Positions 1 to 64,000 of a stretch of DNA of 64,000 bases are shown one piece after another. The DNA comes from Ensifer adhaerens (GTDB taxonomy: Bacteria > Pseudomonadota > Alphaproteobacteria > Rhizobiales > Rhizobiaceae): contig NZ_CP083349.1 of assembly GCF_020035535.1 (NCBI RefSeq), positions 1,302,001-1,366,000 on the forward strand, read 5' to 3'. The notes under the pieces are model-generated. The model had not been told where the DNA came from. It ran no database searches and saw only the letters and a program-made list of their open reading frames with translations. How positions within the stretch are numbered: the stretch's first letter is position 1; each line of letters begins with the position of its first letter. Made by a program: the position numbers and the translations under genes.

Positions 1-1443
1 AAGGGGCTCGTGCTGAGCCGCGAAGGTTCGGTCTATAAGGCCAAGGACGTTCAGGCGACGATGAGCGAGATTTCGAAGCGTGTCGCTTCGGCCGGTTATC
101 CCTTTGCGCGCGTAACGCCGCGCGGTAACCGCGACCTCGCCAATCACACGATCGCGGTCGACTACCTCGTCGACCAGGGCGAGCGTGCCTACGTCGAGCG
201 CATCGAGATTCGCGGCAACACCCGCACGCGTGACTACGTTATCCGTCGCGAATTCGACATGGGTGAAGGCGACGCCTTCAACCAGGAAATGGTCGCCCGT
301 GCCAAGCGTCGCCTCGAAGCTCTCGGCTACTTCTCCGCCGTCAATATCTCGACTGCGCCGGGCAGTGCTGCCGACCGCGTCGTCGTCATCGTCGACGTGC
401 AGGATCAGTCGACCGGTTCGTTCGGTATCGGTGCTGGTTACTCGGCCGGTAGCGGCGGCGGCTTCCTCGTCGAAGCTTCGATCGAAGAAAAGAACTTCCT
501 GGGTCGTGGCCAGTATATCCGCGTTGCCGCCGGTCGCGGTGACGAGAGCCGGACCTACAACGTCTCGTTCACCGAGCCGTACTTCCTTGGCTATCGTCTG
601 GCCGCCGGCTTTGACGTCTTCAAGAACGAGAACGACTTCGACGACGACAACTACAGCTACGAAGATCAGGGCTTCAGCCTGCGCGTAACGGCGCCGATCA
701 CCGAAAACCTGTCGACCACGCTGCGTTACAACTTCACGCAGTTCGACTATAGCGGTAACGTCGCGAAGCTGTCGTCGCCTTACGTTCGCGCGGTTGAGGG
801 TGGCAACTGGGTCCGTTCGTCGGTCTCGCAGTCGATCACCTACAACACGCTCGACGATGCCCAGCTGCCGCATGACGGCATCCTGGCGACCTTCACGCAC
901 GAGTTTGCAGGCCTTGGTGGCGACTCCGACTTCTACAAGATGACCGGTAAGGCCAAGTGGTACTACACGGTCAACGACGAGGCGGACATCATCGCGTCGC
1001 TCGGTGGTAGCGCCGGTCATGTCTTCGAAACCGGTAGTGATCTGCAGGTCTTCGACCAATTCCAGCTTGGTTCCAACGATATCCGTGGCTTCGAACGTAA
1101 CGGTATCGGCCCGCGCGACAAGGCTACGGGCGATGCGCTCGGCGGCACGACCTACTTCACGGCTTCGGCTGAAGCGACGTTCCCGCTTCCGGGCATTCCG
1201 CGTGACAGCGGCTTCCGTGGTGCGGTCTTCGCCGATGCCGGTACGCTCTACAGCAGCAAGGTGACGATGGCTCCGGGCGAAACGGTACAGGGCAACGACT
1301 CGTCTCTGCGCGCCTCGGTCGGTGTTGGCTTGATCTGGGCTTCGCCGTTCGGTCCGCTGCGTGTCGACTACGCCTGGCCGGTTGCCAAGGAAGATTTCGA
1401 CCGGGTACAGAACTTGAAGTTCGGTATTTCCTCGTCGTTCTGA
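1..1443 (+). CDS. bamA: BamA outer-membrane assembly factor, 3' part
   Basis: The frame is open from the first base, so the gene starts upstream; about 480 C-terminal residues are present against roughly 770-790 for rhizobial BamA. BamA is the beta-barrel core of the BAM complex that folds outer-membrane proteins. The visible part holds the last POTRA domains (roughly residues 1-125 here) and the whole 16-strand barrel, with the conserved surface-loop motif RGFE near residue 360 and a C-terminal phenylalanine typical of BAM substrates. It is followed 46 bases later by lpxD, the usual alphaproteobacterial bamA-lpxD-fabZ-lpxA order. The identification is secure; the missing N-terminus is only a window effect. 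Confidence 0.95.
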
Positions 1444-1489
1444 TAAGAAGCAGTCCAGAACTGCCAGAAAAGATCGTTCTGGAGTGTCC

Positions 1490-2557
1490 ATGGAACAGAA
1501 CTGGTTTTTTCCGCCCCATGATGGGATTCGCCTGGGTGACCTGGCGGATCATATTGGGGCGGAGTTGAATGATGGTGCGGTCGCTGATCGTGCCATCAAA
1601 TCTGTAGCGCCGGTCTATCGGGCCAAGCCTGGCGACGTTTGCTACATGCTGTCTCGCAAGAGCCGTGCGGAGCTTGATACGTGTCAGGCGTCCGCGATCA
1701 TCTGCGACAAGACGATTTCCAGCCTGGTGCCTGCGCATATCCCCGTGCTGTTGACAGCTCGGCCGCACACTGCCTTTGCACTTGCCGGCACGTTGTTGCA
1801 CGAGATTGCGATGCGGCCCGCGCGCAACACCAGCCTTAGCGGCGTGTCGCCTGGTGCCTTCGTGGATCCGACGGCACGTCTTGAAGGCGACGTCGAAATC
1901 GAGCCGATGGCGGTCGTGGGAGCCGGTGCGGAAATCGGAAGCGGTACCCGCATTGCCGCTGGCGCCGTTATCGGGCCGGGCGTGCGCATCGGCCGTGATT
2001 GCACGATTGCCGCGGGCGCTAGCGTGCTCTGCGCTCTCGTCGGCAACAGCGTGATCATTCACCCCGGCGCCCGTATCGGCCAGGATGGGTTCGGCTACGC
2101 GCCGGGGCCGAAGGGGGGAATGATCAAGATCGTTCAGGTCGGACGCGTGATCATTCAGGATCATGTGGAAATCGGCGCGAATACGACGATCGATCGTGGC
2201 ACCATGGACGACACGGTGATCGGCGAGGGCACCAAGATCGACAATCTCGTTCAGATCGGTCACAACGTCCGCATCGGTCGCTATTGCGGCATTGTCAGTG
2301 GGGTCGGCATTGCCGGTAGCACGAAGATCGGCGATGGCGTCATGATTGGCGGCGGCAGCGGCGTCAACGGCCACATCACGGTCGGTGATGGCGTCCAGAT
2401 CGCCGCCATGAGTGGCGTGGCGGCCGATGTTCCCGCCGGCGAGCGGTACGGTGGTATTCCGGCGCGCCCGATGCGTGATTTCCTGCGCGACGTCGCGGAA
2501 ATGGCCATGCGGGCAGAGGAAAGACAAAAAAAGAAGAAGGGCGGCGCGAATGAGTGA
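1490..2557 (+). CDS. lpxD: UDP-3-O-acylglucosamine N-acyltransferase LpxD
   Basis: The 355-residue enzyme adds the second (N-linked) hydroxyacyl chain in lipid A synthesis, using acyl-ACP. The protein has an N-terminal uridine-binding domain and then a long left-handed beta-helix of hexapeptide repeats (about residues 110-330). The catalytic histidine lies in the motif QIGHN at residue 258. The start is taken at ATG 1490 because GGAG at 1481-1484 is well spaced for it; a GTG six bases upstream would overlap that site. Its stop lies inside the start of fabZ (8-base overlap), so translation is probably coupled. Confidence 0.95.
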
Positions 2558-3014
2558 AGCAGCAACGGTTCTCGGTACGGCGGATATTCAGGAAATCCTG
2601 AAACTGCTGCCCCATCGCTACCCATTTCTGCTCGTCGATCGCATCATTGAGATCGACGGCGACAATTCGGCGATCGGCATCAAAAACGTTTCGGCGAACG
2701 AGCCGCATTTCACCGGTCACTTCCCCGAGCAGCCGATCATGCCGGGCGTTCTGCTCGTCGAGGGCATGGCACAGACAGCCGGCGCGATCTGTGCCCGCAA
2801 GGTCGGAACCGGCACGAACCTGGTCTATTTCATGACCATCGACAATGCCCGTTTCCGCAAGCCGGTCGTGCCCGGCGATCGCGTCGAATTCCATGTCGTG
2901 AAGCAGAAGCAGCGCGGCAATATCTGGAAATTTCACTGTGATGCAAAAGTTGACGGGCAACTGGTCGCAGAAGCTGATATCGGCGCGATGATCGTCAGCA
3001 AGGAAGACGCCTGA
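2550..3014 (+). CDS. fabZ: (3R)-hydroxyacyl-ACP dehydratase FabZ
   Basis: The 154-residue hot-dog-fold enzyme dehydrates 3-hydroxyacyl-ACP in fatty acid elongation and competes with LpxA/LpxD for the same substrate, which explains its place among lpx genes. The active-site histidine is at about residue 57 in GHFP, and the catalytic glutamate follows in VEGMAQ. ATG 2550 overlaps the lpxD stop and gives the standard FabZ N-terminus; earlier in-frame starts lie inside lpxD. The lpxA start follows two bases after the stop. Confidence 0.96.
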
Positions 3015-3016
3015 AC

Positions 3017-3826
3017 ATGATTGCAGCAACAGCGAAGATTCACCCGTCCTCGGTTATCGAAGACGGCGCTGTAATCGGCGAAAACGTCAAGATTGGTCCA
3101 TTTTGCCACGTAGGGCCGAAAGTCGTTCTCGGCGATGATATCGAGCTTCACAGTCATGTCGTGGTCACCGGCCGCACGACGATCGGCAAGGGAACCAAGG
3201 TTTTTCCGCAGGCCGTCATCGGCGCCGATTCGCAGAGTGTTCATCACAGCGCCGTCGATACCGAATTGCTGATTGGCACGAACTGCACGATCCGCGAAGG
3301 TGTGACGATGAATACGGGCACCGTCGAGCATGGCGGGCAGACAGTCGTCGGCAATAACAATCTCTTCCTGGCCTATTCGCATGTGGCGCATGATTGCCGC
3401 CTCGGCGATCACATCATCCTGTCGAACAACGTGATGCTGGCGGGCCATGTCACGGTCGAGGACCGCGCCATTCTTGGCGGCGGCTGCGCCGTGCATCAGT
3501 TTACCCGTGTCGGCCGTCAGGCGTTCGTCGGCGGCCTGTCGGCCGTCAGCTACGATGTCATCCCGTACGGCATGCTCAACGGCAATCCAGGCATCCTCAG
3601 CGGCCTGAACGTCGTCGGCATGACGAGAGCCGGGATCGACCGCGCCACGATCCACGTCGTTCGCCGCGCCTACAAGCAGATCTTCGAAGGCCCGGAGTCG
3701 ATCCGTGCCAATGCGGCGGCGATTCGCGAAGAATATGCGGACTGCGCGCCGGTCGTGGAAATCCTCGATTTCATCGCGGCCGAAAGCGACCGGGCACTAT
3801 CCTCGCCGTCTCGCGGCAAGGCGTGA
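3017..3826 (+). CDS. lpxA: UDP-N-acetylglucosamine acyltransferase LpxA
   Basis: The 269-residue enzyme catalyses the first step of lipid A synthesis, O-acylation of UDP-GlcNAc. An N-terminal left-handed beta-helix of hexapeptide repeats (about residues 1-190) is followed by an alpha-helical C-terminal domain. The catalytic general base is visible as H125 in the motif AHDC, the same number as in the E. coli enzyme. It sits two bases after fabZ and five before lpxI, inside the lipid A operon. Confidence 0.96.
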
Positions 3827-3831
3827 GGGTG

Positions 3832-4719
3832 ATGTCGGCTGCTGCGGGCCACGCAGCGACCGGCGGCCGGCTTGCAATCATTGCTGGCGGTGGCGCGCTG
3901 CCGCATCACGTGGCCGAAGCCGTCAGGGCGCGCGGCGAAGATCCTTTCATTATCGCGTTGTCGCGTGAGGCGGAAGAAGCCGATTGGGTCGGCTTCGATC
4001 ATTCCGTCCTCGGGATCGGTGACTTCGCCAATATCAGCCGTACCTTCAAGGAAGAGGGGATTGACCGCGTCGTTCTGTCGGGCTGGGTTCGCCGCCGGCC
4101 AGAATGGCGTGACATTCGCCCAACGTTAAGAACGCTCGCAAAGATCCCGGCTGTTCTGAAGACGCTGGTCTCCGGTGGAGACGACGCCGTCCTGCGCATG
4201 GCTATGGCCCTGATCGAAGCAAGCGGCGCCCACGTGATCGGCGTCCATGAAGTGGTGCCCAATCTCCTGGCAGATCCAGGCCCGATTGGTGCGGTCGCAC
4301 CCGATGCAGACGACCGCCGCGACATAGAGGCGGGTATCGCCGCCGCCAACGCGCTCGGCGCGCTCGATGTGGGGCAGGGTGCTGTAGCCGTCGGCGGACG
4401 TGTGGTGGCGCTGGAGGGTGCCGAAGGCACCGACGCCATGCTGGAGCGTGTCGTCGCGTTGAAGGCGGAAGGGCGTGTCTCATCTCGCCGGCGGGGCGTT
4501 CTCGTCAAGCTTTGCAAACCCGGTCAGGATCTTCGCGCCGACCTGCCGTCGATCGGGCCGTCGACCGTCGCGCTTGCAGAAAGGGCCGGCCTGGCCGGCA
4601 TCGCGGTCGAGGCGGGCAGGGCTCTGGTGCTGGAACGTGCCGACGTGATCGAGGTCGCCAATCGCGCCGGCCTGTTTGTTGCCGGGGTGGAGCGCTCGGC
4701 CAAGGGAGCCGAACGATGA
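3832..4719 (+). CDS. lpxI: UDP-2,3-diacylglucosamine pyrophosphatase LpxI
   Basis: This 295-residue protein belongs to the LpxI (formerly DUF1009) family, which hydrolyses UDP-2,3-diacylglucosamine to lipid X and UMP. It replaces LpxH, which gamma- and betaproteobacteria use. The N-terminal segment IIAGGGALPHHVAEA and the central GADDAVLRM-like stretch are family hallmarks (here GGDDAVLRM). The start is ATG 3832, preceded by GAGGG; longer readings of the frame run back into lpxA. It shares an ATGA overlap with lpxB. Confidence 0.93.
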   Translation: MSAAAGHAATGGRLAIIAGGGALPHHVAEAVRARGEDPFIIALSREAEEADWVGFDHSVLGIGDFANISRTFKEEGIDRVVLSGWVRRRPEWRDIRPTLRTLAKIPAVLKTLVSGGDDAVLRMAMALIEASGAHVIGVHEVVPNLLADPGPIGAVAPDADDRRDIEAGIAAANALGALDVGQGAVAVGGRVVALEGAEGTDAMLERVVALKAEGRVSSRRRGVLVKLCKPGQDLRADLPSIGPSTVALAERAGLAGIAVEAGRALVLERADVIEVANRAGLFVAGVERSAKGAER

Positions 4720-5891
4720 GCGCACCGAGCTACAAGCTCGCAGTCATTGCGGGCGAAGTTTCCGGCGATCTCCTGGGTGCCGATCTCGTCCGGGCACTTC
4801 GGGCGCAAAGCGGCAGCACGATCGAGCTCGTCGGCGTCGGCGGCGAAGCGCTGGAGGCCGAGGGTCTCCGGTCGTTGTTCGATTATTCCGAGCTATCGAT
4901 CATGGGATTCACCCAGGTGCTGGCGCGCCTTCCGAAACTGATCATGCGCATACGCCAGACAGCGAAGGCGATCATCGCCGCGCGCCCCGATGCGCTTCTG
5001 ATCATCGACAGCCCGGACTTTACCCACCGCGTGGCGCGGAAGGTCCGTGCGGCGCTGCCGGATGTGCCAGTGATCAACTACGTCTGTCCGAGCGTCTGGG
5101 CCTGGAAGCCGGAGCGGGCGCCGCGCATGCGCGCCTACGTCGATCACGTGCTCGCCGTCTTGCCTTTCGAGCCGGAGGCGATGGAGCGGCTGCAAGGCCC
5201 CCCGACCACTTATGTCGGCCATCGCCTTGCAAGCGACGCCAATGTGCTCGCCGTTCGCGTAAGCCGCCAGCCGCGCCTTGCGGGCGCCAAGGACGGGCGT
5301 GTTGCGACATGCCTTCTATTGCCGGGCTCGCGCTCCAGCGAGGTCGGTCGCCTGCTGCCGATCTTCCGCGCGACAGTCGAGGAACTCGAAGCCCGCCATC
5401 CGGGCATTCGCTTCCTGCTTCCGACCGTCCCGCGCCAGGAGAAGCTGGTGCGGGAAATTACCGCATCCTGGACGATCCAGCCGGAAATCTCGGTCGGTGC
5501 GGCCGACAAATGGGCGGCTTTCGATCGAGCTGATGCGGCGATTGCTGCTTCGGGTACGGTCATTCTGGAACTCGCTTTGGCTGGCGTGCCTGTGGTTTCA
5601 ACCTATGCGCCGGATTTCCTGGTGAAGTTCCTGCACAAGCGCATCCGCATCTGGAGTGGCGCACTGCCGAACCTGATCGCGGATTTCCCGATCGTCCCGG
5701 AATATTTCGGCGAATCGATCCGCCCCGGCGCGTTGACGCGCTGGATGGAGCGGCTTTCGGGCGCAACGGCGCAGCGGGCCTCGATGCTCGACGGTTACGC
5801 GCTGGTGCAACAGCGCATGGCGACCGATCATCCGCCGGGCGAGATGGCGGCCGAAATCGTTCTCGGCTATCTCAATAAGAGCAAGCCGTAA
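4716..5891 (+). CDS. lpxB: Lipid-A-disaccharide synthase LpxB
   Basis: The 391-residue GT-B glycosyltransferase (family GT19) condenses UDP-2,3-diacylglucosamine with lipid X. Family features are the N-terminal AGEVSGDLLGA motif and the central CPSVWAWKPER motif. ATG 4716 overlaps the lpxI stop, placing it last in the lipid A operon. About 145 bases downstream a strong hairpin separates it from the convergent gltA. Confidence 0.95.
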   Translation: MSAPSYKLAVIAGEVSGDLLGADLVRALRAQSGSTIELVGVGGEALEAEGLRSLFDYSELSIMGFTQVLARLPKLIMRIRQTAKAIIAARPDALLIIDSPDFTHRVARKVRAALPDVPVINYVCPSVWAWKPERAPRMRAYVDHVLAVLPFEPEAMERLQGPPTTYVGHRLASDANVLAVRVSRQPRLAGAKDGRVATCLLLPGSRSSEVGRLLPIFRATVEELEARHPGIRFLLPTVPRQEKLVREITASWTIQPEISVGAADKWAAFDRADAAIAASGTVILELALAGVPVVSTYAPDFLVKFLHKRIRIWSGALPNLIADFPIVPEYFGESIRPGALTRWMERLSGATAQRASMLDGYALVQQRMATDHPPGEMAAEIVLGYLNKSKP

Positions 5892-6032
5892 GACTTACGC
5901 CCGAGCGCGCGATTGCCTCAACGCTTCACTGAAGACGAACCTGGCGCACAGCGTGCGCTCGGGTGGTTGTGTTGCTGCTATTACAAAAATGGCCACAACC
6001 GGTACGAAACGTCGATCCTACCCTGCAAAAAC

Positions 6033-6064
6033 AAAAGCCCGGTCATCGCTGACCGGGCTTTGTT
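6033..6064 (-). terminator. Rho-independent terminator of gltA
   Basis: A perfect 10-bp stem (AGCCCGGTCA with its complement) closes a 4-base loop at 6036-6059. On the minus strand it is followed by a T-rich tail (TTTTGTTTTTG), so it mainly serves gltA. The plus-strand tail (TTTGTTG) is weaker but could also stop lpxB transcripts. Confidence 0.85.
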
Positions 6065-6084
6065 GTCTCTGCTGATTGTCAGTC

Positions 6085-7374
6085 TTAGCGCTTGGAGACC
6101 GGCACGTAGTCGCGCTGCGGAGCGCCGACATAGAGCTGGCGCGGACGACCGATGCGCTGTTCCGGATCTTCGATCATCTCGTTCCACTGGGCGATCCAGC
6201 CGACAGTGCGGGCGAGCGCGAAGAGAACGGTGAACATGGTGGTGGGGAAGCCGAGAGCCTTCAGCGTAATGCCGGAGTAGAAGTCGATGTTCGGGTAGAG
6301 CTTCTTCTCGATGAAGTACTCGTCGGTGAGCGCGATGCGTTCGAGTTCCATCGCCACTTCGAGGAGCGGATCGTCTTTGTGGCCGAGCTCGGCGAGCACT
6401 TCATGCGTGGTCTTCTGCATGATCTTGGCGCGCGGATCGTAGTTCTTGTAGACGCGGTGACCGAAGCCCATCAGGCGGAACGGGTCATTCTTGTCCTTGG
6501 CGCGGGCGATGAATTCCGGAATACGGTCGGCCGTGCCGATTTCGGCAAGCATGTTGAGCGCCGCTTCGTTTGCACCGCCGTGGGCGGGGCCCCAGAGGCA
6601 GGCGATGCCGGCCGCGATGCAGGCGAACGGGTTGGCACCCGACGAGCCGGCAAGGCGAACGGTCGAGGTCGAAGCGTTCTGCTCGTGGTCGGCGTGCAGG
6701 ATGAAGATACGGTCCATGGCGCGCGACAGAACCGGGTTGACGACATATTCTTCGCAGGGAACGGCGAAGCACATGCGCAGGAAGTTCGAGGCGTAGTCGA
6801 GGTCGTTCTTCGGGTAAACGAAGGGCTGGCCGATGTGGTACTTGTAGGCCATCGCCGCAATCGTCGGCATCTTGGCGATCATGCGCAGCGACGCAACCAT
6901 GCGCTGGTGCGGATCGGTGATGTCGGTCGAGTCGTGATAGAAGGCCGAAAGCGCGCCGACGCAGCCGCACATGACGGCCATCGGGTGTGCGTCGCGACGG
7001 AAGCCGGTGAAGAAGCGCGACATCTGCTCGTGCACCATGGTGTGGTGGGTGACGCGATAGTCGAAGTCGGCCTTCTGTGCCTTCGTCGGCAGTTCGCCGT
7101 AGAGCAGCAGATAGCAGACTTCCAGGAAGTCGCCGTGCTCGGCGAGCTGTTCGATCGGATAGCCGCGGTGGAGCAGCACGCCTTCGTCGCCGTCGATATA
7201 GGTGATCTTCGATTCGCACGACGCCGTGGACGTGAAGCCCGGGTCGTAGGTGAACATCTTCGTCTGCTTGTAGAGCGAGCCGATGTCCACGACGTCAGGG
7301 CCGATGGACCCCGATCGCACCGGAAGATCCGCAGACTTTCCATCGAGTGTTACAACCGCGGTTTTTTCAGTCAT
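6085..7374 (-). CDS. gltA: Citrate synthase
   Basis: The 429-residue type II (hexameric, NADH-sensitive class) citrate synthase joins oxaloacetate and acetyl-CoA at the entry of the TCA cycle. The catalytic segments are visible: a histidine in [11 protein letters not shown], a second in [14 protein letters not shown] and the C-terminal aspartate region. The start is ATG at 7372-7374, preceded on the minus strand by GGAGGG four bases away; an upstream in-frame start would add ten residues without a better site. A 22-base inverted repeat lies just 5' of the start. Confidence 0.96.
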
Positions 7375-7689
7375 CGGACCCTCCGTCTTATGGCAACGTG
7401 GCACCGAAACGTGCCACGAAAATGAACGTTGCGAATTTGCTATATGATTTATTTTCGACTGCCAAGCTGTACGAAAGGCAAATTGTGCGATGCGAAAATG
7501 TGCATACGGCGACGCAACAATGGCATGTTACGGCAATAAGTCCAAGGAGATCAACAATCTCGTCGGATGATGGTGCGGTACCATTCTATATAGGATTGCC
7601 GCTTTTTTCAGCAGATAGCGCCTCGGTTGCGGTTATGTGCCTTTGGTTGCATGATCGAGCGCGTATTCGGGGGAAAGAGCGCTGACGCA
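7375..7689. other. Divergent gltA-comEC intergenic region
   Basis: This 315-base region separates the divergent gltA and comEC starts and is clearly richer in A+T than its surroundings (especially 7420-7610). It must hold both promoters. A -10-like CTATAT lies at about 7590 without a convincing -35. The strongest structure is the inverted repeat at 7397-7418. No RNA gene or ORF of quality was seen here. Confidence 0.6.
7397..7418. promoter_or_regulatory. Perfect inverted repeat in the gltA leader
   Basis: CGTGGCAC and GTGCCACG are perfect 8-base arms around a 6-base spacer (CGAAAC), ending 22 bases upstream of the gltA start codon. It could be a DNA operator or a hairpin in the gltA 5' UTR. 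It lacks a T-run, so a terminator is unlikely. Confidence 0.5.
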
Positions 7690-10164
7690 ATGAGCGATAC
7701 TGATACGCGGCAGGCTTCGCACGACGCGGAGCGCGGCAGCTTCATGTTGCCCGGCTCCGATGCTGCCACCGCCGTTGCGGTCTTTGCTCCCAATGTGCCG
7801 CGCAGCCTGATGTCGACACAGGTGCGCCGCGGTATCTCCAGGCTCTCGGCGCATCTCAGCCCGCGCACCATCAAGGCATCGATCGCCTCGGCAATCGAAG
7901 AAGAACGCGCATATGGTCACGGATTTGTGTTGATCCCGGTGCTGCTCATCTTCGGGGTCCTTACCTGGCTGTCGCTCCCGTTTGATGTCGGAATTGTCAA
8001 ACTTGCACTGCTGCTTTGCATTTTCAGCATGGCAGCAGTGGTATGTATCGGAAAATTTGCACGGCTACGGGCGCCGTTGATCGCGGCGGCACTGTTTACC
8101 GCAGGAATGCTGCTGATCGCGGTCGACACCGTCCGCACCGACACGGTCGTCCTCGATGCACCGGTGACGACAAATGTGCGCGGCGTGGTGTTCTCACGCG
8201 AACAGGACGACAAAGGTCAATGGCGCTATGGGGTTGATGTTCAACAGACGACCGAGCCGCGCTTGCGCCGACAGCCGACGAAGGTCACGCTGGTGGCGCG
8301 CGGGCGCGAAGATCCGCTGCCGATAGGTGCGACCATTGAGGGCAGGGCGCGGTTGTCGCCGCCGTCCGGCCCGGCGCTACCGGGTTTGAACGACTTCGCG
8401 TTTGACAGCTACTTCAAAGGTATCGGTGCAGTCGGGTTCTTCTACGGCGCGCCGAAGGGCGGGGAAGCCCTTGCGACGGGCGAGACGAAGGCGAGTTCTC
8501 CCTCGTCCTTGGCAACCAGGATCGCCTCAATGCGCGAGGCCGTCGGAGAACGCATCCGTGCCGCGATCGGCGGCGACACCGGGGCGCTTGCGGCAGCGCT
8601 GGTCACCGCGGAAGAGCGAGCCATCAGCCGTGAGACCGTCGAGGTATTGCGGCAGTCCGGGCTGGCGCATGTGCTGGCGATCTCCGGCCTCAACATGGCA
8701 CTTGCCGCCGGAACCTTCCTGATCGGCGCGCGCACTGTGCTCAGCATGATCCCTGGCCTGGCGCATCGTGTGGCGATCAAGAAGCTCGCGGCGAGCGGCG
8801 CGCTGCTGATGGTCTGTACCTACATTCTTATCTCCGGTGGCGCCGTGTCGGCATTGCGCGCCTGGATCATGATTTCCATCATGCTCATGGCCGTGTTTTT
8901 CGACCGCATGTCGATCAGCCTGCGCAACGTCGCACTGGCGGCGATCATCATCGTCGCCATAACGCCGTCTGCGGTTGCCGGGCCGGGTTTCCAGATGTCG
9001 TTTGCGGCGACCCTTGCGCTCGTTGCCGGCTATGCGCGCTGGCGCGAGCGACGGGAGACAGCGATGCCGGCGGCGGAGAGGCAGCGCAAGGGAAGGGGCT
9101 TGGTCACCGGCGTGATCGCCGGTGTCGTCATCACCTCGCTGATCGGTGGTTTGGCGACGTCGGTCTATTCGATCGCCTATTTCCACCGGTTGCCGGCATA
9201 CGGTCTGCTCGCCAACGTTCTCACCATGCCCGTGATCAGCATCGTGATCATGCCGTTCGGCCTGTTCGCAATGCTCCTGATGCCCTTCGGGCTTGAGCAT
9301 TATCCATTGTTGGCCATGGCGTGGGGCCTCGACCGGATGCTCGACATCGCCCGCTTCGTGGTCACTCTCGATGGCGAGATCGTCACGGGTCGTATCGGGC
9401 ATCTCGGCTTCGTGCTGATTGCCGCAGGTGGGGTCCTCATCTGTGTATTGCGGAGTTGGCTGGCCCTGTCGGGCGCCGTCCTGATCTTCGCTGGCCTCGT
9501 CAGCCTCCCGCTGGAGCGCGACCATCTGCCCGATGTTATGATTTCCGAGGATGGCCGCCTCATCGGCCTCGTCGCGAACGATGCGATCGCGACCAACAGG
9601 GTGCGCCCGTCGGATTTCGTGTTCTCGCAATGGCAACGGGCTCTCGCGGTGGAAAACCACCTCAAGCCGGCGATGCTTCCGCTGCCGGAGGCAGGCGATC
9701 CTTATCCGGCTACGGAGCCGGCCGGGAAGAGTGCTCCGCCGCTCGACCAGGAAAAAGTGACTGCGATCCGTGCGGATCTGTCCTCGGCGATCGAGGCGAG
9801 CGCTGCAGGGGTCTTCGTCTGCCGGGAAAAACAATGGTGTGCGGCGCGTAACGCTTACGGCTGGACGATCGTTGCGCTCGAGAACCCGCGCCTTTTTCCG
9901 GCCTTGTGTGACCAAGCAGATCTTGTGGTGACCGCAGCCCGGGTCGACAGCGCGAAATGCCCGACCGCTCGCGCCCGGATCGTGAACGCGCAGACGTTGC
10001 GTCGCACCGGTGCAATCGAAGTTCGAGCGCAGCCGGATGCGGGACAAACGGCGGCCGGAATGCAATTTAGAACGTCTTTCACCGCGCTTTCCCGTCCATG
10101 GGAACGCCACCGCGCCTATGACTGGCGGACCGGTAGTTTCGCGGAAGGTCAGCCAGCCCTTTGA
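7690..10164 (+). CDS. comEC: ComEC/Rec2 family membrane protein
   Basis: This 824-residue polytopic inner-membrane protein belongs to the ComEC/Rec2 family, whose characterised members form the channel for DNA uptake. An N-terminal pair of membrane segments and an OB-like DUF4131 region (about residues 90-230) are followed by the Competence domain with its typical HVLAISGLNMAL motif and many membrane helices. The C-terminal part shows no HxHxDH metal-binding motif, so the metallo-beta-lactamase-like domain of B. subtilis ComEC is absent or degenerate. ATG 7690 is chosen; ATG 7651 is an alternative that adds 13 residues. Whether it serves transformation in this organism is unknown. Confidence 0.85.
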   Translation: MSDTDTRQASHDAERGSFMLPGSDAATAVAVFAPNVPRSLMSTQVRRGISRLSAHLSPRTIKASIASAIEEERAYGHGFVLIPVLLIFGVLTWLSLPFDVGIVKLALLLCIFSMAAVVCIGKFARLRAPLIAAALFTAGMLLIAVDTVRTDTVVLDAPVTTNVRGVVFSREQDDKGQWRYGVDVQQTTEPRLRRQPTKVTLVARGREDPLPIGATIEGRARLSPPSGPALPGLNDFAFDSYFKGIGAVGFFYGAPKGGEALATGETKASSPSSLATRIASMREAVGERIRAAIGGDTGALAAALVTAEERAISRETVEVLRQSGLAHVLAISGLNMALAAGTFLIGARTVLSMIPGLAHRVAIKKLAASGALLMVCTYILISGGAVSALRAWIMISIMLMAVFFDRMSISLRNVALAAIIIVAITPSAVAGPGFQMSFAATLALVAGYARWRERRETAMPAAERQRKGRGLVTGVIAGVVITSLIGGLATSVYSIAYFHRLPAYGLLANVLTMPVISIVIMPFGLFAMLLMPFGLEHYPLLAMAWGLDRMLDIARFVVTLDGEIVTGRIGHLGFVLIAAGGVLICVLRSWLALSGAVLIFAGLVSLPLERDHLPDVMISEDGRLIGLVANDAIATNRVRPSDFVFSQWQRALAVENHLKPAMLPLPEAGDPYPATEPAGKSAPPLDQEKVTAIRADLSSAIEASAAGVFVCREKQWCAARNAYGWTIVALENPRLFPALCDQADLVVTAARVDSAKCPTARARIVNAQTLRRTGAIEVRAQPDAGQTAAGMQFRTSFTALSRPWERHRAYDWRTGSFAEGQPAL

Positions 10165-10354
10165 CAGCGGTCGCGGCGCGCCTCCCCCGGCGCAGACGGG
10201 TTGCGAAATAATTCTTGATTGATAAACTCCACAAATCCTTGTCATTGCGCTCCCCTTTGCGTAAACAGCCGAAAAAGCACGTTAGGGATGTGGTGGGTGA
10301 CGACAAATCCCTTCGCTCTCAATTGACGAAACGGATCAGTACGTGAGGAAGAAG

Positions 10355-11413
10355 ATGCCGAACCGAGCCCGATCGACGATCAATCTGCTGGCCGCCGCAA
10401 TGCTGGGCCTGTCATCGGCTGCTTTGCCTGCGGTTGCGTTCGCTCAGTCCGCAAGTGAAGGCGCATCGTCAGCCCCGGTCACGAGTGGCACTCAGGTCAC
10501 GGTCACAGGATCGCCGGCGCCGGTCGCTGAAGGCCAGACGGTCGGCAGCGCACCGGTAAACCAGGCGCCCCCGATCACGCAGGTGCAGCCCGCAACACAG
10601 GCAGCCTCTCCTGAGGCCACCCCCGTTTCTGTCGACGGCGCTTCGACTGACGGTGCGGCGAACCCGGTGCTGCCGCACGACCTGTCGCCGATCGGCATGT
10701 TCATGGCGGCCGACCTGGTCGTCAAAAGCGTGATGGTTGGCCTTGCGTTGGCGTCCGTTGCCACCTGGGCGATCTTCCTGGTGAAGGCGCTTGAACTCCT
10801 TGGCGCCAAGGCGCGCCTCACGCGGGCGGTCCGCCTCCTGTCCGCCGCCAACGGCCTTGCTGACGTCAAGAACGCATTCGATGGGAAGTCGGGCCCGGCA
10901 CCGGAGATGGTGGCTGCGGCGATCGACGAAATGGTACGTTCGGAGGCCGTCGTCGACCATGCGCCTGCAAGCGGCATCAAGGAGCGCGTGTCTTCGCTGT
11001 TGACCCGCATCGAGGTCCGCGCCGGAAAGCGCATGACTGGTGGCACCGGCATTCTGGCCTCGATCGGTTCGGTCGGTCCGTTCGTAGGCCTGTTCGGCAC
11101 GGTATGGGGGATCATGAATTCCTTCATCGGCATCAGCAAGGCGCAGACGACGAATCTCGCGATCGTCGCGCCCGGTATTGCCGAAGCGCTGCTGGCAACC
11201 GCCATCGGCCTTGTGGCGGCCATTCCCGCAGTCATCATCTATAACTATTTTGCCCGCGCCGTTGGTGGCTACAAGGTGGTCCTGGCCGATGCTGCCGCCG
11301 CTGTGGAACGGCTCGTCAGCCGTGACCTCGACCATCGTCTGGTCCGCAAGGCGCAGCCCCGCCGACAGGAAGGCTTCGTCCATGCGGAAACGACCATCGC
11401 AAGGATCGGGTGA
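10355..11413 (+). CDS. exbB: ExbB, energiser of TonB-dependent transport
   Basis: The 352-residue protein is a MotA/TolQ/ExbB-family proton channel subunit that powers outer-membrane uptake through TonB. It begins with a cleavable-looking signal peptide (cut after AVAFA, about residue 27) and a Ala/Pro-rich periplasmic stretch, the long alphaproteobacterial ExbB form. Three membrane helices follow, with the conserved GTVWGIMNSF motif around residue 255. ATG 10355 is preceded by GAGGAAG; a GTG 12 bases earlier is less well placed. exbD starts 3 bases after the stop. Confidence 0.92.
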   Translation: MPNRARSTINLLAAAMLGLSSAALPAVAFAQSASEGASSAPVTSGTQVTVTGSPAPVAEGQTVGSAPVNQAPPITQVQPATQAASPEATPVSVDGASTDGAANPVLPHDLSPIGMFMAADLVVKSVMVGLALASVATWAIFLVKALELLGAKARLTRAVRLLSAANGLADVKNAFDGKSGPAPEMVAAAIDEMVRSEAVVDHAPASGIKERVSSLLTRIEVRAGKRMTGGTGILASIGSVGPFVGLFGTVWGIMNSFIGISKAQTTNLAIVAPGIAEALLATAIGLVAAIPAVIIYNYFARAVGGYKVVLADAAAAVERLVSRDLDHRLVRKAQPRRQEGFVHAETTIARIG

Positions 11414-11416
11414 CCC

Positions 11417-11842
11417 ATGGCCGGAAAAGTCAGCCAAGGCGGCGGCGATCTCGACGAGAACAGTGAAATCAACGTCACGCCCTTCATCGACGTCATGCTC
11501 GTGCTGCTGATCATATTCATGGTGGCGGCGCCGCTCGCCACGGTGGACATGAAAGTGGACCTGCCGCAATCGGCGGCAAAACCTGCGCCGCGCGACGAAA
11601 AGCCGGTCTTCGTGACCTTGAAGGCCGATCTGGCGCTGGCGATCGGCAATGAAGAAACGGCCCGTGAGGCCTTCGCCGACGAATTGAAGCGTCTGACCGA
11701 GGGCAATACCGAGACGCGCGTTCTGCTTCGGGCCGACAAGGCCGTGGACTACGGCGAACTGATGACGGTCATGAACCTCATCCAGAATGCCGGCTATACC
11801 AAGATCGCCCTCGTGGGCCTGGAAGGCGCACCCGGGCGCTGA
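11417..11842 (+). CDS. exbD: ExbD, TonB energising subunit
   Basis: The 141-residue protein has one N-terminal membrane helix with the essential aspartate in the motif NVTPFIDVMLVLLIIFM (about residues 19-35), and a periplasmic domain. It forms the stator with ExbB. No tonB gene follows, unlike many exbBD operons: the next 236 bases carry no plausible coding sequence. TonB must be encoded elsewhere. Confidence 0.94.
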   Translation: MAGKVSQGGGDLDENSEINVTPFIDVMLVLLIIFMVAAPLATVDMKVDLPQSAAKPAPRDEKPVFVTLKADLALAIGNEETAREAFADELKRLTEGNTETRVLLRADKAVDYGELMTVMNLIQNAGYTKIALVGLEGAPGR

Positions 11843-11897
11843 CGTCGCCCGCGGCCCATGTCAGCGCAATGCGTCGCGCCGGGACCGCGCGCCGCCA

Positions 11898-11913
11898 CCT
11901 TGATCGATCAAGG
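11898..11913. repeat. 16-bp perfect palindrome after exbD
   Basis: CCTTGATCGATCAAGG is a perfect palindrome with no spacer, 56 bases after exbD and followed by CTCTTCTT. The pyrimidine run could make it a weak terminator; the absent loop argues more for a protein site. Nothing else was seen between exbD and the next gene. Confidence 0.35.
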
Positions 11914-12078
11914 CTCTTCTTCCCCGATTTTCCGGCGCAATTTGCCGCTGTCGCTTGAAACCCGCGGGGCGGCGATTTAAGAGCTTACGTTAAAGGCTTT
12001 CCGTTGAGAGCCACAAGACGATCGCGCGGGCTTCTCCGAAAAGCGGCGCCGCGCCTATCCGGATACGAGGGCACTAGC

Positions 12079-12744
12079 ATGAATTTCGAAGCAGCGCGCA
12101 CCAAGATGGTGGACAACCAGATCCGGACGACGGATGTGACGTCCCACTCGATCTTGTCCGCCTTCCTCACCGTGCCGCGCGAGGAATTCGTGCCCGCGAA
12201 GATGAAGGAACTCGCCTATATCGACACCGACATCGCGCTTGACGGCACGAACGGCGGAGCGCCGCGCTTCCTGATGGAACCGTCGCCGCTCGCCAAGCTG
12301 CTGCAGCTGGCCGAGATCGCCAAGTCCGACGTCGTGCTCGAGATCGGCTGTGGCACCGGCTACGCTTCGGCGATCCTGTCGCTGGTCGCCGGCTCGGTCG
12401 TCGCGCTCGAAAGCGATGAGGGTCTTGCCGCCACCGCGACCGAAACGCTGGCGCGTCTCGGCTATGACAATATCGCGGTTGTCACTGGCGAACTCGAGAA
12501 GGGTTACGCCGCCGAAGCGCCTTACGATGTCATCTTCGTTCACGGTGCAGTGGAGGTCTTGCCTGCGGGTCTTTTCCAGCAGTTGCGCGATGGAGGACGT
12601 CTCGTCGTGGTCGAAGGATTTGGCAACGCTTCTCGCGCTAAACTCTATGTGCACGAGCACGGAAAAACCTCCGAGCGTGCCGACTTCAACACTGCGGTGA
12701 AACCGCTTCCCGGTTTCCGCCGCGCGCAGGAATTTGTTTTTTGA
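12079..12744 (+). CDS. Protein-L-isoaspartate O-methyltransferase family protein
   Basis: This 221-residue SAM-dependent methyltransferase has the PCMT fold: an N-terminal helical segment with MVDNQIRTTDV and the SAM-binding motif I LEIGCGTGYAS at about residues 92-102. It is shorter in the substrate region than the true Pcm encoded at 38608, and this paralogue commonly precedes tolC in rhizobia. Its substrate is not evident. ATG 12079 has GAGGG upstream; longer readings add a basic, unlikely leader. Confidence 0.85.
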   Translation: MNFEAARTKMVDNQIRTTDVTSHSILSAFLTVPREEFVPAKMKELAYIDTDIALDGTNGGAPRFLMEPSPLAKLLQLAEIAKSDVVLEIGCGTGYASAILSLVAGSVVALESDEGLAATATETLARLGYDNIAVVTGELEKGYAAEAPYDVIFVHGAVEVLPAGLFQQLRDGGRLVVVEGFGNASRAKLYVHEHGKTSERADFNTAVKPLPGFRRAQEFVF

Positions 12745-13031
12745 GGTCCCGCTTATTGAGGGATATCAACATTTGAATTCACCGCTAAAATAACAATGTT
12801 GCCAATTCGCAACGGGGCACTTGTTTCTTTTTGAAATGCCTGCGCAGAGTAGGGTTGCGCAGTTGTCGGAATCTGGAATCCGGGTTTCAAAGAGTGCTGT
12901 GGTAGTGATTTGCTCACCTGTGGGCGGTGTGAGCGCTTCATCGCCGTGTCTAGGCAGTGCCGTTTTGTAACGAGGACAGCGCTGCGGGAAATAGAGGGCA
13001 GGCTCTGCCGCCCCGATCGGAGAGAGAAGTA
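12745..13031. other. Intergenic region upstream of tolC
   Basis: The 287 bases contain no plausible gene. An imperfect operator-like inverted repeat, GCTCAC and GTGAGC with an 11-base spacer, lies at 12912-12934, about 100 bases before tolC. It is a candidate site for control of the efflux channel gene, with no further support. Confidence 0.35.
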
Positions 13032-14393
13032 ATGGTGTCGATTGTCCGCAAAGCGGCCCTGTGGGCCGCCGTTTCGACGAGTGTACTGGTTGCCCCGCAC
13101 GCAGTACTGGCCGAGACGATCTTCGGTGCAATGGCCAAAGCCTACGCAAACAACCCGGATCTGAACGCTGCACGTGCGGGTCTGCGCGCAACCGACGAGA
13201 GCGTGCCGATCGCCAAGTCTGGCTTTCGCCCCCAAGTCGCGGCTTTCGCCAATGGGACGCTTTCGACCATCGACCGGGCGGACGGATCTCGGGATCTCCA
13301 TCAGGGACAGGTCGGCGTATCCATAACGCAGATGGTCTTTGATGGCTTTCAGACGCTGAACAATGTTCGCGCGGCCGAGTCGAACGTGTTTGCCACCCGC
13401 GAATCGCTGCTTGCCAACGAGATGCAGATCTTGCTCTCGGCAGCGACCATCTACTCCAATATCGCGCGCGATCAGCAGCTGGTCTCGATCCGCAAGCAGA
13501 ACATCGCCTTCCTGCAGGAGCAGGTGAACGCCGCCAAGGCGCGCCTTGACGTAGGTGAAGGCACCCGCACGGACGTGAGCCTTGCCGAGGCCTCGCTTGC
13601 CAACGCGCAATCGCAGCTCATCGTTGCCGTGGCGCAGTTGAAGCAGAGTGAAGCGACTTATGTTCGGATCGTCGGCGACTTGCCGAAGGCCATCAAGCAG
13701 GCGTCTCCGGCATCCAAGAACCTGCCGCGCACGCTCGATCAGGCCGTCGCAAGTGGCCTGCGTGATCATCCGACCATCCTCGCAGCACAGTACTCGGTTG
13801 ATTCGGCCGGATACCAGGTGAAGTCGGCAGAGGGAACGATGCTGCCCGGCGTGACGCTTCAGGGGCAGGTCGGCCGCACGGCCGGCAATGTTACCGAAGA
13901 CAACAATACGTCGAGCATTACGGCTCGCCTCGAGGTGCCGATCTATCAGGGTGGCCTCGAGTACGGTCAGATCCGGCAGGCGAAGGAACGCCTCGGACAA
14001 CAGCGCATTTTGGTTGATTCGGCCCGAGCATCGATTCAGGAAACGATTGTCTCGGCATATGCTCAGCTTGAGGCGGCGATCGCACGCATTTCCGCCAACA
14101 AGGCGCAGATCTCTGCCGCCAAGCTGGCATTGGATGGCGTCATTGAAGAGCGCAAGGTCGGCCAGCGCACGACCCTCGACGTTCTCGATTCGCAGCAGGA
14201 CGTGCTGCAAGCGCAGGAACTCCTGGCGCTTGCGCAGCGCGATGCGGTCGTCGCGAGCTATACCTTGCTTGCAGCTTCGGCGAGGCTGACCGTGAAGAGC
14301 CAGGGTTTGCAGGTGGCCGAATATCGCTCCGAAGAACATTACGAGGCCGTCAAGGACAAATGGTTCGGTCTTCGAACCGTCGACGGTCGCTAA
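13032..14393 (+). CDS. tolC: TolC-family outer-membrane channel
   Basis: The 453-residue protein is a TolC-family outer membrane factor forming the trans-periplasmic tunnel for type I secretion and RND efflux. A signal peptide ends after HAVLA (about residue 24). Two OEP repeats with long amphipathic helices make up the rest, and the paired segments around residues 150-190 and 360-400 show the internal duplication typical of the family. The start is ATG 13032, with GAGAG just upstream. In rhizobia such a TolC serves exopolysaccharide, toxin and siderophore export; that role is inferred here. Confidence 0.92.
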   Translation: MVSIVRKAALWAAVSTSVLVAPHAVLAETIFGAMAKAYANNPDLNAARAGLRATDESVPIAKSGFRPQVAAFANGTLSTIDRADGSRDLHQGQVGVSITQMVFDGFQTLNNVRAAESNVFATRESLLANEMQILLSAATIYSNIARDQQLVSIRKQNIAFLQEQVNAAKARLDVGEGTRTDVSLAEASLANAQSQLIVAVAQLKQSEATYVRIVGDLPKAIKQASPASKNLPRTLDQAVASGLRDHPTILAAQYSVDSAGYQVKSAEGTMLPGVTLQGQVGRTAGNVTEDNNTSSITARLEVPIYQGGLEYGQIRQAKERLGQQRILVDSARASIQETIVSAYAQLEAAIARISANKAQISAAKLALDGVIEERKVGQRTTLDVLDSQQDVLQAQELLALAQRDAVVASYTLLAASARLTVKSQGLQVAEYRSEEHYEAVKDKWFGLRTVDGR

Positions 14394-14395
14394 AG

Positions 14396-14427
14396 AAAAC
14401 GCCCCGGTCTCCCCGGGGCGTTTCTAT
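14396..14427 (+). terminator. Rho-independent terminator of tolC
   Basis: AAACGCCCCGG (14397-14407) pairs with CCGGGGCGTTT (14413-14423) across a 5-base loop and is followed by CTATTTTT. It starts three bases after the tolC stop codon. Confidence 0.88.
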
Positions 14428-14573
14428 TTTTGGCCCTGAAAACAAATCTGTGCAAGAATCTGGGTGGCTGATTCGTGGCGTATGTTTCGTCCGCGAACTC
14501 ACATAAGGTTTCTCGGAAATCGGCGCATGTCCTGTTTTGAAACACATGCCGGCCGCGTCAAACGGGGATAGAA

Positions 14574-15389
14574 ATGGCACAGCTCAATGTCGCGCGTGAA
14601 CCTTCGATGGATGAGATCCTGGCATCCATTCGCAAGATCATCGAGAGCAACGAGCCTGGCCAGGCCGGGCTATCGCCGCAGGAGCGTTTCGAGGACGAAC
14701 CGGGCGACGAGATCGAGCTGACGATCGACAGCGAGATCGAGACACTCGCTTTCGCCCAGCGCGAAGAGCCGATCGAAACATCGAGGCCTACTCCGGCGGC
14801 GCCGGCCGTGGAGCTTTCCATCGTTTCGTCCGAGACGAGCACGGTGGCGGCGCAGCCGCCGCTTTCGCTGGCCGATGTCGCAGCACGCGTTCGCGCGGCT
14901 TCGGAGCGGCACTCCACGGGCCTTGCCCCGCGTGAGGGCCAGCCGGTCGCGCCGGCTTCGGCGGTTCAGGACAGTCCGGTTGTCACGTCGCGCATGGCCG
15001 CCGTCTCGGCGCCCAGGGCTCCGGCCGCGCAACCGGTTACGGCCCCGGAAGTACACGAGGCGGTGGAAGCCGTCGCTGCCTCCGAGCCAGTGGAGATCCG
15101 CGACAGCGTCGAATCGCCCGCGCCGGCCGAAGTACCGGTGATCGAAACGGTGGCGCCCGAGAAGGCGATCGCCGCGATCGTTTCTCCGGAGGTCGGCCGG
15201 AAGGTCGCGCAGTCCTTCGACAATCTCGCCCTCGCGGTCGATCAGGGTGCAAGGCGTTCGTTTGACGATATTGCTCAGGAAATGTTGCGGCCTATGTTGC
15301 AGGAATGGCTGGACGACAATCTGCCGACACTCGTCGAACGGCTGGTTCGCGAGGAAATCGAGCGCGTTGCCCGCGGGCCGCGTCGCTGA
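14574..15389 (+). CDS. popZ: PopZ-family polar organising protein (DUF2497)
   Basis: The 271-residue protein has the bipartite layout of PopZ. A short N-terminal helix (PSMDEILASIRKIIES, residues 10-25) is followed by a long acidic, Pro/Ala-rich disordered region and a conserved C-terminal oligomerisation region ending in MLQEWLDDNLPTLVERLVREEIERV. PopZ forms a polar scaffold that anchors centromeres and signalling proteins; in Rhizobiales it marks the growing pole. The gene sits between tolC and valS and has its own terminator. Two GANTC (CcrM methylation) sites and a 6-bp inverted repeat (14525-14549) lie upstream, which could fit cell-cycle control. Confidence 0.88.
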   Translation: MAQLNVAREPSMDEILASIRKIIESNEPGQAGLSPQERFEDEPGDEIELTIDSEIETLAFAQREEPIETSRPTPAAPAVELSIVSSETSTVAAQPPLSLADVAARVRAASERHSTGLAPREGQPVAPASAVQDSPVVTSRMAAVSAPRAPAAQPVTAPEVHEAVEAVAASEPVEIRDSVESPAPAEVPVIETVAPEKAIAAIVSPEVGRKVAQSFDNLALAVDQGARRSFDDIAQEMLRPMLQEWLDDNLPTLVERLVREEIERVARGPRR

Positions 15390-15413
15390 AATTCGGGTCT
15401 TTTGATGCAGGAG

Positions 15414-15438
15414 GCCGCGACGACCGTCGCGGCTTTTT
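15414..15438 (+). terminator. Rho-independent terminator of popZ
   Basis: GCCGCGAC and GTCGCGGC form an 8-bp stem with a 4-base loop (GACC), followed directly by TTTTT. Confidence 0.88.
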
Positions 15439-15511
15439 GCGTTCGTGTTGACTTGCACCGGCCGTTCCGGTTTACAAGACACAGACATCACTCTCCAAAA
15501 TTGGCTCCAAA

Positions 15512-18352
15512 ATGCTTGATAAGACCTACGATTCCGCATCCGTCGACCCGCGTATCGCCAAGAAGTGGGACGAAGAAAACGCGTTTCGTGCAGGTGCGGG
15601 TGCCAAGCCCGGCGCCGATAGCTTCTGCATCGTGATCCCGCCGCCGAACGTGACCGGTTCGCTGCACATGGGCCACGCGCTCAACAATACGCTTCAGGAC
15701 GTCATGGTTCGCTTCGAACGCATGCGCGGCAAGGACGTGCTGTGGCAACCGGGCATGGACCATGCCGGTATCGCGACCCAGATGGTCGTCGAGCGCAGGC
15801 TGATGGAAACCCAGCAGCACCGTCGGCAGATGGGGCGCGAGGCCTTCATTGAAAAAGTCTGGGAGTGGAAGGCCGAATCCGGCGGTTTGATCTTCAACCA
15901 GTTGAAGCGGCTTGGCGCATCCTGCGACTGGTCGCGTGAGCGCTTCACCATGGACGATGGCCTCTCGGAAGCCGTCCTGGAGGTCTTTGTCTCGCTCTAC
16001 AAGGAAGGGCTGATCTACAAGGACAAGCGCCTGGTCAACTGGGACCCGAAGCTCTTGACGGCGATTTCCGATCTTGAGGTCGAACAGCACGAGATCAACG
16101 GCAATCTCTGGTATCTGCGCTATCCGCTCGAGCCAGGTGTTACCTATGAACATCCGGTTGCCTTCGATGAGGAAGGCAAGGCGACCGAATGGGAGAAGCG
16201 CGACTATCTCGTCGTCGCCACCACCCGTCCGGAAACGATGCTCGGAGACAGCGGTATTGCCGTCAACCCGGACGACGAGCGCTACAGGCCGCTCCTCGGC
16301 AAGCATGTCATCCTGCCGATCGTCGGCCGGCGCATACCCGTCGTCGCCGACAGCTATGCGGATCCGACGGCCGGCACTGGTGCGGTCAAGATCACGCCTG
16401 CGCACGACTTCAACGACTTCGAGGTTGGCAAGCGTGCAGGTCTGCGCGCGATCAACATCATGACGATCGACGGTCGCGTCACCATCAAGGACAACGAGGA
16501 GTTCCTTGAAGGGCTTTCCGACCCCGCTGCTCTCCATGGTGCGTGGGACGAACTCGACGGCAAGGACCGGTTCGAGGCGCGCAAGATCGTCGTCAGGATC
16601 TTCGAAGAGGCTGGCCTGCTGGACAAGATCGAGCCGCACAAGCACATGGTCCCCCATGGCGACCGTGGCGGCGTGCCGATCGAGCCGCGCCTGACGGAAC
16701 AATGGTACGTCGACGCCAAGACGCTCGCGAAGCCCGCGATTGCCGCGGTCAAGGAAGGCCGCACGAACTTCGTTCCGAAGAACTGGGAGAAGACCTACTT
16801 CGAGTGGATGGAGAACATCCAGCCCTGGTGCGTCTCACGCCAGCTCTGGTGGGGGCACCAGATCCCGGCCTGGTACGGCCCGGACGGTCAGGTCTTCGTC
16901 GAGAAGACCGAGGAAGAGGCGCTGCACGCGGCGATCCAACACTATATCGCCCATGAAGGTCCGATGAAGGCCTATGTCGAGGACCTGCTTGAGAACTTCA
17001 AGCCGGGCGAAATCCTGACACGCGACGAGGACGTGCTTGACACTTGGTTCTCGTCGGCACTCTGGCCGTTCTCCACGCTCGGCTGGCCGAACGAGACGCC
17101 GGAGCTTGAGAAGTACTATCAGACCGACGTTCTGGTAACCGGCTTCGACATCATCTTCTTCTGGGTCGCCCGCATGATGATGATGGGCCTGCACTTCATG
17201 AAGGATGCCGACGGCACCCCGGTCGAGCCGTTCCATACGGTCTACGTCCATGCGCTCGTTCGCGACAAGAACGGCCAGAAGATGTCGAAGTCGAAGGGCA
17301 ACGTCATCGATCCGCTCGAACTCATCGACGAGTATGGAGCTGACGCGCTGCGCTTCACGCTGGCGATCATGGCTGCCCAGGGCCGCGACGTGAAGCTCGA
17401 CCCTGCTCGTATCGCCGGCTACCGCAACTTCGGCACGAAGCTCTGGAACGCGACGCGTTTTGCCCAGATGAACGGTGTGGTCGACAGCGAAGGCTTCATC
17501 CCCGAGGCCGCTTCGCTCACCATCAATCGCTGGATCCTCACGGAACTCTCGCGCACCATCCGTGACGTCACCGAGGCGATCGAGGCCTATCGGTTCAACG
17601 AGGCGGCCGGCAGCCTCTACCGTTTCGTCTGGAATCAGTTCTGCGACTGGTACCTTGAGCTGCTGAAGCCGGTCTTCAACGGCGAGGACGAGGCAGCCAA
17701 GCGCGAGTCGCAGGCCTGCGTCGCCTATGTTCTCGATGAGATCTACAAGCTGCTGCATCCGTTCATGCCGTTCATGACCGAAGAGCTCTGGGCGCAGACG
17801 ACCGGCGAGGGCCGCGAGCGTGAGACGCTGCTATGCCACGCCGAATGGCCGGCGGCCTCCTACGCCGATGACGCGGCGGCAGATGAGATCAACTGGCTGA
17901 TTGATCTCGTGTCGGGTATCCGCTCCGTTCGTTCCGAGATGAACGTTCCGCCGGCCGCGACCGCGCCGCTGATCGTCGTCGGCGCGAATAGCCTGACACG
18001 CGAACGCCTGCAGCAGCATGCCCCGGCAATCGCGCGCCTGGCACGTGTCGAACACATCGACTATGCGACTGTCGCTCCGCGCGGCAGCGCCCAGATCGTC
18101 GTGGGCGAGGCGACCGCGTGCCTGCCGCTTGGCAACCTGATCGACCTTTCCGCCGAGAAGTCGCGCCTGGAGAAGGCGATCGCCAAGGTGGACGCAGAGC
18201 GCGAGCGTATTCTTGGCAAGCTGGCCAATGAAAAGTTCGTCGCGAACGCCAAGCCGGAACTGGTGGAAGCCGAGCGCGAGCGCTTGGTGGAGCTCGATCT
18301 TCAGAAAGAATCGCTCGGCGTTGCTCTTACCCGCGTAGCGGAAGCGGGCTAG
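15512..18352 (+). CDS. valS: Valyl-tRNA synthetase
   Basis: The 946-residue class I synthetase charges tRNA-Val. The ATP-binding signatures are visible: the HIGH-type motif in PPNVTGSLHMGHAL near residues 46-57 and KMSKSKGN near residue 590. The CP1 editing domain lies between, with the motif TTRPETMLGDS around residue 235. A C-terminal coiled coil (about residues 880-946) is typical of ValS. ATG 15512 fits the family N-terminus. Confidence 0.97.
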   Translation: MLDKTYDSASVDPRIAKKWDEENAFRAGAGAKPGADSFCIVIPPPNVTGSLHMGHALNNTLQDVMVRFERMRGKDVLWQPGMDHAGIATQMVVERRLMETQQHRRQMGREAFIEKVWEWKAESGGLIFNQLKRLGASCDWSRERFTMDDGLSEAVLEVFVSLYKEGLIYKDKRLVNWDPKLLTAISDLEVEQHEINGNLWYLRYPLEPGVTYEHPVAFDEEGKATEWEKRDYLVVATTRPETMLGDSGIAVNPDDERYRPLLGKHVILPIVGRRIPVVADSYADPTAGTGAVKITPAHDFNDFEVGKRAGLRAINIMTIDGRVTIKDNEEFLEGLSDPAALHGAWDELDGKDRFEARKIVVRIFEEAGLLDKIEPHKHMVPHGDRGGVPIEPRLTEQWYVDAKTLAKPAIAAVKEGRTNFVPKNWEKTYFEWMENIQPWCVSRQLWWGHQIPAWYGPDGQVFVEKTEEEALHAAIQHYIAHEGPMKAYVEDLLENFKPGEILTRDEDVLDTWFSSALWPFSTLGWPNETPELEKYYQTDVLVTGFDIIFFWVARMMMMGLHFMKDADGTPVEPFHTVYVHALVRDKNGQKMSKSKGNVIDPLELIDEYGADALRFTLAIMAAQGRDVKLDPARIAGYRNFGTKLWNATRFAQMNGVVDSEGFIPEAASLTINRWILTELSRTIRDVTEAIEAYRFNEAAGSLYRFVWNQFCDWYLELLKPVFNGEDEAAKRESQACVAYVLDEIYKLLHPFMPFMTEELWAQTTGEGRERETLLCHAEWPAASYADDAAADEINWLIDLVSGIRSVRSEMNVPPAATAPLIVVGANSLTRERLQQHAPAIARLARVEHIDYATVAPRGSAQIVVGEATACLPLGNLIDLSAEKSRLEKAIAKVDAERERILGKLANEKFVANAKPELVEAERERLVELDLQKESLGVALTRVAEAG

Positions 18353-18403
18353 GAAGCACGCTAAGGGTGCATCGGCGCAGGGCTTGAACGGCCAAGGAAA
18401 TCA

Positions 18404-18440
18404 AAAATCCGCGACAGCAATGTCGCGGATTTTGTATTTT
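18404..18440 (+). terminator. Rho-independent terminator of valS
   Basis: AAAATCCGCGACA (18404-18416) pairs perfectly with TGTCGCGGATTTT (18421-18433) across the loop GCAA, followed by GTATTTT. Confidence 0.9.
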
Positions 18441-18840
18441 AGTATCATTGGATATACTTGCGTGCGCGAGCTTGGCGATCGAATCGCTGAGCTGAATACT
18501 GTTGGCCGCTCATGAAATCGCTTGGCATGCGCAAGCGGAGTTTCAACGGCCATTTTTGTTGATCTCCAGCAAAAACCAATATTGTTGTCTCCGCGACACA
18601 GCTTTCGCGAGTGTTGGAAGTTTATCCTATTTTATTGGCTTATTTACCTATTTCTCGGAATATCATTTCGGAAATGTGCGAATGTGTCTAAATCATGAGA
18701 ATCTTACGTAAATTACGTGACGCATAGTGCCGCACCACCTCTGCCCCTGGCATTTGCGATTTCACATGTTCGTGAGAATACTTTCGCCACACGCGGCATG
18801 AGGTGGAATGCCGCAGATTGCAGTGCAGGGGAGGAGCTTA
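18441..18840. other. A+T-rich region upstream of the FadL-type gene
   Basis: About 400 bases without a credible gene; the part at 18540-18720 is strikingly A+T-rich for this genome. It ends in the ribosome binding site of the next gene (GGGGAGGAG at about 18828). A 13-bp odd palindrome, ACGTAA-A-TTACGT, lies at 18706-18718. A 69-codon open frame at 18502-18711 has no ribosome binding site or family features and was not called. Confidence 0.5.
18706..18718. promoter_or_regulatory. Operator-like palindrome upstream of the FadL-type gene
   Basis: ACGTAAATTACGT is a perfect palindrome around a central A, within TTACGTAAATTACGTGA, 123 bases before the start codon. It is placed where a repressor or activator of the porin gene could bind; the regulator is unknown. 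Confidence 0.4.
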
Positions 18841-20118
18841 ATGGCTCACATGAATTTTAAGCGTGGTGTCCTGACCGTGGCGGCTGGTTTGCTGCTTGCG
18901 TCAGCGGCCCACGCCGGCGGTCTTGAGCGCGGTGGTTACAACATCGACCTGCTGTTCGACCCGTCGGACTATGCTGGTGAAGCTTCGGCAACCTATGTCA
19001 ATCCGCAGCGAGAGTTGAAGAACGTCCGCGATACAGACACCGCAAACACTGACATCATTGGCGGAACGTTTGGCGGCGGCAACTTGAATTACCGTCCGAA
19101 CTCGGCCGACGACACGGAGGGCTATTGGGTGCCTCGCGTCGGTATCAAGGCATCGCTCGGCGACGCCTTTGACTGTATGGCGGACTATTCTCAGCCGTGG
19201 GGCGCGCATACTAATCCCGGCCAGAACTGGGCCGGCGCCAACAACAATATCGAAACGAAGGTGGATAGCGACAACTACGCTGCTACTTGCTCCTACAAAT
19301 GGGACATGGGTCCGGGCCAGTTCCGCATTATCGGTGGTGTTTTCTACCAGGAGGTCAGCGGTTTCAAGGAGCGGCTGGTACAAGATTATACCGGTACCCC
19401 GTTTGCGGGTGTATTTTCAGGTATCGGCAGGCTTGAGCTCGAAGGAAATGGCTGGGGTTGGCGCGCGGGTGCTGCCTACGAAATTCCTGAGTATGCCGTT
19501 CGGGCCAGCCTCGTTTACAACAGCTCCGTAGACCTCGACAACCTTTCCGGTTTTATCGACCTCCGTCAGTTGGGCTTCGTCGTTCCAGGCGTAGGCGTTG
19601 TGACCGGCACGAAGTACGATGTAAATGGCTCGGCCTCGATGCCGGATTCGCTGGAACTCAAGCTCCAGAGCGGCATCGCTCCGGACTGGGCGGCATTCGG
19701 CTCGATCAAGTGGACGGACTGGAGCCAGCTTCAGGTTTTGAAGTTCTGCCCGGCGACTGTATCGCGCACCACACCGTGCACAAGTCTTGATCTGCTCTAT
19801 CGCGATGGCTGGACCATCAGCGGCGGTATCGGTCACAAGTTCAATGATCAATGGAGCGGTGCCGTCAGCCTGACCTGGGATCGCGGTACTAGTCACGGTT
19901 ACGGAACGCAAACCGACACATGGATGCTGGGCACCGGCGTATCCTACACACCGACCGAGCATGTCGAGTTCCGTCTTGCTGGCGCAGTTGGTATTCTGAC
20001 AGGCGGCAGTTCGGGCGCAGTTAATTTTCAAGGTGACGTCATTGGCGACGACGTCTCCTACGATTTCGGTGACGATTTTGTCGGAGCGATCTCGACTTCG
20101 CTCAAGGTTAAGTTCTGA
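18841..20118 (+). CDS. FadL/OmpP1/TodX-family outer-membrane protein
   Basis: The 425-residue protein has a signal peptide (cut after ASAAHA, about residue 23), an N-terminal plug-like segment GGLERGGYNIDLLFDPSDYA and a beta-barrel ending in LKVKF, as in the FadL family of hydrophobic substrate channels. The start at ATG 18841 has a strong GGGGAGGAG five bases upstream; ATG 18850 is a possible alternative. It stands alone with its own terminator. The substrate (long-chain fatty acids or aromatics) cannot be told from the sequence. Confidence 0.85.
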   Translation: MAHMNFKRGVLTVAAGLLLASAAHAGGLERGGYNIDLLFDPSDYAGEASATYVNPQRELKNVRDTDTANTDIIGGTFGGGNLNYRPNSADDTEGYWVPRVGIKASLGDAFDCMADYSQPWGAHTNPGQNWAGANNNIETKVDSDNYAATCSYKWDMGPGQFRIIGGVFYQEVSGFKERLVQDYTGTPFAGVFSGIGRLELEGNGWGWRAGAAYEIPEYAVRASLVYNSSVDLDNLSGFIDLRQLGFVVPGVGVVTGTKYDVNGSASMPDSLELKLQSGIAPDWAAFGSIKWTDWSQLQVLKFCPATVSRTTPCTSLDLLYRDGWTISGGIGHKFNDQWSGAVSLTWDRGTSHGYGTQTDTWMLGTGVSYTPTEHVEFRLAGAVGILTGGSSGAVNFQGDVIGDDVSYDFGDDFVGAISTSLKVKF

Positions 20119-20139
20119 TCCTTCGTTGATCTGACTGTT

Positions 20140-20172
20140 AAAGGGGCCCGGTTTCACCCGGGCCTTTCTTTT
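20140..20172 (+). terminator. Rho-independent terminator of the FadL-type gene
   Basis: A G+C-rich stem (GGCCCGG with CCGGGCC) with a short loop lies 25 bases after the stop and is followed by TTTCTTTT. Confidence 0.8.
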
Positions 20173-20237
20173 GGTGTGGAGCCATTTAACCAAGCTCCTG
20201 CACCGTTCGCCAATGTGACGATTCAGCAACACATTTA

Positions 20238-20257
20238 ATGCTAGAGTTTGCTAGCAT
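20238..20257. promoter_or_regulatory. Inverted repeat, possible operator
   Basis: ATGCTAG and CTAGCAT are perfect 7-base arms around AGTTTG, in an A+T-rich context about 340 bases before exoR. Confidence 0.35.
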
Positions 20258-20510
20258 CGGACTCGTCCCGGCTATGTCCATTTCCCGCCACAAACAGGGA
20301 GCAGCGATAGTAGGGACAGACCTGCAACCGTGAAAACGAGACCTGCGGTGTTTGGTGTGAAGTGAAACTCGGACTGTCGATGTTCATGTCAGATGTGGCC
20401 TCCGGCACCCTTGTGCAAGTGGTCGAATGAAATGGTCTTTTCGGCGCAGTTGTCGAAGTTTCGTTTTGGAATGGGTGCGTCGATGTCGTCGGCGGAATTG
20501 GTGAAGTTTT

Positions 20511-20529
20511 GGACGACGGCGGGTCGTCC
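20511..20529 (+). promoter_or_regulatory. Hairpin in the presumed exoR leader
   Basis: GGACGAC and GTCGTCC are perfect 7-base arms around GGCGG, 66 bases upstream of the exoR start. No T-run follows. It could fold in the exoR mRNA leader. Confidence 0.4.
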
Positions 20530-20595
20530 GGGCGTTTGTGTTTGCAGCGGTGATGAGTTCGGCGTGGCCGGCTGGAACGGAAGAATTAGACTGTG

Positions 20596-21402
20596 ATGCT
20601 TGCGGGTGAACTAAAGTCACTGAAGGTTGCGATACTCGGCGTGTCGCTGGCGGTCTGCGGGACCATCGCCATGCCGGCCCATGCCTTTGATCCGGGGGCG
20701 GGCGTCTCGAAAGAATCCGGTCCCTTTGCGCTCTTCAAATTCGGCTTCTCGGCCTACAAGAACGGCCGCAAGGACGAGGCCATCGAAGCCTACAAATACG
20801 CAGCGGAGAAGGGGCATACCGGATCCCGCTGGGCTCTGGCCAATATGTATGCCTATGGCGACGGTGTCGCCGAAAACGACCTCGAAGCCTTCAAGATCTA
20901 CAGCGAGATCGCCCAGCAGGGTGTGGAGCCGGGCTCCGAAGATACCGGCTATTTCGTCAACGCGTTGATTTCTCTTGCCGGCTACTACCGGCGAGGCATT
21001 CCCGACAGCCCGATCAAGTCGGATATGGCCCAGGCGCGGCAACTCTATTTCCAGGCGGCGTCGACCTTTGGCGTTGCTGAGGCGCAGTTCCAGCTCGCGC
21101 GCATGCTGCTCTCGGGCGAGGGCGGCAGTGTCAACGTTCAGCAGGCAAAGAAGTGGTTGAACCGAGCCCGTAAAAGCGGACATGCCGGTGCCATGGGTGT
21201 CTTCGGCAACGTAATTTTCCAGGAAGGCCAGACCATTCGCGGTCTCGCCTTTATGACGGCCGCACTCGACCAGTGTTCGCCGAAGGATCGGCCCTGGATG
21301 CAGTCAATGCAGGAGCAGGCATTTTCGCTGGCGAGCGAGGACGACCGGCGCACGGCAATCGCTCTGTCGCAAAACCTGCACATGCAAGGCGATGACGACT
21401 GA
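20596..21402 (+). CDS. exoR: ExoR, periplasmic inhibitor of ExoS/ChvI signalling
   Basis: The 268-residue protein matches Sinorhizobium ExoR in length and layout: a signal peptide (cut after MPAHA, residue 30) and Sel1-like TPR repeats across the mature protein (for example EAIEAYKYAAEKGHTGSRWALANMY in pieces around residues 57-85 and 165-205). In S. meliloti, mature ExoR binds the sensor kinase ExoS in the periplasm and keeps ExoS/ChvI from switching cells from motility to succinoglycan production; regulated proteolysis releases it. The start is ATG 20596; the upstream purine-rich stretch is weak and distant. cls lies nearby as in S. meliloti. Confidence 0.93.
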   Translation: MLAGELKSLKVAILGVSLAVCGTIAMPAHAFDPGAGVSKESGPFALFKFGFSAYKNGRKDEAIEAYKYAAEKGHTGSRWALANMYAYGDGVAENDLEAFKIYSEIAQQGVEPGSEDTGYFVNALISLAGYYRRGIPDSPIKSDMAQARQLYFQAASTFGVAEAQFQLARMLLSGEGGSVNVQQAKKWLNRARKSGHAGAMGVFGNVIFQEGQTIRGLAFMTAALDQCSPKDRPWMQSMQEQAFSLASEDDRRTAIALSQNLHMQGDDD

Positions 21403-21467
21403 GACCTGCGCGCGGCAAGCCTTAAGCCAGCACGGCTAGGATAAGCGACAAGCTGCAGTTCCGCGCC

Positions 21468-22259
21468 TCAGGCAGCGGCGAAGGCAAACTCACCGATAAC
21501 AGGAACATGGTCCGAGGGCTTTTCCCAGGCGCGGACATGTTTGTCGATCGACGTCGAAACCAGACGATCGGCCGCTTCCGGCGAAAGCATCAGATGATCG
21601 ATGCGAATGCCGAAATTCTTGGGCCAGCAGCCGGCCTGATAATCCCAGAACGTATAGAGCGGGACCGCGTCCGAGGTCGCCCGGACAGCATCGATGAAGC
21701 CGAGATTGCGCAGGCGCCGAAACGCGGCGCGGGTTTCCGGCAGGAAGAGGGCGTCGTTCTGCCAGACCTTGATGTCCCAGCAGTCGTGCTCCTCCGGGAT
21801 GACGTTGTAGTCGCCGGCCAGGATGAAGGGTTCTTCGAGCAGAAGGCGCTGCTCGGCGTAAGCGGTAAGCCGGCGCATCCAGGCGAGCTTGTAGGGGTAC
21901 TTCTCGCTATCGACGGGATTGCCGTTCGGCAGGTAGAGCGAGCAGACGCGGATTACGCCGCCTTCAACCGAGAACACGCCTTCGATGAAGCGCGATTGTT
22001 CGTCCGAATCGTCTCCGGGCAGGCCGCGGTTGACTTCGTCTGGGCGCAGCTTGGAGAGGAGGGCGACGCCGTTGAAGCCCTTCTGGCCGTGGGTCTCGAC
22101 ATGGTAGCCGAGCGCCTCGATCTCCAGACGCGGAAATCCGTCGTCGACGGACTTGATCTCCTGAAGGCAGACGATATCCGGATTGGCTTCCTTGAGCCAT
22201 GCCAGGAGGCTGTCGATTCGCGCCTTGACGCCATTGATGTTCCAGGTGGCAATCTTCAT
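21468..22259 (-). CDS. xthA: Exodeoxyribonuclease III
   Basis: The 263-residue enzyme of the EEP fold is an AP endonuclease and 3'-5' exonuclease in base excision repair. It begins MKIATWNINGVKAR, has the metal-binding glutamate in LQEIK (about residues 34-38), the GDYNV motif in the middle and the C-terminal SDHVPV motif with the catalytic histidine. It converges with exoR, with 65 bases between the stops and no obvious terminator. Confidence 0.95.
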   Translation of the reverse strand: MKIATWNINGVKARIDSLLAWLKEANPDIVCLQEIKSVDDGFPRLEIEALGYHVETHGQKGFNGVALLSKLRPDEVNRGLPGDDSDEQSRFIEGVFSVEGGVIRVCSLYLPNGNPVDSEKYPYKLAWMRRLTAYAEQRLLLEEPFILAGDYNVIPEEHDCWDIKVWQNDALFLPETRAAFRRLRNLGFIDAVRATSDAVPLYTFWDYQAGCWPKNFGIRIDHLMLSPEAADRLVSTSIDKHVRAWEKPSDHVPVIGEFAFAAA

Positions 22260-22465
22260 GGCTCGAAACGCCCTTCCATACAGGTGAGTCCTTGCGGCCG
22301 GACTCTTCTAGCTGCTCCGGATTCTTTTGACAAATCCGATACCTGCGGGCAATCGGGCCTTATGGCTGAGCTGCAACGACGGCGTGCGGCGCCGTGCGCG
22401 GTTTATACGGTATAGGTGCGGACGCTCGAATTGATTCCGGTCCATGGCCGGCTATAGTCCGGCGC

Positions 22466-23929
22466 ATGATCGATCTCTTGCAGAACTACTGGCCGCATAT
22501 CCTGGCGCTGCTGTCCTTCGCGCTCGGTATCCCGGCCGCCATTCACGCGGCCATGACCAAAGACGACGTACGCGCCGCCGCGGGCTGGGTCGGTGTCGTT
22601 CTGCTCTCGCCGATCGTCGGGGCGCTGCTGTATGCCGTTGCCGGCATCAACCGTATCCGCCGCTCCTCCATCGGCTCGCAGCGCGCGCTGCTGCGCGGGC
22701 ACGGCCCCGATCAATTCGGCCGATTCGATATCTCCGAAACGGACATCAGTGGACGTTTCGGCAATCGTTTCGCCGCGATGAAGATACTCGGGGACCGCGT
22801 TTCCAGGCATCGCATGTGCTCAGGCAACAGCATCGATGTGTTGGCAGGTGGAGACGCTGCCTATGCGGCCATGCTGACGGCAATCGCCGCAGCGCAGCGC
22901 AGCATCCTGATCGAGAGCTATATCTTCGATCGCGATGTCATCGGCCTGCGCTTCGCCGATGCCCTGATCGCCGCGGTCGCACGGGGCGTCGAAGTGCGTG
23001 TGCTGATCGACGCAGTCGGGGCACGCTATTCGGTCCCCAGCATTGTCGGTCACCTGAAAACGGCCGGTATTCCGACCGCAGTCTTCAACGGCAATATCAT
23101 CATGGGGCTGAGGCTGCCCTATGCCAATCTCCGCACACACCGGAAGATCCTGGTGGTCGATGGCTGCGTCGCCTTCGCCGGCGGCATGAATATCCGCGCC
23201 GGCTTTACGAGTGAGATCGCCGGCGAGGTGCCGTCCCTCGACACCCATTTTCGGGTGACGGGGCCGGTTGTCGCCGACATCTTTCAGGTCGCGGCCGAAG
23301 ACTGGCAGTTTTCCAGCGGTGAGATGCTGGCAGGCGCCGCCTGGGCACTCGAAGAAATGCCGTTGCCGGCAGAAACGCCGTCCGTGTTGATGCGCGCCAT
23401 ACCTTCAGGGCCGGACGCAACGAACGAAACCAATCACAAGATGTTGATGGGTGCGTTTTCGGTAGCGCGAAAGAACATCCGCGTGATGTCGCCCTATTTT
23501 CTTCCGGACCGTGAGTTGATCAGCGCGTTGGTGACGGCAGCGCGCCGGGGCGTCGAGGTCGACATCATCGTGCCTGCGGTCAACAACCTGCTTCTGGTCG
23601 ATCGCGCAATGACCGCGCAGTTTGATCAGGTGTTGAAGGGGCATTGTCGGGTCTGGCGCGCCGAGGGTGCGTTCAACCACTCGAAGCTTCTGGTCGTGGA
23701 CGAGCGCTGGGCCTATGTCGGATCGACCAACCTCGATCCGCGCTCCTTGCGGCTCAACTTCGAGTTCGACCTCGAAGTGCTGGACGATGGTTTCGCCCAT
23801 ACGATCAGCGGCATGATATCGGATGTCCTGGCCTCGGCCGAACCGGTCACGCTCGAGGCCCTGCGTGCCAAGCCACTCTTCGACCGGCTGGCAAATCGTG
23901 TGCTCTGGCTGGGGTCGCCGTATCTTTGA
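22466..23929 (+). CDS. cls: Cardiolipin synthase
   Basis: The 487-residue phospholipase D-superfamily enzyme makes cardiolipin from two phosphatidylglycerols. Two N-terminal membrane helices (about residues 7-60) precede two catalytic HKD motifs: HRKILVVDG near residue 227 and HSKLLVVDERWAYVGSTN near residue 406. The start at ATG 22466 gives the standard N-terminus; longer readings are not supported. It ends 30 bases from the convergent erpA. Confidence 0.93.
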   Translation: MIDLLQNYWPHILALLSFALGIPAAIHAAMTKDDVRAAAGWVGVVLLSPIVGALLYAVAGINRIRRSSIGSQRALLRGHGPDQFGRFDISETDISGRFGNRFAAMKILGDRVSRHRMCSGNSIDVLAGGDAAYAAMLTAIAAAQRSILIESYIFDRDVIGLRFADALIAAVARGVEVRVLIDAVGARYSVPSIVGHLKTAGIPTAVFNGNIIMGLRLPYANLRTHRKILVVDGCVAFAGGMNIRAGFTSEIAGEVPSLDTHFRVTGPVVADIFQVAAEDWQFSSGEMLAGAAWALEEMPLPAETPSVLMRAIPSGPDATNETNHKMLMGAFSVARKNIRVMSPYFLPDRELISALVTAARRGVEVDIIVPAVNNLLLVDRAMTAQFDQVLKGHCRVWRAEGAFNHSKLLVVDERWAYVGSTNLDPRSLRLNFEFDLEVLDDGFAHTISGMISDVLASAEPVTLEALRAKPLFDRLANRVLWLGSPYL

Positions 23930-23959
23930 CGGCGACTTGGGCCGGGCCTTCTGGCCGTG

Positions 23960-24292
23960 TCAGATGGAAAAACTCGTTCCACATCCGCAGCTTGCGACCG
24001 CATTCGGATTCTTGATCTGAAACGACTGGCCGAGCAGGTTGTCGACGAAGTCGATCTCCGAGCCACCCATGTAGACGAGCGACAGGCTGTCGATCAAAAC
24101 CTTGGCCTCGTTCTTCTCCAGTACCAGATCGTCGTCATTGGCACTGTCGACCAAGTCGAACTTATAGGAGAATCCCGAGCAGCCGCCGCCTTCGACGGAC
24201 ACCCGCATCGCATTGTTGTGACTGTCCGAACGAAGGATCGTGGCGATCCGCTTTGCAGCGGCGTCCGAAAGGGTCACGGTGTCTTGCGTCAT
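23960..24292 (-). CDS. erpA: A-type iron-sulfur carrier ErpA
   Basis: The 110-residue HesB/IscA-family protein carries and inserts Fe-S clusters. The three conserved cysteines are present: one in GGGCSGF (about residue 38) and two in CGCG near residues 102-104. The short length and motif spacing fit ErpA rather than longer Nfu-type carriers. It is divergent from dgt. Confidence 0.9.
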   Translation of the reverse strand: MTQDTVTLSDAAAKRIATILRSDSHNNAMRVSVEGGGCSGFSYKFDLVDSANDDDLVLEKNEAKVLIDSLSLVYMGGSEIDFVDNLLGQSFQIKNPNAVASCGCGTSFSI

Positions 24293-24504
24293 ATCTGCCT
24301 CCTGCCGGGGTCAAGAACCGGAGAGATTTGCTTGTTGTTGCAGCATCGTCTCAGCCAACGTCGAAGGCCGTTTTAACCTCCCTGGCCAAGCCGTTGCTTT
24401 CACTTGCGGAATCGGTCGATGCTTGCGCGACGCGTTTCCGTGGCTTTCACTATAGGTATGAAGGCTTCAATGTCCCGTCAATGGGATGACGATTTGGGTG
24501 GAAA

Positions 24505-25722
24505 ATGACATTCGACAAAAATGCGCTGGGCTTCGGTTATGGCGAACACGCTCCGTTCGCGTCGAACCCCTGGGCGACGCGTGGCAGGCTCTATCTGGAA
24601 GCTTCGAGCGCAACACGTTCGGATTTCCAGCGCGACCGCGACCGTATTGTCCACACGACGGCGTTTCGCCGGCTGAAACACAAGACACAGGTCTTCATCG
24701 CAGCCGACGGCGATCACTACCGGACGCGGCTGACGCACACGATCGAGGTGGCGCAGATCGCCCGCGCCCTGGCGCGCGCCCTCAAGCTTGACGAGGATCT
24801 TGCAGAAGGGGTCGCGCTGGTTCACGATTTCGGCCACACGCCATTCGGGCACACCGGCGAGGACGCCCTGCACGAAATGTTGAAGCCGTATGGGGGCTTC
24901 GATCACAATGCCCAGTCGCTGCGCATCGTCACCAAGCTCGAGCGGCGCTACGCCGAGTTCGACGGGCTCAACCTGACCTGGGAGAGCCTGGAGGGGTTGG
25001 TCAAGCACAATGGGCCGCTGCTGACTCCTGATGGACAGGGCACGCGTGGACCGGTGCCGCAGCCCATCCTGGACTATTGTGCCGTTCATGATCTGGAACT
25101 GGCGACTTTCGCGAGCATGGAAGCGCAGGTCGCCGCCATCGCGGACGACATCGCCTACAACACACACGATATCGACGACGGTCTGCGGGCTGGCTATCTG
25201 ACATTCGAGATGCTGGAGGACGTGCCGTTCCTTGCCCGTCTGATGCGCGAAGTTCACGACCGTTATCCCGGTCTTGAAAGCAGCCGCTTCACGCACGAAA
25301 TCATGCGCCGTCAGATCACGGCGATGGTCGAGGACGTCATTGGCGTCGCCCAGCAATGCATCGCGGACATTCGCCCTGAGAGCGCTGCCGACGTACGCCA
25401 GGCGGGTACGGTCATGGCGACGTTCTCCGAGGAAATGAGCGAGACCGACAAGCAGATCAAGCGTCTGCTGATGACCCGCATCTACCGTCATCCTGAAGTG
25501 ATGCGGGTGCGGGAGGGGGCGGCATCGATCGTCTGCGATCTCTATCACGCCTTCATGGATGACCCGCAATTGATGCGGGAGCACTATTGGATCGACCAGA
25601 TTGCCGGCATGGCCGAACCGGTGCGGGCCCGTCACGTCGGCGATTACCTCGCCGGCATGACCGATACCTTCGCGATCAGCGTGCACAAGCGCTTGTTTGA
25701 CCATACGCCGGATTTGCGGTAG
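24505..25722 (+). CDS. dgt: dGTP triphosphohydrolase-like HD protein
   Basis: The 405-residue protein is a deoxyguanosinetriphosphate triphosphohydrolase-like HD-domain enzyme, of the shorter type 2 form found in alphaproteobacteria. The HD signature [13 protein letters not shown] begins at about residue 107; an upstream histidine in [10 protein letters not shown] and the later aspartate in [10 protein letters not shown] complete the metal site. It probably trims dNTP pools. Gene order erpA-dgt-argS is usual in rhizobia. Confidence 0.93.
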
Positions 25723-25735
25723 GGACGCCCCGCCC

Positions 25736-25775
25736 GGAGGCTTGCGGTTCAATCGAACCGGGCCTCCTTTTTGAG
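25736..25775 (+). terminator. Rho-independent terminator of dgt
   Basis: GGAGGC (25736-25741) pairs with GCCTCC (25762-25767), enclosing a second stem CGGTTC/GAACCG, followed by TTTTT. Confidence 0.85.
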
Positions 25776-25819
25776 TTTTGCGCCGACCACATGTTGGTCG
25801 GGAAAAGCGGACGGATCAG

Positions 25820-27580
25820 ATGAATCTCTTCACGGACTTCGAATCAAGAATTAAGGACATTCTCGAAACGCTTGATAGCGTTCGAGAAAAGCGATCCGAA
25901 CTTGACTTCGGCCGTGTCAATGTCGAACCGCCGCGCGATCCGAGCCACGGCGATGTCGCGACCAACGCCGCCATGGTGCTGGCGAAGCCGCTTGGCATGA
26001 ACCCGCGCGCGCTCGCCGAACTTATCGTTGAAAAACTGAGGCAGGATCCGGAAGTCACCGAAGTGACCGTTGCCGGCCCGGGCTTCATCAACGTCCGGCT
26101 TTCGGTATCCTATTGGCAGAAGCTGCTGTCGAACATGGTGCGCACCGGCCTCGACTATGGCCGCAGCACCGTCGGTTCTGGCCGCAAGGTCAACGTCGAG
26201 TATGTCTCGGCCAACCCAACCGGACCGATGCATGTCGGCCATTGCCGCGGCGCCGTTGTCGGCGATGCGCTTGCCAACCTGCTGGCCTTTGCCGGTTATC
26301 AGGTGACCAAGGAATACTACATCAACGATGCAGGGTCGCAGATCGACGTTCTCGCGCGCTCCGCCTTCCTGCGCTATCGCCAGGCGCTTGGCGAAGAGAT
26401 TGGCGAAATCCCGGCGGGCCTCTATCCGGGTGATTACCTCGTTCCGGTTGGCGAGGCGCTTGCCGACGAATTCGGCACGAGCCTGCGCCTGATGCCCGAA
26501 GACAAGTGGATGCCGCTCGTCAAGGACCGGACGATCGATGCGATGATGGTGATGATCCGCGAAGATCTCGCGGCGTTGAACGTCAACCATGATGTCTTCT
26601 TCTCCGAACGGACGCTTCACGCCAACGGTGCGGCGGCGATTCGTACCGCCATCAACGACCTGACCTTCAAGGGGCACGTCTACAAGGGCACGTTGCCGCC
26701 ACCGAAGGGGCAGCTTCCGGAGGACTGGGAAGATCGCGAGCAGACGCTGTTCCGCTCGACGGAGGTCGGTGACGATATCGACCGCCCGCTGATCAAGTCG
26801 GACGGAAGCTACACCTACTTCGCCGCCGACGTTGCCTACTTCAAGGACAAGTTCGACCGCGGCTTCGACGAGATGATCTATGTGCTGGGTGCCGACCATG
26901 GCGGTTACGTCAAGCGGCTCGAGGCTCTGGCGCGCGCCGTATCCGGCGGTTCGTCGAAGCTTACGGTTCTGTTGTGCCAGCTGGTCAAGCTCTTCCGTGA
27001 CGGCGAACCGGTCAAGATGTCGAAGCGCTCCGGCGATTTCGTCACGCTGCGCGACGTCGTCGATGAAGTCGGTCGCGATCCGGTTCGTTTCATGATGATC
27101 TATCGGAAGAATTCCGAACCGCTCGACTTCGACTTTGCCAAGGTCACAGAACAGTCCAAGGATAATCCGGTCTTTTACGTGCAATATGCCCATGCACGTT
27201 GCCGGTCGGTGTTCCGTCAGGCGGCAGAAGCTTTCCCGGACCTGGATATCGAATCGCTTGATTTCGCCGGTGCCATTCAGGGGCACATCGTTGATCCGAC
27301 AGAGCTTCAGCTCGTCGCCAAGCTCGCAGAATATCCGCGCGTGATCGAGGCTGCGGCACTGGCTCAGGAGCCGCATCGCATCGCGTTTTACCTGTATGAT
27401 CTTGCCGCTGCCTTCCACGGACATTGGAACAAAGGTAAAGAGAATCCGGAATTACGTTTTGTTAACGATAAAAATAGAGAATTAAGTACTGCCAGACTCG
27501 GGCTGGTGCATGCTGTCGCTTCGGTATTGAAGTCCGGCCTGTCTATTACAGGCACCTCCGCGCCGGAGGAAATGCGATAA
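25820..27580 (+). CDS. argS: Arginyl-tRNA synthetase
   Basis: The 586-residue class I synthetase charges tRNA-Arg. The HIGH-type motif appears in [18 protein letters not shown] around residues 130-147, and the KMSK-type motif as [10 protein letters not shown] near residue 400. The anticodon-binding (DALR) domain is C-terminal. ATG 25820 is chosen as it starts at the family N-terminus; an in-frame TTG upstream lies in the dgt terminator region. Near the 3' end (27428-27490) the codons turn unusually A+T-rich while the protein remains family-like. Confidence 0.96.
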
Positions 27581-27643
27581 GTATTGTCACCATTTTCCCA
27601 CAATGCACTGGCACATAAATACAGGCAATTGTGAGTGGAGAGC

Positions 27644-30607
27644 ATGGCAGACAAACAATTCGCACGAAGCGGGCCGGCTGAATTCGATGTATTGGCAGAC
27701 GATGATCCGTTGGCCGAACTCGCCCGGATCGTCGGTTACGATGCCCGGCCGGCCGTACAGCAATTGCAAGAGTTGCAACGACATCAGGAGGCGGTCCGTC
27801 AGGATCCCACCTTCGATCTCGAAGACGAACTCCTTCGCGCTTTCGATAGCTATGATGCGCCCCGCGCTGCGGAGCAGCCTGCTGTCGAGCCGGTTTCTGC
27901 GCCACAGCCGGCCGAAGAGGCTCGGATCGAGCCGGTAGCCGAGCTCGCGGAAGAGTATGAAGCCCCGATCTTCCGTCAGCCTGAACCGGTCGCAGCGCCG
28001 GCCGCCGTCGTCGAAGACGAGCCGGAACCGGTCGTCGAGGTCCACTCGTTCTCGCCCGCTCCTCAGCTTGTCGAGGCCGATAGCGCGGAATTTGCCGCCG
28101 ATGAGCCGGCATTCGATCTGGAGCGTGAGCTCGAACTGTCGCTCGGCGAAGCCGATCTGCTGCCGTTCGAAGACGAGCCGGCATCCGAGGCAAGAGAAGA
28201 GGTCGTCGACGACTGGCAGGCTCCGGCCGCAGAGCTGTCTACGGCTTGGGCCGAGCCTGCTCCTGTTGTCGAGCCGACCCCGGTATATGTCGAACCGGCC
28301 CCGGTGCTCTATGCCGAACCGGCACCGGTCTACGTCGAGCCCACGCCAGACTATGCCGGGCCGACCTTTGACGTTGCTCCCGAGGCGCACGCGGATGATG
28401 CGGTATATGCGAACGAGACAGTCGCGGTAGACGGCGCTGGACATGACGCCGCCGGCGACGATCTTCTTGCGGATGTGGAGCGGTTCCCGGTTCCGCCAGT
28501 GGCTGCCGTAGTTGCCGCTGCCGTGCAGTCGCATCCGGCGCTTCATGCGACGGAACAGCCCGCCGCTGCCCCGGTCAATACGGTTGCAGCGCCGCTGAAG
28601 AAGAGCCCCTATCCCTTTACACCAACCTTCAGCCGGGCGACGCCCGTCGCTTCGGCTACGGGCGCCAGCCAGCAGCGCGCCTTTGCCGGTCCGCTGGTGT
28701 CGCAGGCCGCTCCGGTCGCCGCACCTGCAATTGCAGCGGTCGTCACACCGGCCGCTACGCCGGTGGTGGAGGCTCTCCAGCCGGTTCGACCCGCCCAGGT
28801 CGTAGCGGAACCAGAAAATGAGCCGGGCTTCGACATCGAGAACTTCGAAATGGAGCTCTCCGACGCCGCGCTGAAGCTCGATCTTGCCGACCTCGGCCCG
28901 ACCGAACCGGTTGCCGTCGCGCCTGCCGTCGTGCCGCAAGCCGTCGCGCAGCCGGTCATTGAGGCGCCCGTCATGGAGGCGGCCGCTCCGCAGCGCGAAC
29001 CGGAACGTTCTGTCGAAACCTTCATGGCTGAGGCCCCGGTAGAGCAGCAGGACGCACAGCCAGAAAGCACGCTGCCCTTCGATCCCTCGATGATCGCAGA
29101 AGCAGAGAACGGCGTGGCGCCGATCGCCGACATGGACGTGCCGCAGCTGCCGGTCATCGAAACGGAAAAGCCGGTCGCCTATCCGGCAGACTACGATCTC
29201 GATATCGACGCTGAAATGGCGCAGCTGTTCGGCACGCCGGCTCCGGCTGCCAAGGATGTCCGGCCGGTTGCGGTTGAAAAGGTCGAGGCGGCTCGTCCGG
29301 TTCCGGCGGCAAGCGCAAATCCTTCATTTGGCACCGGCGGCCTAGACGATTTCGACGCTTTCGAAAAAGCGATGGAAGAGGATTTCCGCCGCTCCATGAC
29401 CGAGCGTCAGTCCCCGGCGCGTGATGCCGAGCGGGTTTCCGCCGCGCAGCGCGAGGAAGATGCGGGCGACTATCGCGACTACGGCTCGGGCCGGCGGTCG
29501 CAGCGTACGATGCTGCTTGCAGCAAGCGTTGCCGGCGTCATCATTCTCGGCGGCGCGGCTGTCTACGCCTGGATGGGCGGCAGCGATGCGGCAACCACTG
29601 CCGAAGGCCCCAAGATCATTCTCGCCGACAAGGGACCGGTAAAGGTCGTGCCGGAAGAAAAGGGCGGCAAGACCGTGCCGAACCAGGACAAGGCGGTTTA
29701 CGATCGCGTCGCTGGAGCACAGGCCGGTGCGCCGCAGCAGGATGCATTGGTTTCTTCGACTGAAGAACCGATGGACGTCGTTCAGAAGACGCTGACGCCG
29801 GAAACGCTGCCGCTCGAGGGCAGCGACGACTCAGATGGCCTGCAGGCAAACCTGCCGGCCGACGACGAGGATGGCGCTCGTCTGCTGCCGGACGGTGGCG
29901 CCCAGACTGCCGCTCAGGAAGAAGACAAGGCACCGGCCGTCGCACCGCGCAAGGTGCGCACGATGATCGTCAAGCCGGACGGTACGCTGGTCGCTCGTGA
30001 AGAGCCGGCTGCCGCACCGGCGACCGATGTCGCCGGCACGACGCAGCCGCTGCCGGAAGCGCCCTCGAAGGAAGTCGCGTCGGCTGATGTGACCGCGGCC
30101 GGTCAGGCATCGGCTAGTGTCGACCAGGTGGCGCTCGCTGCAACGGGCAATGCCAACATCGAACAGGTTCCGGTCCGCAACGTGACGACCACGGCAACCG
30201 GTGACAAGGCGCCGAAGCCACAGACGCGTCCGGCCGAGCAGCAGGCTAACGTGGCCGCGGCACCCGCAGATCGCGGCAATGCTCGTCCGGCTGACGAGCA
30301 GGCGGTGGCTGCGGCGGCAGAAGCGCAGCCAGCGCAGCAGGTCGCAACGGCATCAGTTCCGGCCGGCGGATACTTCATCCAGGTCGCGTCCCTGCCGTCC
30401 GAAGCTGAGGCGCAGAAATCCTACAACAGCCTTTCCAGCAAGTTCGGCAACGTCATCGGCGGTCGCGGGGTCGATATCCGCAAGGCGGAGATCGCCGGCA
30501 AGGGCACCTACTATCGCGTCCGCATCCCGGCCGGCTCCAAGGAAGAGGCAAACGCCCTGTGCTCCAAGTATAAGGGTGCAGGCGGAAGCTGCCTGGTCAC
30601 CAAGTAA
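27644..30607 (+). CDS. SPOR-domain membrane protein with long disordered N-terminus
   Basis: The 987-residue protein is a bitopic inner-membrane protein. Residues 1-620 are acidic, Pro/Ala-rich and probably disordered in the cytoplasm, with short degenerate repeats of the type VEPAPVYVEP at 28265-28350. One membrane helix lies at about residues 623-645, and a C-terminal periplasmic SPOR domain at residues 907-987 should bind denuded peptidoglycan at division sites. It lies between argS and nagZ, the usual rhizobial position. The role in cell division or envelope remodelling is inferred from the SPOR domain. Confidence 0.85.
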   Translation: MADKQFARSGPAEFDVLADDDPLAELARIVGYDARPAVQQLQELQRHQEAVRQDPTFDLEDELLRAFDSYDAPRAAEQPAVEPVSAPQPAEEARIEPVAELAEEYEAPIFRQPEPVAAPAAVVEDEPEPVVEVHSFSPAPQLVEADSAEFAADEPAFDLERELELSLGEADLLPFEDEPASEAREEVVDDWQAPAAELSTAWAEPAPVVEPTPVYVEPAPVLYAEPAPVYVEPTPDYAGPTFDVAPEAHADDAVYANETVAVDGAGHDAAGDDLLADVERFPVPPVAAVVAAAVQSHPALHATEQPAAAPVNTVAAPLKKSPYPFTPTFSRATPVASATGASQQRAFAGPLVSQAAPVAAPAIAAVVTPAATPVVEALQPVRPAQVVAEPENEPGFDIENFEMELSDAALKLDLADLGPTEPVAVAPAVVPQAVAQPVIEAPVMEAAAPQREPERSVETFMAEAPVEQQDAQPESTLPFDPSMIAEAENGVAPIADMDVPQLPVIETEKPVAYPADYDLDIDAEMAQLFGTPAPAAKDVRPVAVEKVEAARPVPAASANPSFGTGGLDDFDAFEKAMEEDFRRSMTERQSPARDAERVSAAQREEDAGDYRDYGSGRRSQRTMLLAASVAGVIILGGAAVYAWMGGSDAATTAEGPKIILADKGPVKVVPEEKGGKTVPNQDKAVYDRVAGAQAGAPQQDALVSSTEEPMDVVQKTLTPETLPLEGSDDSDGLQANLPADDEDGARLLPDGGAQTAAQEEDKAPAVAPRKVRTMIVKPDGTLVAREEPAAAPATDVAGTTQPLPEAPSKEVASADVTAAGQASASVDQVALAATGNANIEQVPVRNVTTTATGDKAPKPQTRPAEQQANVAAAPADRGNARPADEQAVAAAAEAQPAQQVATASVPAGGYFIQVASLPSEAEAQKSYNSLSSKFGNVIGGRGVDIRKAEIAGKGTYYRVRIPAGSKEEANALCSKYKGAGGSCLVTK

Positions 30608-30632
30608 GCCGGGCAAACGGATAGAGTTGAGG

Positions 30633-30668
30633 AGGGCGCGGCTCGTGAGTCGCGCCCTTCGTATTTTC
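30633..30668 (+). terminator. Rho-independent terminator of the SPOR gene
   Basis: AGGGCGCGGCTC (30633-30644) pairs with GAGTCGCGCCCT (30647-30658) with one G-U pair and a 2-base loop; TTCGTATTTTC follows. Confidence 0.75.
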
Positions 30669-30760
30669 AGGGCTTTGACCGCCGCATGGCCCTGTGTATG
30701 AGCGACGGGCCCTCGTCTTTGTGGCTTCGCGTCGGGCGGTACCCGCTCTATGCTCTTGCA

Positions 30761-31777
30761 ATGAGCGAATCAAAAGCATTTATCTCGGGCTGCAAGGGCC
30801 TTTCTCTCAACGAAGACGAACGCCAGTTCTTTGCCGGCGAGCGGCCATGGGGCTTCATCCTGTTCGGGCGCAATATCGGCGAAGAGCAGCAGATCTGCGA
30901 TCTGGTGGCGGCGCTTCGCGACAGTATTGGCAATCCGAATGCGCCTGTGCTGATCGACCAGGAAGGTGGGCGCGTGCAGCGCATTCGACCACCGCTCGTC
31001 CAGCAATACCCGAATGGTGCGGCGATTGGCGAAATCTACCGCCGCGACCGGGAGCTCGGCCTGCGCGCAGCCTGGCTCATGGGACGCCTGCATTCGTTCG
31101 ACCTGATGCGCTTCGGCATCACCGTTGATTGCCTGCCGGTGCTGGACGTGCCGATTCCCGGCAGCCACGATGTCATCGGCAACCGTGCCTACGGCCATGA
31201 TCCAGAGAGCGTCACGGCGATCGGCCGGGCGATGGGCGAGGGACTGAAGGCTGGCGGCATGCTGCCGGTCATGAAGCACATGCCCGGCCACGGCCGCACC
31301 TTTGTCGACTCGCATCACAATCTGCCCGTGGTCAGCGCCACTTTCGATGAACTCGCCGCCAGTGATTTCCTGCCTTTCGTCGCGATGAAGGACGAGGTGA
31401 TGGCGATGTCGGCGCACATGGTCTTCACGACCATCGATCCGGATAATCCTGCGACCACCTCCGCGAAGGTCGTCCGCGAGGTCATCCGCGGTCACATCGG
31501 TTTCGATGGCCTCTTGATGTCGGATGACGTCTCGATGAACGCGCTTGCGGGCGATATGTCGACGCGCGCGCGCAACATCATTGCCGCAGGGCTTGATCTC
31601 GTCTTGCATTGTCATGGCATAATGGAAGAAATGAAGGCCGTCGCCGACGTCGTGCCGGTTCTCGCTGGCGAAAGCCTGCGGCGCGCAAAGGTGGCGGAGG
31701 CGGCTTTCCGGGCGCCTGACGATGGGAACGAAAGCGATTTGCGGACCGAGTTCAACGGCCTGTTCGCGACGGTGTAG
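30761..31777 (+). CDS. nagZ: Beta-N-acetylhexosaminidase NagZ
   Basis: The 338-residue family GH3 enzyme removes GlcNAc from muropeptides in peptidoglycan recycling, in the cytoplasm. The general acid/base loop KHMPGHGRTFVDSHH starts at K172, and the nucleophile aspartate is in LLMSDDVSMNA (D255). The start is ATG 30761; a longer reading from 30686 would add 25 residues and run into the preceding terminator. scpA follows after 36 bases. Confidence 0.94.
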   Translation: MSESKAFISGCKGLSLNEDERQFFAGERPWGFILFGRNIGEEQQICDLVAALRDSIGNPNAPVLIDQEGGRVQRIRPPLVQQYPNGAAIGEIYRRDRELGLRAAWLMGRLHSFDLMRFGITVDCLPVLDVPIPGSHDVIGNRAYGHDPESVTAIGRAMGEGLKAGGMLPVMKHMPGHGRTFVDSHHNLPVVSATFDELAASDFLPFVAMKDEVMAMSAHMVFTTIDPDNPATTSAKVVREVIRGHIGFDGLLMSDDVSMNALAGDMSTRARNIIAAGLDLVLHCHGIMEEMKAVADVVPVLAGESLRRAKVAEAAFRAPDDGNESDLRTEFNGLFATV

Positions 31778-31813
31778 GACAGACGTAGCCAGCAGGAAAG
31801 GATCGGACTGTCA

Positions 31814-32680
31814 GTGAGCAATGCGGGCGAAAGACATGGCAAGCCTGCGTCGAAGGCGCCGATGGAGCCCCTGTGGCAGGAAGAGACCGAAGAGCGCGGC
31901 TTGCATGAAGAAGCGCTGGTGGTCGATCTTGCCGGGTTCGAAGGCCCACTCGATCTCCTGCTGCATCTCGCCCGTAGCCAACGCGTCGATCTTTCGCGCA
32001 TCTCCGTGCTTGCGCTGGCCGAACAGTACATCGCTTTCGTCGAGCGGGCGCGCAGCATCCGTATCGAGCTTGCCGCCGACTACCTCGTCATGGCGGCATG
32101 GCTTGCTTACCTGAAGTCGCGACTGCTGATCCCGCAACAGGCCAAGGACGATGGTCCGACGGGTGAGGAAATGGCCTCGGCTCTGGCCTTCCGGCTGAAA
32201 CGCCTGGAGGCGATGCGTGAGGCGGCAACGCGGCTGATCAACAGGAACCGGCTCGGCCGGGATGTGTTCGTTCGTGGTGCGCCGGAGCATATCGTCACGG
32301 AGAAGAAATCCGGTTTCGACGCTTCACTCTACGATCTGTTGAGTGCCTATGCGAGCCTGCGCCAGCGTCAGGCAATCACCCAGGTGACGATCGAGAAGCG
32401 CCACGTATGGTCTCTGGCCGATGCGCGCCTGATCCTGGCACGGATGATCGGCGGTCTCGACGATTGGACCGCGCTCGATCATTTTCTGATCCGCTACATG
32501 ACGACGCCGAAGGAACGGGCAACCGCAATCGCCAGTTCTTTTGCCGCCTCGCTCGAAATGGTCCGCGAGGGCCGGTTGGAGATCCGTCAGGAAGAGGCGT
32601 TTGCGCCGATCTATCTCCGGCGCGGACCGAATCCGATCGATGCGGAGACGCTTGCCGAAATGGAGGCAGCCCGTGGCTGA
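31814..32680 (+). CDS. scpA: Segregation and condensation protein ScpA
   Basis: The 288-residue kleisin bridges the SMC heads in the chromosome-condensing SMC-ScpAB complex. The N-terminal motif FEGPLDLLLHLARSQRVDLSRI (in part, around residues 43-62) is diagnostic, and a winged-helix C-terminus follows. The start is probably GTG 31814; ATG 31862 is an alternative giving 272 residues. Its stop overlaps the scpB start by 8 bases. Confidence 0.92.
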   Translation: MSNAGERHGKPASKAPMEPLWQEETEERGLHEEALVVDLAGFEGPLDLLLHLARSQRVDLSRISVLALAEQYIAFVERARSIRIELAADYLVMAAWLAYLKSRLLIPQQAKDDGPTGEEMASALAFRLKRLEAMREAATRLINRNRLGRDVFVRGAPEHIVTEKKSGFDASLYDLLSAYASLRQRQAITQVTIEKRHVWSLADARLILARMIGGLDDWTALDHFLIRYMTTPKERATAIASSFAASLEMVREGRLEIRQEEAFAPIYLRRGPNPIDAETLAEMEAARG

Positions 32681-33404
32681 AGCCCAAAAATACTTGCCGG
32701 AAGCATCCGACGAGGACGATGAGATCGACGCGACGTCATCACTTGACCCTCGGTTGGAGCAGGAGGCCGAGCGGATTGCCGAAGCCCTGGTCTTTGCGTC
32801 GGCGCAGCCTGTGTCGGAAGCCTATATCGAAAGCCGCTTGCCGCGTGGCGCCGATGTCGCCCGGATCATGATGCGCCTGAAGGCGCTCTACGCGACGCGG
32901 GGCGTCAATCTTGTTCAGGTCGCCGACCATTGGGCTTTCCGCACGGCGGCCGATCTCTCTTTCGTCGTGCAGACCGATGAGCAGGAAGTCCGCAAGCTCT
33001 CGCGCGCCGCGCTCGAAGTGCTTGCCATCATTGCGTACCATCAGCCGGTGACCAGAGCGGAGATCGAGGATATTCGCGGCGTGCAGACGTCGAAGGGTAC
33101 GCTTGACGTGCTGATGGAGGCCGGCTGGGTTCGGTTCCGCGGGCGTCGACGCACGCCGGGCCGTCCCGTTACCTTCGGCACCACCCGCGATTTTCTCGAC
33201 CACTTCGGTCTTGAGGAACTGCGCGACCTGCCGGGTATCGAGGAGCTGAAGGGGGCAGGGCTGCTTTCCGGCCGCGTGCCGTCGAACCTCAATATTCCCG
33301 TTCCCGTGGGCGAAGATGAGCTTGCCGAGAACGAAGACCCAATCACCCAGCTCGACCTTGAAGAACTGGGGCTCTTGACACCGAAGGGCGAAGAAGCCGA
33401 TTAA
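32673..33404 (+). CDS. scpB: Segregation and condensation protein ScpB
   Basis: The 243-residue protein is the winged-helix partner that dimerises and binds ScpA in the SMC complex. Conserved features include LEALVFAS-like (EALVFASAQPVSE) near residue 33, and the signature LAIIAYHQPVTRAEIEDIRG around residues 113-132. GTG 32673 is chosen because GGAGG sits 7 bases upstream inside scpA and the product length fits. Confidence 0.93.
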   Translation: MAEAQKYLPEASDEDDEIDATSSLDPRLEQEAERIAEALVFASAQPVSEAYIESRLPRGADVARIMMRLKALYATRGVNLVQVADHWAFRTAADLSFVVQTDEQEVRKLSRAALEVLAIIAYHQPVTRAEIEDIRGVQTSKGTLDVLMEAGWVRFRGRRRTPGRPVTFGTTRDFLDHFGLEELRDLPGIEELKGAGLLSGRVPSNLNIPVPVGEDELAENEDPITQLDLEELGLLTPKGEEAD

Positions 33405-33479
33405 AACCTGAATGGGGATATCGGCTTTCCCCGGCGCCGGCAGTTTCAGCGGGTGCGACTGGTGTCAAGGAATGCAAGC

Positions 33480-34592
33480 ATGGTTTCAGATCCGCAGGAC
33501 GCTCCCGTCATGACAACGCGACGGACAGCGGGTGTATCCTTCGCGGCGAGCCTGAGCTTCGAAGATATTCATCATAGCTACCACGCCAAGGAAACGATCA
33601 AGGGCGTCAGCCTGGCGGCGAAAGCCGGCGAGGTTCTTTGCCTGCTCGGTCCGTCCGGGTCCGGAAAGACCACCCTGCTGCGTATCGCCGCAGGCATCGA
33701 GAAGCAGAGCACGGGACGCCTACTGCTCAACGGTCAGGAAATCTCCGGCCCGTCCGTCTTCCTGCCGCCGGAAAAACGCGGTGTCGGCCTGATGTTTCAG
33801 GATTTCGCGCTGTTCCCGCATATGTCCATTCGCGACAACGTCCGCTTCGGTCTGACGGCGCTGCCAAAGAAGGAAGCGTTGAACCAGGCGGACGCGGCGC
33901 TCGAGCGGGTGGGCCTCTCCCATTACGCTGATCTGTACCCGCATGTGCTCTCCGGCGGCGAGCAGCAGCGTGTGGCACTTGCGCGCGCCCTTGCACCGCG
34001 ACCCGCCGTACTTTTGATGGATGAACCGTTTTCCGGCCTCGACTCGCGCCTGAAGGATTCGATCCGCGCCGATACGCTCGCCATCCTCCGGGAGACCCGG
34101 GCAACGGCGATCGTCGTTACCCACGATGCGGAAGAAGCGATGCGCATGGCCGACCGAATTGCGCTTCTGCAGGATGGGCGGCTTGTCCAGGTGGGGACGG
34201 CAGACGAACTCTACCGTCACCCGAAAAACCTCTTCGCGGCCGGTTTCTTCTCGGAAATCAATGTGTTCAATGCGCAGGTTCGCGGCGGTCGCGTCGATAC
34301 GCCGGTCGGCACCGTGTCGGCCGGGCGTCACGGCGAAGGGGAAAGAGTCTCGGTCGCCGTCCGGCTTTCCGGCGTGCGCGTCGGCGAGGCTGGTGGCGAT
34401 ATTCCCGCACGCATCCTCTCCCGCCGGTTCATTGGTGTCGTCGAACTGCTGGAATTGGCCGTCCCGCGTTGCGAAGATGTCGTGCGGGCTCGTATCCGCG
34501 CGGACCAATTGCCGCAAGGATTGCGCGATGTAATGCTTTCAGTTAACGAGCGGGATATATTACTGTTTGAAAAAGATGGTTCTGCATCTTAG
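33480..34592 (+). CDS. FbpC/PotA-type ABC transporter ATPase, orphan
   Basis: The 370-residue ATPase has Walker A GPSGSGKT at residues 57-64, the signature LSGGEQQR near residue 157, Walker B LLMDEPF around 177 and a C-terminal TOBE-like domain, as in ferric iron, spermidine or sulfate importers. No permease or binding-protein gene is adjacent: scpB and tatA flank it. It may work with components encoded elsewhere. ATG 33480 is chosen with AAGGA upstream; GTG 33453 and ATG 33510 are alternatives. The substrate is unknown. Confidence 0.85.
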   Translation: MVSDPQDAPVMTTRRTAGVSFAASLSFEDIHHSYHAKETIKGVSLAAKAGEVLCLLGPSGSGKTTLLRIAAGIEKQSTGRLLLNGQEISGPSVFLPPEKRGVGLMFQDFALFPHMSIRDNVRFGLTALPKKEALNQADAALERVGLSHYADLYPHVLSGGEQQRVALARALAPRPAVLLMDEPFSGLDSRLKDSIRADTLAILRETRATAIVVTHDAEEAMRMADRIALLQDGRLVQVGTADELYRHPKNLFAAGFFSEINVFNAQVRGGRVDTPVGTVSAGRHGEGERVSVAVRLSGVRVGEAGGDIPARILSRRFIGVVELLELAVPRCEDVVRARIRADQLPQGLRDVMLSVNERDILLFEKDGSAS

Positions 34593-34683
34593 GTTCTGTC
34601 GCAACGAAGGGCGTGATTAGCGCACGCCTGAAAATTGACATGTGATAGAGCCTATATCGGGGAAGGCTCAGAGGAGTAAGAGC

Positions 34684-34890
34684 ATGGGTTCCTTTAGCAT
34701 TTGGCACTGGCTGATCGTGTTGGTCGTGGTGCTGCTCTTGTTCGGTCGTGGCAAGATTCCCGAACTGATGGGCGATGTTGCGAAGGGCATCAAGAACTTC
34801 AAGAAGGGCATGAGCGACGAGGAAGCAGGCGCGACCGACAAGACGCTCGACAGCAAGACCGTTGACCACAAGTCTGACGAAGTTCGCTAA
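34684..34890 (+). CDS. tatA: Twin-arginine translocase subunit TatA
   Basis: The 68-residue protein has one N-terminal membrane helix beginning [19 protein letters not shown], the [23 protein letters not shown] hinge and amphipathic helix (in pieces, residues 20-42) and an acidic tail. TatA oligomers form the transport path for folded proteins. AGGAG lies upstream of ATG 34684. tatB and tatC follow. Confidence 0.95.
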
Positions 34891-34964
34891 CGGTCTGGCG
34901 TCGATGGAACCGGTCCGGTATCGGTATCGGACCAGTTCCTTCATGGGTTTGCAGGACATTTCGA

Positions 34965-35642
34965 ATGCTTGATATCGGCTGGACCGAGCTTGTCGTCATC
35001 GCCATCGTTTTGATTGTCGTTGTCGGGCCGAAAGATCTTCCGCCTATGCTGCGGGCTTTTGGCCGCATGACGGCGAAGATGCGAGGCATGGCCTCGGAGT
35101 TCCGCCAGCAGTTCGACGAAGCGCTGCGCGAAGCGGACCTCGATGAGGTTCGCAAGACCATCAGCGATGCGCAAAGTCTCAACCCGGCCAATGCGCTCAG
35201 GGATGCGATCAATCCGCTTCGCCAGATGGGCAACGATATCAAATCGGACCTGCAGAAGGCTGCAACGCCCGACAAGCCCGCCACAACGGATACCACCGAG
35301 CCCGCGGCTGCGGAGCCGATCGCGGTCGCTCCGGTGGCTGCTGCGGAAACGAAACCCGCAGACCCGGTTGCCGCTGCGGCCGTAGGCTCGGCCACGCGCC
35401 AACTGGAACGCGCCGAGGTTGCCGTCCCGGCCGAAAAGCCCAAGCGGGCGCCGAGGGCAAAGACCGATCCGGCGCCGGTCGCAAAGAAGACCGCAGCGCC
35501 CAAAGCGGTGGCCCCCAAAGCTTCGGCAAAAGCACCCGCAAAGGCGGTGGCCGAGAAGAAGGCGTCGAAGCCCGCTTCAGCGGAGCCCGCTGCCAAGACG
35601 TCCAAGCCGCGCGCCAGCACGCGCAAGAAAGGTGAAGCATGA
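34965..35642 (+). CDS. tatB: Twin-arginine translocase subunit TatB
   Basis: The 225-residue protein begins MLDIGWTELVVIAIVLIVVVGPKDLP, the single membrane helix and Gly-Pro hinge of TatB (residues 1-26), followed by an amphipathic helix and a long Ala/Pro/Lys-rich tail (about residues 100-225). TatB with TatC recognises twin-arginine signal peptides. The stop overlaps tatC (ATGA). Confidence 0.94.
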   Translation: MLDIGWTELVVIAIVLIVVVGPKDLPPMLRAFGRMTAKMRGMASEFRQQFDEALREADLDEVRKTISDAQSLNPANALRDAINPLRQMGNDIKSDLQKAATPDKPATTDTTEPAAAEPIAVAPVAAAETKPADPVAAAAVGSATRQLERAEVAVPAEKPKRAPRAKTDPAPVAKKTAAPKAVAPKASAKAPAKAVAEKKASKPASAEPAAKTSKPRASTRKKGEA

Positions 35643-36481
35643 GCGGCGATATCGAGGACCGGCCGCAGCCGCTGATCGAGCATCTGATCGAACTGCGCAA
35701 GCGCCTGATGTGGGCCATTGGCGCGTTCTTCATTGCGTTCCTCGTCTGCTTCTACTTTGCCAAGGGCCTTTTCAATCTCCTTGTTCTGCCGTTCAAATGG
35801 GCAGTGGGCTGGGCTGGGCTCAACCATCGCAATGTCGAGCTGATCTATACGGCTCCGCAGGAATTCTTCTTCACGCAGATCAAGGTTGCGATGTTCGGCG
35901 CGCTGGTCATCGCGTTTCCGGTGATTGCTGCGCAGATCTACAAATTCGTGGCTCCGGGTCTCTATAAGAACGAGCGAGCCGCTTTCCTGCCGTTCCTCAT
36001 TGCATCGCCGCTTCTCTTTCTGCTCGGCGGCGCCCTGGTCTACTTCTTCTTCACGCCGATGGTGATGTGGTTCTTCCTGGCGATGGAACAGGGCGGCGGT
36101 GAGGGCCAGGTGGCCATCCAGTTGCTGCCGAAGGTTTCGGAATATCTGAGCCTGATCATGTCGCTGGTCTTTGCCTTCGGTCTGGTTTTCCAGCTGCCGG
36201 TAATCACCACGCTTCTGGCCCGTGTCGGTTTCGTGACTTCGCAGGGCCTTGCGGAAAAGCGCAAGTACGCGATCGTGATCGCTTTCATCGTGGCTGCCGT
36301 GCTGACGCCGCCCGATCCGGTTTCCCAGATCGGCCTTGCACTGCCCGCCATCCTTCTCTACGAAATTTCGATCTATACGGCGCGACTCGTCGAAAGACAG
36401 CGGGCAGCGGACGCGCTCAAGAGCGAGACTGCCGAGTCGCAGGAAGGATCTTCCGGAGAGGTCGGCCCCGCCAAGGGCTGA
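35639..36481 (+). CDS. tatC: Twin-arginine translocase subunit TatC
   Basis: The 280-residue protein has six membrane helices and the TatC signature region: PLIEHLIELRKRL at residues 10-22 and the first periplasmic loop with YTAPQEFFFTQIKVA around residues 76-90. It is the core receptor of the Tat translocase. Translation is coupled to tatB by a 4-base overlap; serS follows after 46 bases. Confidence 0.96.
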   Translation: MSGDIEDRPQPLIEHLIELRKRLMWAIGAFFIAFLVCFYFAKGLFNLLVLPFKWAVGWAGLNHRNVELIYTAPQEFFFTQIKVAMFGALVIAFPVIAAQIYKFVAPGLYKNERAAFLPFLIASPLLFLLGGALVYFFFTPMVMWFFLAMEQGGGEGQVAIQLLPKVSEYLSLIMSLVFAFGLVFQLPVITTLLARVGFVTSQGLAEKRKYAIVIAFIVAAVLTPPDPVSQIGLALPAILLYEISIYTARLVERQRAADALKSETAESQEGSSGEVGPAKG

Positions 36482-36527
36482 GCATTCGAAATTTCGCGCC
36501 GTGAGTTGACCAACGCGTGGAACGACA

Positions 36528-37811
36528 ATGCTTGATATCAAATGGATCCGTGAAAATGCCGAGATGCTGGACGCCGCCCTGGCGAAGCGGGGCGCGGAGG
36601 CGTTGTCGGCGTCGCTGATCGCCCTCGACGAGCGCCGCCGCACGATCCTGCAGTCGCTGCAGGACATGCAGTCGCGCCGCAATGCCGCCTCGAAGGATAT
36701 CGGCGCGGCCATGGCACAGAAGAACGCCGAGCTTGCCGAAAAGCTGAAGGCCGAGGTCGCCGAACTCAAGAACGCCATGCCGGCACTTGAGGAAGACAGC
36801 CGCAAGGTGGAAGCCGAGCTCAACGATGCACTCTCCCGCATTCCGAACATCCCGCTCGAGGATGTTCCGGTCGGCGAGGATGAGACCGGCAACGTCGTCA
36901 AGCGCGTGGTAGGCAACAAGCCCACGTGGAACCACCAGCCGCGCGAGCATTTCGAAATCGGCGAGGCGCTCGGCCTCATGGATTTCGAGGGTGCTGCCCG
37001 CATTTCCGGTTCGCGCTTCACGATCCTCAAGGGGCAATTGGCGCGGCTCGAGCGCGCGCTCGGCCAGTTCATGCTTGACCTGCACACGCAGGAACACGGC
37101 TACACCGAAGTGCAGCCGCCGCTGCTGGTGCGCGATGATGCGATGTACGGTACCGGACAGCTGCCGAAATTTGCCGAAGATCTGTTCCGCACGACGGACG
37201 GCCGCTGGCTGATCCCGACGGCGGAAGTGCCGCTCACCAACATCGTTCGCGAACAGATCCTCGAAGGCGAAAAGCTGCCGTTGCGCTTCACCGCATTGAC
37301 GCCATCCTTCCGCTCGGAGGCCGGTTCGGCCGGTCGCGACACCCGCGGCATGCTGCGCCAGCACCAGTTCAACAAGGTCGAACTGGTTTCGATCACCGAT
37401 GCCGAAACCTCGGTCGACGAACACGAGCGCATGACGGCTTGTGCCGAAGAGGTGCTCAAGCGCCTTGGCCTGCACTACCGGGTGATGACGCTCTGCACCG
37501 GCGACATGGGCTTCGGTGCGCGCAAGACCTACGATCTCGAAGTCTGGCTGCCGGGGCAGGATACCTATCGCGAGATCTCGTCCTGCTCCGTGTGCGGTGA
37601 TTTCCAGGCGCGCCGGATGAATGCGCGCTACCGCACCAAGGAAGACAAAGGCACGCGCTTCGTTCATTCGCTGAACGGTTCCGGCGTCGCCGTCGGCCGT
37701 GCGCTGATCGCCGTCATTGAAAACTATCTGAACGACGACGGATCGGTGTCGGTGCCGGATGTGCTGGTTCCCTACATGGGCGGCCAGACGCGCATCGAAA
37801 AGGCCATCTGA
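36528..37811 (+). CDS. serS: Seryl-tRNA synthetase
   Basis: The 427-residue class II synthetase charges tRNA-Ser. It begins [15 protein letters not shown] and has the N-terminal long coiled-coil arm (about residues 30-100) that grips the tRNA variable arm, then the catalytic core with motif 2 [21 protein letters not shown] (in part, around residues 265-285) and C-terminal motif 3 with NGSGVAVGR. Confidence 0.97.
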
Positions 37812-37839
37812 ACGAACGTCAAAGGGAAGGACAGCATCC

Positions 37840-38607
37840 ATGCGGATCCTGCTGACAAACGATGACGGTATTCATGCTGAAGGTCTGGCGGTCCTCGAAA
37901 GGGTCGCGCGGACGATTTCGGATGATGTCTGGGTCGTGGCACCCGAGGCGGACCAGAGCGGTCTGGCGCATTCTCTGACGCTGTCGGAGCCCTTGCGGCT
38001 TCGCCAGATCGCCGAGAAGCGCTTTGCGCTCAGGGGTACGCCGACGGATTGCGTCATCATGGCGGTGCGCAAGGTGCTGGATCGCAAGCCTGATCTCGTG
38101 CTTTCGGGCGTCAACATCGGCGCCAACATGGCCGATGACGTGACCTACTCAGGTACGGTGGCGGGCGCCATCGAGGGCACGTTGCAGGGCATTCGCTCCA
38201 TTGCGCTCAGCCAGGCTTATCATCACGCCGTCGGCAAGGCTGTGCCTTGGGATGTGGTGGAGACGCATGCGCCGAGCCTGATCCGCAAGCTGATGGCGGT
38301 GGAGCTGCCCGACGGCACCCTTCTCAACGTCAATTTCCCGAACTGCTCAGCCGACACGGTTGCCGGGATAGAGGTAACGTCACAAGGCAAGCTCGATTTC
38401 GGCCTGTCGATCGACGAGCGTACGGATGGCCGCGGCTTTCCCTACTTCTGGCTGCGCTTCGGTGAGCGTTTCGGCGATTTTCGTGCCGGAACCGACATTC
38501 ATGCTCTGCGCGAAAATTATATCTCGGTGACGCCGCTCAAGCTCGACCTGACGGACTATAGCGTCCAGGACCGCCTGATGCGGGCTTTGAACGAAGGGGC
38601 TCATTGA
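37840..38607 (+). CDS. surE: 5'/3'-nucleotidase SurE
   Basis: The 255-residue enzyme dephosphorylates nucleoside monophosphates. The N-terminal metal motif [12 protein letters not shown] (residues 4-15), the conserved [19 protein letters not shown] stretch (around residues 88-106, in part) and the serine downstream are present. ATG 37840 follows AAGGGAAGG. pcm starts directly after the stop, the common surE-pcm pair. Confidence 0.95.
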
Positions 38608-39261
38608 TTGAGCGCGCGCGTTTCGGAACAGGAAGGTTTTGCCAAGATGGTGCTGCGGCTGCGCGCCGCAGGCATTACCAATCATGACCTGCTCAAGGCG
38701 GTCGAGCAGACCTCGCGTGGCCAGTTCGCACCGCCGCAATATCAGGCCGAGGCCTATTCGCAGCGGACGATTCCGCTCGATTGCGGTTCCTTCATGGAAG
38801 GCTACGATTTTGCGGTGCGACTGCTCCACTGTCTGAACCTGAAAACAGGTCAGCGGGTTCTCGAGGTCGGCACCGGCAGCGGCTTTACCGCTGCGGTGAT
38901 GGGGCGGGTGGCCGAACGGGTCCTGACGATTGATCGCTACCAGACGCTCGTCGGTACGGCGCAGAAAAACCTTGAGAAATCAGGCGTTCGCAACGTCATT
39001 GTCCGCCATGCCGATGGCAGTGCCGGTGTGCCGGGTGAGGGCACTTTCGATCGCATCTTGATCACGGCTGCCTTCAACAGCCTGCCGCGCATGTTTTCCG
39101 ATCATCTCGTTTCCGGCGGAACCTTGGTGGTGCCGATCATGATGAGCGAGACCCATTGCCGGATCGTCAGGGTCAATCGAACGGGAAGCCGCTTCGACCG
39201 CGAGGATCTGTTCGACGCGCCTTACCTTCCGATCGTGCAGCAGCTCGCGTCTTTTCTTTGA
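38608..39261 (+). CDS. pcm: Protein-L-isoaspartate O-methyltransferase
   Basis: The 217-residue enzyme repairs isoaspartyl residues using SAM. It has the SAM motif VLEVGTGSGFTAAV at about residues 87-100 and the family C-terminus with LVVPI. The start appears to be TTG 38608, directly after the surE stop, with AAGGGG nine bases upstream; the next in-frame ATG (38647) would remove 13 conserved residues. It forms an operon with surE. Confidence 0.9.
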   Translation: MSARVSEQEGFAKMVLRLRAAGITNHDLLKAVEQTSRGQFAPPQYQAEAYSQRTIPLDCGSFMEGYDFAVRLLHCLNLKTGQRVLEVGTGSGFTAAVMGRVAERVLTIDRYQTLVGTAQKNLEKSGVRNVIVRHADGSAGVPGEGTFDRILITAAFNSLPRMFSDHLVSGGTLVVPIMMSETHCRIVRVNRTGSRFDREDLFDAPYLPIVQQLASFL

Positions 39262-39293
39262 TGCGGCCACTGGCGAACGTCTTTTTGAGCGCC

Positions 39294-39309
39294 TTAATAA
39301 ATCCTTAAC
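39294..39309 (+). promoter_or_regulatory. CtrA-type box (TTAA-N7-TTAAC)
   Basis: TTAATAAATCCTTAAC matches the alphaproteobacterial CtrA consensus TTAA-N7-TTAAC exactly. It lies 33 bases after pcm and 125 bases before the unknown gene at 39435, so it could control that gene. The match is seen in sequence; binding is inferred. Confidence 0.55.
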
Positions 39310-39434
39310 TGCATCCAGTCTCGCGCAAGCTTCGCGCCATACGTCTCCGCTGCACGATAGGTTTCGCCCGCGAGTCGTCGCTCTTGCACGACCAGGGTGT
39401 TGCTGCCGGATCGTGAGATAGACGGAGACGGCAA

Positions 39435-40079
39435 ATGCAGATCGCGAACAGGCTGACGGCCGCAGCATCGGGCGACGGGCTGAATAATCTTGCAGGGCGC
39501 AGCGCTGGGCAGACGAATTCTGCAAGCAAGGACGAGCAGGCCGCACAGGCGCTCGCGGCGAGCTTCTTCGACCCCACTCCGCGCATCTCCCTTTCCGCCG
39601 ACGCACTGCTCTATCTCAGCCAGACGAAGAAGGCTTCGGACGGGCAGCCGCAGCTCAGCCGCGACGAGTGGAACAATCGCCTGTCTCCGCAGCTGGCATT
39701 GCGTGAATACCAGGCCTTTGGCAAATTTCTCGACGCCGGGGATCACCAAGCCTACTACAAGAACTTCATCGACTATTACGACAGCCTCCGCCCGGAAGAT
39801 CAGGACAGCTTGCGCTATTTTGGCACGCGCGAGGCTGCCGTCGCGGGTCTGCGGTCGCTTGAATATGAACAGGCGAGCGGCGCCGACGGTGAGGTCACGT
39901 TCCAGACGCTGGTGAGCGTCCTGCTCGAAGAAGACAAGACCGCCCAGTCTGAAGCGCCGGCCCGGCCTGAGGGGCGTTCGATCTTCGCCTGGGATCTGAC
40001 AAGCATCAGCTATGAAGATCAGCCGGCGGAGCGGCGCTCCGTTTCTGAAATCGAGCGCCTCTATTCCGAACTGAGCTAG
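39435..40079 (+). CDS. Conserved hypothetical protein
   Basis: I do not recognise this 214-residue protein. It has no signal peptide or membrane helix. It is probably soluble: residues 1-50 are low-complexity (Ala/Ser-rich), residues 55-150 are rich in Tyr, Asp and Gln and likely helical (for example LALREYQAFGKFLDAGDHQ), and the C-terminus is acidic. GGAGACGGC stands upstream of ATG 39435. A CtrA-type box upstream and the LytM gene downstream hint at a cell-cycle or surface (motility) context, which is inference only. Confidence 0.7.
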   Translation: MQIANRLTAAASGDGLNNLAGRSAGQTNSASKDEQAAQALAASFFDPTPRISLSADALLYLSQTKKASDGQPQLSRDEWNNRLSPQLALREYQAFGKFLDAGDHQAYYKNFIDYYDSLRPEDQDSLRYFGTREAAVAGLRSLEYEQASGADGEVTFQTLVSVLLEEDKTAQSEAPARPEGRSIFAWDLTSISYEDQPAERRSVSEIERLYSELS

Positions 40080-40227
40080 GATTTCGCCATCGTCGCACCC
40101 GGGGCTTCCGCGCGCTCTAGGCGTTGCGCGGAGCCCGCAGCAAGCCACCAGGTCGACCGCGCCATCACATGGCGGGCCGGGTCTATGGTTAGCGTTTCGT
40201 CAAATTAGTCCTTTGGTGGTGCTGACC

Positions 40228-40243
40228 TTAACCGGGCGGTAAC
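40228..40243 (+). promoter_or_regulatory. Near-consensus CtrA box upstream of the LytM gene
   Basis: TTAACCGGGCGGTAAC differs from TTAA-N7-TTAAC by one base in the second half-site and lies 54 bases before the LysM/LytM lipoprotein start. Confidence 0.35.
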
Positions 40244-40297
40244 TCTAATAAGCTTTAATCATCCCACATCGAGTTGCGTTCGGAGTGGGTAAGCGTC

Positions 40298-41857
40298 ATG
40301 CGTCAGTTTGTATCTCCCGGGGTTGGAAAGTCCACGATCCGCCTGTGCGTGGCGGTTCTGCTAGCAAGCGCCGCAACGGGCTGCAGTTCGGACGCCAGCC
40401 GATTTGACGGCCTGTTCTCCCGGTCGGACAACATTACCACAAGCTCAATTCCGCGCGATGCGACGCCGGTTCCGCGCGGCGACGTAGCCGTCGGCCAGAT
40501 GGCGTCGACGTCACCTGCGGATGCGCGCAACGGTGCGCTCGGTCAGCCGTATCCGACTGCAAGCGCGCAGGGCGGCTATGATCCGGTGAACACCGCTTCC
40601 ACTCCGGTATCCACAGCCCGTGGTGCATCGACGCCGATCTCCGTTCAGCGCACGACCTTGGCCGACCCGAGCGCGACCACGCGCCAGAGTCCCGAAGCGC
40701 AGCCGTTCCCTGCTGCTCGCCAGCAGGCGGCCGTAGCGACACGCCAGACGCTTCCCGCGGCCGTCAACGAGACCGCAAGCAAGAGCGGCTGGACGACGCA
40801 GAATGCCCCGACGATCATGGTCCGCCCCGGCGACAATGTCGCAGCTCTCTCCAAGCGCTTCGGTGTTCCCGAGAAGGAAATTCTGAAGGCGAACGGGCTG
40901 CAGACCGCAGCGCAGGTTGAAACCGGTCAGCGCCTGGTCATCCCGACCTTCGGCTCGGTCGGTAGCCCGGCGAAGGCAGCGGCCACCAACTCGATCGCTG
41001 GTCTCGATGGCAACAAGCGTCAACCTTCGCCGCTGCCGAACGACCAGCGCGACGTCGCCATCCTGCCGGGTTCCGCCCAGTCGCGCGAAAAGAGCGCTGG
41101 CAAGACGGACGTCGTTGCCGGCAAGCCGGCGACGAACGGTGAAGGCAATGGCGGCGGCACCTATACGGTCAAGGCTGGCGACTCGCTCAATCGCATCGCC
41201 AAGACCACGGGTGTGTCTGTGGCAGCCCTCAAGCAGGCAAACGGCCTGAGCGCAGAATCGATCCGCGTCGGCCAGACGCTGCAGCTGCCGGGCGCAGGCG
41301 GCGCGGCGCTGGACCAGGTCAAGACGGCATCGGTTCCGAGCAAGAAGACCGAGCAGCCGCAGGTCGCCTCGCTCGAAAAGAACAAGCCGGCAGAATACCA
41401 GCCGCCGGCCGCCAAGCAGAGCGTTACCGATGTTGCTGCGCTCAAGACGGATGTCGATGAGGACTCGCCGAAGTCGACGGGGATCAGCAAGTACCGCTGG
41501 CCGGTACGTGGCGCGGTGGTCGCCGGTTACGGCGCCAACGTCGACGGCAACCGCAATGACGGCATCAACATCTCCGTGCCCGAGGGCACGCCGATCAAGG
41601 CGGCCGAAAACGGCGTCGTCATCTACTCGGGCAGCAGCCTGAAGGAATTGGGCAACGCTGTCCTGGTCCGCCACGACGACGGCACGGTCACGGTCTACGG
41701 CAACGCTTCCGAACTCAAGGTTCAGCGCGGCCAGAAGGTTCAGCGCGGCCAGACGCTTGCGGCTTCCGGCATGACCGGTCGCGCCAGCCAACCGCAGGTG
41801 CACTTCGAGGTGCGCAAGAACGCCACCGCCGTAAACCCGGCGACCTTCCTCGAATAG
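40298..41857 (+). CDS. LysM/LytM (NlpD/DipM-like) lipoprotein, degenerate LytM
   Basis: The 519-residue protein has a lipoprotein signal with lipobox ASAATGC (Cys about residue 28). Two LysM domains follow (about residues 175-222 and 290-336), then a C-terminal M23/LytM domain (about 405-519). The LytM active site has lost its residues: the usual HxGxD reads N420-DGI-N424, the central His is N469, and the HxH motif is Q500-V-H502. It is therefore probably a non-catalytic amidase activator like NlpD/EnvC/DipM in daughter-cell separation. GTG/other starts upstream add eight residues; ATG 40298 is preferred. It has its own terminator. Confidence 0.87.
   Translation: MRQFVSPGVGKSTIRLCVAVLLASAATGCSSDASRFDGLFSRSDNITTSSIPRDATPVPRGDVAVGQMASTSPADARNGALGQPYPTASAQGGYDPVNTASTPVSTARGASTPISVQRTTLADPSATTRQSPEAQPFPAARQQAAVATRQTLPAAVNETASKSGWTTQNAPTIMVRPGDNVAALSKRFGVPEKEILKANGLQTAAQVETGQRLVIPTFGSVGSPAKAAATNSIAGLDGNKRQPSPLPNDQRDVAILPGSAQSREKSAGKTDVVAGKPATNGEGNGGGTYTVKAGDSLNRIAKTTGVSVAALKQANGLSAESIRVGQTLQLPGAGGAALDQVKTASVPSKKTEQPQVASLEKNKPAEYQPPAAKQSVTDVAALKTDVDEDSPKSTGISKYRWPVRGAVVAGYGANVDGNRNDGINISVPEGTPIKAAENGVVIYSGSSLKELGNAVLVRHDDGTVTVYGNASELKVQRGQKVQRGQTLAASGMTGRASQPQVHFEVRKNATAVNPATFLE
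41717..41752 (+). repeat. Exact 18-bp in-frame tandem duplication
   Basis: AAGGTTCAGCGCGGCCAG occurs twice in direct tandem, encoding KVQRGQ twice within the LytM domain. The family often has a VKxGQxVKxGQ pattern here, so the protein repeat is normal; exact identity of the DNA suggests recent duplication or conversion. Confidence 0.8.
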
Positions 41858-41906
41858 GTCCGGGCCATTCCCTTGGTCGAGGCTCGATCGAGGTAGCGCG
41901 AGAATC

Positions 41907-41945
41907 AAAAAACCGCCTGCCAAACCCGGCAGGCGGTTTTTTTGT
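41907..41945. terminator. Bidirectional Rho-independent terminator
   Basis: AAAAAACCGCCTGCC (41907-41921) pairs perfectly with GGCAGGCGGTTTTTT (41928-41942) over a 6-base loop. T-runs on both strands serve the LytM gene (plus) and the ATPase gene (minus). Confidence 0.92.
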
Positions 41946-41986
41946 CTTTAGTCGAGCAGGCATGGCGCGCGATCCGATCGCTGGAG

Positions 41987-42856
41987 TTAAGCCTCCAGCC
42001 GATGGCGCATGCGTCCGGCGAGATCCTGGATGAACTGCCAGGCGACGCGGCCGGACCTTGCGCCACGGGTGGTTGCCCATTCGAGCGCTTCGGCATGCAA
42101 GGTCTCCGCGTCGACGGCAAAGCCGTAGTGCTGGGCATAGCCGTCGATCATGGCAAGGTAGTCTTCCTGGCTGCACTTGTGGAAGCCGAGCCACAGCCCG
42201 AAGCGGTCGGACAATGAGACCTTTTCCTCGACGGCCTCTGACGGGTTGATGGCGGTCGACTGTTCGTTTTCCATCATGTGGCGCGGCAACAGGTGGCGTC
42301 GGTTCGATGTCGCATAGAGCAGCACGTTCGACGGACGCCCTTCGACGCCACCGTCGAGCACGGCCTTGAGCGACTTGTAGGACGTGTCATCATGGTCAAA
42401 GGACAAGTCGTCGCAGAAGACGATCACGGGCACCGGCGCGGTCTTGAGGATGTCCATCAAGGCGGGCAGGGTGGCGATATCCTCGCGATGCACCTCGACG
42501 AGCTTGACCGCGACACTCGTATCGCGAGCGACCTGCGCATGCACGGATTTCACCAACGAAGACTTGCCCATGCCACGCGCGCCCCAGAGGAGCACGTTAT
42601 TGGCAGGAAAGCCCTCGGCAAAGCGCAAGGTGTTGTCGAGCAGAATATCGCGGACGTGATCGACGCCGGTGATCAGCGACAGTTCGATGCGATTGGGCCT
42701 GGCGACCGGTTGCAGATGATGCGTGGCCGGAGCCCACACAAAGCATTCGGCGGCGTCCCAATCATTGCTGGCTGCGGCCGGTCCGGCCATGCGCTCGATC
42801 GCCGCGGAAAGCTTCTGCATTTCCTTGATCAGAACGTCGATCTTTGCTTCCGGCAT
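41987..42856 (-). CDS. DUF815-family AAA ATPase
   Basis: The 289-residue protein is a P-loop ATPase of the DUF815 family. Walker A is GARGMGKSS (about residue 91), a Walker B-like VIVFCDDLSFD follows, and a sensor/arginine region ATSNRRHLLPR lies near residue 183. The family is common in proteobacteria and poorly characterised. The start at 42856 is preferred because GGAG is well placed; 42886 would add ten residues. It diverges from yajC. Confidence 0.85.
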   Translation of the reverse strand: MPEAKIDVLIKEMQKLSAAIERMAGPAAASNDWDAAECFVWAPATHHLQPVARPNRIELSLITGVDHVRDILLDNTLRFAEGFPANNVLLWGARGMGKSSLVKSVHAQVARDTSVAVKLVEVHREDIATLPALMDILKTAPVPVIVFCDDLSFDHDDTSYKSLKAVLDGGVEGRPSNVLLYATSNRRHLLPRHMMENEQSTAINPSEAVEEKVSLSDRFGLWLGFHKCSQEDYLAMIDGYAQHYGFAVDAETLHAEALEWATTRGARSGRVAWQFIQDLAGRMRHRLEA

Positions 42857-43157
42857 CTGTCTGTCTCCAACAACTGAATCAATCATTTGGTCACGCCACA
42901 GCGAAAATGGGCGCCTCTAACGGCACGCGATTGCCGCGCAATTGCGACGCTACCGTTAACAGACACCCGGTAGCACGCAGGTTTGCGCTGGAAAAGGCCG
43001 CAGAGCCTTCCACGGGGGGTTCTCCTCTTGTCCAAATTGTGTCAGAGGCACAGGAACGGGTAAGGGTGCCGCCGCTTTGCAGAGTGGCCGGGCGCCCCTA
43101 TATTCCGGCCGATTTGGTGCGGAGGAACCGCCGATATTTGAACTCAAGGAGTGATCG
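42857..43157. other. Divergent ATPase-yajC intergenic region
   Basis: The 301 bases hold the promoters of the DUF815 gene (minus) and of yajC-secDF (plus). Apart from the promoter candidate listed at 43075-43103 and a CAATTGCG-type near-palindrome around 42935, I see no gene or RNA. Confidence 0.5.
43075..43103 (+). promoter_or_regulatory. Candidate sigma-70 promoter for yajC-secDF
   Basis: CTTTGC (43075-43080) and CTATAT (43098-43103) are separated by 17 bases; the rhizobial consensus is CTTGAC-N17-CTATAT. The -10 is perfect and the -35 matches four of six. It lies 54 bases before yajC. Confidence 0.45.
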
Positions 43158-43493
43158 ATGTTCATTACCGAAGCTTTTGCGCAGACAGCCGGTGCCCCTT
43201 CCACTGGCGGCGCGGACATCCTTATGTCCATCCTGCCGTTCCTGCTGATTTTTGTTGTCATGTATTTCCTCATCATCCGTCCGCAGCGCGCCCAGATGAA
43301 GCGCCGCGAGGAGCTGCTGAAGAACATCCGTCGGGGTGACCAGGTGGTGACCGGCGGCGGCATCGTCGGCAAGGTTACGAAGGTCGTCGATGATAATGAA
43401 CTCGAAGTCGAAATCGCCGATGGCGTTAAGATCCGCGTCGTTCGCAGCGGCGTATCTGAAGTTCGCGTCAAGGGCGAACCTGTGAAAGAATAA
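43158..43493 (+). CDS. yajC: Sec translocase accessory protein YajC
   Basis: The 111-residue protein has one membrane helix (about residues 25-43), the motif FLIIRPQRAQMKRR and the GDQVVTGGGIVGKV segment typical of YajC, which associates with SecDF at the Sec translocon. AAGGAG stands upstream of ATG 43158. secDF follows after 47 bases. Confidence 0.94.
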   Translation: MFITEAFAQTAGAPSTGGADILMSILPFLLIFVVMYFLIIRPQRAQMKRREELLKNIRRGDQVVTGGGIVGKVTKVVDDNELEVEIADGVKIRVVRSGVSEVRVKGEPVKE

Positions 43494-43540
43494 GGGACGC
43501 GAACAGTCACCACCCGACGAACAACTGGAGCGTTTGAGGC

Positions 43541-46111
43541 ATGCGCAGATTCCCGCCGTTGAAACGTATCCTCGTCTGGTTGGTGGCTCTCGCCGGCATC
43601 GCCTTTGCCTTGCCGAATGTTCTGAGCCGTGATGAGGCAGCGGGTCTTCCGTCCTGGATGCCTCATCGCCAGGTGGCGCTCGGCCTTGATCTCCAGGGAG
43701 GCTCGCACTTCATGCTGCGAGCCGCGCGCAGCGACATCGTCGCCGCGAGGCTCGAGGCGGTCGCCGGCGAAGTCGGAAAGTCCCTGCGCGACGCCGATAT
43801 CGCCTATATCGGCCTTGCCGGCGAAGGCCAGTCGATTTCGTTCCGGGTTCGGGACAGGGCCCAGCTCTCCGCCGCTCGCGACAAGCTGAAGACGCTGACG
43901 GCGCCGGTTGAAATCGGCGGGTTCGGCAGGGGCGCGGTCTCGGAAGTCGTTTTTGATAGCGCCGACGAAGACGAGCTCGTCCGGCTGCGGCTGACCGACG
44001 AAGGCATCGACTACCGGCTGTCGTTGGCCCTTGCTCAGTCTATCGATGTGGTGCGGCGCCGTGTGGCCGAAGTCGGCGTTCTGGAGCCGCTCATACAGCG
44101 CCGCGGCGAAGATCGTCTGATCGTCCAGGTCCCGGGGCTCGACGACCCGCAGCGACTGAAGGACCTGTTGAGCCAGAGCGCTCATCTGACCTTCAGGTTG
44201 CTCGATACGGCCGTTCCGGTACAGCAGGCCGTCGAGGGACAGGCGCCGGTGGGCGCAGAAGTCCTCTATTCCTTTGACGATCCGCCGGTTCCCTATCTCG
44301 TCCAGAAGGAGCCGCTGCTGGGTGCCGCGAGCTTCCTCTCCGCGCAGCCTGAGGCAGATCCGTCCGCTGACACGGCATCGGTGGTGGTCAAGCTCGATGC
44401 GGCCTCGCAGCAGCGCGTTGCCGCCGCCACGGCGCAGCAGCCGGAGGCCAAGGTAGCGATTATTCTTGACGGGCAGGTTGCCGCAACGCCGAAACTTTCC
44501 GATGCGGTCAAGGGCGACACGGCGCGCATTTCGGCCGAGCTTCCGGCCGACTCGGCTGCGGATCTCGCCGCTCTTATCAGAACCGGCCCACTGCCGACGC
44601 AGCTGACCTTCGTTGAGGAGCGGACGGTCGGCCCCGGCGTCGGCGTTGACGCGATTACCGATGGGCTCAAGGCCGGCCTCGTCGCGGCGATTGCCGTCGC
44701 CGCCTCGATGATCTTCTTCTATGGCGTTTTCGGTGTCTTTGCCGTCATTGCACTCGCTCTGAACATCGTCTTGATCCTTGCGGTGCTCTCTGTGTCGGGT
44801 GCGACACTGACCCTCCCGGGGATCGCCGGCATCATCCTGACGATCGGTGTCGCGGTCGACTCGAACGTGCTGATCTACGAGCGCCTGCGTGAGGAGGTTC
44901 GTGGTGGCGAGCCGTTGCGCCGCACGATCAACAATGCTTTCTCCCGCGTCTTCAGCAGCATCTTCGATGCCAACCTGACGATGCTGATCGCCAGCGCCAT
45001 CCTGTTCTATCTGGGTTCCGGCCCTGTGCGTGGTTTCGCCGTTACCCTTGCGATCGGCAGTGTCACGACGCTCTTCACCGCCTATACGGTCACCCGACTG
45101 ATCGTGAAGCGTTGGCTTCGGCAGTGGAGATCCGAACGGCTGCCGAAGGGCATCCGTACCGGCCGCTTCAGCAATCTGGACATCCGCTTCATGCGGATCC
45201 GCAATCCGGTGTTCATCCTGATGGCCGCCTTGTCGGCGGCCTCGGTGCTGCTGCTTGCGGGGATCGGGCTCAATCTGGGTGTGGACTTCAAGGGCGGTTC
45301 GATCATCGAGCTGCATTCCAAGGGCGGCCCGGTCGACGTTGCCGATCTTCGCACCCGTCTCGACGAGTTGAATTTCGGCGAAGTCCAGGTGCAGCAACTC
45401 GGATCGGGCGAAGACGTGCTCGTTCGCGTGCCGTCTCAAGAGGCGGGCGACAACGCCGAACAGACCGCCGCCGGCGTCATCAGGACCGAGCTTGCTGACG
45501 AATACGACTTCCGCCGCGTTGAAGTGGTTGGCCCCGTTGTCTCGGGCGAGCTGACACGCGCCGGAACGATGGGGCTCGCAATCTCCTTCGTCGCGATCCT
45601 GCTTTATGTCTGGCTGCGTTTCGAATGGCGCTTCGCCGTCGGTGCGATCATCGCGACTGTACACGACGTGCTGTTGACGATCGGCTTCCTGGTATTGACC
45701 GGCATCGAGTTCAATCTCGGCAGCATTGCCGCTGTTCTCACCATCGTCGGCTATTCGCTGAACGACACGGTTGTCATCTACGACCGCATTCGCGAGAATC
45801 TAGACCGCTACAGGCGCATGCCGCTTTCGGTGTTGATCGATACCTCGATCAACCAGACGCTCTCACGGACGATCCTGACGGCGCTGACGACGATCCTGGC
45901 GCTCGCTGCGCTCTATCTCTTCGGCGGCGGCCTCATTCGTTCGTTCAGCGTCACCATGTTGTTTGGTGTCATTGTCGGGACGATCTCCTCCATCTATATC
46001 GCCGGCCCGATCCTCATTCTCTTCAGGAAGCGGACGGACCACATTCCGGGGGACGAAAACACGTCCGGCGCGGATGCAGGTGCTGCCGGCGCGGCAAAGG
46101 GTACGGTTTGA
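43541..46111 (+). CDS. secDF: Fused protein-export protein SecDF
   Basis: The 856-residue protein joins SecD and SecF in one chain, with 12 membrane helices in two sets of six and two large periplasmic domains. The SecD half shows LGLDLQGGSHFML (about residues 47-59) and the GPGVGVDAI and GVAVDSNVLIYERLREE motifs; the SecF half starts near residue 545, with GVDFKGGSIIE and the later SLNDTVVIYDRIREN motif. It uses the proton gradient to finish Sec export. Fused SecDF also occurs in other rhizobia and Bacillus. Confidence 0.95.
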   Translation: MRRFPPLKRILVWLVALAGIAFALPNVLSRDEAAGLPSWMPHRQVALGLDLQGGSHFMLRAARSDIVAARLEAVAGEVGKSLRDADIAYIGLAGEGQSISFRVRDRAQLSAARDKLKTLTAPVEIGGFGRGAVSEVVFDSADEDELVRLRLTDEGIDYRLSLALAQSIDVVRRRVAEVGVLEPLIQRRGEDRLIVQVPGLDDPQRLKDLLSQSAHLTFRLLDTAVPVQQAVEGQAPVGAEVLYSFDDPPVPYLVQKEPLLGAASFLSAQPEADPSADTASVVVKLDAASQQRVAAATAQQPEAKVAIILDGQVAATPKLSDAVKGDTARISAELPADSAADLAALIRTGPLPTQLTFVEERTVGPGVGVDAITDGLKAGLVAAIAVAASMIFFYGVFGVFAVIALALNIVLILAVLSVSGATLTLPGIAGIILTIGVAVDSNVLIYERLREEVRGGEPLRRTINNAFSRVFSSIFDANLTMLIASAILFYLGSGPVRGFAVTLAIGSVTTLFTAYTVTRLIVKRWLRQWRSERLPKGIRTGRFSNLDIRFMRIRNPVFILMAALSAASVLLLAGIGLNLGVDFKGGSIIELHSKGGPVDVADLRTRLDELNFGEVQVQQLGSGEDVLVRVPSQEAGDNAEQTAAGVIRTELADEYDFRRVEVVGPVVSGELTRAGTMGLAISFVAILLYVWLRFEWRFAVGAIIATVHDVLLTIGFLVLTGIEFNLGSIAAVLTIVGYSLNDTVVIYDRIRENLDRYRRMPLSVLIDTSINQTLSRTILTALTTILALAALYLFGGGLIRSFSVTMLFGVIVGTISSIYIAGPILILFRKRTDHIPGDENTSGADAGAAGAAKGTV

Positions 46112-46112
46112 A

Positions 46113-46499
46113 ATGCCCAAGGGTATTGAAATTCGCGAAGCGCATTTTCCGGGCCGCGCACCGATCGATGCCTATGGCAACGGCGGCTTTCGCTTCGCGG
46201 ATATGTCGCATCGCGGATCGATCCTGATGCTGCCTTCGGGCGTCTATGGGTGGGACGTTGCCGAGGGAGATCCCCTGGCGGTCGAGAAGTTCTACAGGGT
46301 CATCGACGAGGCGAAGGACATCGAAGTGCTGCTGGTCGGCACAGGCAAGGACATTCGCCCGCTGCCTGCTGACCTCAAGGCCGCGCTCCGCGCCGTCAAC
46401 GTATCCTCGGATCCGATGAGCACCGGGGCTGCTGTTCGCACCTACAATGTGATGCTGGCCGAATCGCGTGCAGTCGCCGTCGCGCTGATCGCCGTCTGA
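46113..46499 (+). CDS. Mth938-like (DUF498) protein
   Basis: The 128-residue protein belongs to the Mth938-like/DUF498 family, whose eukaryotic member NDUFAF3 helps assemble respiratory complex I. Seen here are the segments HRGSILMLPSGVYGWDV and LLVGTGKDIRPLP of that fold. ATG 46113 lies one base after the secDF stop. The next gene resembles NDUFAF6, also a complex I assembly factor, so the two may be functionally linked. Confidence 0.82.
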   Translation: MPKGIEIREAHFPGRAPIDAYGNGGFRFADMSHRGSILMLPSGVYGWDVAEGDPLAVEKFYRVIDEAKDIEVLLVGTGKDIRPLPADLKAALRAVNVSSDPMSTGAAVRTYNVMLAESRAVAVALIAV

Positions 46500-46520
46500 T
46501 CGGCATTCGGGGAAGACGAC

Positions 46521-47363
46521 GTGCAAGACATTTCCGCTCAGATCCTGGCCGACCTCAGGGATACGGACCGCGACCGTTATCTCGCCTGCCTGCTTGCGCC
46601 CGCCGACAAGCAGCGCCCGCTCGCAGCGCTCTATGCCTTCAACGCGGAGATCGCGCGAATCCGCGATCTCGTGCATGAGCCGATCCCAGGCGAAATCCGC
46701 ATGCAGTGGTGGCGCGATCTCATCGGCAACGAGGCTGCCTCCGGCGAGGGGCACCCGCTTGCTGAAGCGCTGCTGCAGTGCATCCGCGAGCACAGGCTGC
46801 CGGTTTCGGTGCTGGAGAACATGATCGATGCCCGGATTTTCGATCTCTATGACGACCCCATGGAAGACCGCTCGGCACTCGAGGGCTATGCCGGCGAGAC
46901 CGCCTCGGCCTTGATCCAGCTCTCGTCACTGGTGTTGGACCCGCAGAATGCCGCAAAATCGGCAGAGGCCGCCGGCCACGCCGGCGTCGCGCAGACTGTT
47001 GCGGGCCTCCTTATGCTGTTGCCGCTGCATCTCAGGCGCGGTCAGGTCTATCTACCAGCCGAACTGTTGCGTGCCACAGGGCTCGACCGCGAAGCATTGA
47101 TTGCCGGCGAAGACAGCGACGGAATCGGCCGGGCGATCCGCGCCTTCGCCGGGTTCGGACGGGATCATCTGACCAAGGCACGGGCTCAGATGGCGACGAT
47201 CTCGCCGTCGAATTTCCCCGCATTTGTGCCTCTGGCTTTGGCCGAGCCCATCTTCGACCGCGCAGAGACCGTTGGCGCCGGACTTCTGAAGGCGCCGATC
47301 CGCCCGGCGCAATGGCGCCGGCAATGGTGGATGTGGCGCGCCGCCCGGAGCCGTCGCTTCTAG
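46521..47363 (+). CDS. Squalene/phytoene synthase-like protein (NDUFAF6-like)
   Basis: The 280-residue protein has the squalene/phytoene synthase fold, but the first Asp-rich motif needed for diphosphate binding is replaced: the segment reads FNAEIARIRDLVHEP around residue 38. WWRD and DLYDDPMEDRSALEGYAGETAS correspond to other family landmarks. Loss of the Asp motif and the preceding DUF498 gene suggest it is a NDUFAF6-type complex I assembly factor rather than a terpenoid synthase. GTG 46521 is preceded by GGGGAAG. Confidence 0.8.
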   Translation: MQDISAQILADLRDTDRDRYLACLLAPADKQRPLAALYAFNAEIARIRDLVHEPIPGEIRMQWWRDLIGNEAASGEGHPLAEALLQCIREHRLPVSVLENMIDARIFDLYDDPMEDRSALEGYAGETASALIQLSSLVLDPQNAAKSAEAAGHAGVAQTVAGLLMLLPLHLRRGQVYLPAELLRATGLDREALIAGEDSDGIGRAIRAFAGFGRDHLTKARAQMATISPSNFPAFVPLALAEPIFDRAETVGAGLLKAPIRPAQWRRQWWMWRAARSRRF

Positions 47364-47502
47364 AAGGCCAGGAAGGACGCGCTACTTATTAAAGACCCCA
47401 GTGCGCTCAGCGTTGGGGTGCCTGACGCCAAATTGGCGCAAGCCTCGTCGGGTATAGAAGCGGTTTATCGGCGTCATGCCGAGCGAAGGGGAGCGCCCGC
47501 GG

Positions 47503-47970
47503 ATGCTTTGGTTGTTACTCATTGGCGTCGTTGTTCTGGCCGGCGCATTCTACATGTGGATGAATGCCCGCGCCGAGCGGGATTGGGACAATCCCGATGC
47601 CGGTTCCGCGATGGTTGAATTCGGGCGCGCTTTTCCGGATGAGGCAATCCGTGCGCTGCATTCCACCGCAGATCGGAAGGCGATCTTCCTGCGGCTGCAC
47701 GACGGCAAGGCGGGCTTCATCCAGTCGCATGGCACGCACTATGTCTGCCACGTGATCCAGCCTGGAAAAGTCAGGGTGAACAGTTCGGAGACCGGCCGAG
47801 GACTGATCGTGCATTTCCCGGATTTTGCCTATCTGGACAACGCCTTCGAGTTTCAGAACGCAGGCGAGGCGGCCGAGGTTTCTCTGTGGCTGCTCGGCAG
47901 CTTCAACCCGAAATCGGAATTCACGCAGCCCGATACGGGCTCGCCGCATACGGCCCAGGCGAGCGAATAA
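47503..47970 (+). CDS. Hypothetical membrane-anchored protein
   Basis: The 155-residue protein begins with one membrane helix (MLWLLLIGVVVLAGAFYMW) and has a probable periplasmic domain of about 130 residues with no motif I recognise; the lone Cys lies in HYVCHVI. The start could also be ATG 47476, which adds nine residues; AGGGGAG lies between the two. It is convergent with trmFO. Confidence 0.7.
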   Translation: MLWLLLIGVVVLAGAFYMWMNARAERDWDNPDAGSAMVEFGRAFPDEAIRALHSTADRKAIFLRLHDGKAGFIQSHGTHYVCHVIQPGKVRVNSSETGRGLIVHFPDFAYLDNAFEFQNAGEAAEVSLWLLGSFNPKSEFTQPDTGSPHTAQASE

Positions 47971-47993
47971 CGGTTTAGCAGTCCGGTTAAAAG

Positions 47994-48026
47994 AAAACGG
48001 CCCGCCGGTATCGCCAGCGGGCCGTT
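47994..48026 (-). terminator. Rho-independent terminator of trmFO
   Basis: AACGGCCCGC (47996-48005) pairs with GCGGGCCGTT (48017-48026). On the minus strand TTTTCTTTT follows, so it serves trmFO; the plus-strand tail is T-poor. Confidence 0.82.
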
Positions 48027-48053
48027 CGTCGTTCTGATCTCTGGTTCGCCCTC

Positions 48054-49472
48054 TCAGGCGGACTTGCCGAGCCATGCGGCGCAATCGGCGAGCGCGCGCG
48101 ACGCCGTTGCCTGCTTCTTCGCAGCGGCCTTCTCCTTGCCACGGAAGCGCTTGGCGCCCTCCGGCTTGGTGATCGTTCCCGGATCAAGTGGCGGGAACAG
48201 GCCGAAATTCACGTTCATCGGTTGGAACGAACGTTTCCCCGGCTCATCGTCGGAGACGATGTGACCGCCGGTGATGTGGTTGAGCAGGGCGCCGAAGGCC
48301 GTGGTCGCCGGCGGCACAGCCAAAGTCTCACCCTTGCGTTCGGCAGCGGCGAAGCGGCCGGCAAGAAGGCCGATGCTCGCGCTTTCGACATAGCCTTCGC
48401 AGCCGGTGATCTGTCCGGCAAAGCGCAGGCCCGGCCGTGACTTCAGCGCCAGCGTGCCGTCGAGCAGCGTGGGCGAGTTGATGTAGGTGTTACGATGCAA
48501 ACCGCCGAGGCGGGCGAACTCGGCGTTCTCCAGGCCGGGGATCATCCGGAAGACTTCGGCCTGGGCGCCGTACTTCAGCTTGGTCTGGAAACCGACCATG
48601 TTGTAGAGCGTGCCGAGCGCATTGTCCTGGCGCAGCTGAACGACGGCATAGGGCTTGACCGTGGGGTTGTGGGCGTTGGTCAGGCCCATCGGCTTCATCG
48701 GTCCGTGGCGCAGCGTCTCGCGGCCGCGCTCCGCCATCACCTCGATCGGCAGGCAGCCGTCGAAATAGGGCGTGCCTTCCCATTCCTTGAAGCCCGTCTT
48801 GTCGCCGGCGATGAGCGCGTCGACAAAGGCGTTGTATTGCTCCTCGGTCATCGGGCAGTTGATGTAGTCCTTGCCGGTGCCGCCGGGGCCGACCTTGTCG
48901 TAGCGGGACTGGTACCAGCAGACGTCCATGTCGATCGTCTCGGTGTAGACGATCGGTGCGATGGCATCGAAGAAGGCCAACGCATCGGCCCCGGTTTCCG
49001 TGCGGATCGCCTCGGCGAGACCGGGCGCCGTCAGCGGGCCGGTCGCAATGACGGCGAGATCCCATTCGCTCGGTGGCAGGCCCGTGATTTCTTCGCGTAC
49101 GACCGTGATCAGCGGATGGGCAGCGATCGCCGCGGTGACCGCGTCGGAAAATCCGTCTCGGTCGACCGCAAGCGCACCGCCGGCCGGCACCTGGTTGGCG
49201 TCGGCCGATTTCATGATCAGCGAGCCGGCCAGGCGCATTTCCGCATGCAGCACGCCGACCGCATTGCTGGTTGCGTCATCGGAGCGGAACGAGTTGGAAC
49301 AGACGAGTTCGGCAAGGCCGTCGGTCTTGTGCGCATCGGTGCCGCGAACGCCACGCATCTCGTGCAGGATGACCGGAACTCCAGCCTGGGCGATCTGCCA
49401 GGCGGCCTCCGATCCGGCAAGGCCACCGCCGATGACGTGAATGGGGGAGTGGGAAGAAGTGTCTTTGCTCAT
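48054..49472 (-). CDS. trmFO: tRNA (uracil-54) methyltransferase TrmFO
   Basis: The 472-residue FAD protein makes 5-methyluridine at position 54 of tRNA using methylenetetrahydrofolate. The N-terminal FAD motif [13 protein letters not shown] begins near residue 13, and the GidA-like folate enzyme signatures (CSNSFRSDD near residue 58, [12 protein letters not shown] in the C-terminal part) are present. It was formerly annotated Gid. The ATG at 49472 fits the family start. Confidence 0.95.
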
Positions 49473-49519
49473 GGCCGGCTTCCTATCACGCCTCGGCCTT
49501 TCGTTCCAACGTCTATAAA

Positions 49520-49552
49520 CGAAAACGGCGCCCCGAAGGGCGCCGTTTTGGA
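49520..49552 (-). terminator. Rho-independent terminator of the first DUF1127 gene
   Basis: AAAACGGCGCCC (49522-49533) pairs perfectly with GGGCGCCGTTTT (49538-49549) over CGAA. On the minus strand it is 24 bases beyond the DUF1127 stop and followed by TCGTTTAT. Confidence 0.88.
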
Positions 49553-49573
49553 AGTCAGTTCGAACCGTCGAGA

Positions 49574-49717
49574 TTAACGGAAGGAACGAGCCGCAATGTT
49601 GCGGATGTCGTAGCGGGTGATGCCGATGTCGGTGAGAGCGTGGTTCGACAGGTTGCCGAGCTCGCTGACGGTGCGGCGGTAGTTGATCCAGCTTTTTGCG
49701 ATACGAATCGGGTTCAT
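49574..49717 (-). CDS. DUF1127-family small protein (YjiS-like) 1
   Basis: The 47-residue basic protein begins [20 protein letters not shown] and ends [17 protein letters not shown], the DUF1127 pattern (helix, then LSDIGLxRxDI). Members in alphaproteobacteria act in RNA turnover and phosphate or carbon responses, for example CcaF1 of Rhodobacter, which binds RNA. GAGGAAAAGAC lies upstream on the minus strand. It has its own terminator and a second copy lies about 420 bases away. Confidence 0.88.
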
Positions 49718-50075
49718 GGTCTTTTCCTCAAAATCAGTTTGTCGCGACAGCCATCTGTCTGCGTCGTTGAAGTTCTTATACGCTTGTCTAATTAGAAGGT
49801 GGAGTGCAAAGAAAATGCAGCTGCTATGCATTTGTGCAGTGCATCGCCACATAGATGGGCACCGATGCAAAAGTCGGCATCAATTAATGATTGATTAAAA
49901 TGCCGACTGCCTTGCGCTAACGTATTGTCTTTAAACGGTATACTTAAACCAGAATACGGGTGGTCGAAGGCGCGCTATGGACGTGGCTCTCGCAGCTTGG
50001 GCCGATGATGCTGGCCAAGCGTAAGCTGGCGTCTCGCAAGTGCGAAGGCGCGTTCGGGTTTGCCGCCGGCCGGGC
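49718..50075. other. A+T-rich spacer between the two DUF1127 genes
   Basis: No gene is evident in these bases. The part at 49770-49960 is A+T-rich and contains a 37-base inverted repeat (49872-49908) with a CtrA-type TTAA-N7-TTAA in its loop. The promoter of the first DUF1127 gene should lie at about 49720-49800; TATAAG is visible there on the minus strand without a good -35. Confidence 0.5.
49872..49908. repeat. Inverted repeat with CtrA-type box in the loop
   Basis: AGTCGGCAT (49872-49880) and ATGCCGACT (49900-49908) are perfect 9-base arms. The 19-base A+T-rich loop contains TTAATGATTGATTAA (49884-49898), a TTAA-N7-TTAA match. It could be an operator, a cruciform or an RNA hairpin. Confidence 0.6.
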
Positions 50076-50110
50076 AAAAGAAAACGCCCCCCGGAGTGAA
50101 CCGGAGGGCG
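50076..50110 (-). terminator. Rho-independent terminator of the second DUF1127 gene
   Basis: On the minus strand CGCCCTCCGG pairs with CCGGGGGGCG across TTCACT and is followed by TTTTCTTTT. Confidence 0.85.
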
Positions 50111-50139
50111 CTGACGGTTAGGTCGGTCTGCAGCCTGAA

Positions 50140-50283
50140 TTACTTGACTGCCTGACGAGCAACGTAAGGGATGTCGCCGCGGCCGATGCCGAGGTCGCTC
50201 AGCTCACGGTCGCTCATGCGGCCGAGTTCGTTGCAGGTCTGACGATACTTGCGCCAATTGTTGAAAGAACGTGCGAGGTTCAT
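50140..50283 (-). CDS. DUF1127-family small protein (YjiS-like) 2
   Basis: Translation of the minus strand gives a 47-residue basic protein starting MNLARSFNNWRKYRQTCNEL and ending in GRGDIPYVARQAVK, with the DUF1127 signature MSDRELSDLGIGRGDI. AGGATAGGATC precedes the ATG at 50283. It is a diverged paralogue of the gene at 49574. It lies 228 bases downstream (minus strand) of two tandem sRNA genes; in Rhodobacter a DUF1127 gene (RSP_6037) is also joined to CcsR sRNAs, though there the gene precedes the RNAs. Confidence 0.9.
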   Translation of the reverse strand: MNLARSFNNWRKYRQTCNELGRMSDRELSDLGIGRGDIPYVARQAVK

Positions 50284-50510
50284 GATCCTATCCTTTCTAG
50301 GGTCGTGTGCCAGCGCTCATCTCTCTTGCTGGCCGTCATCTGATGCTCTGAAATATAATCGTTCTGAGCAGAAGTTACAGAGACAATGCTGCATCGCACC
50401 CATGCAGGGCATGCAAGCCTCTGTGCGACGGTACCCTCGCGCATGGCGCCGAAACGCATGGCGCAATCGGGTGGCGGTGGCTGGAGTTGTTGCCCAAAAT
50501 CCAGGGCCGG

Positions 50511-50645
50511 AAAACAAACAACGCCCGCTGAGGGAGGAGATCCAGCGAGCGTCGCTTTGTTCTGATCGGCAACCGGGAGGAGGAGTGTCGCCGATCCAAA
50601 TCGAGGGGCGCTGGGAGGAGGAGTGCGCCGCCCCGATCGATGAGT
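50511..50645 (-). ncRNA. alpha-r14/cuckoo (CcsR-like) sRNA, copy B
   Basis: On the minus strand this region folds into three hairpins, each with a C-rich anti-Shine-Dalgarno loop. Hairpin 1: stem GGCGC/GCGCC (50607-50611 with 50625-50629), loop ACTCCTCCTCCCA. Hairpin 2: GATCGGC/GCCGATC (50564-50570 with 50590-50596) with CTCCTCCTCCC in the loop. Hairpin 3: CGCTCGCTGG with CAGCGGGCG, loop ATCTCCTCCCT, then TTGTTTGTTTT, a terminator. The layout equals that known for rhizobial alpha-r14 RNAs such as NfeR1 (Smr14C2). The 5' end is estimated. Confidence 0.85.
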
Positions 50646-50780
50646 TGAAGATAGTATGGAGCTGGCCTGAGGTGTAGAGCCGATCCAGAATGGCACCTAT
50701 GCACTGCGCGCATAGCGTTGCGCGAATACGGCGGTCGCGTGCACGAATAATGTGCAAGTGCGCGATGGCGGCAGCTAACA

Positions 50781-50794
50781 CGTGGGAGGAGGGG
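50781..50794 (-). other. Isolated anti-Shine-Dalgarno sequence
   Basis: GTGGGAGGAGGGGC on the plus strand reads GCCCCTCCTCCCAC on the minus strand, just past the terminator of sRNA copy A. It has no stem of its own and may be a remnant of a third copy. Confidence 0.4.
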
Positions 50795-50797
50795 CTG

Positions 50798-50920
50798 AAA
50801 ACAATAACGCCCGCTGGGGGAGGAGGTCCAGCGAGCGTCATTTGAAGTGATTGGCAACTGGGAGGAGGAGTGTTGCCAATCTGATCGGAGGAGCGCTGGG
50901 AGGAGGAGTGCGCTCGACCG
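50798..50920 (-). ncRNA. alpha-r14/cuckoo (CcsR-like) sRNA, copy A
   Basis: This is an imperfect tandem copy of the RNA at 50511. Hairpin 1: GAGCGC/GCGCTC (50891-50896 with 50910-50915), loop ACTCCTCCTCCCA. Hairpin 2: a perfect 9-bp stem ATTGGCAAC/GTTGCCAAT (50850-50858 with 50872-50880) with the same 13-base loop. Hairpin 3 (50808-50837): loop ACCTCCTCCC and a tail TTATTGTTTT on the minus strand, a terminator. Stems differ from copy B by compensating changes (for example GATCGGC versus ATTGGCA) while loops are kept, which supports selection on structure. The 5' end is estimated from family length. Confidence 0.87.
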
Positions 50921-51210
50921 AATTCCATCGGGCCTTTCTCAGCAAGCTGAGGCGGGTGGCCGTTTCCGCTGGCGACCGTCGGGCTTCATGCCTTCGTTCG
51001 CCTTTGATGTTTTGAATATAGGAGCTTTAAATCGATTTGTGCAGTGCAATATCCGCATGGAAGATATGCGCCTTGCGCAAGCCGTTCATCAGTCCCAATC
51101 GGCGCAGGCCTCAGTCGCGAGAGAGCGATTGTATTTCCGCGTCGATACGTGGTTAGTTGGTGATGCAACCGGATCAATTCAAGCATCGGATTCTGAAGGC
51201 TGAGAGCAGG

Positions 51211-52320
51211 ATGTACCGCGCACGTCTCGAGCGAGACTTCAAGCACTGGATCGACAAGGGGCTGCTGCAGGAGAACGCGGCGCGCGCCATGATTGCCGAG
51301 TATGACGGGCGCGAGTCGACATTCCGGGCGGGGCGCGTGCTACTTATGCTGGCGGCCCTTCTGCTATCCGCGTCGATCCTGCTGCTCGTTGCGGCGAACT
51401 GGGAGGAGTTGCCGCGCCTTGCGCGGGTCGCAGGCATCGTCGGCCTGGTCTGGGGCTTCCATCTTGCTGCCGCCTGGCTGCTCCAGAGCGGGCGGACGGC
51501 ATTTGCAGCCGCAGCGCTGGTTCTGGGGGCGGCCGCCTTTGGCGGCGGTATCGCGCTCATCGGGCAGATGTATCATCTGTCGGGCGATGCAGCCGACGCG
51601 GCCCTGCTTTGGTTCGTCGGTGTCTGCGTTTCGGCACTCGCGTTCCGCTCCGCGGCAATGTCCGCGACCGCCGGCGGGCTCGCCTGCTTCTATTTCGGCA
51701 CCATGTTGACGGAAAATGATTTCAGCACGGAGTTCGACTGGCGCTTGTGGTCGGTGCCGGTGCTTGCCGTGATTGTCGTTCTCCTGGTCCGCTTCACGGA
51801 TGCGGGCAGGGCCCGGCATCTGGCCTATCTGCTCGTCCTTTCCTGGCTCGGCTGGCTTTATCTGGATAGTCCGTCACTTGCTTTTGCGGTCGGCCTCGCG
51901 GTCCTCGGCCTTGCGGCCTTTCTGGTGGCGACGCTCCCAGGATCGCCCCTGCGCCTGCTTGCGATCGATGCAGGGTCGGCGCCTGCATTCTACTCCTTCG
52001 CGCTTGCCCTGCTTGGCTTCACCGGGCTTCAATATGAGGCTGTCGGGCTGACGACGGAGGTTGCGACCGGAACAGGCACCTTGCTGGTGGCGCTTCTGGG
52101 CATAGCGCTTGCCGGTGCGCAGAACGGCGCAGTCCGTTATCTCGGCTACATCGCCTTCGCCGGCGAGCTTCTCTACCTAGCCTTCGAAACGCTCGGATCG
52201 ATGCTTGGCACATCGGGATTCTTCCTGATTTCGGGTCTTGTCGTGGCGTGCATTGCATGGCTGGTCATTCGCATCGAGGGGCACATGGCCCGCACGCGTC
52301 AGGCGGAGGCTTCGCGATGA
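51211..52320 (+). CDS. DUF2157 polytopic membrane protein
   Basis: The protein of about 369 residues has a cytoplasmic N-terminal segment (RLERDFKHWIDKGLL) of DUF2157 type, followed by about 10-11 membrane helices. The function is unknown. ATG 51211 is preferred, with GAGAGCAGG directly before it; ATG 51163 would add 16 residues. The stop overlaps the next gene (ATGA). The DUF2157-GDYXXLXY pair is common in bacteria. Confidence 0.8.
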   Translation: MYRARLERDFKHWIDKGLLQENAARAMIAEYDGRESTFRAGRVLLMLAALLLSASILLLVAANWEELPRLARVAGIVGLVWGFHLAAAWLLQSGRTAFAAAALVLGAAAFGGGIALIGQMYHLSGDAADAALLWFVGVCVSALAFRSAAMSATAGGLACFYFGTMLTENDFSTEFDWRLWSVPVLAVIVVLLVRFTDAGRARHLAYLLVLSWLGWLYLDSPSLAFAVGLAVLGLAAFLVATLPGSPLRLLAIDAGSAPAFYSFALALLGFTGLQYEAVGLTTEVATGTGTLLVALLGIALAGAQNGAVRYLGYIAFAGELLYLAFETLGSMLGTSGFFLISGLVVACIAWLVIRIEGHMARTRQAEASR

Positions 52321-52901
52321 CAGGCGGGACGTCGCGTAAACGTTGGCTGAACCCGCTGCTCGCCGCGCTGCTTGTCGCCGGCGTACAGACGGCGGCCCTT
52401 GGCTACATGATCGAGAGCAGGGCTTCGATCCTCAGAAACGGGCGGGACGTCCTTCTGAAGACCGTACCCGTCGATCCGCGCGACCTGCTCAGGGGCGACT
52501 ACGTGATTCTGAGCTACGATATTTCCAGGTTGCAGCCGGAACTGTTCAAAGGTGCCTTGCCAACGCAATCGGGCGAGGTGGTGCTTTATGTCCGGCTGGA
52601 GAAGCAGTCCGACGGTTTCTGGGCGGCGACGGAAGCGTCGTTTCAGCCGCTGCCGCTGATCGGCGACAGCGTTGTACTCCGTTCGCTGCCATTCTCCTAC
52701 TATCCGTCGGCGTCGTTGCCCTTGACTGTGGACTACGGCATCGAGCGTTTCTACGTGCCGGAGGGCGAAGGCCGCACGCTGGAGGAGGCGCGAAATGCCG
52801 AGGCGCTTTCCGTCAACATCCGCGTCGATGGCAAGGGCAGGGCGCAGATCCGTGAGATTGCGGTCAATGGAAGCCCGGTCTATGAAGAGCCCCTTTACTG
52901 A
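52317..52901 (+). CDS. GDYXXLXY-domain membrane protein
   Basis: The 194-residue protein has an N-terminal membrane helix or signal anchor (about residues 11-30) and the family signature GDYVILSY at about residues 59-66, which gives the GDYXXLXY domain its name. The rest is probably periplasmic beta-rich. It overlaps the DUF2157 gene by four bases, so the two proteins probably act together. The function is unknown. Confidence 0.85.
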   Translation: MTGGTSRKRWLNPLLAALLVAGVQTAALGYMIESRASILRNGRDVLLKTVPVDPRDLLRGDYVILSYDISRLQPELFKGALPTQSGEVVLYVRLEKQSDGFWAATEASFQPLPLIGDSVVLRSLPFSYYPSASLPLTVDYGIERFYVPEGEGRTLEEARNAEALSVNIRVDGKGRAQIREIAVNGSPVYEEPLY

Positions 52902-52948
52902 GGCTCCGTGGGGCGCTGCGATCCGTCGTGGAATTCCGCATTTTCCCT

Positions 52949-52976
52949 TTGATCCCGTCAAAACGAGTGATATAGA
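52949..52976 (+). promoter_or_regulatory. Candidate promoter upstream of tRNA-Leu
   Basis: TTGATC and TATAGA are spaced by 16 bases, about 110 bases before the tRNA gene. It is the best sigma-70-like match in this interval. Confidence 0.35.
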
Positions 52977-53083
52977 GACGCCGCGCTCGGGAAAGCCCTG
53001 AACTTTCAGCATGCCCATTGTATCCGCGGTATTCCGCTGGTTGGTCTTGCGGGAATACGGTCAGGCGGTGCGATTGTCTGAAC

Positions 53084-53168
<85 letters not shown>

Positions 53169-53347
53169 GATCAGCGATCGCGCCCAAAGTCCGGATTCTG
53201 CGAGGATGAAGGGGGCTGGAGTGCCATTTTGCTTGCAAAACGGTTGCAGAACTGCGTAAAGCCACTCCCGGCAAATGGATCGGCTCACGTGCTCGCCAGA
53301 CCTTTCGAAGGGGAAGAGCACAGTCAACGTGAAATGAAGGTTTGAAC

Positions 53348-54826
53348 ATGCAGGTTATCGAAACGCTCGCTCAAGGGCTGAAGCGCGAACTCAAGGTCGT
53401 TATCCCGGCCAAGGACATGGAAGCTCGGATGAACGAGCGCCTGGCCGAAGTGAAGGACCGTGTGAAGATCAACGGCTTCCGTCCGGGCAAGGTGCCGGTT
53501 GCGCATCTGAAGAAGGTCTATGGCAAGTCGATCATGGCTGACCTCGTCAACGAGATCGTCCGCGAGAAGCCGACCGAGATCCTTTCGGGCCGTGGCGAAA
53601 AGTCGGCGACCCAGCCGGAAATCGCGATGACCGAGGACGAGGCCGAAGCCGACAAGATCCTCAACGCCGAAGCTGACCTCGAGTTCACCGTTGCCTACGA
53701 AATCATCCCGGCGATCGAACTCAAGGACGTTAGCGGCATCAAGGTGACGCGCGAAGTCGTCGAGATCGCTGAAGACGAAGTCAACGAGCAGATCCTGAAG
53801 ATCGCCGAAAGCGCTCGCAGCTACGAATCGAAGAAGGGCAAGGCTGCCGATGGCGACCGCGTCACCATCGATTACCTCGGCAAGGTCGACGGCGTTGCCT
53901 TCGACGGCGGCAAGGACGAAGACGCTGAGCTGGTTCTCGGCTCCAACCGCTTCATCCCGGGCTTTGAAGAGCAGCTCGTTGGCCTGAAGGCTGGCGACGA
54001 AAAGACCATCACCGTCACCTTCCCCGCTGATTACCCGGCCGCAAACCTCGCCGGCAAGGAAGCGACCTTCGACATCACCGTCAAGGACGTAGCAGCCGCT
54101 CAGGCCATCGAAATCAACGACGAACTGGCCACCAAGCTCGGCCTCGAATCGGCTGACAAGCTGAAGGAAATCGTCCGCGGTCAGATCGAGGGCCAGTACG
54201 GCAACCTGACCCGTCAGAAGGTCAAGCGTCAGATCCTCGACCAGCTCGACGAACTCTACCAGTTCGAAACGCCGGAGCGCCTCGTCGAAGCCGAATTCGA
54301 AAACATCTGGCGCCAGATCAACACCGACCTGCAGCAGGCCGGCAAGACTTTCGCTGACGAAGAAACCACCGAAGAAGAAGCCCGCGCCGAATACCGCAAG
54401 CTCGCTGAGCGTCGCGTCCGCCTCGGTCTCGTTCTCTCGGAAATCGGCGAAAAGGCCGGCGTTCAGGTCAGCGACGACGAACTGCAGCGTTCGCTGTTCG
54501 AACAGCTCCGCCAGTTCCCGGGCCAGGAAAAGCAGATCCTCGACTACTTCAAGAACACCCCCGGCGCCGCCGCTTCGCTGCGCGCTCCGCTGTTCGAAGA
54601 AAAGGTCGTCGACCACCTGCTCGGTGAAATCTCGGTAACCGACAAGACGGTTTCCAAGGAAGAGCTGACGGCTGACGACGAAGAAGGCGAAGGCAAGGCT
54701 GCCAAGAAGGCTCCGGCCAAGAAGAAGGCCGCTGCCAAGGCTGAAGCCGCCGAAGGCGAAGAAGCTGCCGCTCCGAAGAAGAAGGCTCCGGCCAAGAAGA
54801 AGGCCGCTGACGACAGCGCCGAGTAA
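53348..54826 (+). CDS. tig: Trigger factor
   Basis: The 492-residue ribosome-bound chaperone has the N-terminal ribosome-binding motif GFRPGKVP (about residues 44-51), a central FKBP-type PPIase domain (about 160-245, with [19 protein letters not shown] [13 protein letters not shown]) and the C-terminal chaperone arms. An extra C-terminal tail (about residues 450-492) is very rich in Ala, Lys and Glu, as in other rhizobia. Codon use is strongly biased, in keeping with high expression. ATG 53348 is chosen; TTG 53342 is a poorer start. Confidence 0.96.
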
Positions 54827-54849
54827 TCGGACCGAAGCCTTAGGAATCG

Positions 54850-54884
54850 AAAAGCCCTGCCGCTTGCGGCAGGGCTTTTTCATT
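54850..54884 (+). terminator. Rho-independent terminator of tig
   Basis: AAAAGCCCTGCCGC (54850-54863) pairs perfectly with GCGGCAGGGCTTTT (54866-54879), followed by TCATTT. Confidence 0.9.
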
Positions 54885-54931
54885 TGTGGGGCGTCGATGA
54901 GGTCGCCGTCTCGCCCGCGCGTCGAGATCGT

Positions 54932-55744
54932 TTAACCGATGTCGAGGAGTAGGGCGCGGTGGTCCGATACTTCCGGCTCAGCGACGACATCGAAGCGGGT
55001 GACCTCAACCGCCCGATTCGCCAGCATGTAATCGGCAAAGCGGCCGCTCTTCAGATAGTGCGACGTCCGGGTGTCCGTGTGGCCGCGGGAAACCACGAGG
55101 TCGGTCAACCCCAACCCGGCAAGTGCCTCGAAGGTCGCGCTGTCCGGGAGCACGTTGAAGTCACCGCAGACGACGAGGCGCTCGTTGCCCGGCCAGACTT
55201 TGCCGATGAGGTTTATCAGCGCGTCTGCTTGCGCGTTTCGCGCCGGCGTGTCGCCTTTTCCGGAGACTTCTCTGAGGCCATGCATTTGAGCGATGGTGAT
55301 TGCCGCGCCGGCATCGTGGTCGAAAAGGCGGATGCAATGCGCATTGCGCGCGCGCGGATGTGGACCCCAGCCCTCTGACGAGAAGCTGCCGTGGACAAAG
55401 CCGAGCGCCTGGCCGATGACGGAATGCGTTCGCCGGACAAAGGTCGCAAGGCCGAATTCCGAGGCCACGGGCCGGTCGTCGTCCAGCAGCGTGCCGCGTG
55501 CCGTTGGGCAGAAGAAGCCATCATGTCCCGAAAGCGCTTCCGCGATCTCGTCGAAGAGATTTGCCCGTTGCGGCAGTTCGACATCCGCGTCGCGATAGAT
55601 CAGCCACTCGGCTTCGGTCATCGGTGAGCGTGCGATCTCCTGCAGGCACAGAACATCGGCGTCGACCTCCGCGAGATACTTCATCAACGGCGAATGGAGC
55701 TTGCCACCCCAGGCATTGAGCGAAAGAATGCGCATGGCGTTCAT
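54932..55744 (-). CDS. Endonuclease/exonuclease/phosphatase-fold protein
   Basis: The 270-residue protein has the EEP fold: RILSLNAWGGKL near the start, the metal-binding LCLQEIARS (about residue 37), CGDFNVLPDS around residue 194 and the C-terminal SDHRALLL. The exact substrate (DNA, RNA or a phospholipid head group) cannot be told. It starts at ATG 55744 with AGAGAGAC upstream; ATG 55735 is possible. Confidence 0.85.
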   Translation of the reverse strand: MNAMRILSLNAWGGKLHSPLMKYLAEVDADVLCLQEIARSPMTEAEWLIYRDADVELPQRANLFDEIAEALSGHDGFFCPTARGTLLDDDRPVASEFGLATFVRRTHSVIGQALGFVHGSFSSEGWGPHPRARNAHCIRLFDHDAGAAITIAQMHGLREVSGKGDTPARNAQADALINLIGKVWPGNERLVVCGDFNVLPDSATFEALAGLGLTDLVVSRGHTDTRTSHYLKSGRFADYMLANRAVEVTRFDVVAEPEVSDHRALLLDIG

Positions 55745-55948
55745 GTCTCTCTATCAAGAGCGGTAAAACTACCCGATTCGCTGGTCTTGTGGGCATGCGC
55801 GCAATCTTTGTGGGCCCGATGTAAAGCTGGCACGGAGACTTCTGACAGTGACGGAGCGGATTGCTCTCGTCACTCACCTATCGAACAGACCAAGGCTCTG
55901 AGACGTCGTTTCGACGTCTGACGAACGCTCAGATATGTCGCTCCCGAC

Positions 55949-57364
55949 TTACGCTCTCGGCAACTCCTGCTTGATCTCGCCCATGCGGTTCCAGGCGTCG
56001 AGGCCGGCAATCTTGTAGGCCTCGGCAAGCGTCGGGTAGTTGAAGGTGTTCTCGACGAAATATTCCACTGTGCCCTTGAGGTTCAACACGGCCTGGCCGA
56101 TGTGAACCAGCTCGGTCGCGCCTTCGCCGATGATGTGGACACCCAGCAGGCGCCGCGTCTTCATCGAGAAGATCATCTTCAGTAGCCCGGAATCGAGCCC
56201 CATGATGTGACCGCGCGAGGTCTCGCGAAAACGGGCGATGCCGCATTCATAGGGAATGCCGCGTTCCTTGACCTCTTCTTCCGAAAGGCCGCAGGTGGAG
56301 ATTTCCGGCACGGCATAGATGCCGTAGGGGAAATATTTCTGCGGCTCCATGGCGATCGCGCCGATGGCAACGCGCGCCGCGATGCGGCCCTGTTCCATGG
56401 AGGTCGAGGCAAGGCTCGGGAATCCGACGACGTCGCCGGCGGCATAGATGTTCGGAACCGAGGTCTGGAACGTCTCCGGATTGACCTTGAGCCGCCCGCG
56501 GCTGTCCGCTTCCAACCCCGCCGCAGGCAGGTTGAGCGTGTCGGTGGCACCCATGCGCCCGGCTGCGAAGAGCACCATGTCTGTGGTGATCCTGCGGCCG
56601 TTGTCGAGTGTCAGCAGAACCTTACCATCGTCGAGCCGTTCGACCTTGTCGGCCTTCTGCCCGAGGTGCAGCTTCATGTTGCGATCGCGCAGTTGGTAGG
56701 TGAAATCCTCGACGATCTCCTTGTCGATGAAATCGAGCATCGTCGTCTTGGGATCGATCACCGTCACGTGCGTGTCGAGCGCGCTGAAGATCGTCGCATA
56801 TTCGATGCCGACGACGCCGGCGCCGATGACAACGAGCGAACGCGGTAGTTCTGCGATATCGAGCAGTTCGTCACTGTCGAGCACGGTTTTGCCGTCGAAT
56901 GGCATGTAATCCGGGCGGAAAGGCTTCGTGCCGACGGCAAGCATGATGCTGGTGCCTGAAACAAGCAGGGTCTCGCCGTCGTCCTTGACGACCTCGAGCG
57001 TGGTGGGATCGACGAAGCTTGCCTTGCCGCGCATCTGTTGCACGCGGTTGCGGGCAAACTGGTGCTCGAGAACCTCGACCTCGTGATTGAGGGTAATGAT
57101 CAGCCGTTGCCTCAGATCGTCGGCGCTGATCTCCTGCTTGACGCGATAGGCGCGCCCGTAGAAGCCCCGCTCGCGCCAGCCGGAAAGATTGAGCGCCGTC
57201 TCACGCAGCGTCTTGGAGGGGATGGTGCCCGTATGCACCGAGACGCCGCCGACGCGTTTGCCCTGTTCGATGACGAGGACCTTCTTGCCGAGTTTGGCTG
57301 CCTGGATGGCACCGCGGCGACCCGCAGGCCCGCTTCCGACGACGATGAGATCGAACTGGTTCAT
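55949..57364 (-). CDS. sthA: Soluble NAD(P)+ transhydrogenase
   Basis: The 471-residue flavoprotein of the pyridine nucleotide-disulfide reductase family transfers hydride between NADPH and NAD+. The FAD motif VVGSGPAGRRGA starts near residue 6, the NAD motif VVIGAGVVGIEYA near residue 178, and AAGDVVGFPSLAS in the C-terminal part. The redox-active cysteine pair of lipoamide dehydrogenases is absent (SVHTGTIPSKTLRE), as in SthA. ATG 57364 is preferred; upstream in-frame starts add up to 12 residues. Confidence 0.92.
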   Translation of the reverse strand: MNQFDLIVVGSGPAGRRGAIQAAKLGKKVLVIEQGKRVGGVSVHTGTIPSKTLRETALNLSGWRERGFYGRAYRVKQEISADDLRQRLIITLNHEVEVLEHQFARNRVQQMRGKASFVDPTTLEVVKDDGETLLVSGTSIMLAVGTKPFRPDYMPFDGKTVLDSDELLDIAELPRSLVVIGAGVVGIEYATIFSALDTHVTVIDPKTTMLDFIDKEIVEDFTYQLRDRNMKLHLGQKADKVERLDDGKVLLTLDNGRRITTDMVLFAAGRMGATDTLNLPAAGLEADSRGRLKVNPETFQTSVPNIYAAGDVVGFPSLASTSMEQGRIAARVAIGAIAMEPQKYFPYGIYAVPEISTCGLSEEEVKERGIPYECGIARFRETSRGHIMGLDSGLLKMIFSMKTRRLLGVHIIGEGATELVHIGQAVLNLKGTVEYFVENTFNYPTLAEAYKIAGLDAWNRMGEIKQELPRA

Positions 57365-57566
57365 GGGCATTTCCGTTTGAAGGGAAGAATCGTTGTGCAT
57401 TGCGAAAACTCTCGCTCGCAGGGTTCTATACCGTCAAAGGCACGGTTTGATGAAGTGGTTTTCATAGCCGAAGCAACCGGATGAGAATATAAGGGAATGC
57501 GCGTATGCTTGGCTTCGTTACGACATGCCGAGCCCATCGGTGTCGTATTTGCCTGGGAGGCTGACG

Positions 57567-58610
57567 ATGGGATTGGAGCTTACGAACAGAGCCGTGCCGC
57601 AGCTCGACGGGGAGGTCCTCGCTGCACCGCCAGAGCACCGGCCGGGTGTAGTCGCCGCAGCAGTCTACGAGAACGGCGTGAGGGTTCGCGATATCCGCAT
57701 CGAAGATGCCGGTATGTGGCGGTCGCGGCCGGGTACCGTGATCTGGATCGGCCTGCATGAGCCCGATGCGGATCTGCTCCATCAGGTTCAACGGGAGTTC
57801 GACCTGCACGATCTGGCGATCGAGGACGCCTGCAAGGCGCATCAACGGCCGAAACTCGAGATTTATGGCGACTCCATCTTCGTCGTGGCACGCACCGCCC
57901 ACATGGTCGGCGACGAAATCGCCTTCGGCGAGACCCATCTCTTCGTCGGGCGAGGCTATGTCGTCTCCGTCAGGCACGGCGCGTCGACATCTTACATGGC
58001 AGTTCGCCAGCGCTGCGAATCGTCGCCGGCCGCTCTCGCCCACGGCGAGAACTACATCCTCTATTCGATCCTGGATTTCATCGTCGACAACTACATGCCA
58101 GTCATCGAGGCGATCCACGAAGAGGTCGAGGAGCTCGAAGACCGCCTGTTGCGAGAACGCCTGCTCAAGCGCGATATCGAACGTCTCTATCTGCTCCGCC
58201 GCAATCTCCTGCGACTGCGCAATGCGGTCGTGCCTCTTGTCGACGTCTGTCGTCGGCACGAGCATATCGATCTTCCGGGCATGGATGCCGCGCTGCAGCC
58301 ACTCTTCCGTGACGTTACGGACCATGTGCGCCGTGTCCAGGAGGATATCGATGCCCTGCGCGAGGTTCTTGCTTTCACCTTCGAGGCGAGCCTGATGATC
58401 GGGCAGTCCGAACAGACGGAGATTTCACGAAAGCTCGCGTCCTGGGCCGCGATTCTCGCTGTGCCGACGGCAATCGCCGGTATTTACGGCATGAACTTCG
58501 ACGACATGCCGGAGCTCAAGTTCCGCTACGGCTACTTCATCGTGCTGGCTGTGATTATCGGACTATGCGGTACGCTCTACCGCTTCTTCCGCCGCGCGAA
58601 ATGGCTTTAG
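57567..58610 (+). CDS. corA: CorA-type magnesium/cobalt transporter
   Basis: The 347-residue protein has a cytoplasmic alpha/beta N-terminal domain, a long stalk helix and two C-terminal membrane helices. The selectivity signature GMN is at residues 308-310 in YGMNF, between the helices. GGGAGG precedes ATG 57567 by eight bases. It diverges from sthA. Confidence 0.94.
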   Translation: MGLELTNRAVPQLDGEVLAAPPEHRPGVVAAAVYENGVRVRDIRIEDAGMWRSRPGTVIWIGLHEPDADLLHQVQREFDLHDLAIEDACKAHQRPKLEIYGDSIFVVARTAHMVGDEIAFGETHLFVGRGYVVSVRHGASTSYMAVRQRCESSPAALAHGENYILYSILDFIVDNYMPVIEAIHEEVEELEDRLLRERLLKRDIERLYLLRRNLLRLRNAVVPLVDVCRRHEHIDLPGMDAALQPLFRDVTDHVRRVQEDIDALREVLAFTFEASLMIGQSEQTEISRKLASWAAILAVPTAIAGIYGMNFDDMPELKFRYGYFIVLAVIIGLCGTLYRFFRRAKWL

Positions 58611-58661
58611 CCCTGAGTACCAAACCGGCCGACTTTGCCAATTCCGAACTTGGAGGATGTC

Positions 58662-59840
58662 GTGGCGAGCCTTCTGGAAACGCTTGGTGACCTGATCGGT
58701 ACGAACTGGAAGCACCGCGACGTGACCAAGCGGTATTCGCGCACCTATGTGTGCCGCTGTGGCAGTCACATCTTTTTCGGCAACACCCTTTGCAACAACT
58801 GCCAGGCACCTCTCGGATATCTGCCGGGTGAAGACGTGCTGATGCCGCTTGAACCCGGCCCGCAGCCGGACACTTGGGAAGCGAGTGGCGGGCGGCCATT
58901 GCTGAAGTATTGCAGCAACCGTGACACTGCCGCGCAGTGCAACTGGATGCTGACGGCGAGCGAGCCGAGGTCCCTTTGCATCGCCTGCGGGCTGAACAGG
59001 ACCATTCCGAATCTCGATTGCGAGGACAATGCTCGTCACTGGGGGTTGATCGAGGTGGCAAAGCGAAGGCTGGTGTCGCAATTGCTGGCGCTCGGCCTGC
59101 CCGTGAAGTCCAAGGTCGACGAGGACGAGAAACACGGCTTGATGTTCGATTTCCTGCGCTCGCCGGAGAACGGGCCGCGCGTGTTGACCGGACACGCCGA
59201 TGGTTTGATTACGGTCAATATCGAAGAAGCGGATTCTGTTCAGCGAGAGAAGATGCGGCTCGAACTGCATGAACCCTATCGCACGCTCCTGGGCCACTTT
59301 CGACACGAGGTCGGCCACTACTATTGGAATCGGCTCATTCTCAACGGCCCTTGGCTGGAGCCCTTTCGCACGCTCTTCGGCGATGAGCGCGCCGACTATG
59401 CGGCGGCGTTGAAGGCGAACTATGAAAACGGCCCACCTGCAGACTGGGCCGATCGGTACATCAGTTCCTATGCTTCCACACATCCCTGGGAAGACTGGGC
59501 CGAAACCTGGGCGCACTACCTGCATATGATTGATAGCCTCGGCACGGCATTGGGGTTTGGGCTCGATGCAGAGGATATTGAAGCGATTATCGAGCCGTTT
59601 GAGCGCGACGCGTTGTATGCGCCCGACGACACCGGCGCTGACGGGTTTCTGTCGCTGCTGAATTCCTGGATCGAGATGACGATGGTGCTCAACGAATTGG
59701 CGCGCAGCATGGGCCAGCCGGACTTCTACCCCTTCGTGATGTCGAAAGCCGCGGTAGCGAAACTGCAGTTCGTGCATATGGTCGTTGAGGAATCTCGCTC
59801 GGCGGGGACCGAGTCTGTGGCAACTGGCTTTTTCGGGTAA
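58662..59840 (+). CDS. Zinc-ribbon putative metallopeptidase
   Basis: The 392-residue protein has an N-terminal zinc ribbon with two CxC/CxxC pairs (CRCGSH and CNNC, about residues 29-48), further cysteines (CIACG near residue 108), and an HExxH-type motif in HFRHEVGHYYW at about residues 213-223, with a downstream glutamate in WEDWAETWAHYLHM that may be the third ligand. This fits the family of putative zinc-binding metallopeptidases (formerly DUF2248). GTG 58662 is chosen since GGAGGA is six bases upstream; TTG 58635 is possible. The substrate is unknown. Confidence 0.82.
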   Translation: MASLLETLGDLIGTNWKHRDVTKRYSRTYVCRCGSHIFFGNTLCNNCQAPLGYLPGEDVLMPLEPGPQPDTWEASGGRPLLKYCSNRDTAAQCNWMLTASEPRSLCIACGLNRTIPNLDCEDNARHWGLIEVAKRRLVSQLLALGLPVKSKVDEDEKHGLMFDFLRSPENGPRVLTGHADGLITVNIEEADSVQREKMRLELHEPYRTLLGHFRHEVGHYYWNRLILNGPWLEPFRTLFGDERADYAAALKANYENGPPADWADRYISSYASTHPWEDWAETWAHYLHMIDSLGTALGFGLDAEDIEAIIEPFERDALYAPDDTGADGFLSLLNSWIEMTMVLNELARSMGQPDFYPFVMSKAAVAKLQFVHMVVEESRSAGTESVATGFFG

Positions 59841-59925
59841 TTACCTTCGCTATCGTATTGCAGGTGAATGGCGTCACCACCGGCTGGTAGCTCAGCCGCG
59901 CGAAATGGCTGGGAGGCCAGCGCGA

Positions 59926-60100
59926 TCAGAACAGCCGTAAGCCTTTTAGACTGACGTGCCCGTCCTTGCCGATGATGATGTGATCGTGCACGGCGATCCC
60001 CAGGGGCTTTGCCGTTTCGACGATCAGCTTCGTCATGTCGATATCGGCGCGCGACGGGGTCGGATCGCCGGATGGATGGTTATGGACCACGCAGACTGTT
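59926..60100 (-). pseudogene. radC: radC remnant, C-terminal JAB/MPN fragment
   Basis: The minus strand encodes only about 57 residues matching the end of Rad[16 protein letters not shown] (the JAMM metal site), then [21 protein letters not shown] and a normal stop at 59926. Upstream of [10 protein letters not shown] the similarity ends (about 60100) and a stop codon follows at about 60116, with A+T-rich sequence. The N-terminal three quarters of radC are missing, so this is a truncated gene at the border of the accessory region. Confidence 0.85.
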
Positions 60101-60138
60101 CGTATAATGCGTTGAAATAATTATCAAAATATCGTTTT

Positions 60139-60372
60139 TTAGAAGAGATGGTGCCGTGAATTGGGGTATGCAGAAGATGCCTTCCCGTGATTATCACGCC
60201 CGATCATACATGTCTTCGCTGGGTCGTTTCGAAGCACCTGACCGCACTCTATTCTCTTCACCCAAGCCCCAAGCTCGCTGATGGGATACACTACACCTTT
60301 GCCAGACTTTACCAAAGACGCCCCAACGCGCATCACCCGCCAGTCCCACGGCGTCCTGCCCCACAGTGTCAC
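60139..60372 (-). CDS. AlpA-like HTH protein, short/N-terminally truncated
   Basis: The 77-residue frame starts with GTG and shows the second half of an AlpA/excisionase-type HTH domain: RTPWDWRVMRVGASLVKSG then GVVYPISELGAWVK, residue-for-residue comparable with GTLRNWRAKQIGPSFVKIG and LYPVVDLDAW in the protein at 62332. The first helix of the domain is missing and the C-terminus extends by about 35 unrelated residues. It may be a decayed gene. It starts 6 bases beyond the stop of the HNH gene on the same strand. Confidence 0.55.
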   Translation of the reverse strand: MTLWGRTPWDWRVMRVGASLVKSGKGVVYPISELGAWVKRIECGQVLRNDPAKTCMIGRDNHGKASSAYPNSRHHLF

Positions 60373-60377
60373 CGGCG

Positions 60378-61601
60378 CTATTCGTTACTCGCGCTATCCC
60401 CCGCCTCGGGATGCGAAGCGTGATCGCCTTGCGGTTTTGATGGACGCTTCGCCGCGGCCATCGCGTCTCGAAACGCATTTGTCACGAAGTCTTCGCCGTT
60501 TTCGGATGTCTGTCCTCTTTCTGTCAACACAGCCCTCGCCTCGTTGGTCATCTCCATAATGTTCGACATCGACCTGGCATGGGCGATCGCCGGCTCGCTC
60601 CCGACTGGCGTTCCGCCATTTTGGAAGAGGTATGTCTGCAAACGGTATACTTGGGCGACGATGTCGCCCGCGTTGCCATTGTGGCTAGCGTCGACGTCTT
60701 CAAAAATCAGGGGCGCGTCGAGATCGAAGATCGGACGCACTTCATCATCGAGTTGCTGAAATATGACTCCGGCTCCCCGCGTGCGATCCGACATGTGGCT
60801 CAAGTGGTAGCTCTCGTTCTGTCGCAACGGACCCAAAAACTCCCCTCCGGTGCCGCGCTGGGCGATGGGTTGCACGATACGGAGGGCAGCCTTCGCAAGA
60901 GGATAGTCCAGAATCGGATGGGCAATTTTTCTGGTCATCGCGTAACCGATGAAGGCCACCTGTCCCGCGAATTCGCCGTCGATGTACCTCTCGACACGTT
61001 CTGGATGCCAAAAGCCGCAGCTTCTGGAAAAGGCGTAGTCACTGGAGGCGTTGAACAGGATTATGTCATTCACCCTGAGGGCGAAGCAGCTGGGCTGGTG
61101 TTGAAAAATGAGGCTCTCGATGCCGAAGGCGTTCAGTCCTTTCTCCTTCCCATCGAGCGTATAGAGGTAAAGCAGTCGATCCTTCGTGCCGATTCTATTC
61201 CCGACGTGGAGATGGGGATCGATGGTTTCTGTGGTCCCTTGCATGATGATCTGATGCAGCCACAAGCATATGCGAACTTTGTCGAGCCAATCCAGGAGGA
61301 CGAAAGCCTCACTAGAGGTTATCGGCTGTCGATCCAGCAGTGCGAGTACGATCGGCTTCACGGCTGCTTCAAGAGCGCTGTACTCAAGATTGCATGCCTC
61401 GCACGCAGGCATAACCAGAGCCGACCATGAGAACCTGATCGGCTTGCCCGACTGAGGATCTATGGCCATCGTGACCACCCGGCTTGGATCGCCGGTCAAC
61501 TCGAGGAGCCATTTGGGGACGATGTGTTCTCTATTCTTGTTGGCGGGCGGCTGACCACAAAAGACGCACTGACGCTTTTTTACGCTCTGTGGTTTGCTCA
61601 C
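60378..61601 (-). CDS. HNH endonuclease-like protein
   Basis: The 407-residue protein has an N-terminal treble-clef zinc site of HNH type: C12-x2-C15, then R24-E-H-I-V-P, and C67-x2-C70-N71. The rest (about residues 80-380) matches no family I know; the C-terminus is polar. GTG at 61601 is preceded by GAGGGC on the minus strand. HNH proteins of this size are often single-gene restriction or anti-phage factors, and its place in a small island with HTH genes supports that, but a function is not proven. Codon use is less biased than in the core genes. Confidence 0.72.
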   Translation of the reverse strand: MSKPQSVKKRQCVFCGQPPANKNREHIVPKWLLELTGDPSRVVTMAIDPQSGKPIRFSWSALVMPACEACNLEYSALEAAVKPIVLALLDRQPITSSEAFVLLDWLDKVRICLWLHQIIMQGTTETIDPHLHVGNRIGTKDRLLYLYTLDGKEKGLNAFGIESLIFQHQPSCFALRVNDIILFNASSDYAFSRSCGFWHPERVERYIDGEFAGQVAFIGYAMTRKIAHPILDYPLAKAALRIVQPIAQRGTGGEFLGPLRQNESYHLSHMSDRTRGAGVIFQQLDDEVRPIFDLDAPLIFEDVDASHNGNAGDIVAQVYRLQTYLFQNGGTPVGSEPAIAHARSMSNIMEMTNEARAVLTERGQTSENGEDFVTNAFRDAMAAAKRPSKPQGDHASHPEAGDSASNE

Positions 61602-62007
61602 TCAGCAGGCCCTCGCCATCTTCACATCTGCGCCATATCGACGCTGCTCCTGCAACGTAGATCTTCCGCTCTCATTGTCTCCACGATAATATTGAGGTCG
61701 GGATCTGGCGTGACATTTGCGGTTTTAAACACCGGTAATCAGTAACGAGCATGTGCTAAATGCACAACGCTTCCTCCTGCCCAAAACCACAGCGGCGAAG
61801 TCGCGGAAAGATCAGTGGAAGATCGAGTTTCGGTTATTTTGTGGTGGAGTGCATGTGGGAGCTGCCGCGGCGGGTGTTTGACATCTACCCTTGGCGGGAT
61901 CTCGCGCGGATCGGCCCTGAGCCGCCGTTGCGCCCCTGGACCCGGCGACCAAGCGGCGGCCCCTTGGCCTGGCGCGCTCAGACAATGGGAGTATCGAGAG
62001 GATCGCG
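61602..62007. other. Intergenic part of the accessory segment
   Basis: About 400 bases between the HNH gene (minus) and the HTH-like ORF at 62008 (plus). Several short frames overlap here on both strands, but none has a ribosome binding site plus recognisable protein features. The A+T-rich stretch near 61680-61740 probably holds the HNH gene promoter. Confidence 0.45.
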
Positions 62008-62307
62008 GTGGCACGAGTTTTTACGCGCGAAGAATTTTACGAGATGGTCTGGTCCAGGCCGCTGACGCATTTGGCCAAAGAATTCGCGATATCCGATGTC
62101 GCGCTTCACAAGATCTGCAAGAGGCACGGCGTCCCCAACCCAACGCTCGGCTGTTGGGCGAAAATGGCGGCCGGGCAAAAGGTCAACCGGACGCTGCTGC
62201 CGAAAGCTGACGCACGGACATTGGACAGGATCACGATCGCCGACCTTAGCCGCCAGTGCGCGGCGCTTGCCGACGTGCGCGAGCAGGCGCGGATCCTTGC
62301 GTGGTAG
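62008..62307 (+). CDS. Small HTH-like hypothetical protein, probably truncated
   Basis: The 99-residue product starts at GTG 62008 with GAGAGGA upstream. Its first 65 residues (TREEFYEMVWSRPLTHLAKEF, then ISDVALHKICKRHGVPNP and GCWAKMAAGQKV in sequence) fit an N-terminal DNA-binding-like domain that I know from longer mobile-element proteins with the pattern TREELYxLVWxxPxxxLAxxxGISD. Here the reading frame ends soon after the domain, so the gene looks truncated. The function is unknown. Confidence 0.6.
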   Translation: MARVFTREEFYEMVWSRPLTHLAKEFAISDVALHKICKRHGVPNPTLGCWAKMAAGQKVNRTLLPKADARTLDRITIADLSRQCAALADVREQARILAW

Positions 62308-62331
62308 GCTTCTCGTGACCTGTCTTGATCA

Positions 62332-62562
62332 TTATCGCTGACCATCGTCGCTTTCTGTGGGATGCCTCGGAGCACGACAACGAATCTTATTCGTTTCATC
62401 CCAAGCATCAAGGTCCACAACCGGATAAAGGATCGCTCTGCCGATTTTCACGAAAGATGGCCCAATCTGTTTCGCTCGCCAGTTACGGAGTGTGCCAACA
62501 GAAATTCCGCTGCGATAGCGTTCGGCGACTTCCTCTGCGGTAAGATATTTCTCCTCAGCCAT
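62332..62562 (-). CDS. AlpA/excisionase-like HTH protein
   Basis: The 76-residue protein has an N-terminal HTH_17-type domain: YLTAEEVAERYRS, GTLRNWRAKQIGPSFVKIG and LYPVVDLDAW in order (residues 6-53). Such proteins act as excisionase or AlpA-like activators in integrated elements. AGAGAGGATAC precedes ATG 62562 on the minus strand. The short protein at 60139 resembles its second half. No integrase gene lies in the window. Confidence 0.8.
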   Translation of the reverse strand: MAEEKYLTAEEVAERYRSGISVGTLRNWRAKQIGPSFVKIGRAILYPVVDLDAWDETNKIRCRAPRHPTESDDGQR

Positions 62563-62903
62563 GTATCCTCTCTGTTCGGTAGCGATCTACGATCGTGCGA
62601 CGGTGAGGAACGCAAAGCGTGTTATTGATGAGTATCCCGATCACCATCCTGCTCGCGGATGATCGGCACTTCACGGTGCCTCATGGACAAGCATGTAGTG
62701 GTGATTCCTCATTTGGAAGGTCGATTCGGTCGTAGTAGGGCGTGCGGTTAGCGGCGGCTAAAAATCGGCGGGGTCCGCTTCGAGGCCCATCGTGACATTG
62801 GTGAACGGCGCAACCTCGCGACAGCCGACGCGCATAAGGGCAACAGATGTAGTGACGCCGCTGGCCGAGGAACCGGCAGCTCAATAAGCGATACAGCGAG
62901 TTG
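62563..62903. other. Unassigned accessory sequence
   Basis: About 340 bases without a confident gene. A 67-codon minus frame (62681-62884) is Cys/His-rich (LGQRRHYICCPYARR) and might be a fragment of a zinc-finger or transposase-like protein, but it has no ribosome binding site and no recognisable partner. Confidence 0.35.
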
Positions 62904-63530
62904 CTAGGGATCAGGCCCGTAAACAGCGAGAAAGATGGCTACCCCCCGCACCACACGCTGTTCGATTTCTTCAATCGTCAACGGCTTCCGGACATTTAGC
63001 TTGATTTCCAGATTGACGAAGCCGAGCCAAAGGCCTGTGAGTTCATCAGCAGCTCGAACCGCGTCCGAAACGTCCAGGGATCCGCATTCAGCGGCATAAA
63101 CAATCAGTTCCGTTAGAAGCCGTTGAGCACGGCCAGGCCCCATGTCAAAGAATCGACGCGCCACGTCCGCGCGGTCTGAAAGCGATGCGATAAGCCGATC
63201 CCAGCCGAGCAAGTCACGGCTATTGATGAATTTCACATAGCGCAGTCCGAAATCGAGTAACGCGTCGGGTATCTCCATCTCTTTGATGGTTTGGAAGTCT
63301 TCGTCGATAATAGTGTTATTAGATTCTCGTCGGATTATTTCTTCAATCAATCCGTCTTTGTCCGTGAAGTTTCCATAGACGGTGGCTTTCGCAACGCCTG
63401 CCGCCGCAGCGACCTCGTCCAATGTGACGTCAGGCCCATTCGAAAGGAAGAGGCTGCGCGCCGTTTCCAGCACAGCAGTCCTCTTAGCATCGTCCTTCGG
63501 TCTACCTCGCGTGCGCTTCATTTCAACCAT
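62904..63530 (-). CDS. TetR-family transcriptional regulator
   Basis: The 208-residue protein has the N-terminal TetR HTH domain: RSLFLSNGPDVTLDEVAAAAGVAKATVYGNFTDK in pieces (residues 30-63), and an all-helical C-terminal ligand domain. ATG 63530 has GAGGC upstream; ATG 63521 is possible. It follows the DoxX gene by 27 bases on the same strand, so it probably regulates that operon. Confidence 0.9.
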   Translation of the reverse strand: MVEMKRTRGRPKDDAKRTAVLETARSLFLSNGPDVTLDEVAAAAGVAKATVYGNFTDKDGLIEEIIRRESNNTIIDEDFQTIKEMEIPDALLDFGLRYVKFINSRDLLGWDRLIASLSDRADVARRFFDMGPGRAQRLLTELIVYAAECGSLDVSDAVRAADELTGLWLGFVNLEIKLNVRKPLTIEEIEQRVVRGVAIFLAVYGPDP

Positions 63531-63557
63531 TAGATGCCTCTGCCTCAAGTGCGATAT

Positions 63558-63962
63558 TTACGAAATAACCGAAAGACTCGCGGCGACGGCCAAACCTCCC
63601 ACCACTGTGATGTGCTCGAGGGCGATCTGAAGCTCACTGACCTTCTTGCGGCCCTCGAACCGCCAAAACGCGTGACCGTAAGGAATGGTGAGCAGCGTAA
63701 ATCCCGCCAGAGCGGCAGCTCCTAACCACCCAAGGCCGGCAAAATTGGTGATGAGCAGAGCTGACCCGATCAACTGACAAGCGATCGTGGCTGCCGCGAA
63801 GAGCCGAGGAAACGGCAAGTTAACCTCCACGACCTCTTGCACGACGGCGTTGAACTTAAAAACCCCGAAGAGCCCCGCAATCCAAAAGAGCGAGGTCAAG
63901 ACCACCTTGGCTGCGATGGCGAAGTGGGGGTGCGATAGTGCGATGATCACGAAATTTTCCAT
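63558..63962 (-). CDS. DoxX-family membrane protein
   Basis: The 134-residue protein has four membrane helices and the DoxX-family layout (helix 1 about residues 16-36, then NLPFPRLFA before helix 2 and an amphipathic end EHITVVGGLA). Members associate with respiratory chains or redox stress. It probably forms a two-gene operon with the TetR regulator. CTAATTAG in the upstream 38 bases (about 63970) is a possible operator. Confidence 0.8.
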   Translation of the reverse strand: MENFVIIALSHPHFAIAAKVVLTSLFWIAGLFGVFKFNAVVQEVVEVNLPFPRLFAAATIACQLIGSALLITNFAGLGWLGAAALAGFTLLTIPYGHAFWRFEGRKKVSELQIALEHITVVGGLAVAASLSVIS

Positions 63963-64000
63963 GAGACTCTCTAATTAGTAGACGCTTTAGTTTGGTATAT

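Follow-up and report, generated by a model that had tools for sequence, protein, structure and literature searches.

Several described RNA systems resemble the locus analysed here, the closest being NfeR1 of Sinorhizobium meliloti, a member of the alpha-r14 RNAs, for which an architecture of three hairpins with anti-Shine-Dalgarno (anti-SD) motifs has been published (PMC10746234). NfeR1 (Smr14C2 or SmelC397; 1667613-1667492, minus strand) is one of six copies in S. meliloti and, under the conditions used, the only one reported as reliably detected by Northern blotting (PMC7143759). A survey of S. meliloti 1021 sRNAs lists SmelC397 at 1667491-1667614 (minus strand, 124 nt) (PMC2873474), and the length of NfeR1 is elsewhere given as 123 nt (PMC10746234) or 115 nt (PMC8844928). 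As described in PMC10746234, NfeR1 is a nitrogen-stress RNA that silences ntrB, its three motifs are redundant in action, and its gene has LsrB as activator and NtrC as repressor; the promoter PnfeR1 has a core CTTAGAC-N17-CTATAT, an LsrB site TGCA-N6-GCAT at approximately -72 to -57 and, farther upstream between -101 and -116, the NtrC motif TGC-N11-GCA. A second RNA of the survey, SmelC398 (sra38, Sm7; 1667766-1667982, minus strand, 217 nt), adjoins SmelC397 on the same strand; within the open-licence literature it is named only in this 2010 survey, the relevant passages of which give it no function (PMC2873474).

Two further systems bear on the comparison. In Rhodobacter sphaeroides, the cuckoo RNAs CcsR1-4 are processed by RNase E from one ccaF1-CcsR transcript in which the DUF1127 gene comes first, and the same paper cites DUF1127 genes beside such RNAs as the CIN1 locus (PMC10253847). 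AbcR1 and AbcR2 (alpha-r15, RF00519) are tandem sRNAs with two anti-SD motifs that bind Hfq; in S. meliloti, LsrB controls abcR1 and not abcR2, and the LsrB consensus given for PabcR1 is GCAT-N3-TG-N3-T (PMC8844928). VtlR, the counterpart of LsrB, is an activator of DUF1127 genes in Brucella (PMC12595884); in Agrobacterium it activates atu1667 (PMC7486931).

Here, we analyse a cluster of RNA and small-protein genes in the window, i.e., a stretch of 64,000 nucleotides of the Ensifer adhaerens genome. We consider it highly probable that the cluster encodes two separately transcribed, trans-acting alpha-r14 sRNAs, of which one (copy 2) would be nfeR1 and the other (copy 1) likely the counterpart of SmelC398, and that the cluster as a whole is likely under LsrB control. 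The locus is real and conserved, and in substance it is already known with respect to the RNA family, its mechanism, the S. meliloti RNA pair and the DUF1127 association. What remains as a new point is the hint, from promoter sequences, of a predicted difference in nitrogen control between the twins.

Results

Two alpha-r14 RNAs in tandem

The RNA features of the locus are as follows.

50926-50802, minus strand: alpha-r14 sRNA copy 1, 125 nt; RF02344 115.2 bits, model positions 1-123 of 123
50641-50516, minus strand: alpha-r14 sRNA copy 2, assigned as the nfeR1 orthologue (Smr14C2/SmelC397) on a promoter plan as in PnfeR1, 126 nt; RF02344 100 bits
50784-50792, minus strand: extra CCTCCTCCC between the copies, the seventh such motif; at that place in 1/16 same-genus genomes

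An Rfam scan of the whole window at the curators' cut-offs returned three matches, i.e., both alpha-r14 copies and one tRNA. Both copies score above the cut-off of the alpha-r14 (ar14) model RF02344 (58.8 bits) over the full model length, with whole-window E values (cmscan) of 1.3e-20 for copy 1 and 3.2e-17 for copy 2, while a search with the same model over 14 control genomes gave no match. Because of these E values and the 0/14 control genomes matched, chance is excluded as the source of either match. The 5' ends of the two copies lie 285 nt apart. Thus, the initial annotation, which had placed two alpha-r14 RNAs in tandem on the minus strand, was right in coordinates, lengths, spacing and family.

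Folded alone, each copy forms three hairpins with a CU-rich anti-SD word in every loop, which bears out the six CTCCTCC loops that had been proposed. CCUCCUCCC is unpaired in each of the three hairpins of both copies, and loop 3 of copy 2 reads UCUCCUCCC; the loops of the CcsR RNAs carry CCUCCUCC. We aligned 34 alpha-r14 rows (26 distinct), comprising 16 sequences of copy 1, 16 of copy 2 and two solitary paralogues of the source genome. CTCCTCC is present in all three loops of all 34, the 32 tandem copies included. Hairpin 3 has an 11-bp G+C-rich stem and a loop of 10 followed by TTATTGTTTT or TTGTTTGTTTT, a layout with which it plausibly doubles as a terminator; the terminator scan takes loops of 3-8 only and does not list it. 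The extra CCTCCTCCC between the copies was considered as a working part and rejected on its near absence from that place in the genus.

The stems had been described as differing between the copies while loops and pairing are kept. The difference quoted for hairpin 2 is real (GATTGGCAAC/GTTGCCAATC in copy 1 versus GATCGGCGAC/GTTGCCGATC in copy 2) and, over the 34 rows, both partners have changed in 13 of the 31 stem pairs of the Rfam structure. In shuffled alignments the mean was 4.1 and 0/500 reached 13; slid controls of the Rfam structure gave 1-3 such pairs and are the weightier comparison, because shuffles keep relatedness in. Overall, 93.1% of the cells in the 34 rows pair, with 99.6% in helix 2, 100% in helix 3 and 79.0% in helix 1. 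Pairing is also conserved in related genomes: in the Rfam register, helices 2 and 3 are paired in all cells of both copies over the 16 same-genus genomes. Helix 1, with 144/160 paired cells in copy 1 and 112/160 in copy 2, is the weak spot of the structural support, and in its own fold hairpin 1 of copy 2 closes in a slightly different register.

The twins form separate lineages

The tandem pair is present in all 16 same-genus genomes, source included, with the copies 282-288 nt apart. In the source genome (8.1 Mb, three contigs), scoring of 150 of 303 first-look candidates gave at least four ar14 matches above the cut-off, i.e., the tandem pair and one further match on each of contigs 1 and 2. 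A search of 41 genomes (the source and 40 relatives) with stricter filters and at most 64 candidates scored per genome gave a match at E <= 0.001 in at least 32, and above the cut-off in at least 25; among the candidates scored, there was no match in nine.

Tree building on the 34 rows kept all copy 1 rows together, and likewise all copy 2 rows, in 100% of 200 bootstrap trees when the two solitary rows, which may fall inside either group, are left uncounted. The branch separating copy 1 from copy 2 has support of 85/75, and no branch in the tree is starred; the placement of the solitary paralogues, which sit on long branches, is unsure. Sequences of copy 1 have identities of 0.872-1.000 to one another and those of copy 2 of 0.937-1.000; between the copies the values are 0.736-0.840. 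Judged by the tree, the duplication that gave rise to the two copies predates the genus sample, and by their grouping and upstream sequences the twins are separate lineages with different promoters.

Copy 2 has the promoter plan of nfeR1

Counted with 50641 as +1, the region upstream of copy 2 contains the following.

50649-50677, minus strand: core promoter CTACAC-N17-CTATCT, read from the sequence against the published CTTAGAC-N17-CTATAT
50690-50702, minus strand: LsrB consensus GCAT-N3-TG-N3-T; 16/16 genomes
50699-50712, minus strand: TGCN-N6-GCAT, a box of the LsrB T-N11-A type, at -71; 15/16 genomes, missing in one (L008)
50740-50756, minus strand: NtrC-type site TGC-N11-GCA at -115; 16/16 genomes

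The core promoter of copy 2 does not appear among the sites listed by the sigma-70 scan. Because its core promoter, LsrB-type box and NtrC-type site match the plan of PnfeR1, copy 2 is, on promoter sequence, the nfeR1 orthologue. Copy 2 resembles NfeR1 in length, in its three anti-SD hairpins, in the positions of the LsrB and NtrC sites and in having a neighbouring RNA upstream on the same strand. The distance to abcR1/2-lsrB was tried as an identity test and failed, as it is ~266 kb here versus ~31 kb in S. meliloti 1021 (PMC7143759), and the promoter plan was used instead. A further point of comparison with the S. meliloti system is ntrB, taken here as the frame between a dusB-like frame and ntrC (ntrC assigned by family model, the other two by position). 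The pairing of its start region with the anti-SD loop, at -12.1 kcal/mol, is unremarkable, since 8.7% of 3000 random 60-mers drawn from the window pair as strongly or more so; it weighs neither for nor against ntrB as a target.

Copy 1 has a promoter and a predicted leader of its own

Upstream of copy 1, the following features were found.

50927-51008, minus strand: 5' leader predicted for copy 1, 82 nt in this genome, its 5' end being set relative to the -10 box as at copy 2
51015-51043, minus strand: core promoter TGCACA-N17-TATATT; 9/12 matches in the sigma-70 scan, block conserved in 16 genomes
51066-51079, minus strand: TGCGCAAGGCGCAT, a loose LsrB-like box, at -71 counted from the predicted start; TGCN-N6-GCAT in 16/16 genomes, exact TGCA in 1/16

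The sigma-70 scan gave two sites in 1.9 kb, compared to 0.8 in shuffles. The full LsrB consensus GCAT-N3-TG-N3-T precedes copy 1 in 0/16 genomes, and an NtrC-type site lies within 140 nt of the predicted start in 0/16. With its own promoter, a predicted leader, a loose LsrB-like box only and no NtrC-type site, copy 1 is probably controlled differently from copy 2.

Starting at ~51008, the predicted copy 1 RNA would be 205-220 nt long over the 16 genomes, which approximates the length of SmelC398 (217 nt); the genes of copy 1 and copy 2 are separated by 157-162 nt here, those of SmelC397 and SmelC398 by 151 nt. Copy 1 is, therefore, most likely the orthologue of the SmelC398 core, an assignment made by description, i.e., from strand, order, distance to the NfeR1 gene and length with leader. 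The 16 leaders have a mean column identity of 82%, and their consensus structure has 18 pairs, four of them with changes on both sides, and a covariation term of -1.49 kcal/mol, which lends modest support to a structured leader. A candidate small ORF in the leader was dropped as its ATG is not conserved.

Two DUF1127 genes and LsrB sites adjoin the RNA pair

Downstream of the two copies lie the following features.

50393-50405, minus strand: LsrB consensus before DUF1127 gene A; 16/16 genomes
50140-50283, minus strand: DUF1127 small protein A, 47 aa; PF06568, E = 9e-17
50083-50112, minus strand: terminator-like hairpin after DUF1127 gene A, from the terminator scan
49828-49840, plus strand, i.e., opposite to the gene: LsrB consensus before DUF1127 gene B; 16/16 genomes
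49574-49717, minus strand: DUF1127 small protein B, 47 aa; PF06568, E = 3.9e-14

Two DUF1127 frames are present at the locus in all 16 same-genus genomes, and the neighbourhood had been read correctly in that both genes lie downstream of the copies on the same strand. The likeness to the CcsR RNAs that had been drawn together with that to alpha-r14 stands only in part. The alpha-r14 architecture and the DUF1127 neighbourhood hold, and the two genes for 47-aa proteins beside the RNA pair are a trait of CIN1-type loci. By contrast, the gene order of the CcsR operon is not found: in ccaF1-CcsR the DUF1127 gene leads a single operon, whereas the cluster in the window has the RNAs in front, with a separate conserved promoter-like block for either copy.

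The LsrB consensus is common, with 11 matches in the window versus 8.15 expected. Three of the 11 fall within 49828-50702, and the Poisson probability of at least three in 875 bp, as estimated after the sites were seen, is 2e-4. The AbcR pair of the source genome, encoded elsewhere and named here by its order behind an lsrB-like gene, served as a check. The full consensus stands before abcR1 (two matches) and is absent from the 160 nt before abcR2, which agrees with the published LsrB control of that pair. Loose TGCN-N6-GCAT matches are found near both abcR1 and abcR2, so the loose box is by itself weak evidence for LsrB at copy 1. Because the LsrB consensus lies upstream of both DUF1127 genes as well as of copy 2, LsrB most likely controls the RNA and small-protein genes of the cluster as a set.

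On the strand opposite to the RNA pair, 51157-52901 contains a gene for a DUF2157 protein followed by one for a GDYXXLXY protein. A search of genome contigs with this neighbouring DUF2157 protein matched four Ensifer records and three distant ones, and the four Ensifer loci with the protein have two DUF1127 frames on the opposite strand.

Alpha-r14 loci outside the genus

Fourteen ar14 loci of other genera (L020-L033) were covered with 1.5 kb on either side, less in L031. A DUF1127 profile built from the genus proteins, which distant DUF1127 proteins may escape, identified a frame in 9/14 loci (6/9 with ar14 above the cut-off, 3/5 below). The same profile found no frame near either solitary paralogue, wider loci L049 and L050 included, and none in 12 comparison loci (L034-L037, L042-L048, L051), which represent about eight independent places, several being overlapping or close, and of which L042-L044 lie outside the ar14 search.

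Promoter sites were read over 260 nt for nine ar14 copies of seven other-genus genomes (G016-G019, G022-G024). The full LsrB consensus occurs on the RNA's strand in 2/9 copies (the downstream copy of G018 and a copy in G024); in one more (G019) it lies at -232 on the other strand. An NtrC-type site occurs in 0/9 over these 260 nt. In G018, which belongs to another genus, the gene order is RNA, RNA, DUF1127, DUF1127 as in the window, and the 13-mer GCATAGGTGCCAT recurs letter for letter before the downstream ar14 copy. The 13-mers before DUF1127 gene A (50393-50405) and copy 2 (50690-50702) are identical to those before the matching genes in G018. Two other genera (G017 and G018) also have ATTGCACTGCACAA, preceded by a TGCN-N6-GCAT box.

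In G022, G023 and G019 (loci L022, L024 and L026, at ~position 1500), the ar14 hairpins start 8, 74 and 49 nt past a DUF1127 stop codon, as if these RNAs came from the 3' end of a DUF1127 mRNA. This arrangement resembles ccaF1-CcsR and is unlike the separate promoter blocks in the genus of the window.

Discussion

The reading that best fits the locus is that copy 1 and copy 2 would be transcribed separately as trans-acting alpha-r14 sRNAs. Through its three CCUCCUCC loops, each RNA would base-pair to target mRNAs at the ribosome-binding region and so block their translation, as shown for NfeR1 in S. meliloti and expected here. Copy 2 would be activated by LsrB and repressed by NtrC, as shown in S. 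meliloti and in keeping with the conserved sites, while copy 1 would be transcribed from its own promoter with a start ~82 nt upstream of its hairpins. The LsrB sites upstream of both DUF1127 genes suggest that LsrB control is shared across the cluster.

For copy 1, we tentatively put forward, as a possibility we would not yet favour, that the upstream twin of nfeR1 is an LsrB-responsive alpha-r14 RNA that is not repressible by NtrC and has its own structured leader. If true, the pair would split one targeting activity, given the same anti-SD loops, into a nitrogen-vetoed and a nitrogen-blind gene, and the twins would share their cluster with two DUF1127 genes that respond to the same activator. 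There would then be a parallel to AbcR1/AbcR2, which are likewise a tandem sRNA pair with anti-SD motifs and twins under different transcriptional control, one under LsrB and the other not, although they belong to another Rfam family. In the open-licence literature, we met neither the promoter contrast between the twins nor the LsrB sites common to both DUF1127 genes of the cluster. The analysis locates nfeR1, a studied symbiosis regulator of alfalfa's root-nodule bacterium, together with a twin that has received little study and two DUF1127 genes, in one conserved cluster; the prediction that the twin is without the NtrC brake bears on why these bacteria keep several alpha-r14 genes.

That copy 1 is instead a remnant, expressed weakly and having hardly any function of its own, seems doubtful to us. 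Its lower conservation compared to copy 2, its lack of the full LsrB consensus and the detection of NfeR1 as the only copy reliably seen on Northern blots in S. meliloti (PMC7143759) would all fit such a remnant; however, its promoter block is conserved in 16/16 genomes and its loops in all, ATTGCACTGCACAA and the upstream TGCN-N6-GCAT box are found again in G017 and G018, and SmelC398 is listed in the S. meliloti survey (PMC2873474).

The initial annotation had taken the tandem arrangement as a sign of a dosage-controlled global regulator, i.e., of functionally identical copies that raise the amount of one RNA. The intact CTCCTCC in all three loops of 32/32 tandem copies and the redundancy of the three NfeR1 motifs in S. 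meliloti (PMC10746234) are what one would expect of such copies. Against this idea, the twins belong to separate lineages, their promoters differ in that an NtrC-type site precedes copy 2 in 16/16 genomes and copy 1 in 0/16, and only one of six S. meliloti copies is reliably seen on Northern blots (PMC7143759). We therefore do not retain the dosage claim and regard it as unlikely.

A Rhodobacter-like operon, in which a single RNase E-cut transcript yields both the RNAs and the DUF1127 mRNAs and a DUF1127 protein matures the RNAs, is very improbable. In its favour, the two DUF1127 genes lie on the same strand <1 kb from copy 2, ccaF1-CcsR is such an operon (PMC10253847) and the hairpins in G022, G023 and G019 follow DUF1127 stop codons closely. 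Against it, the order is reversed here, a promoter-like block is conserved at each unit and two separate RNAs are listed in the S. meliloti survey (PMC2873474).

Apart from the twins, the solitary ar14 paralogue on contig 2 (L004, 1361-1500) has an upstream TGCN-N6-GCAT and a TGTATATTCAAATCATCGAAGCGA stretch that resemble the copy 1 promoter, and by this resemblance it may have descended from a gene of the copy 1 type.
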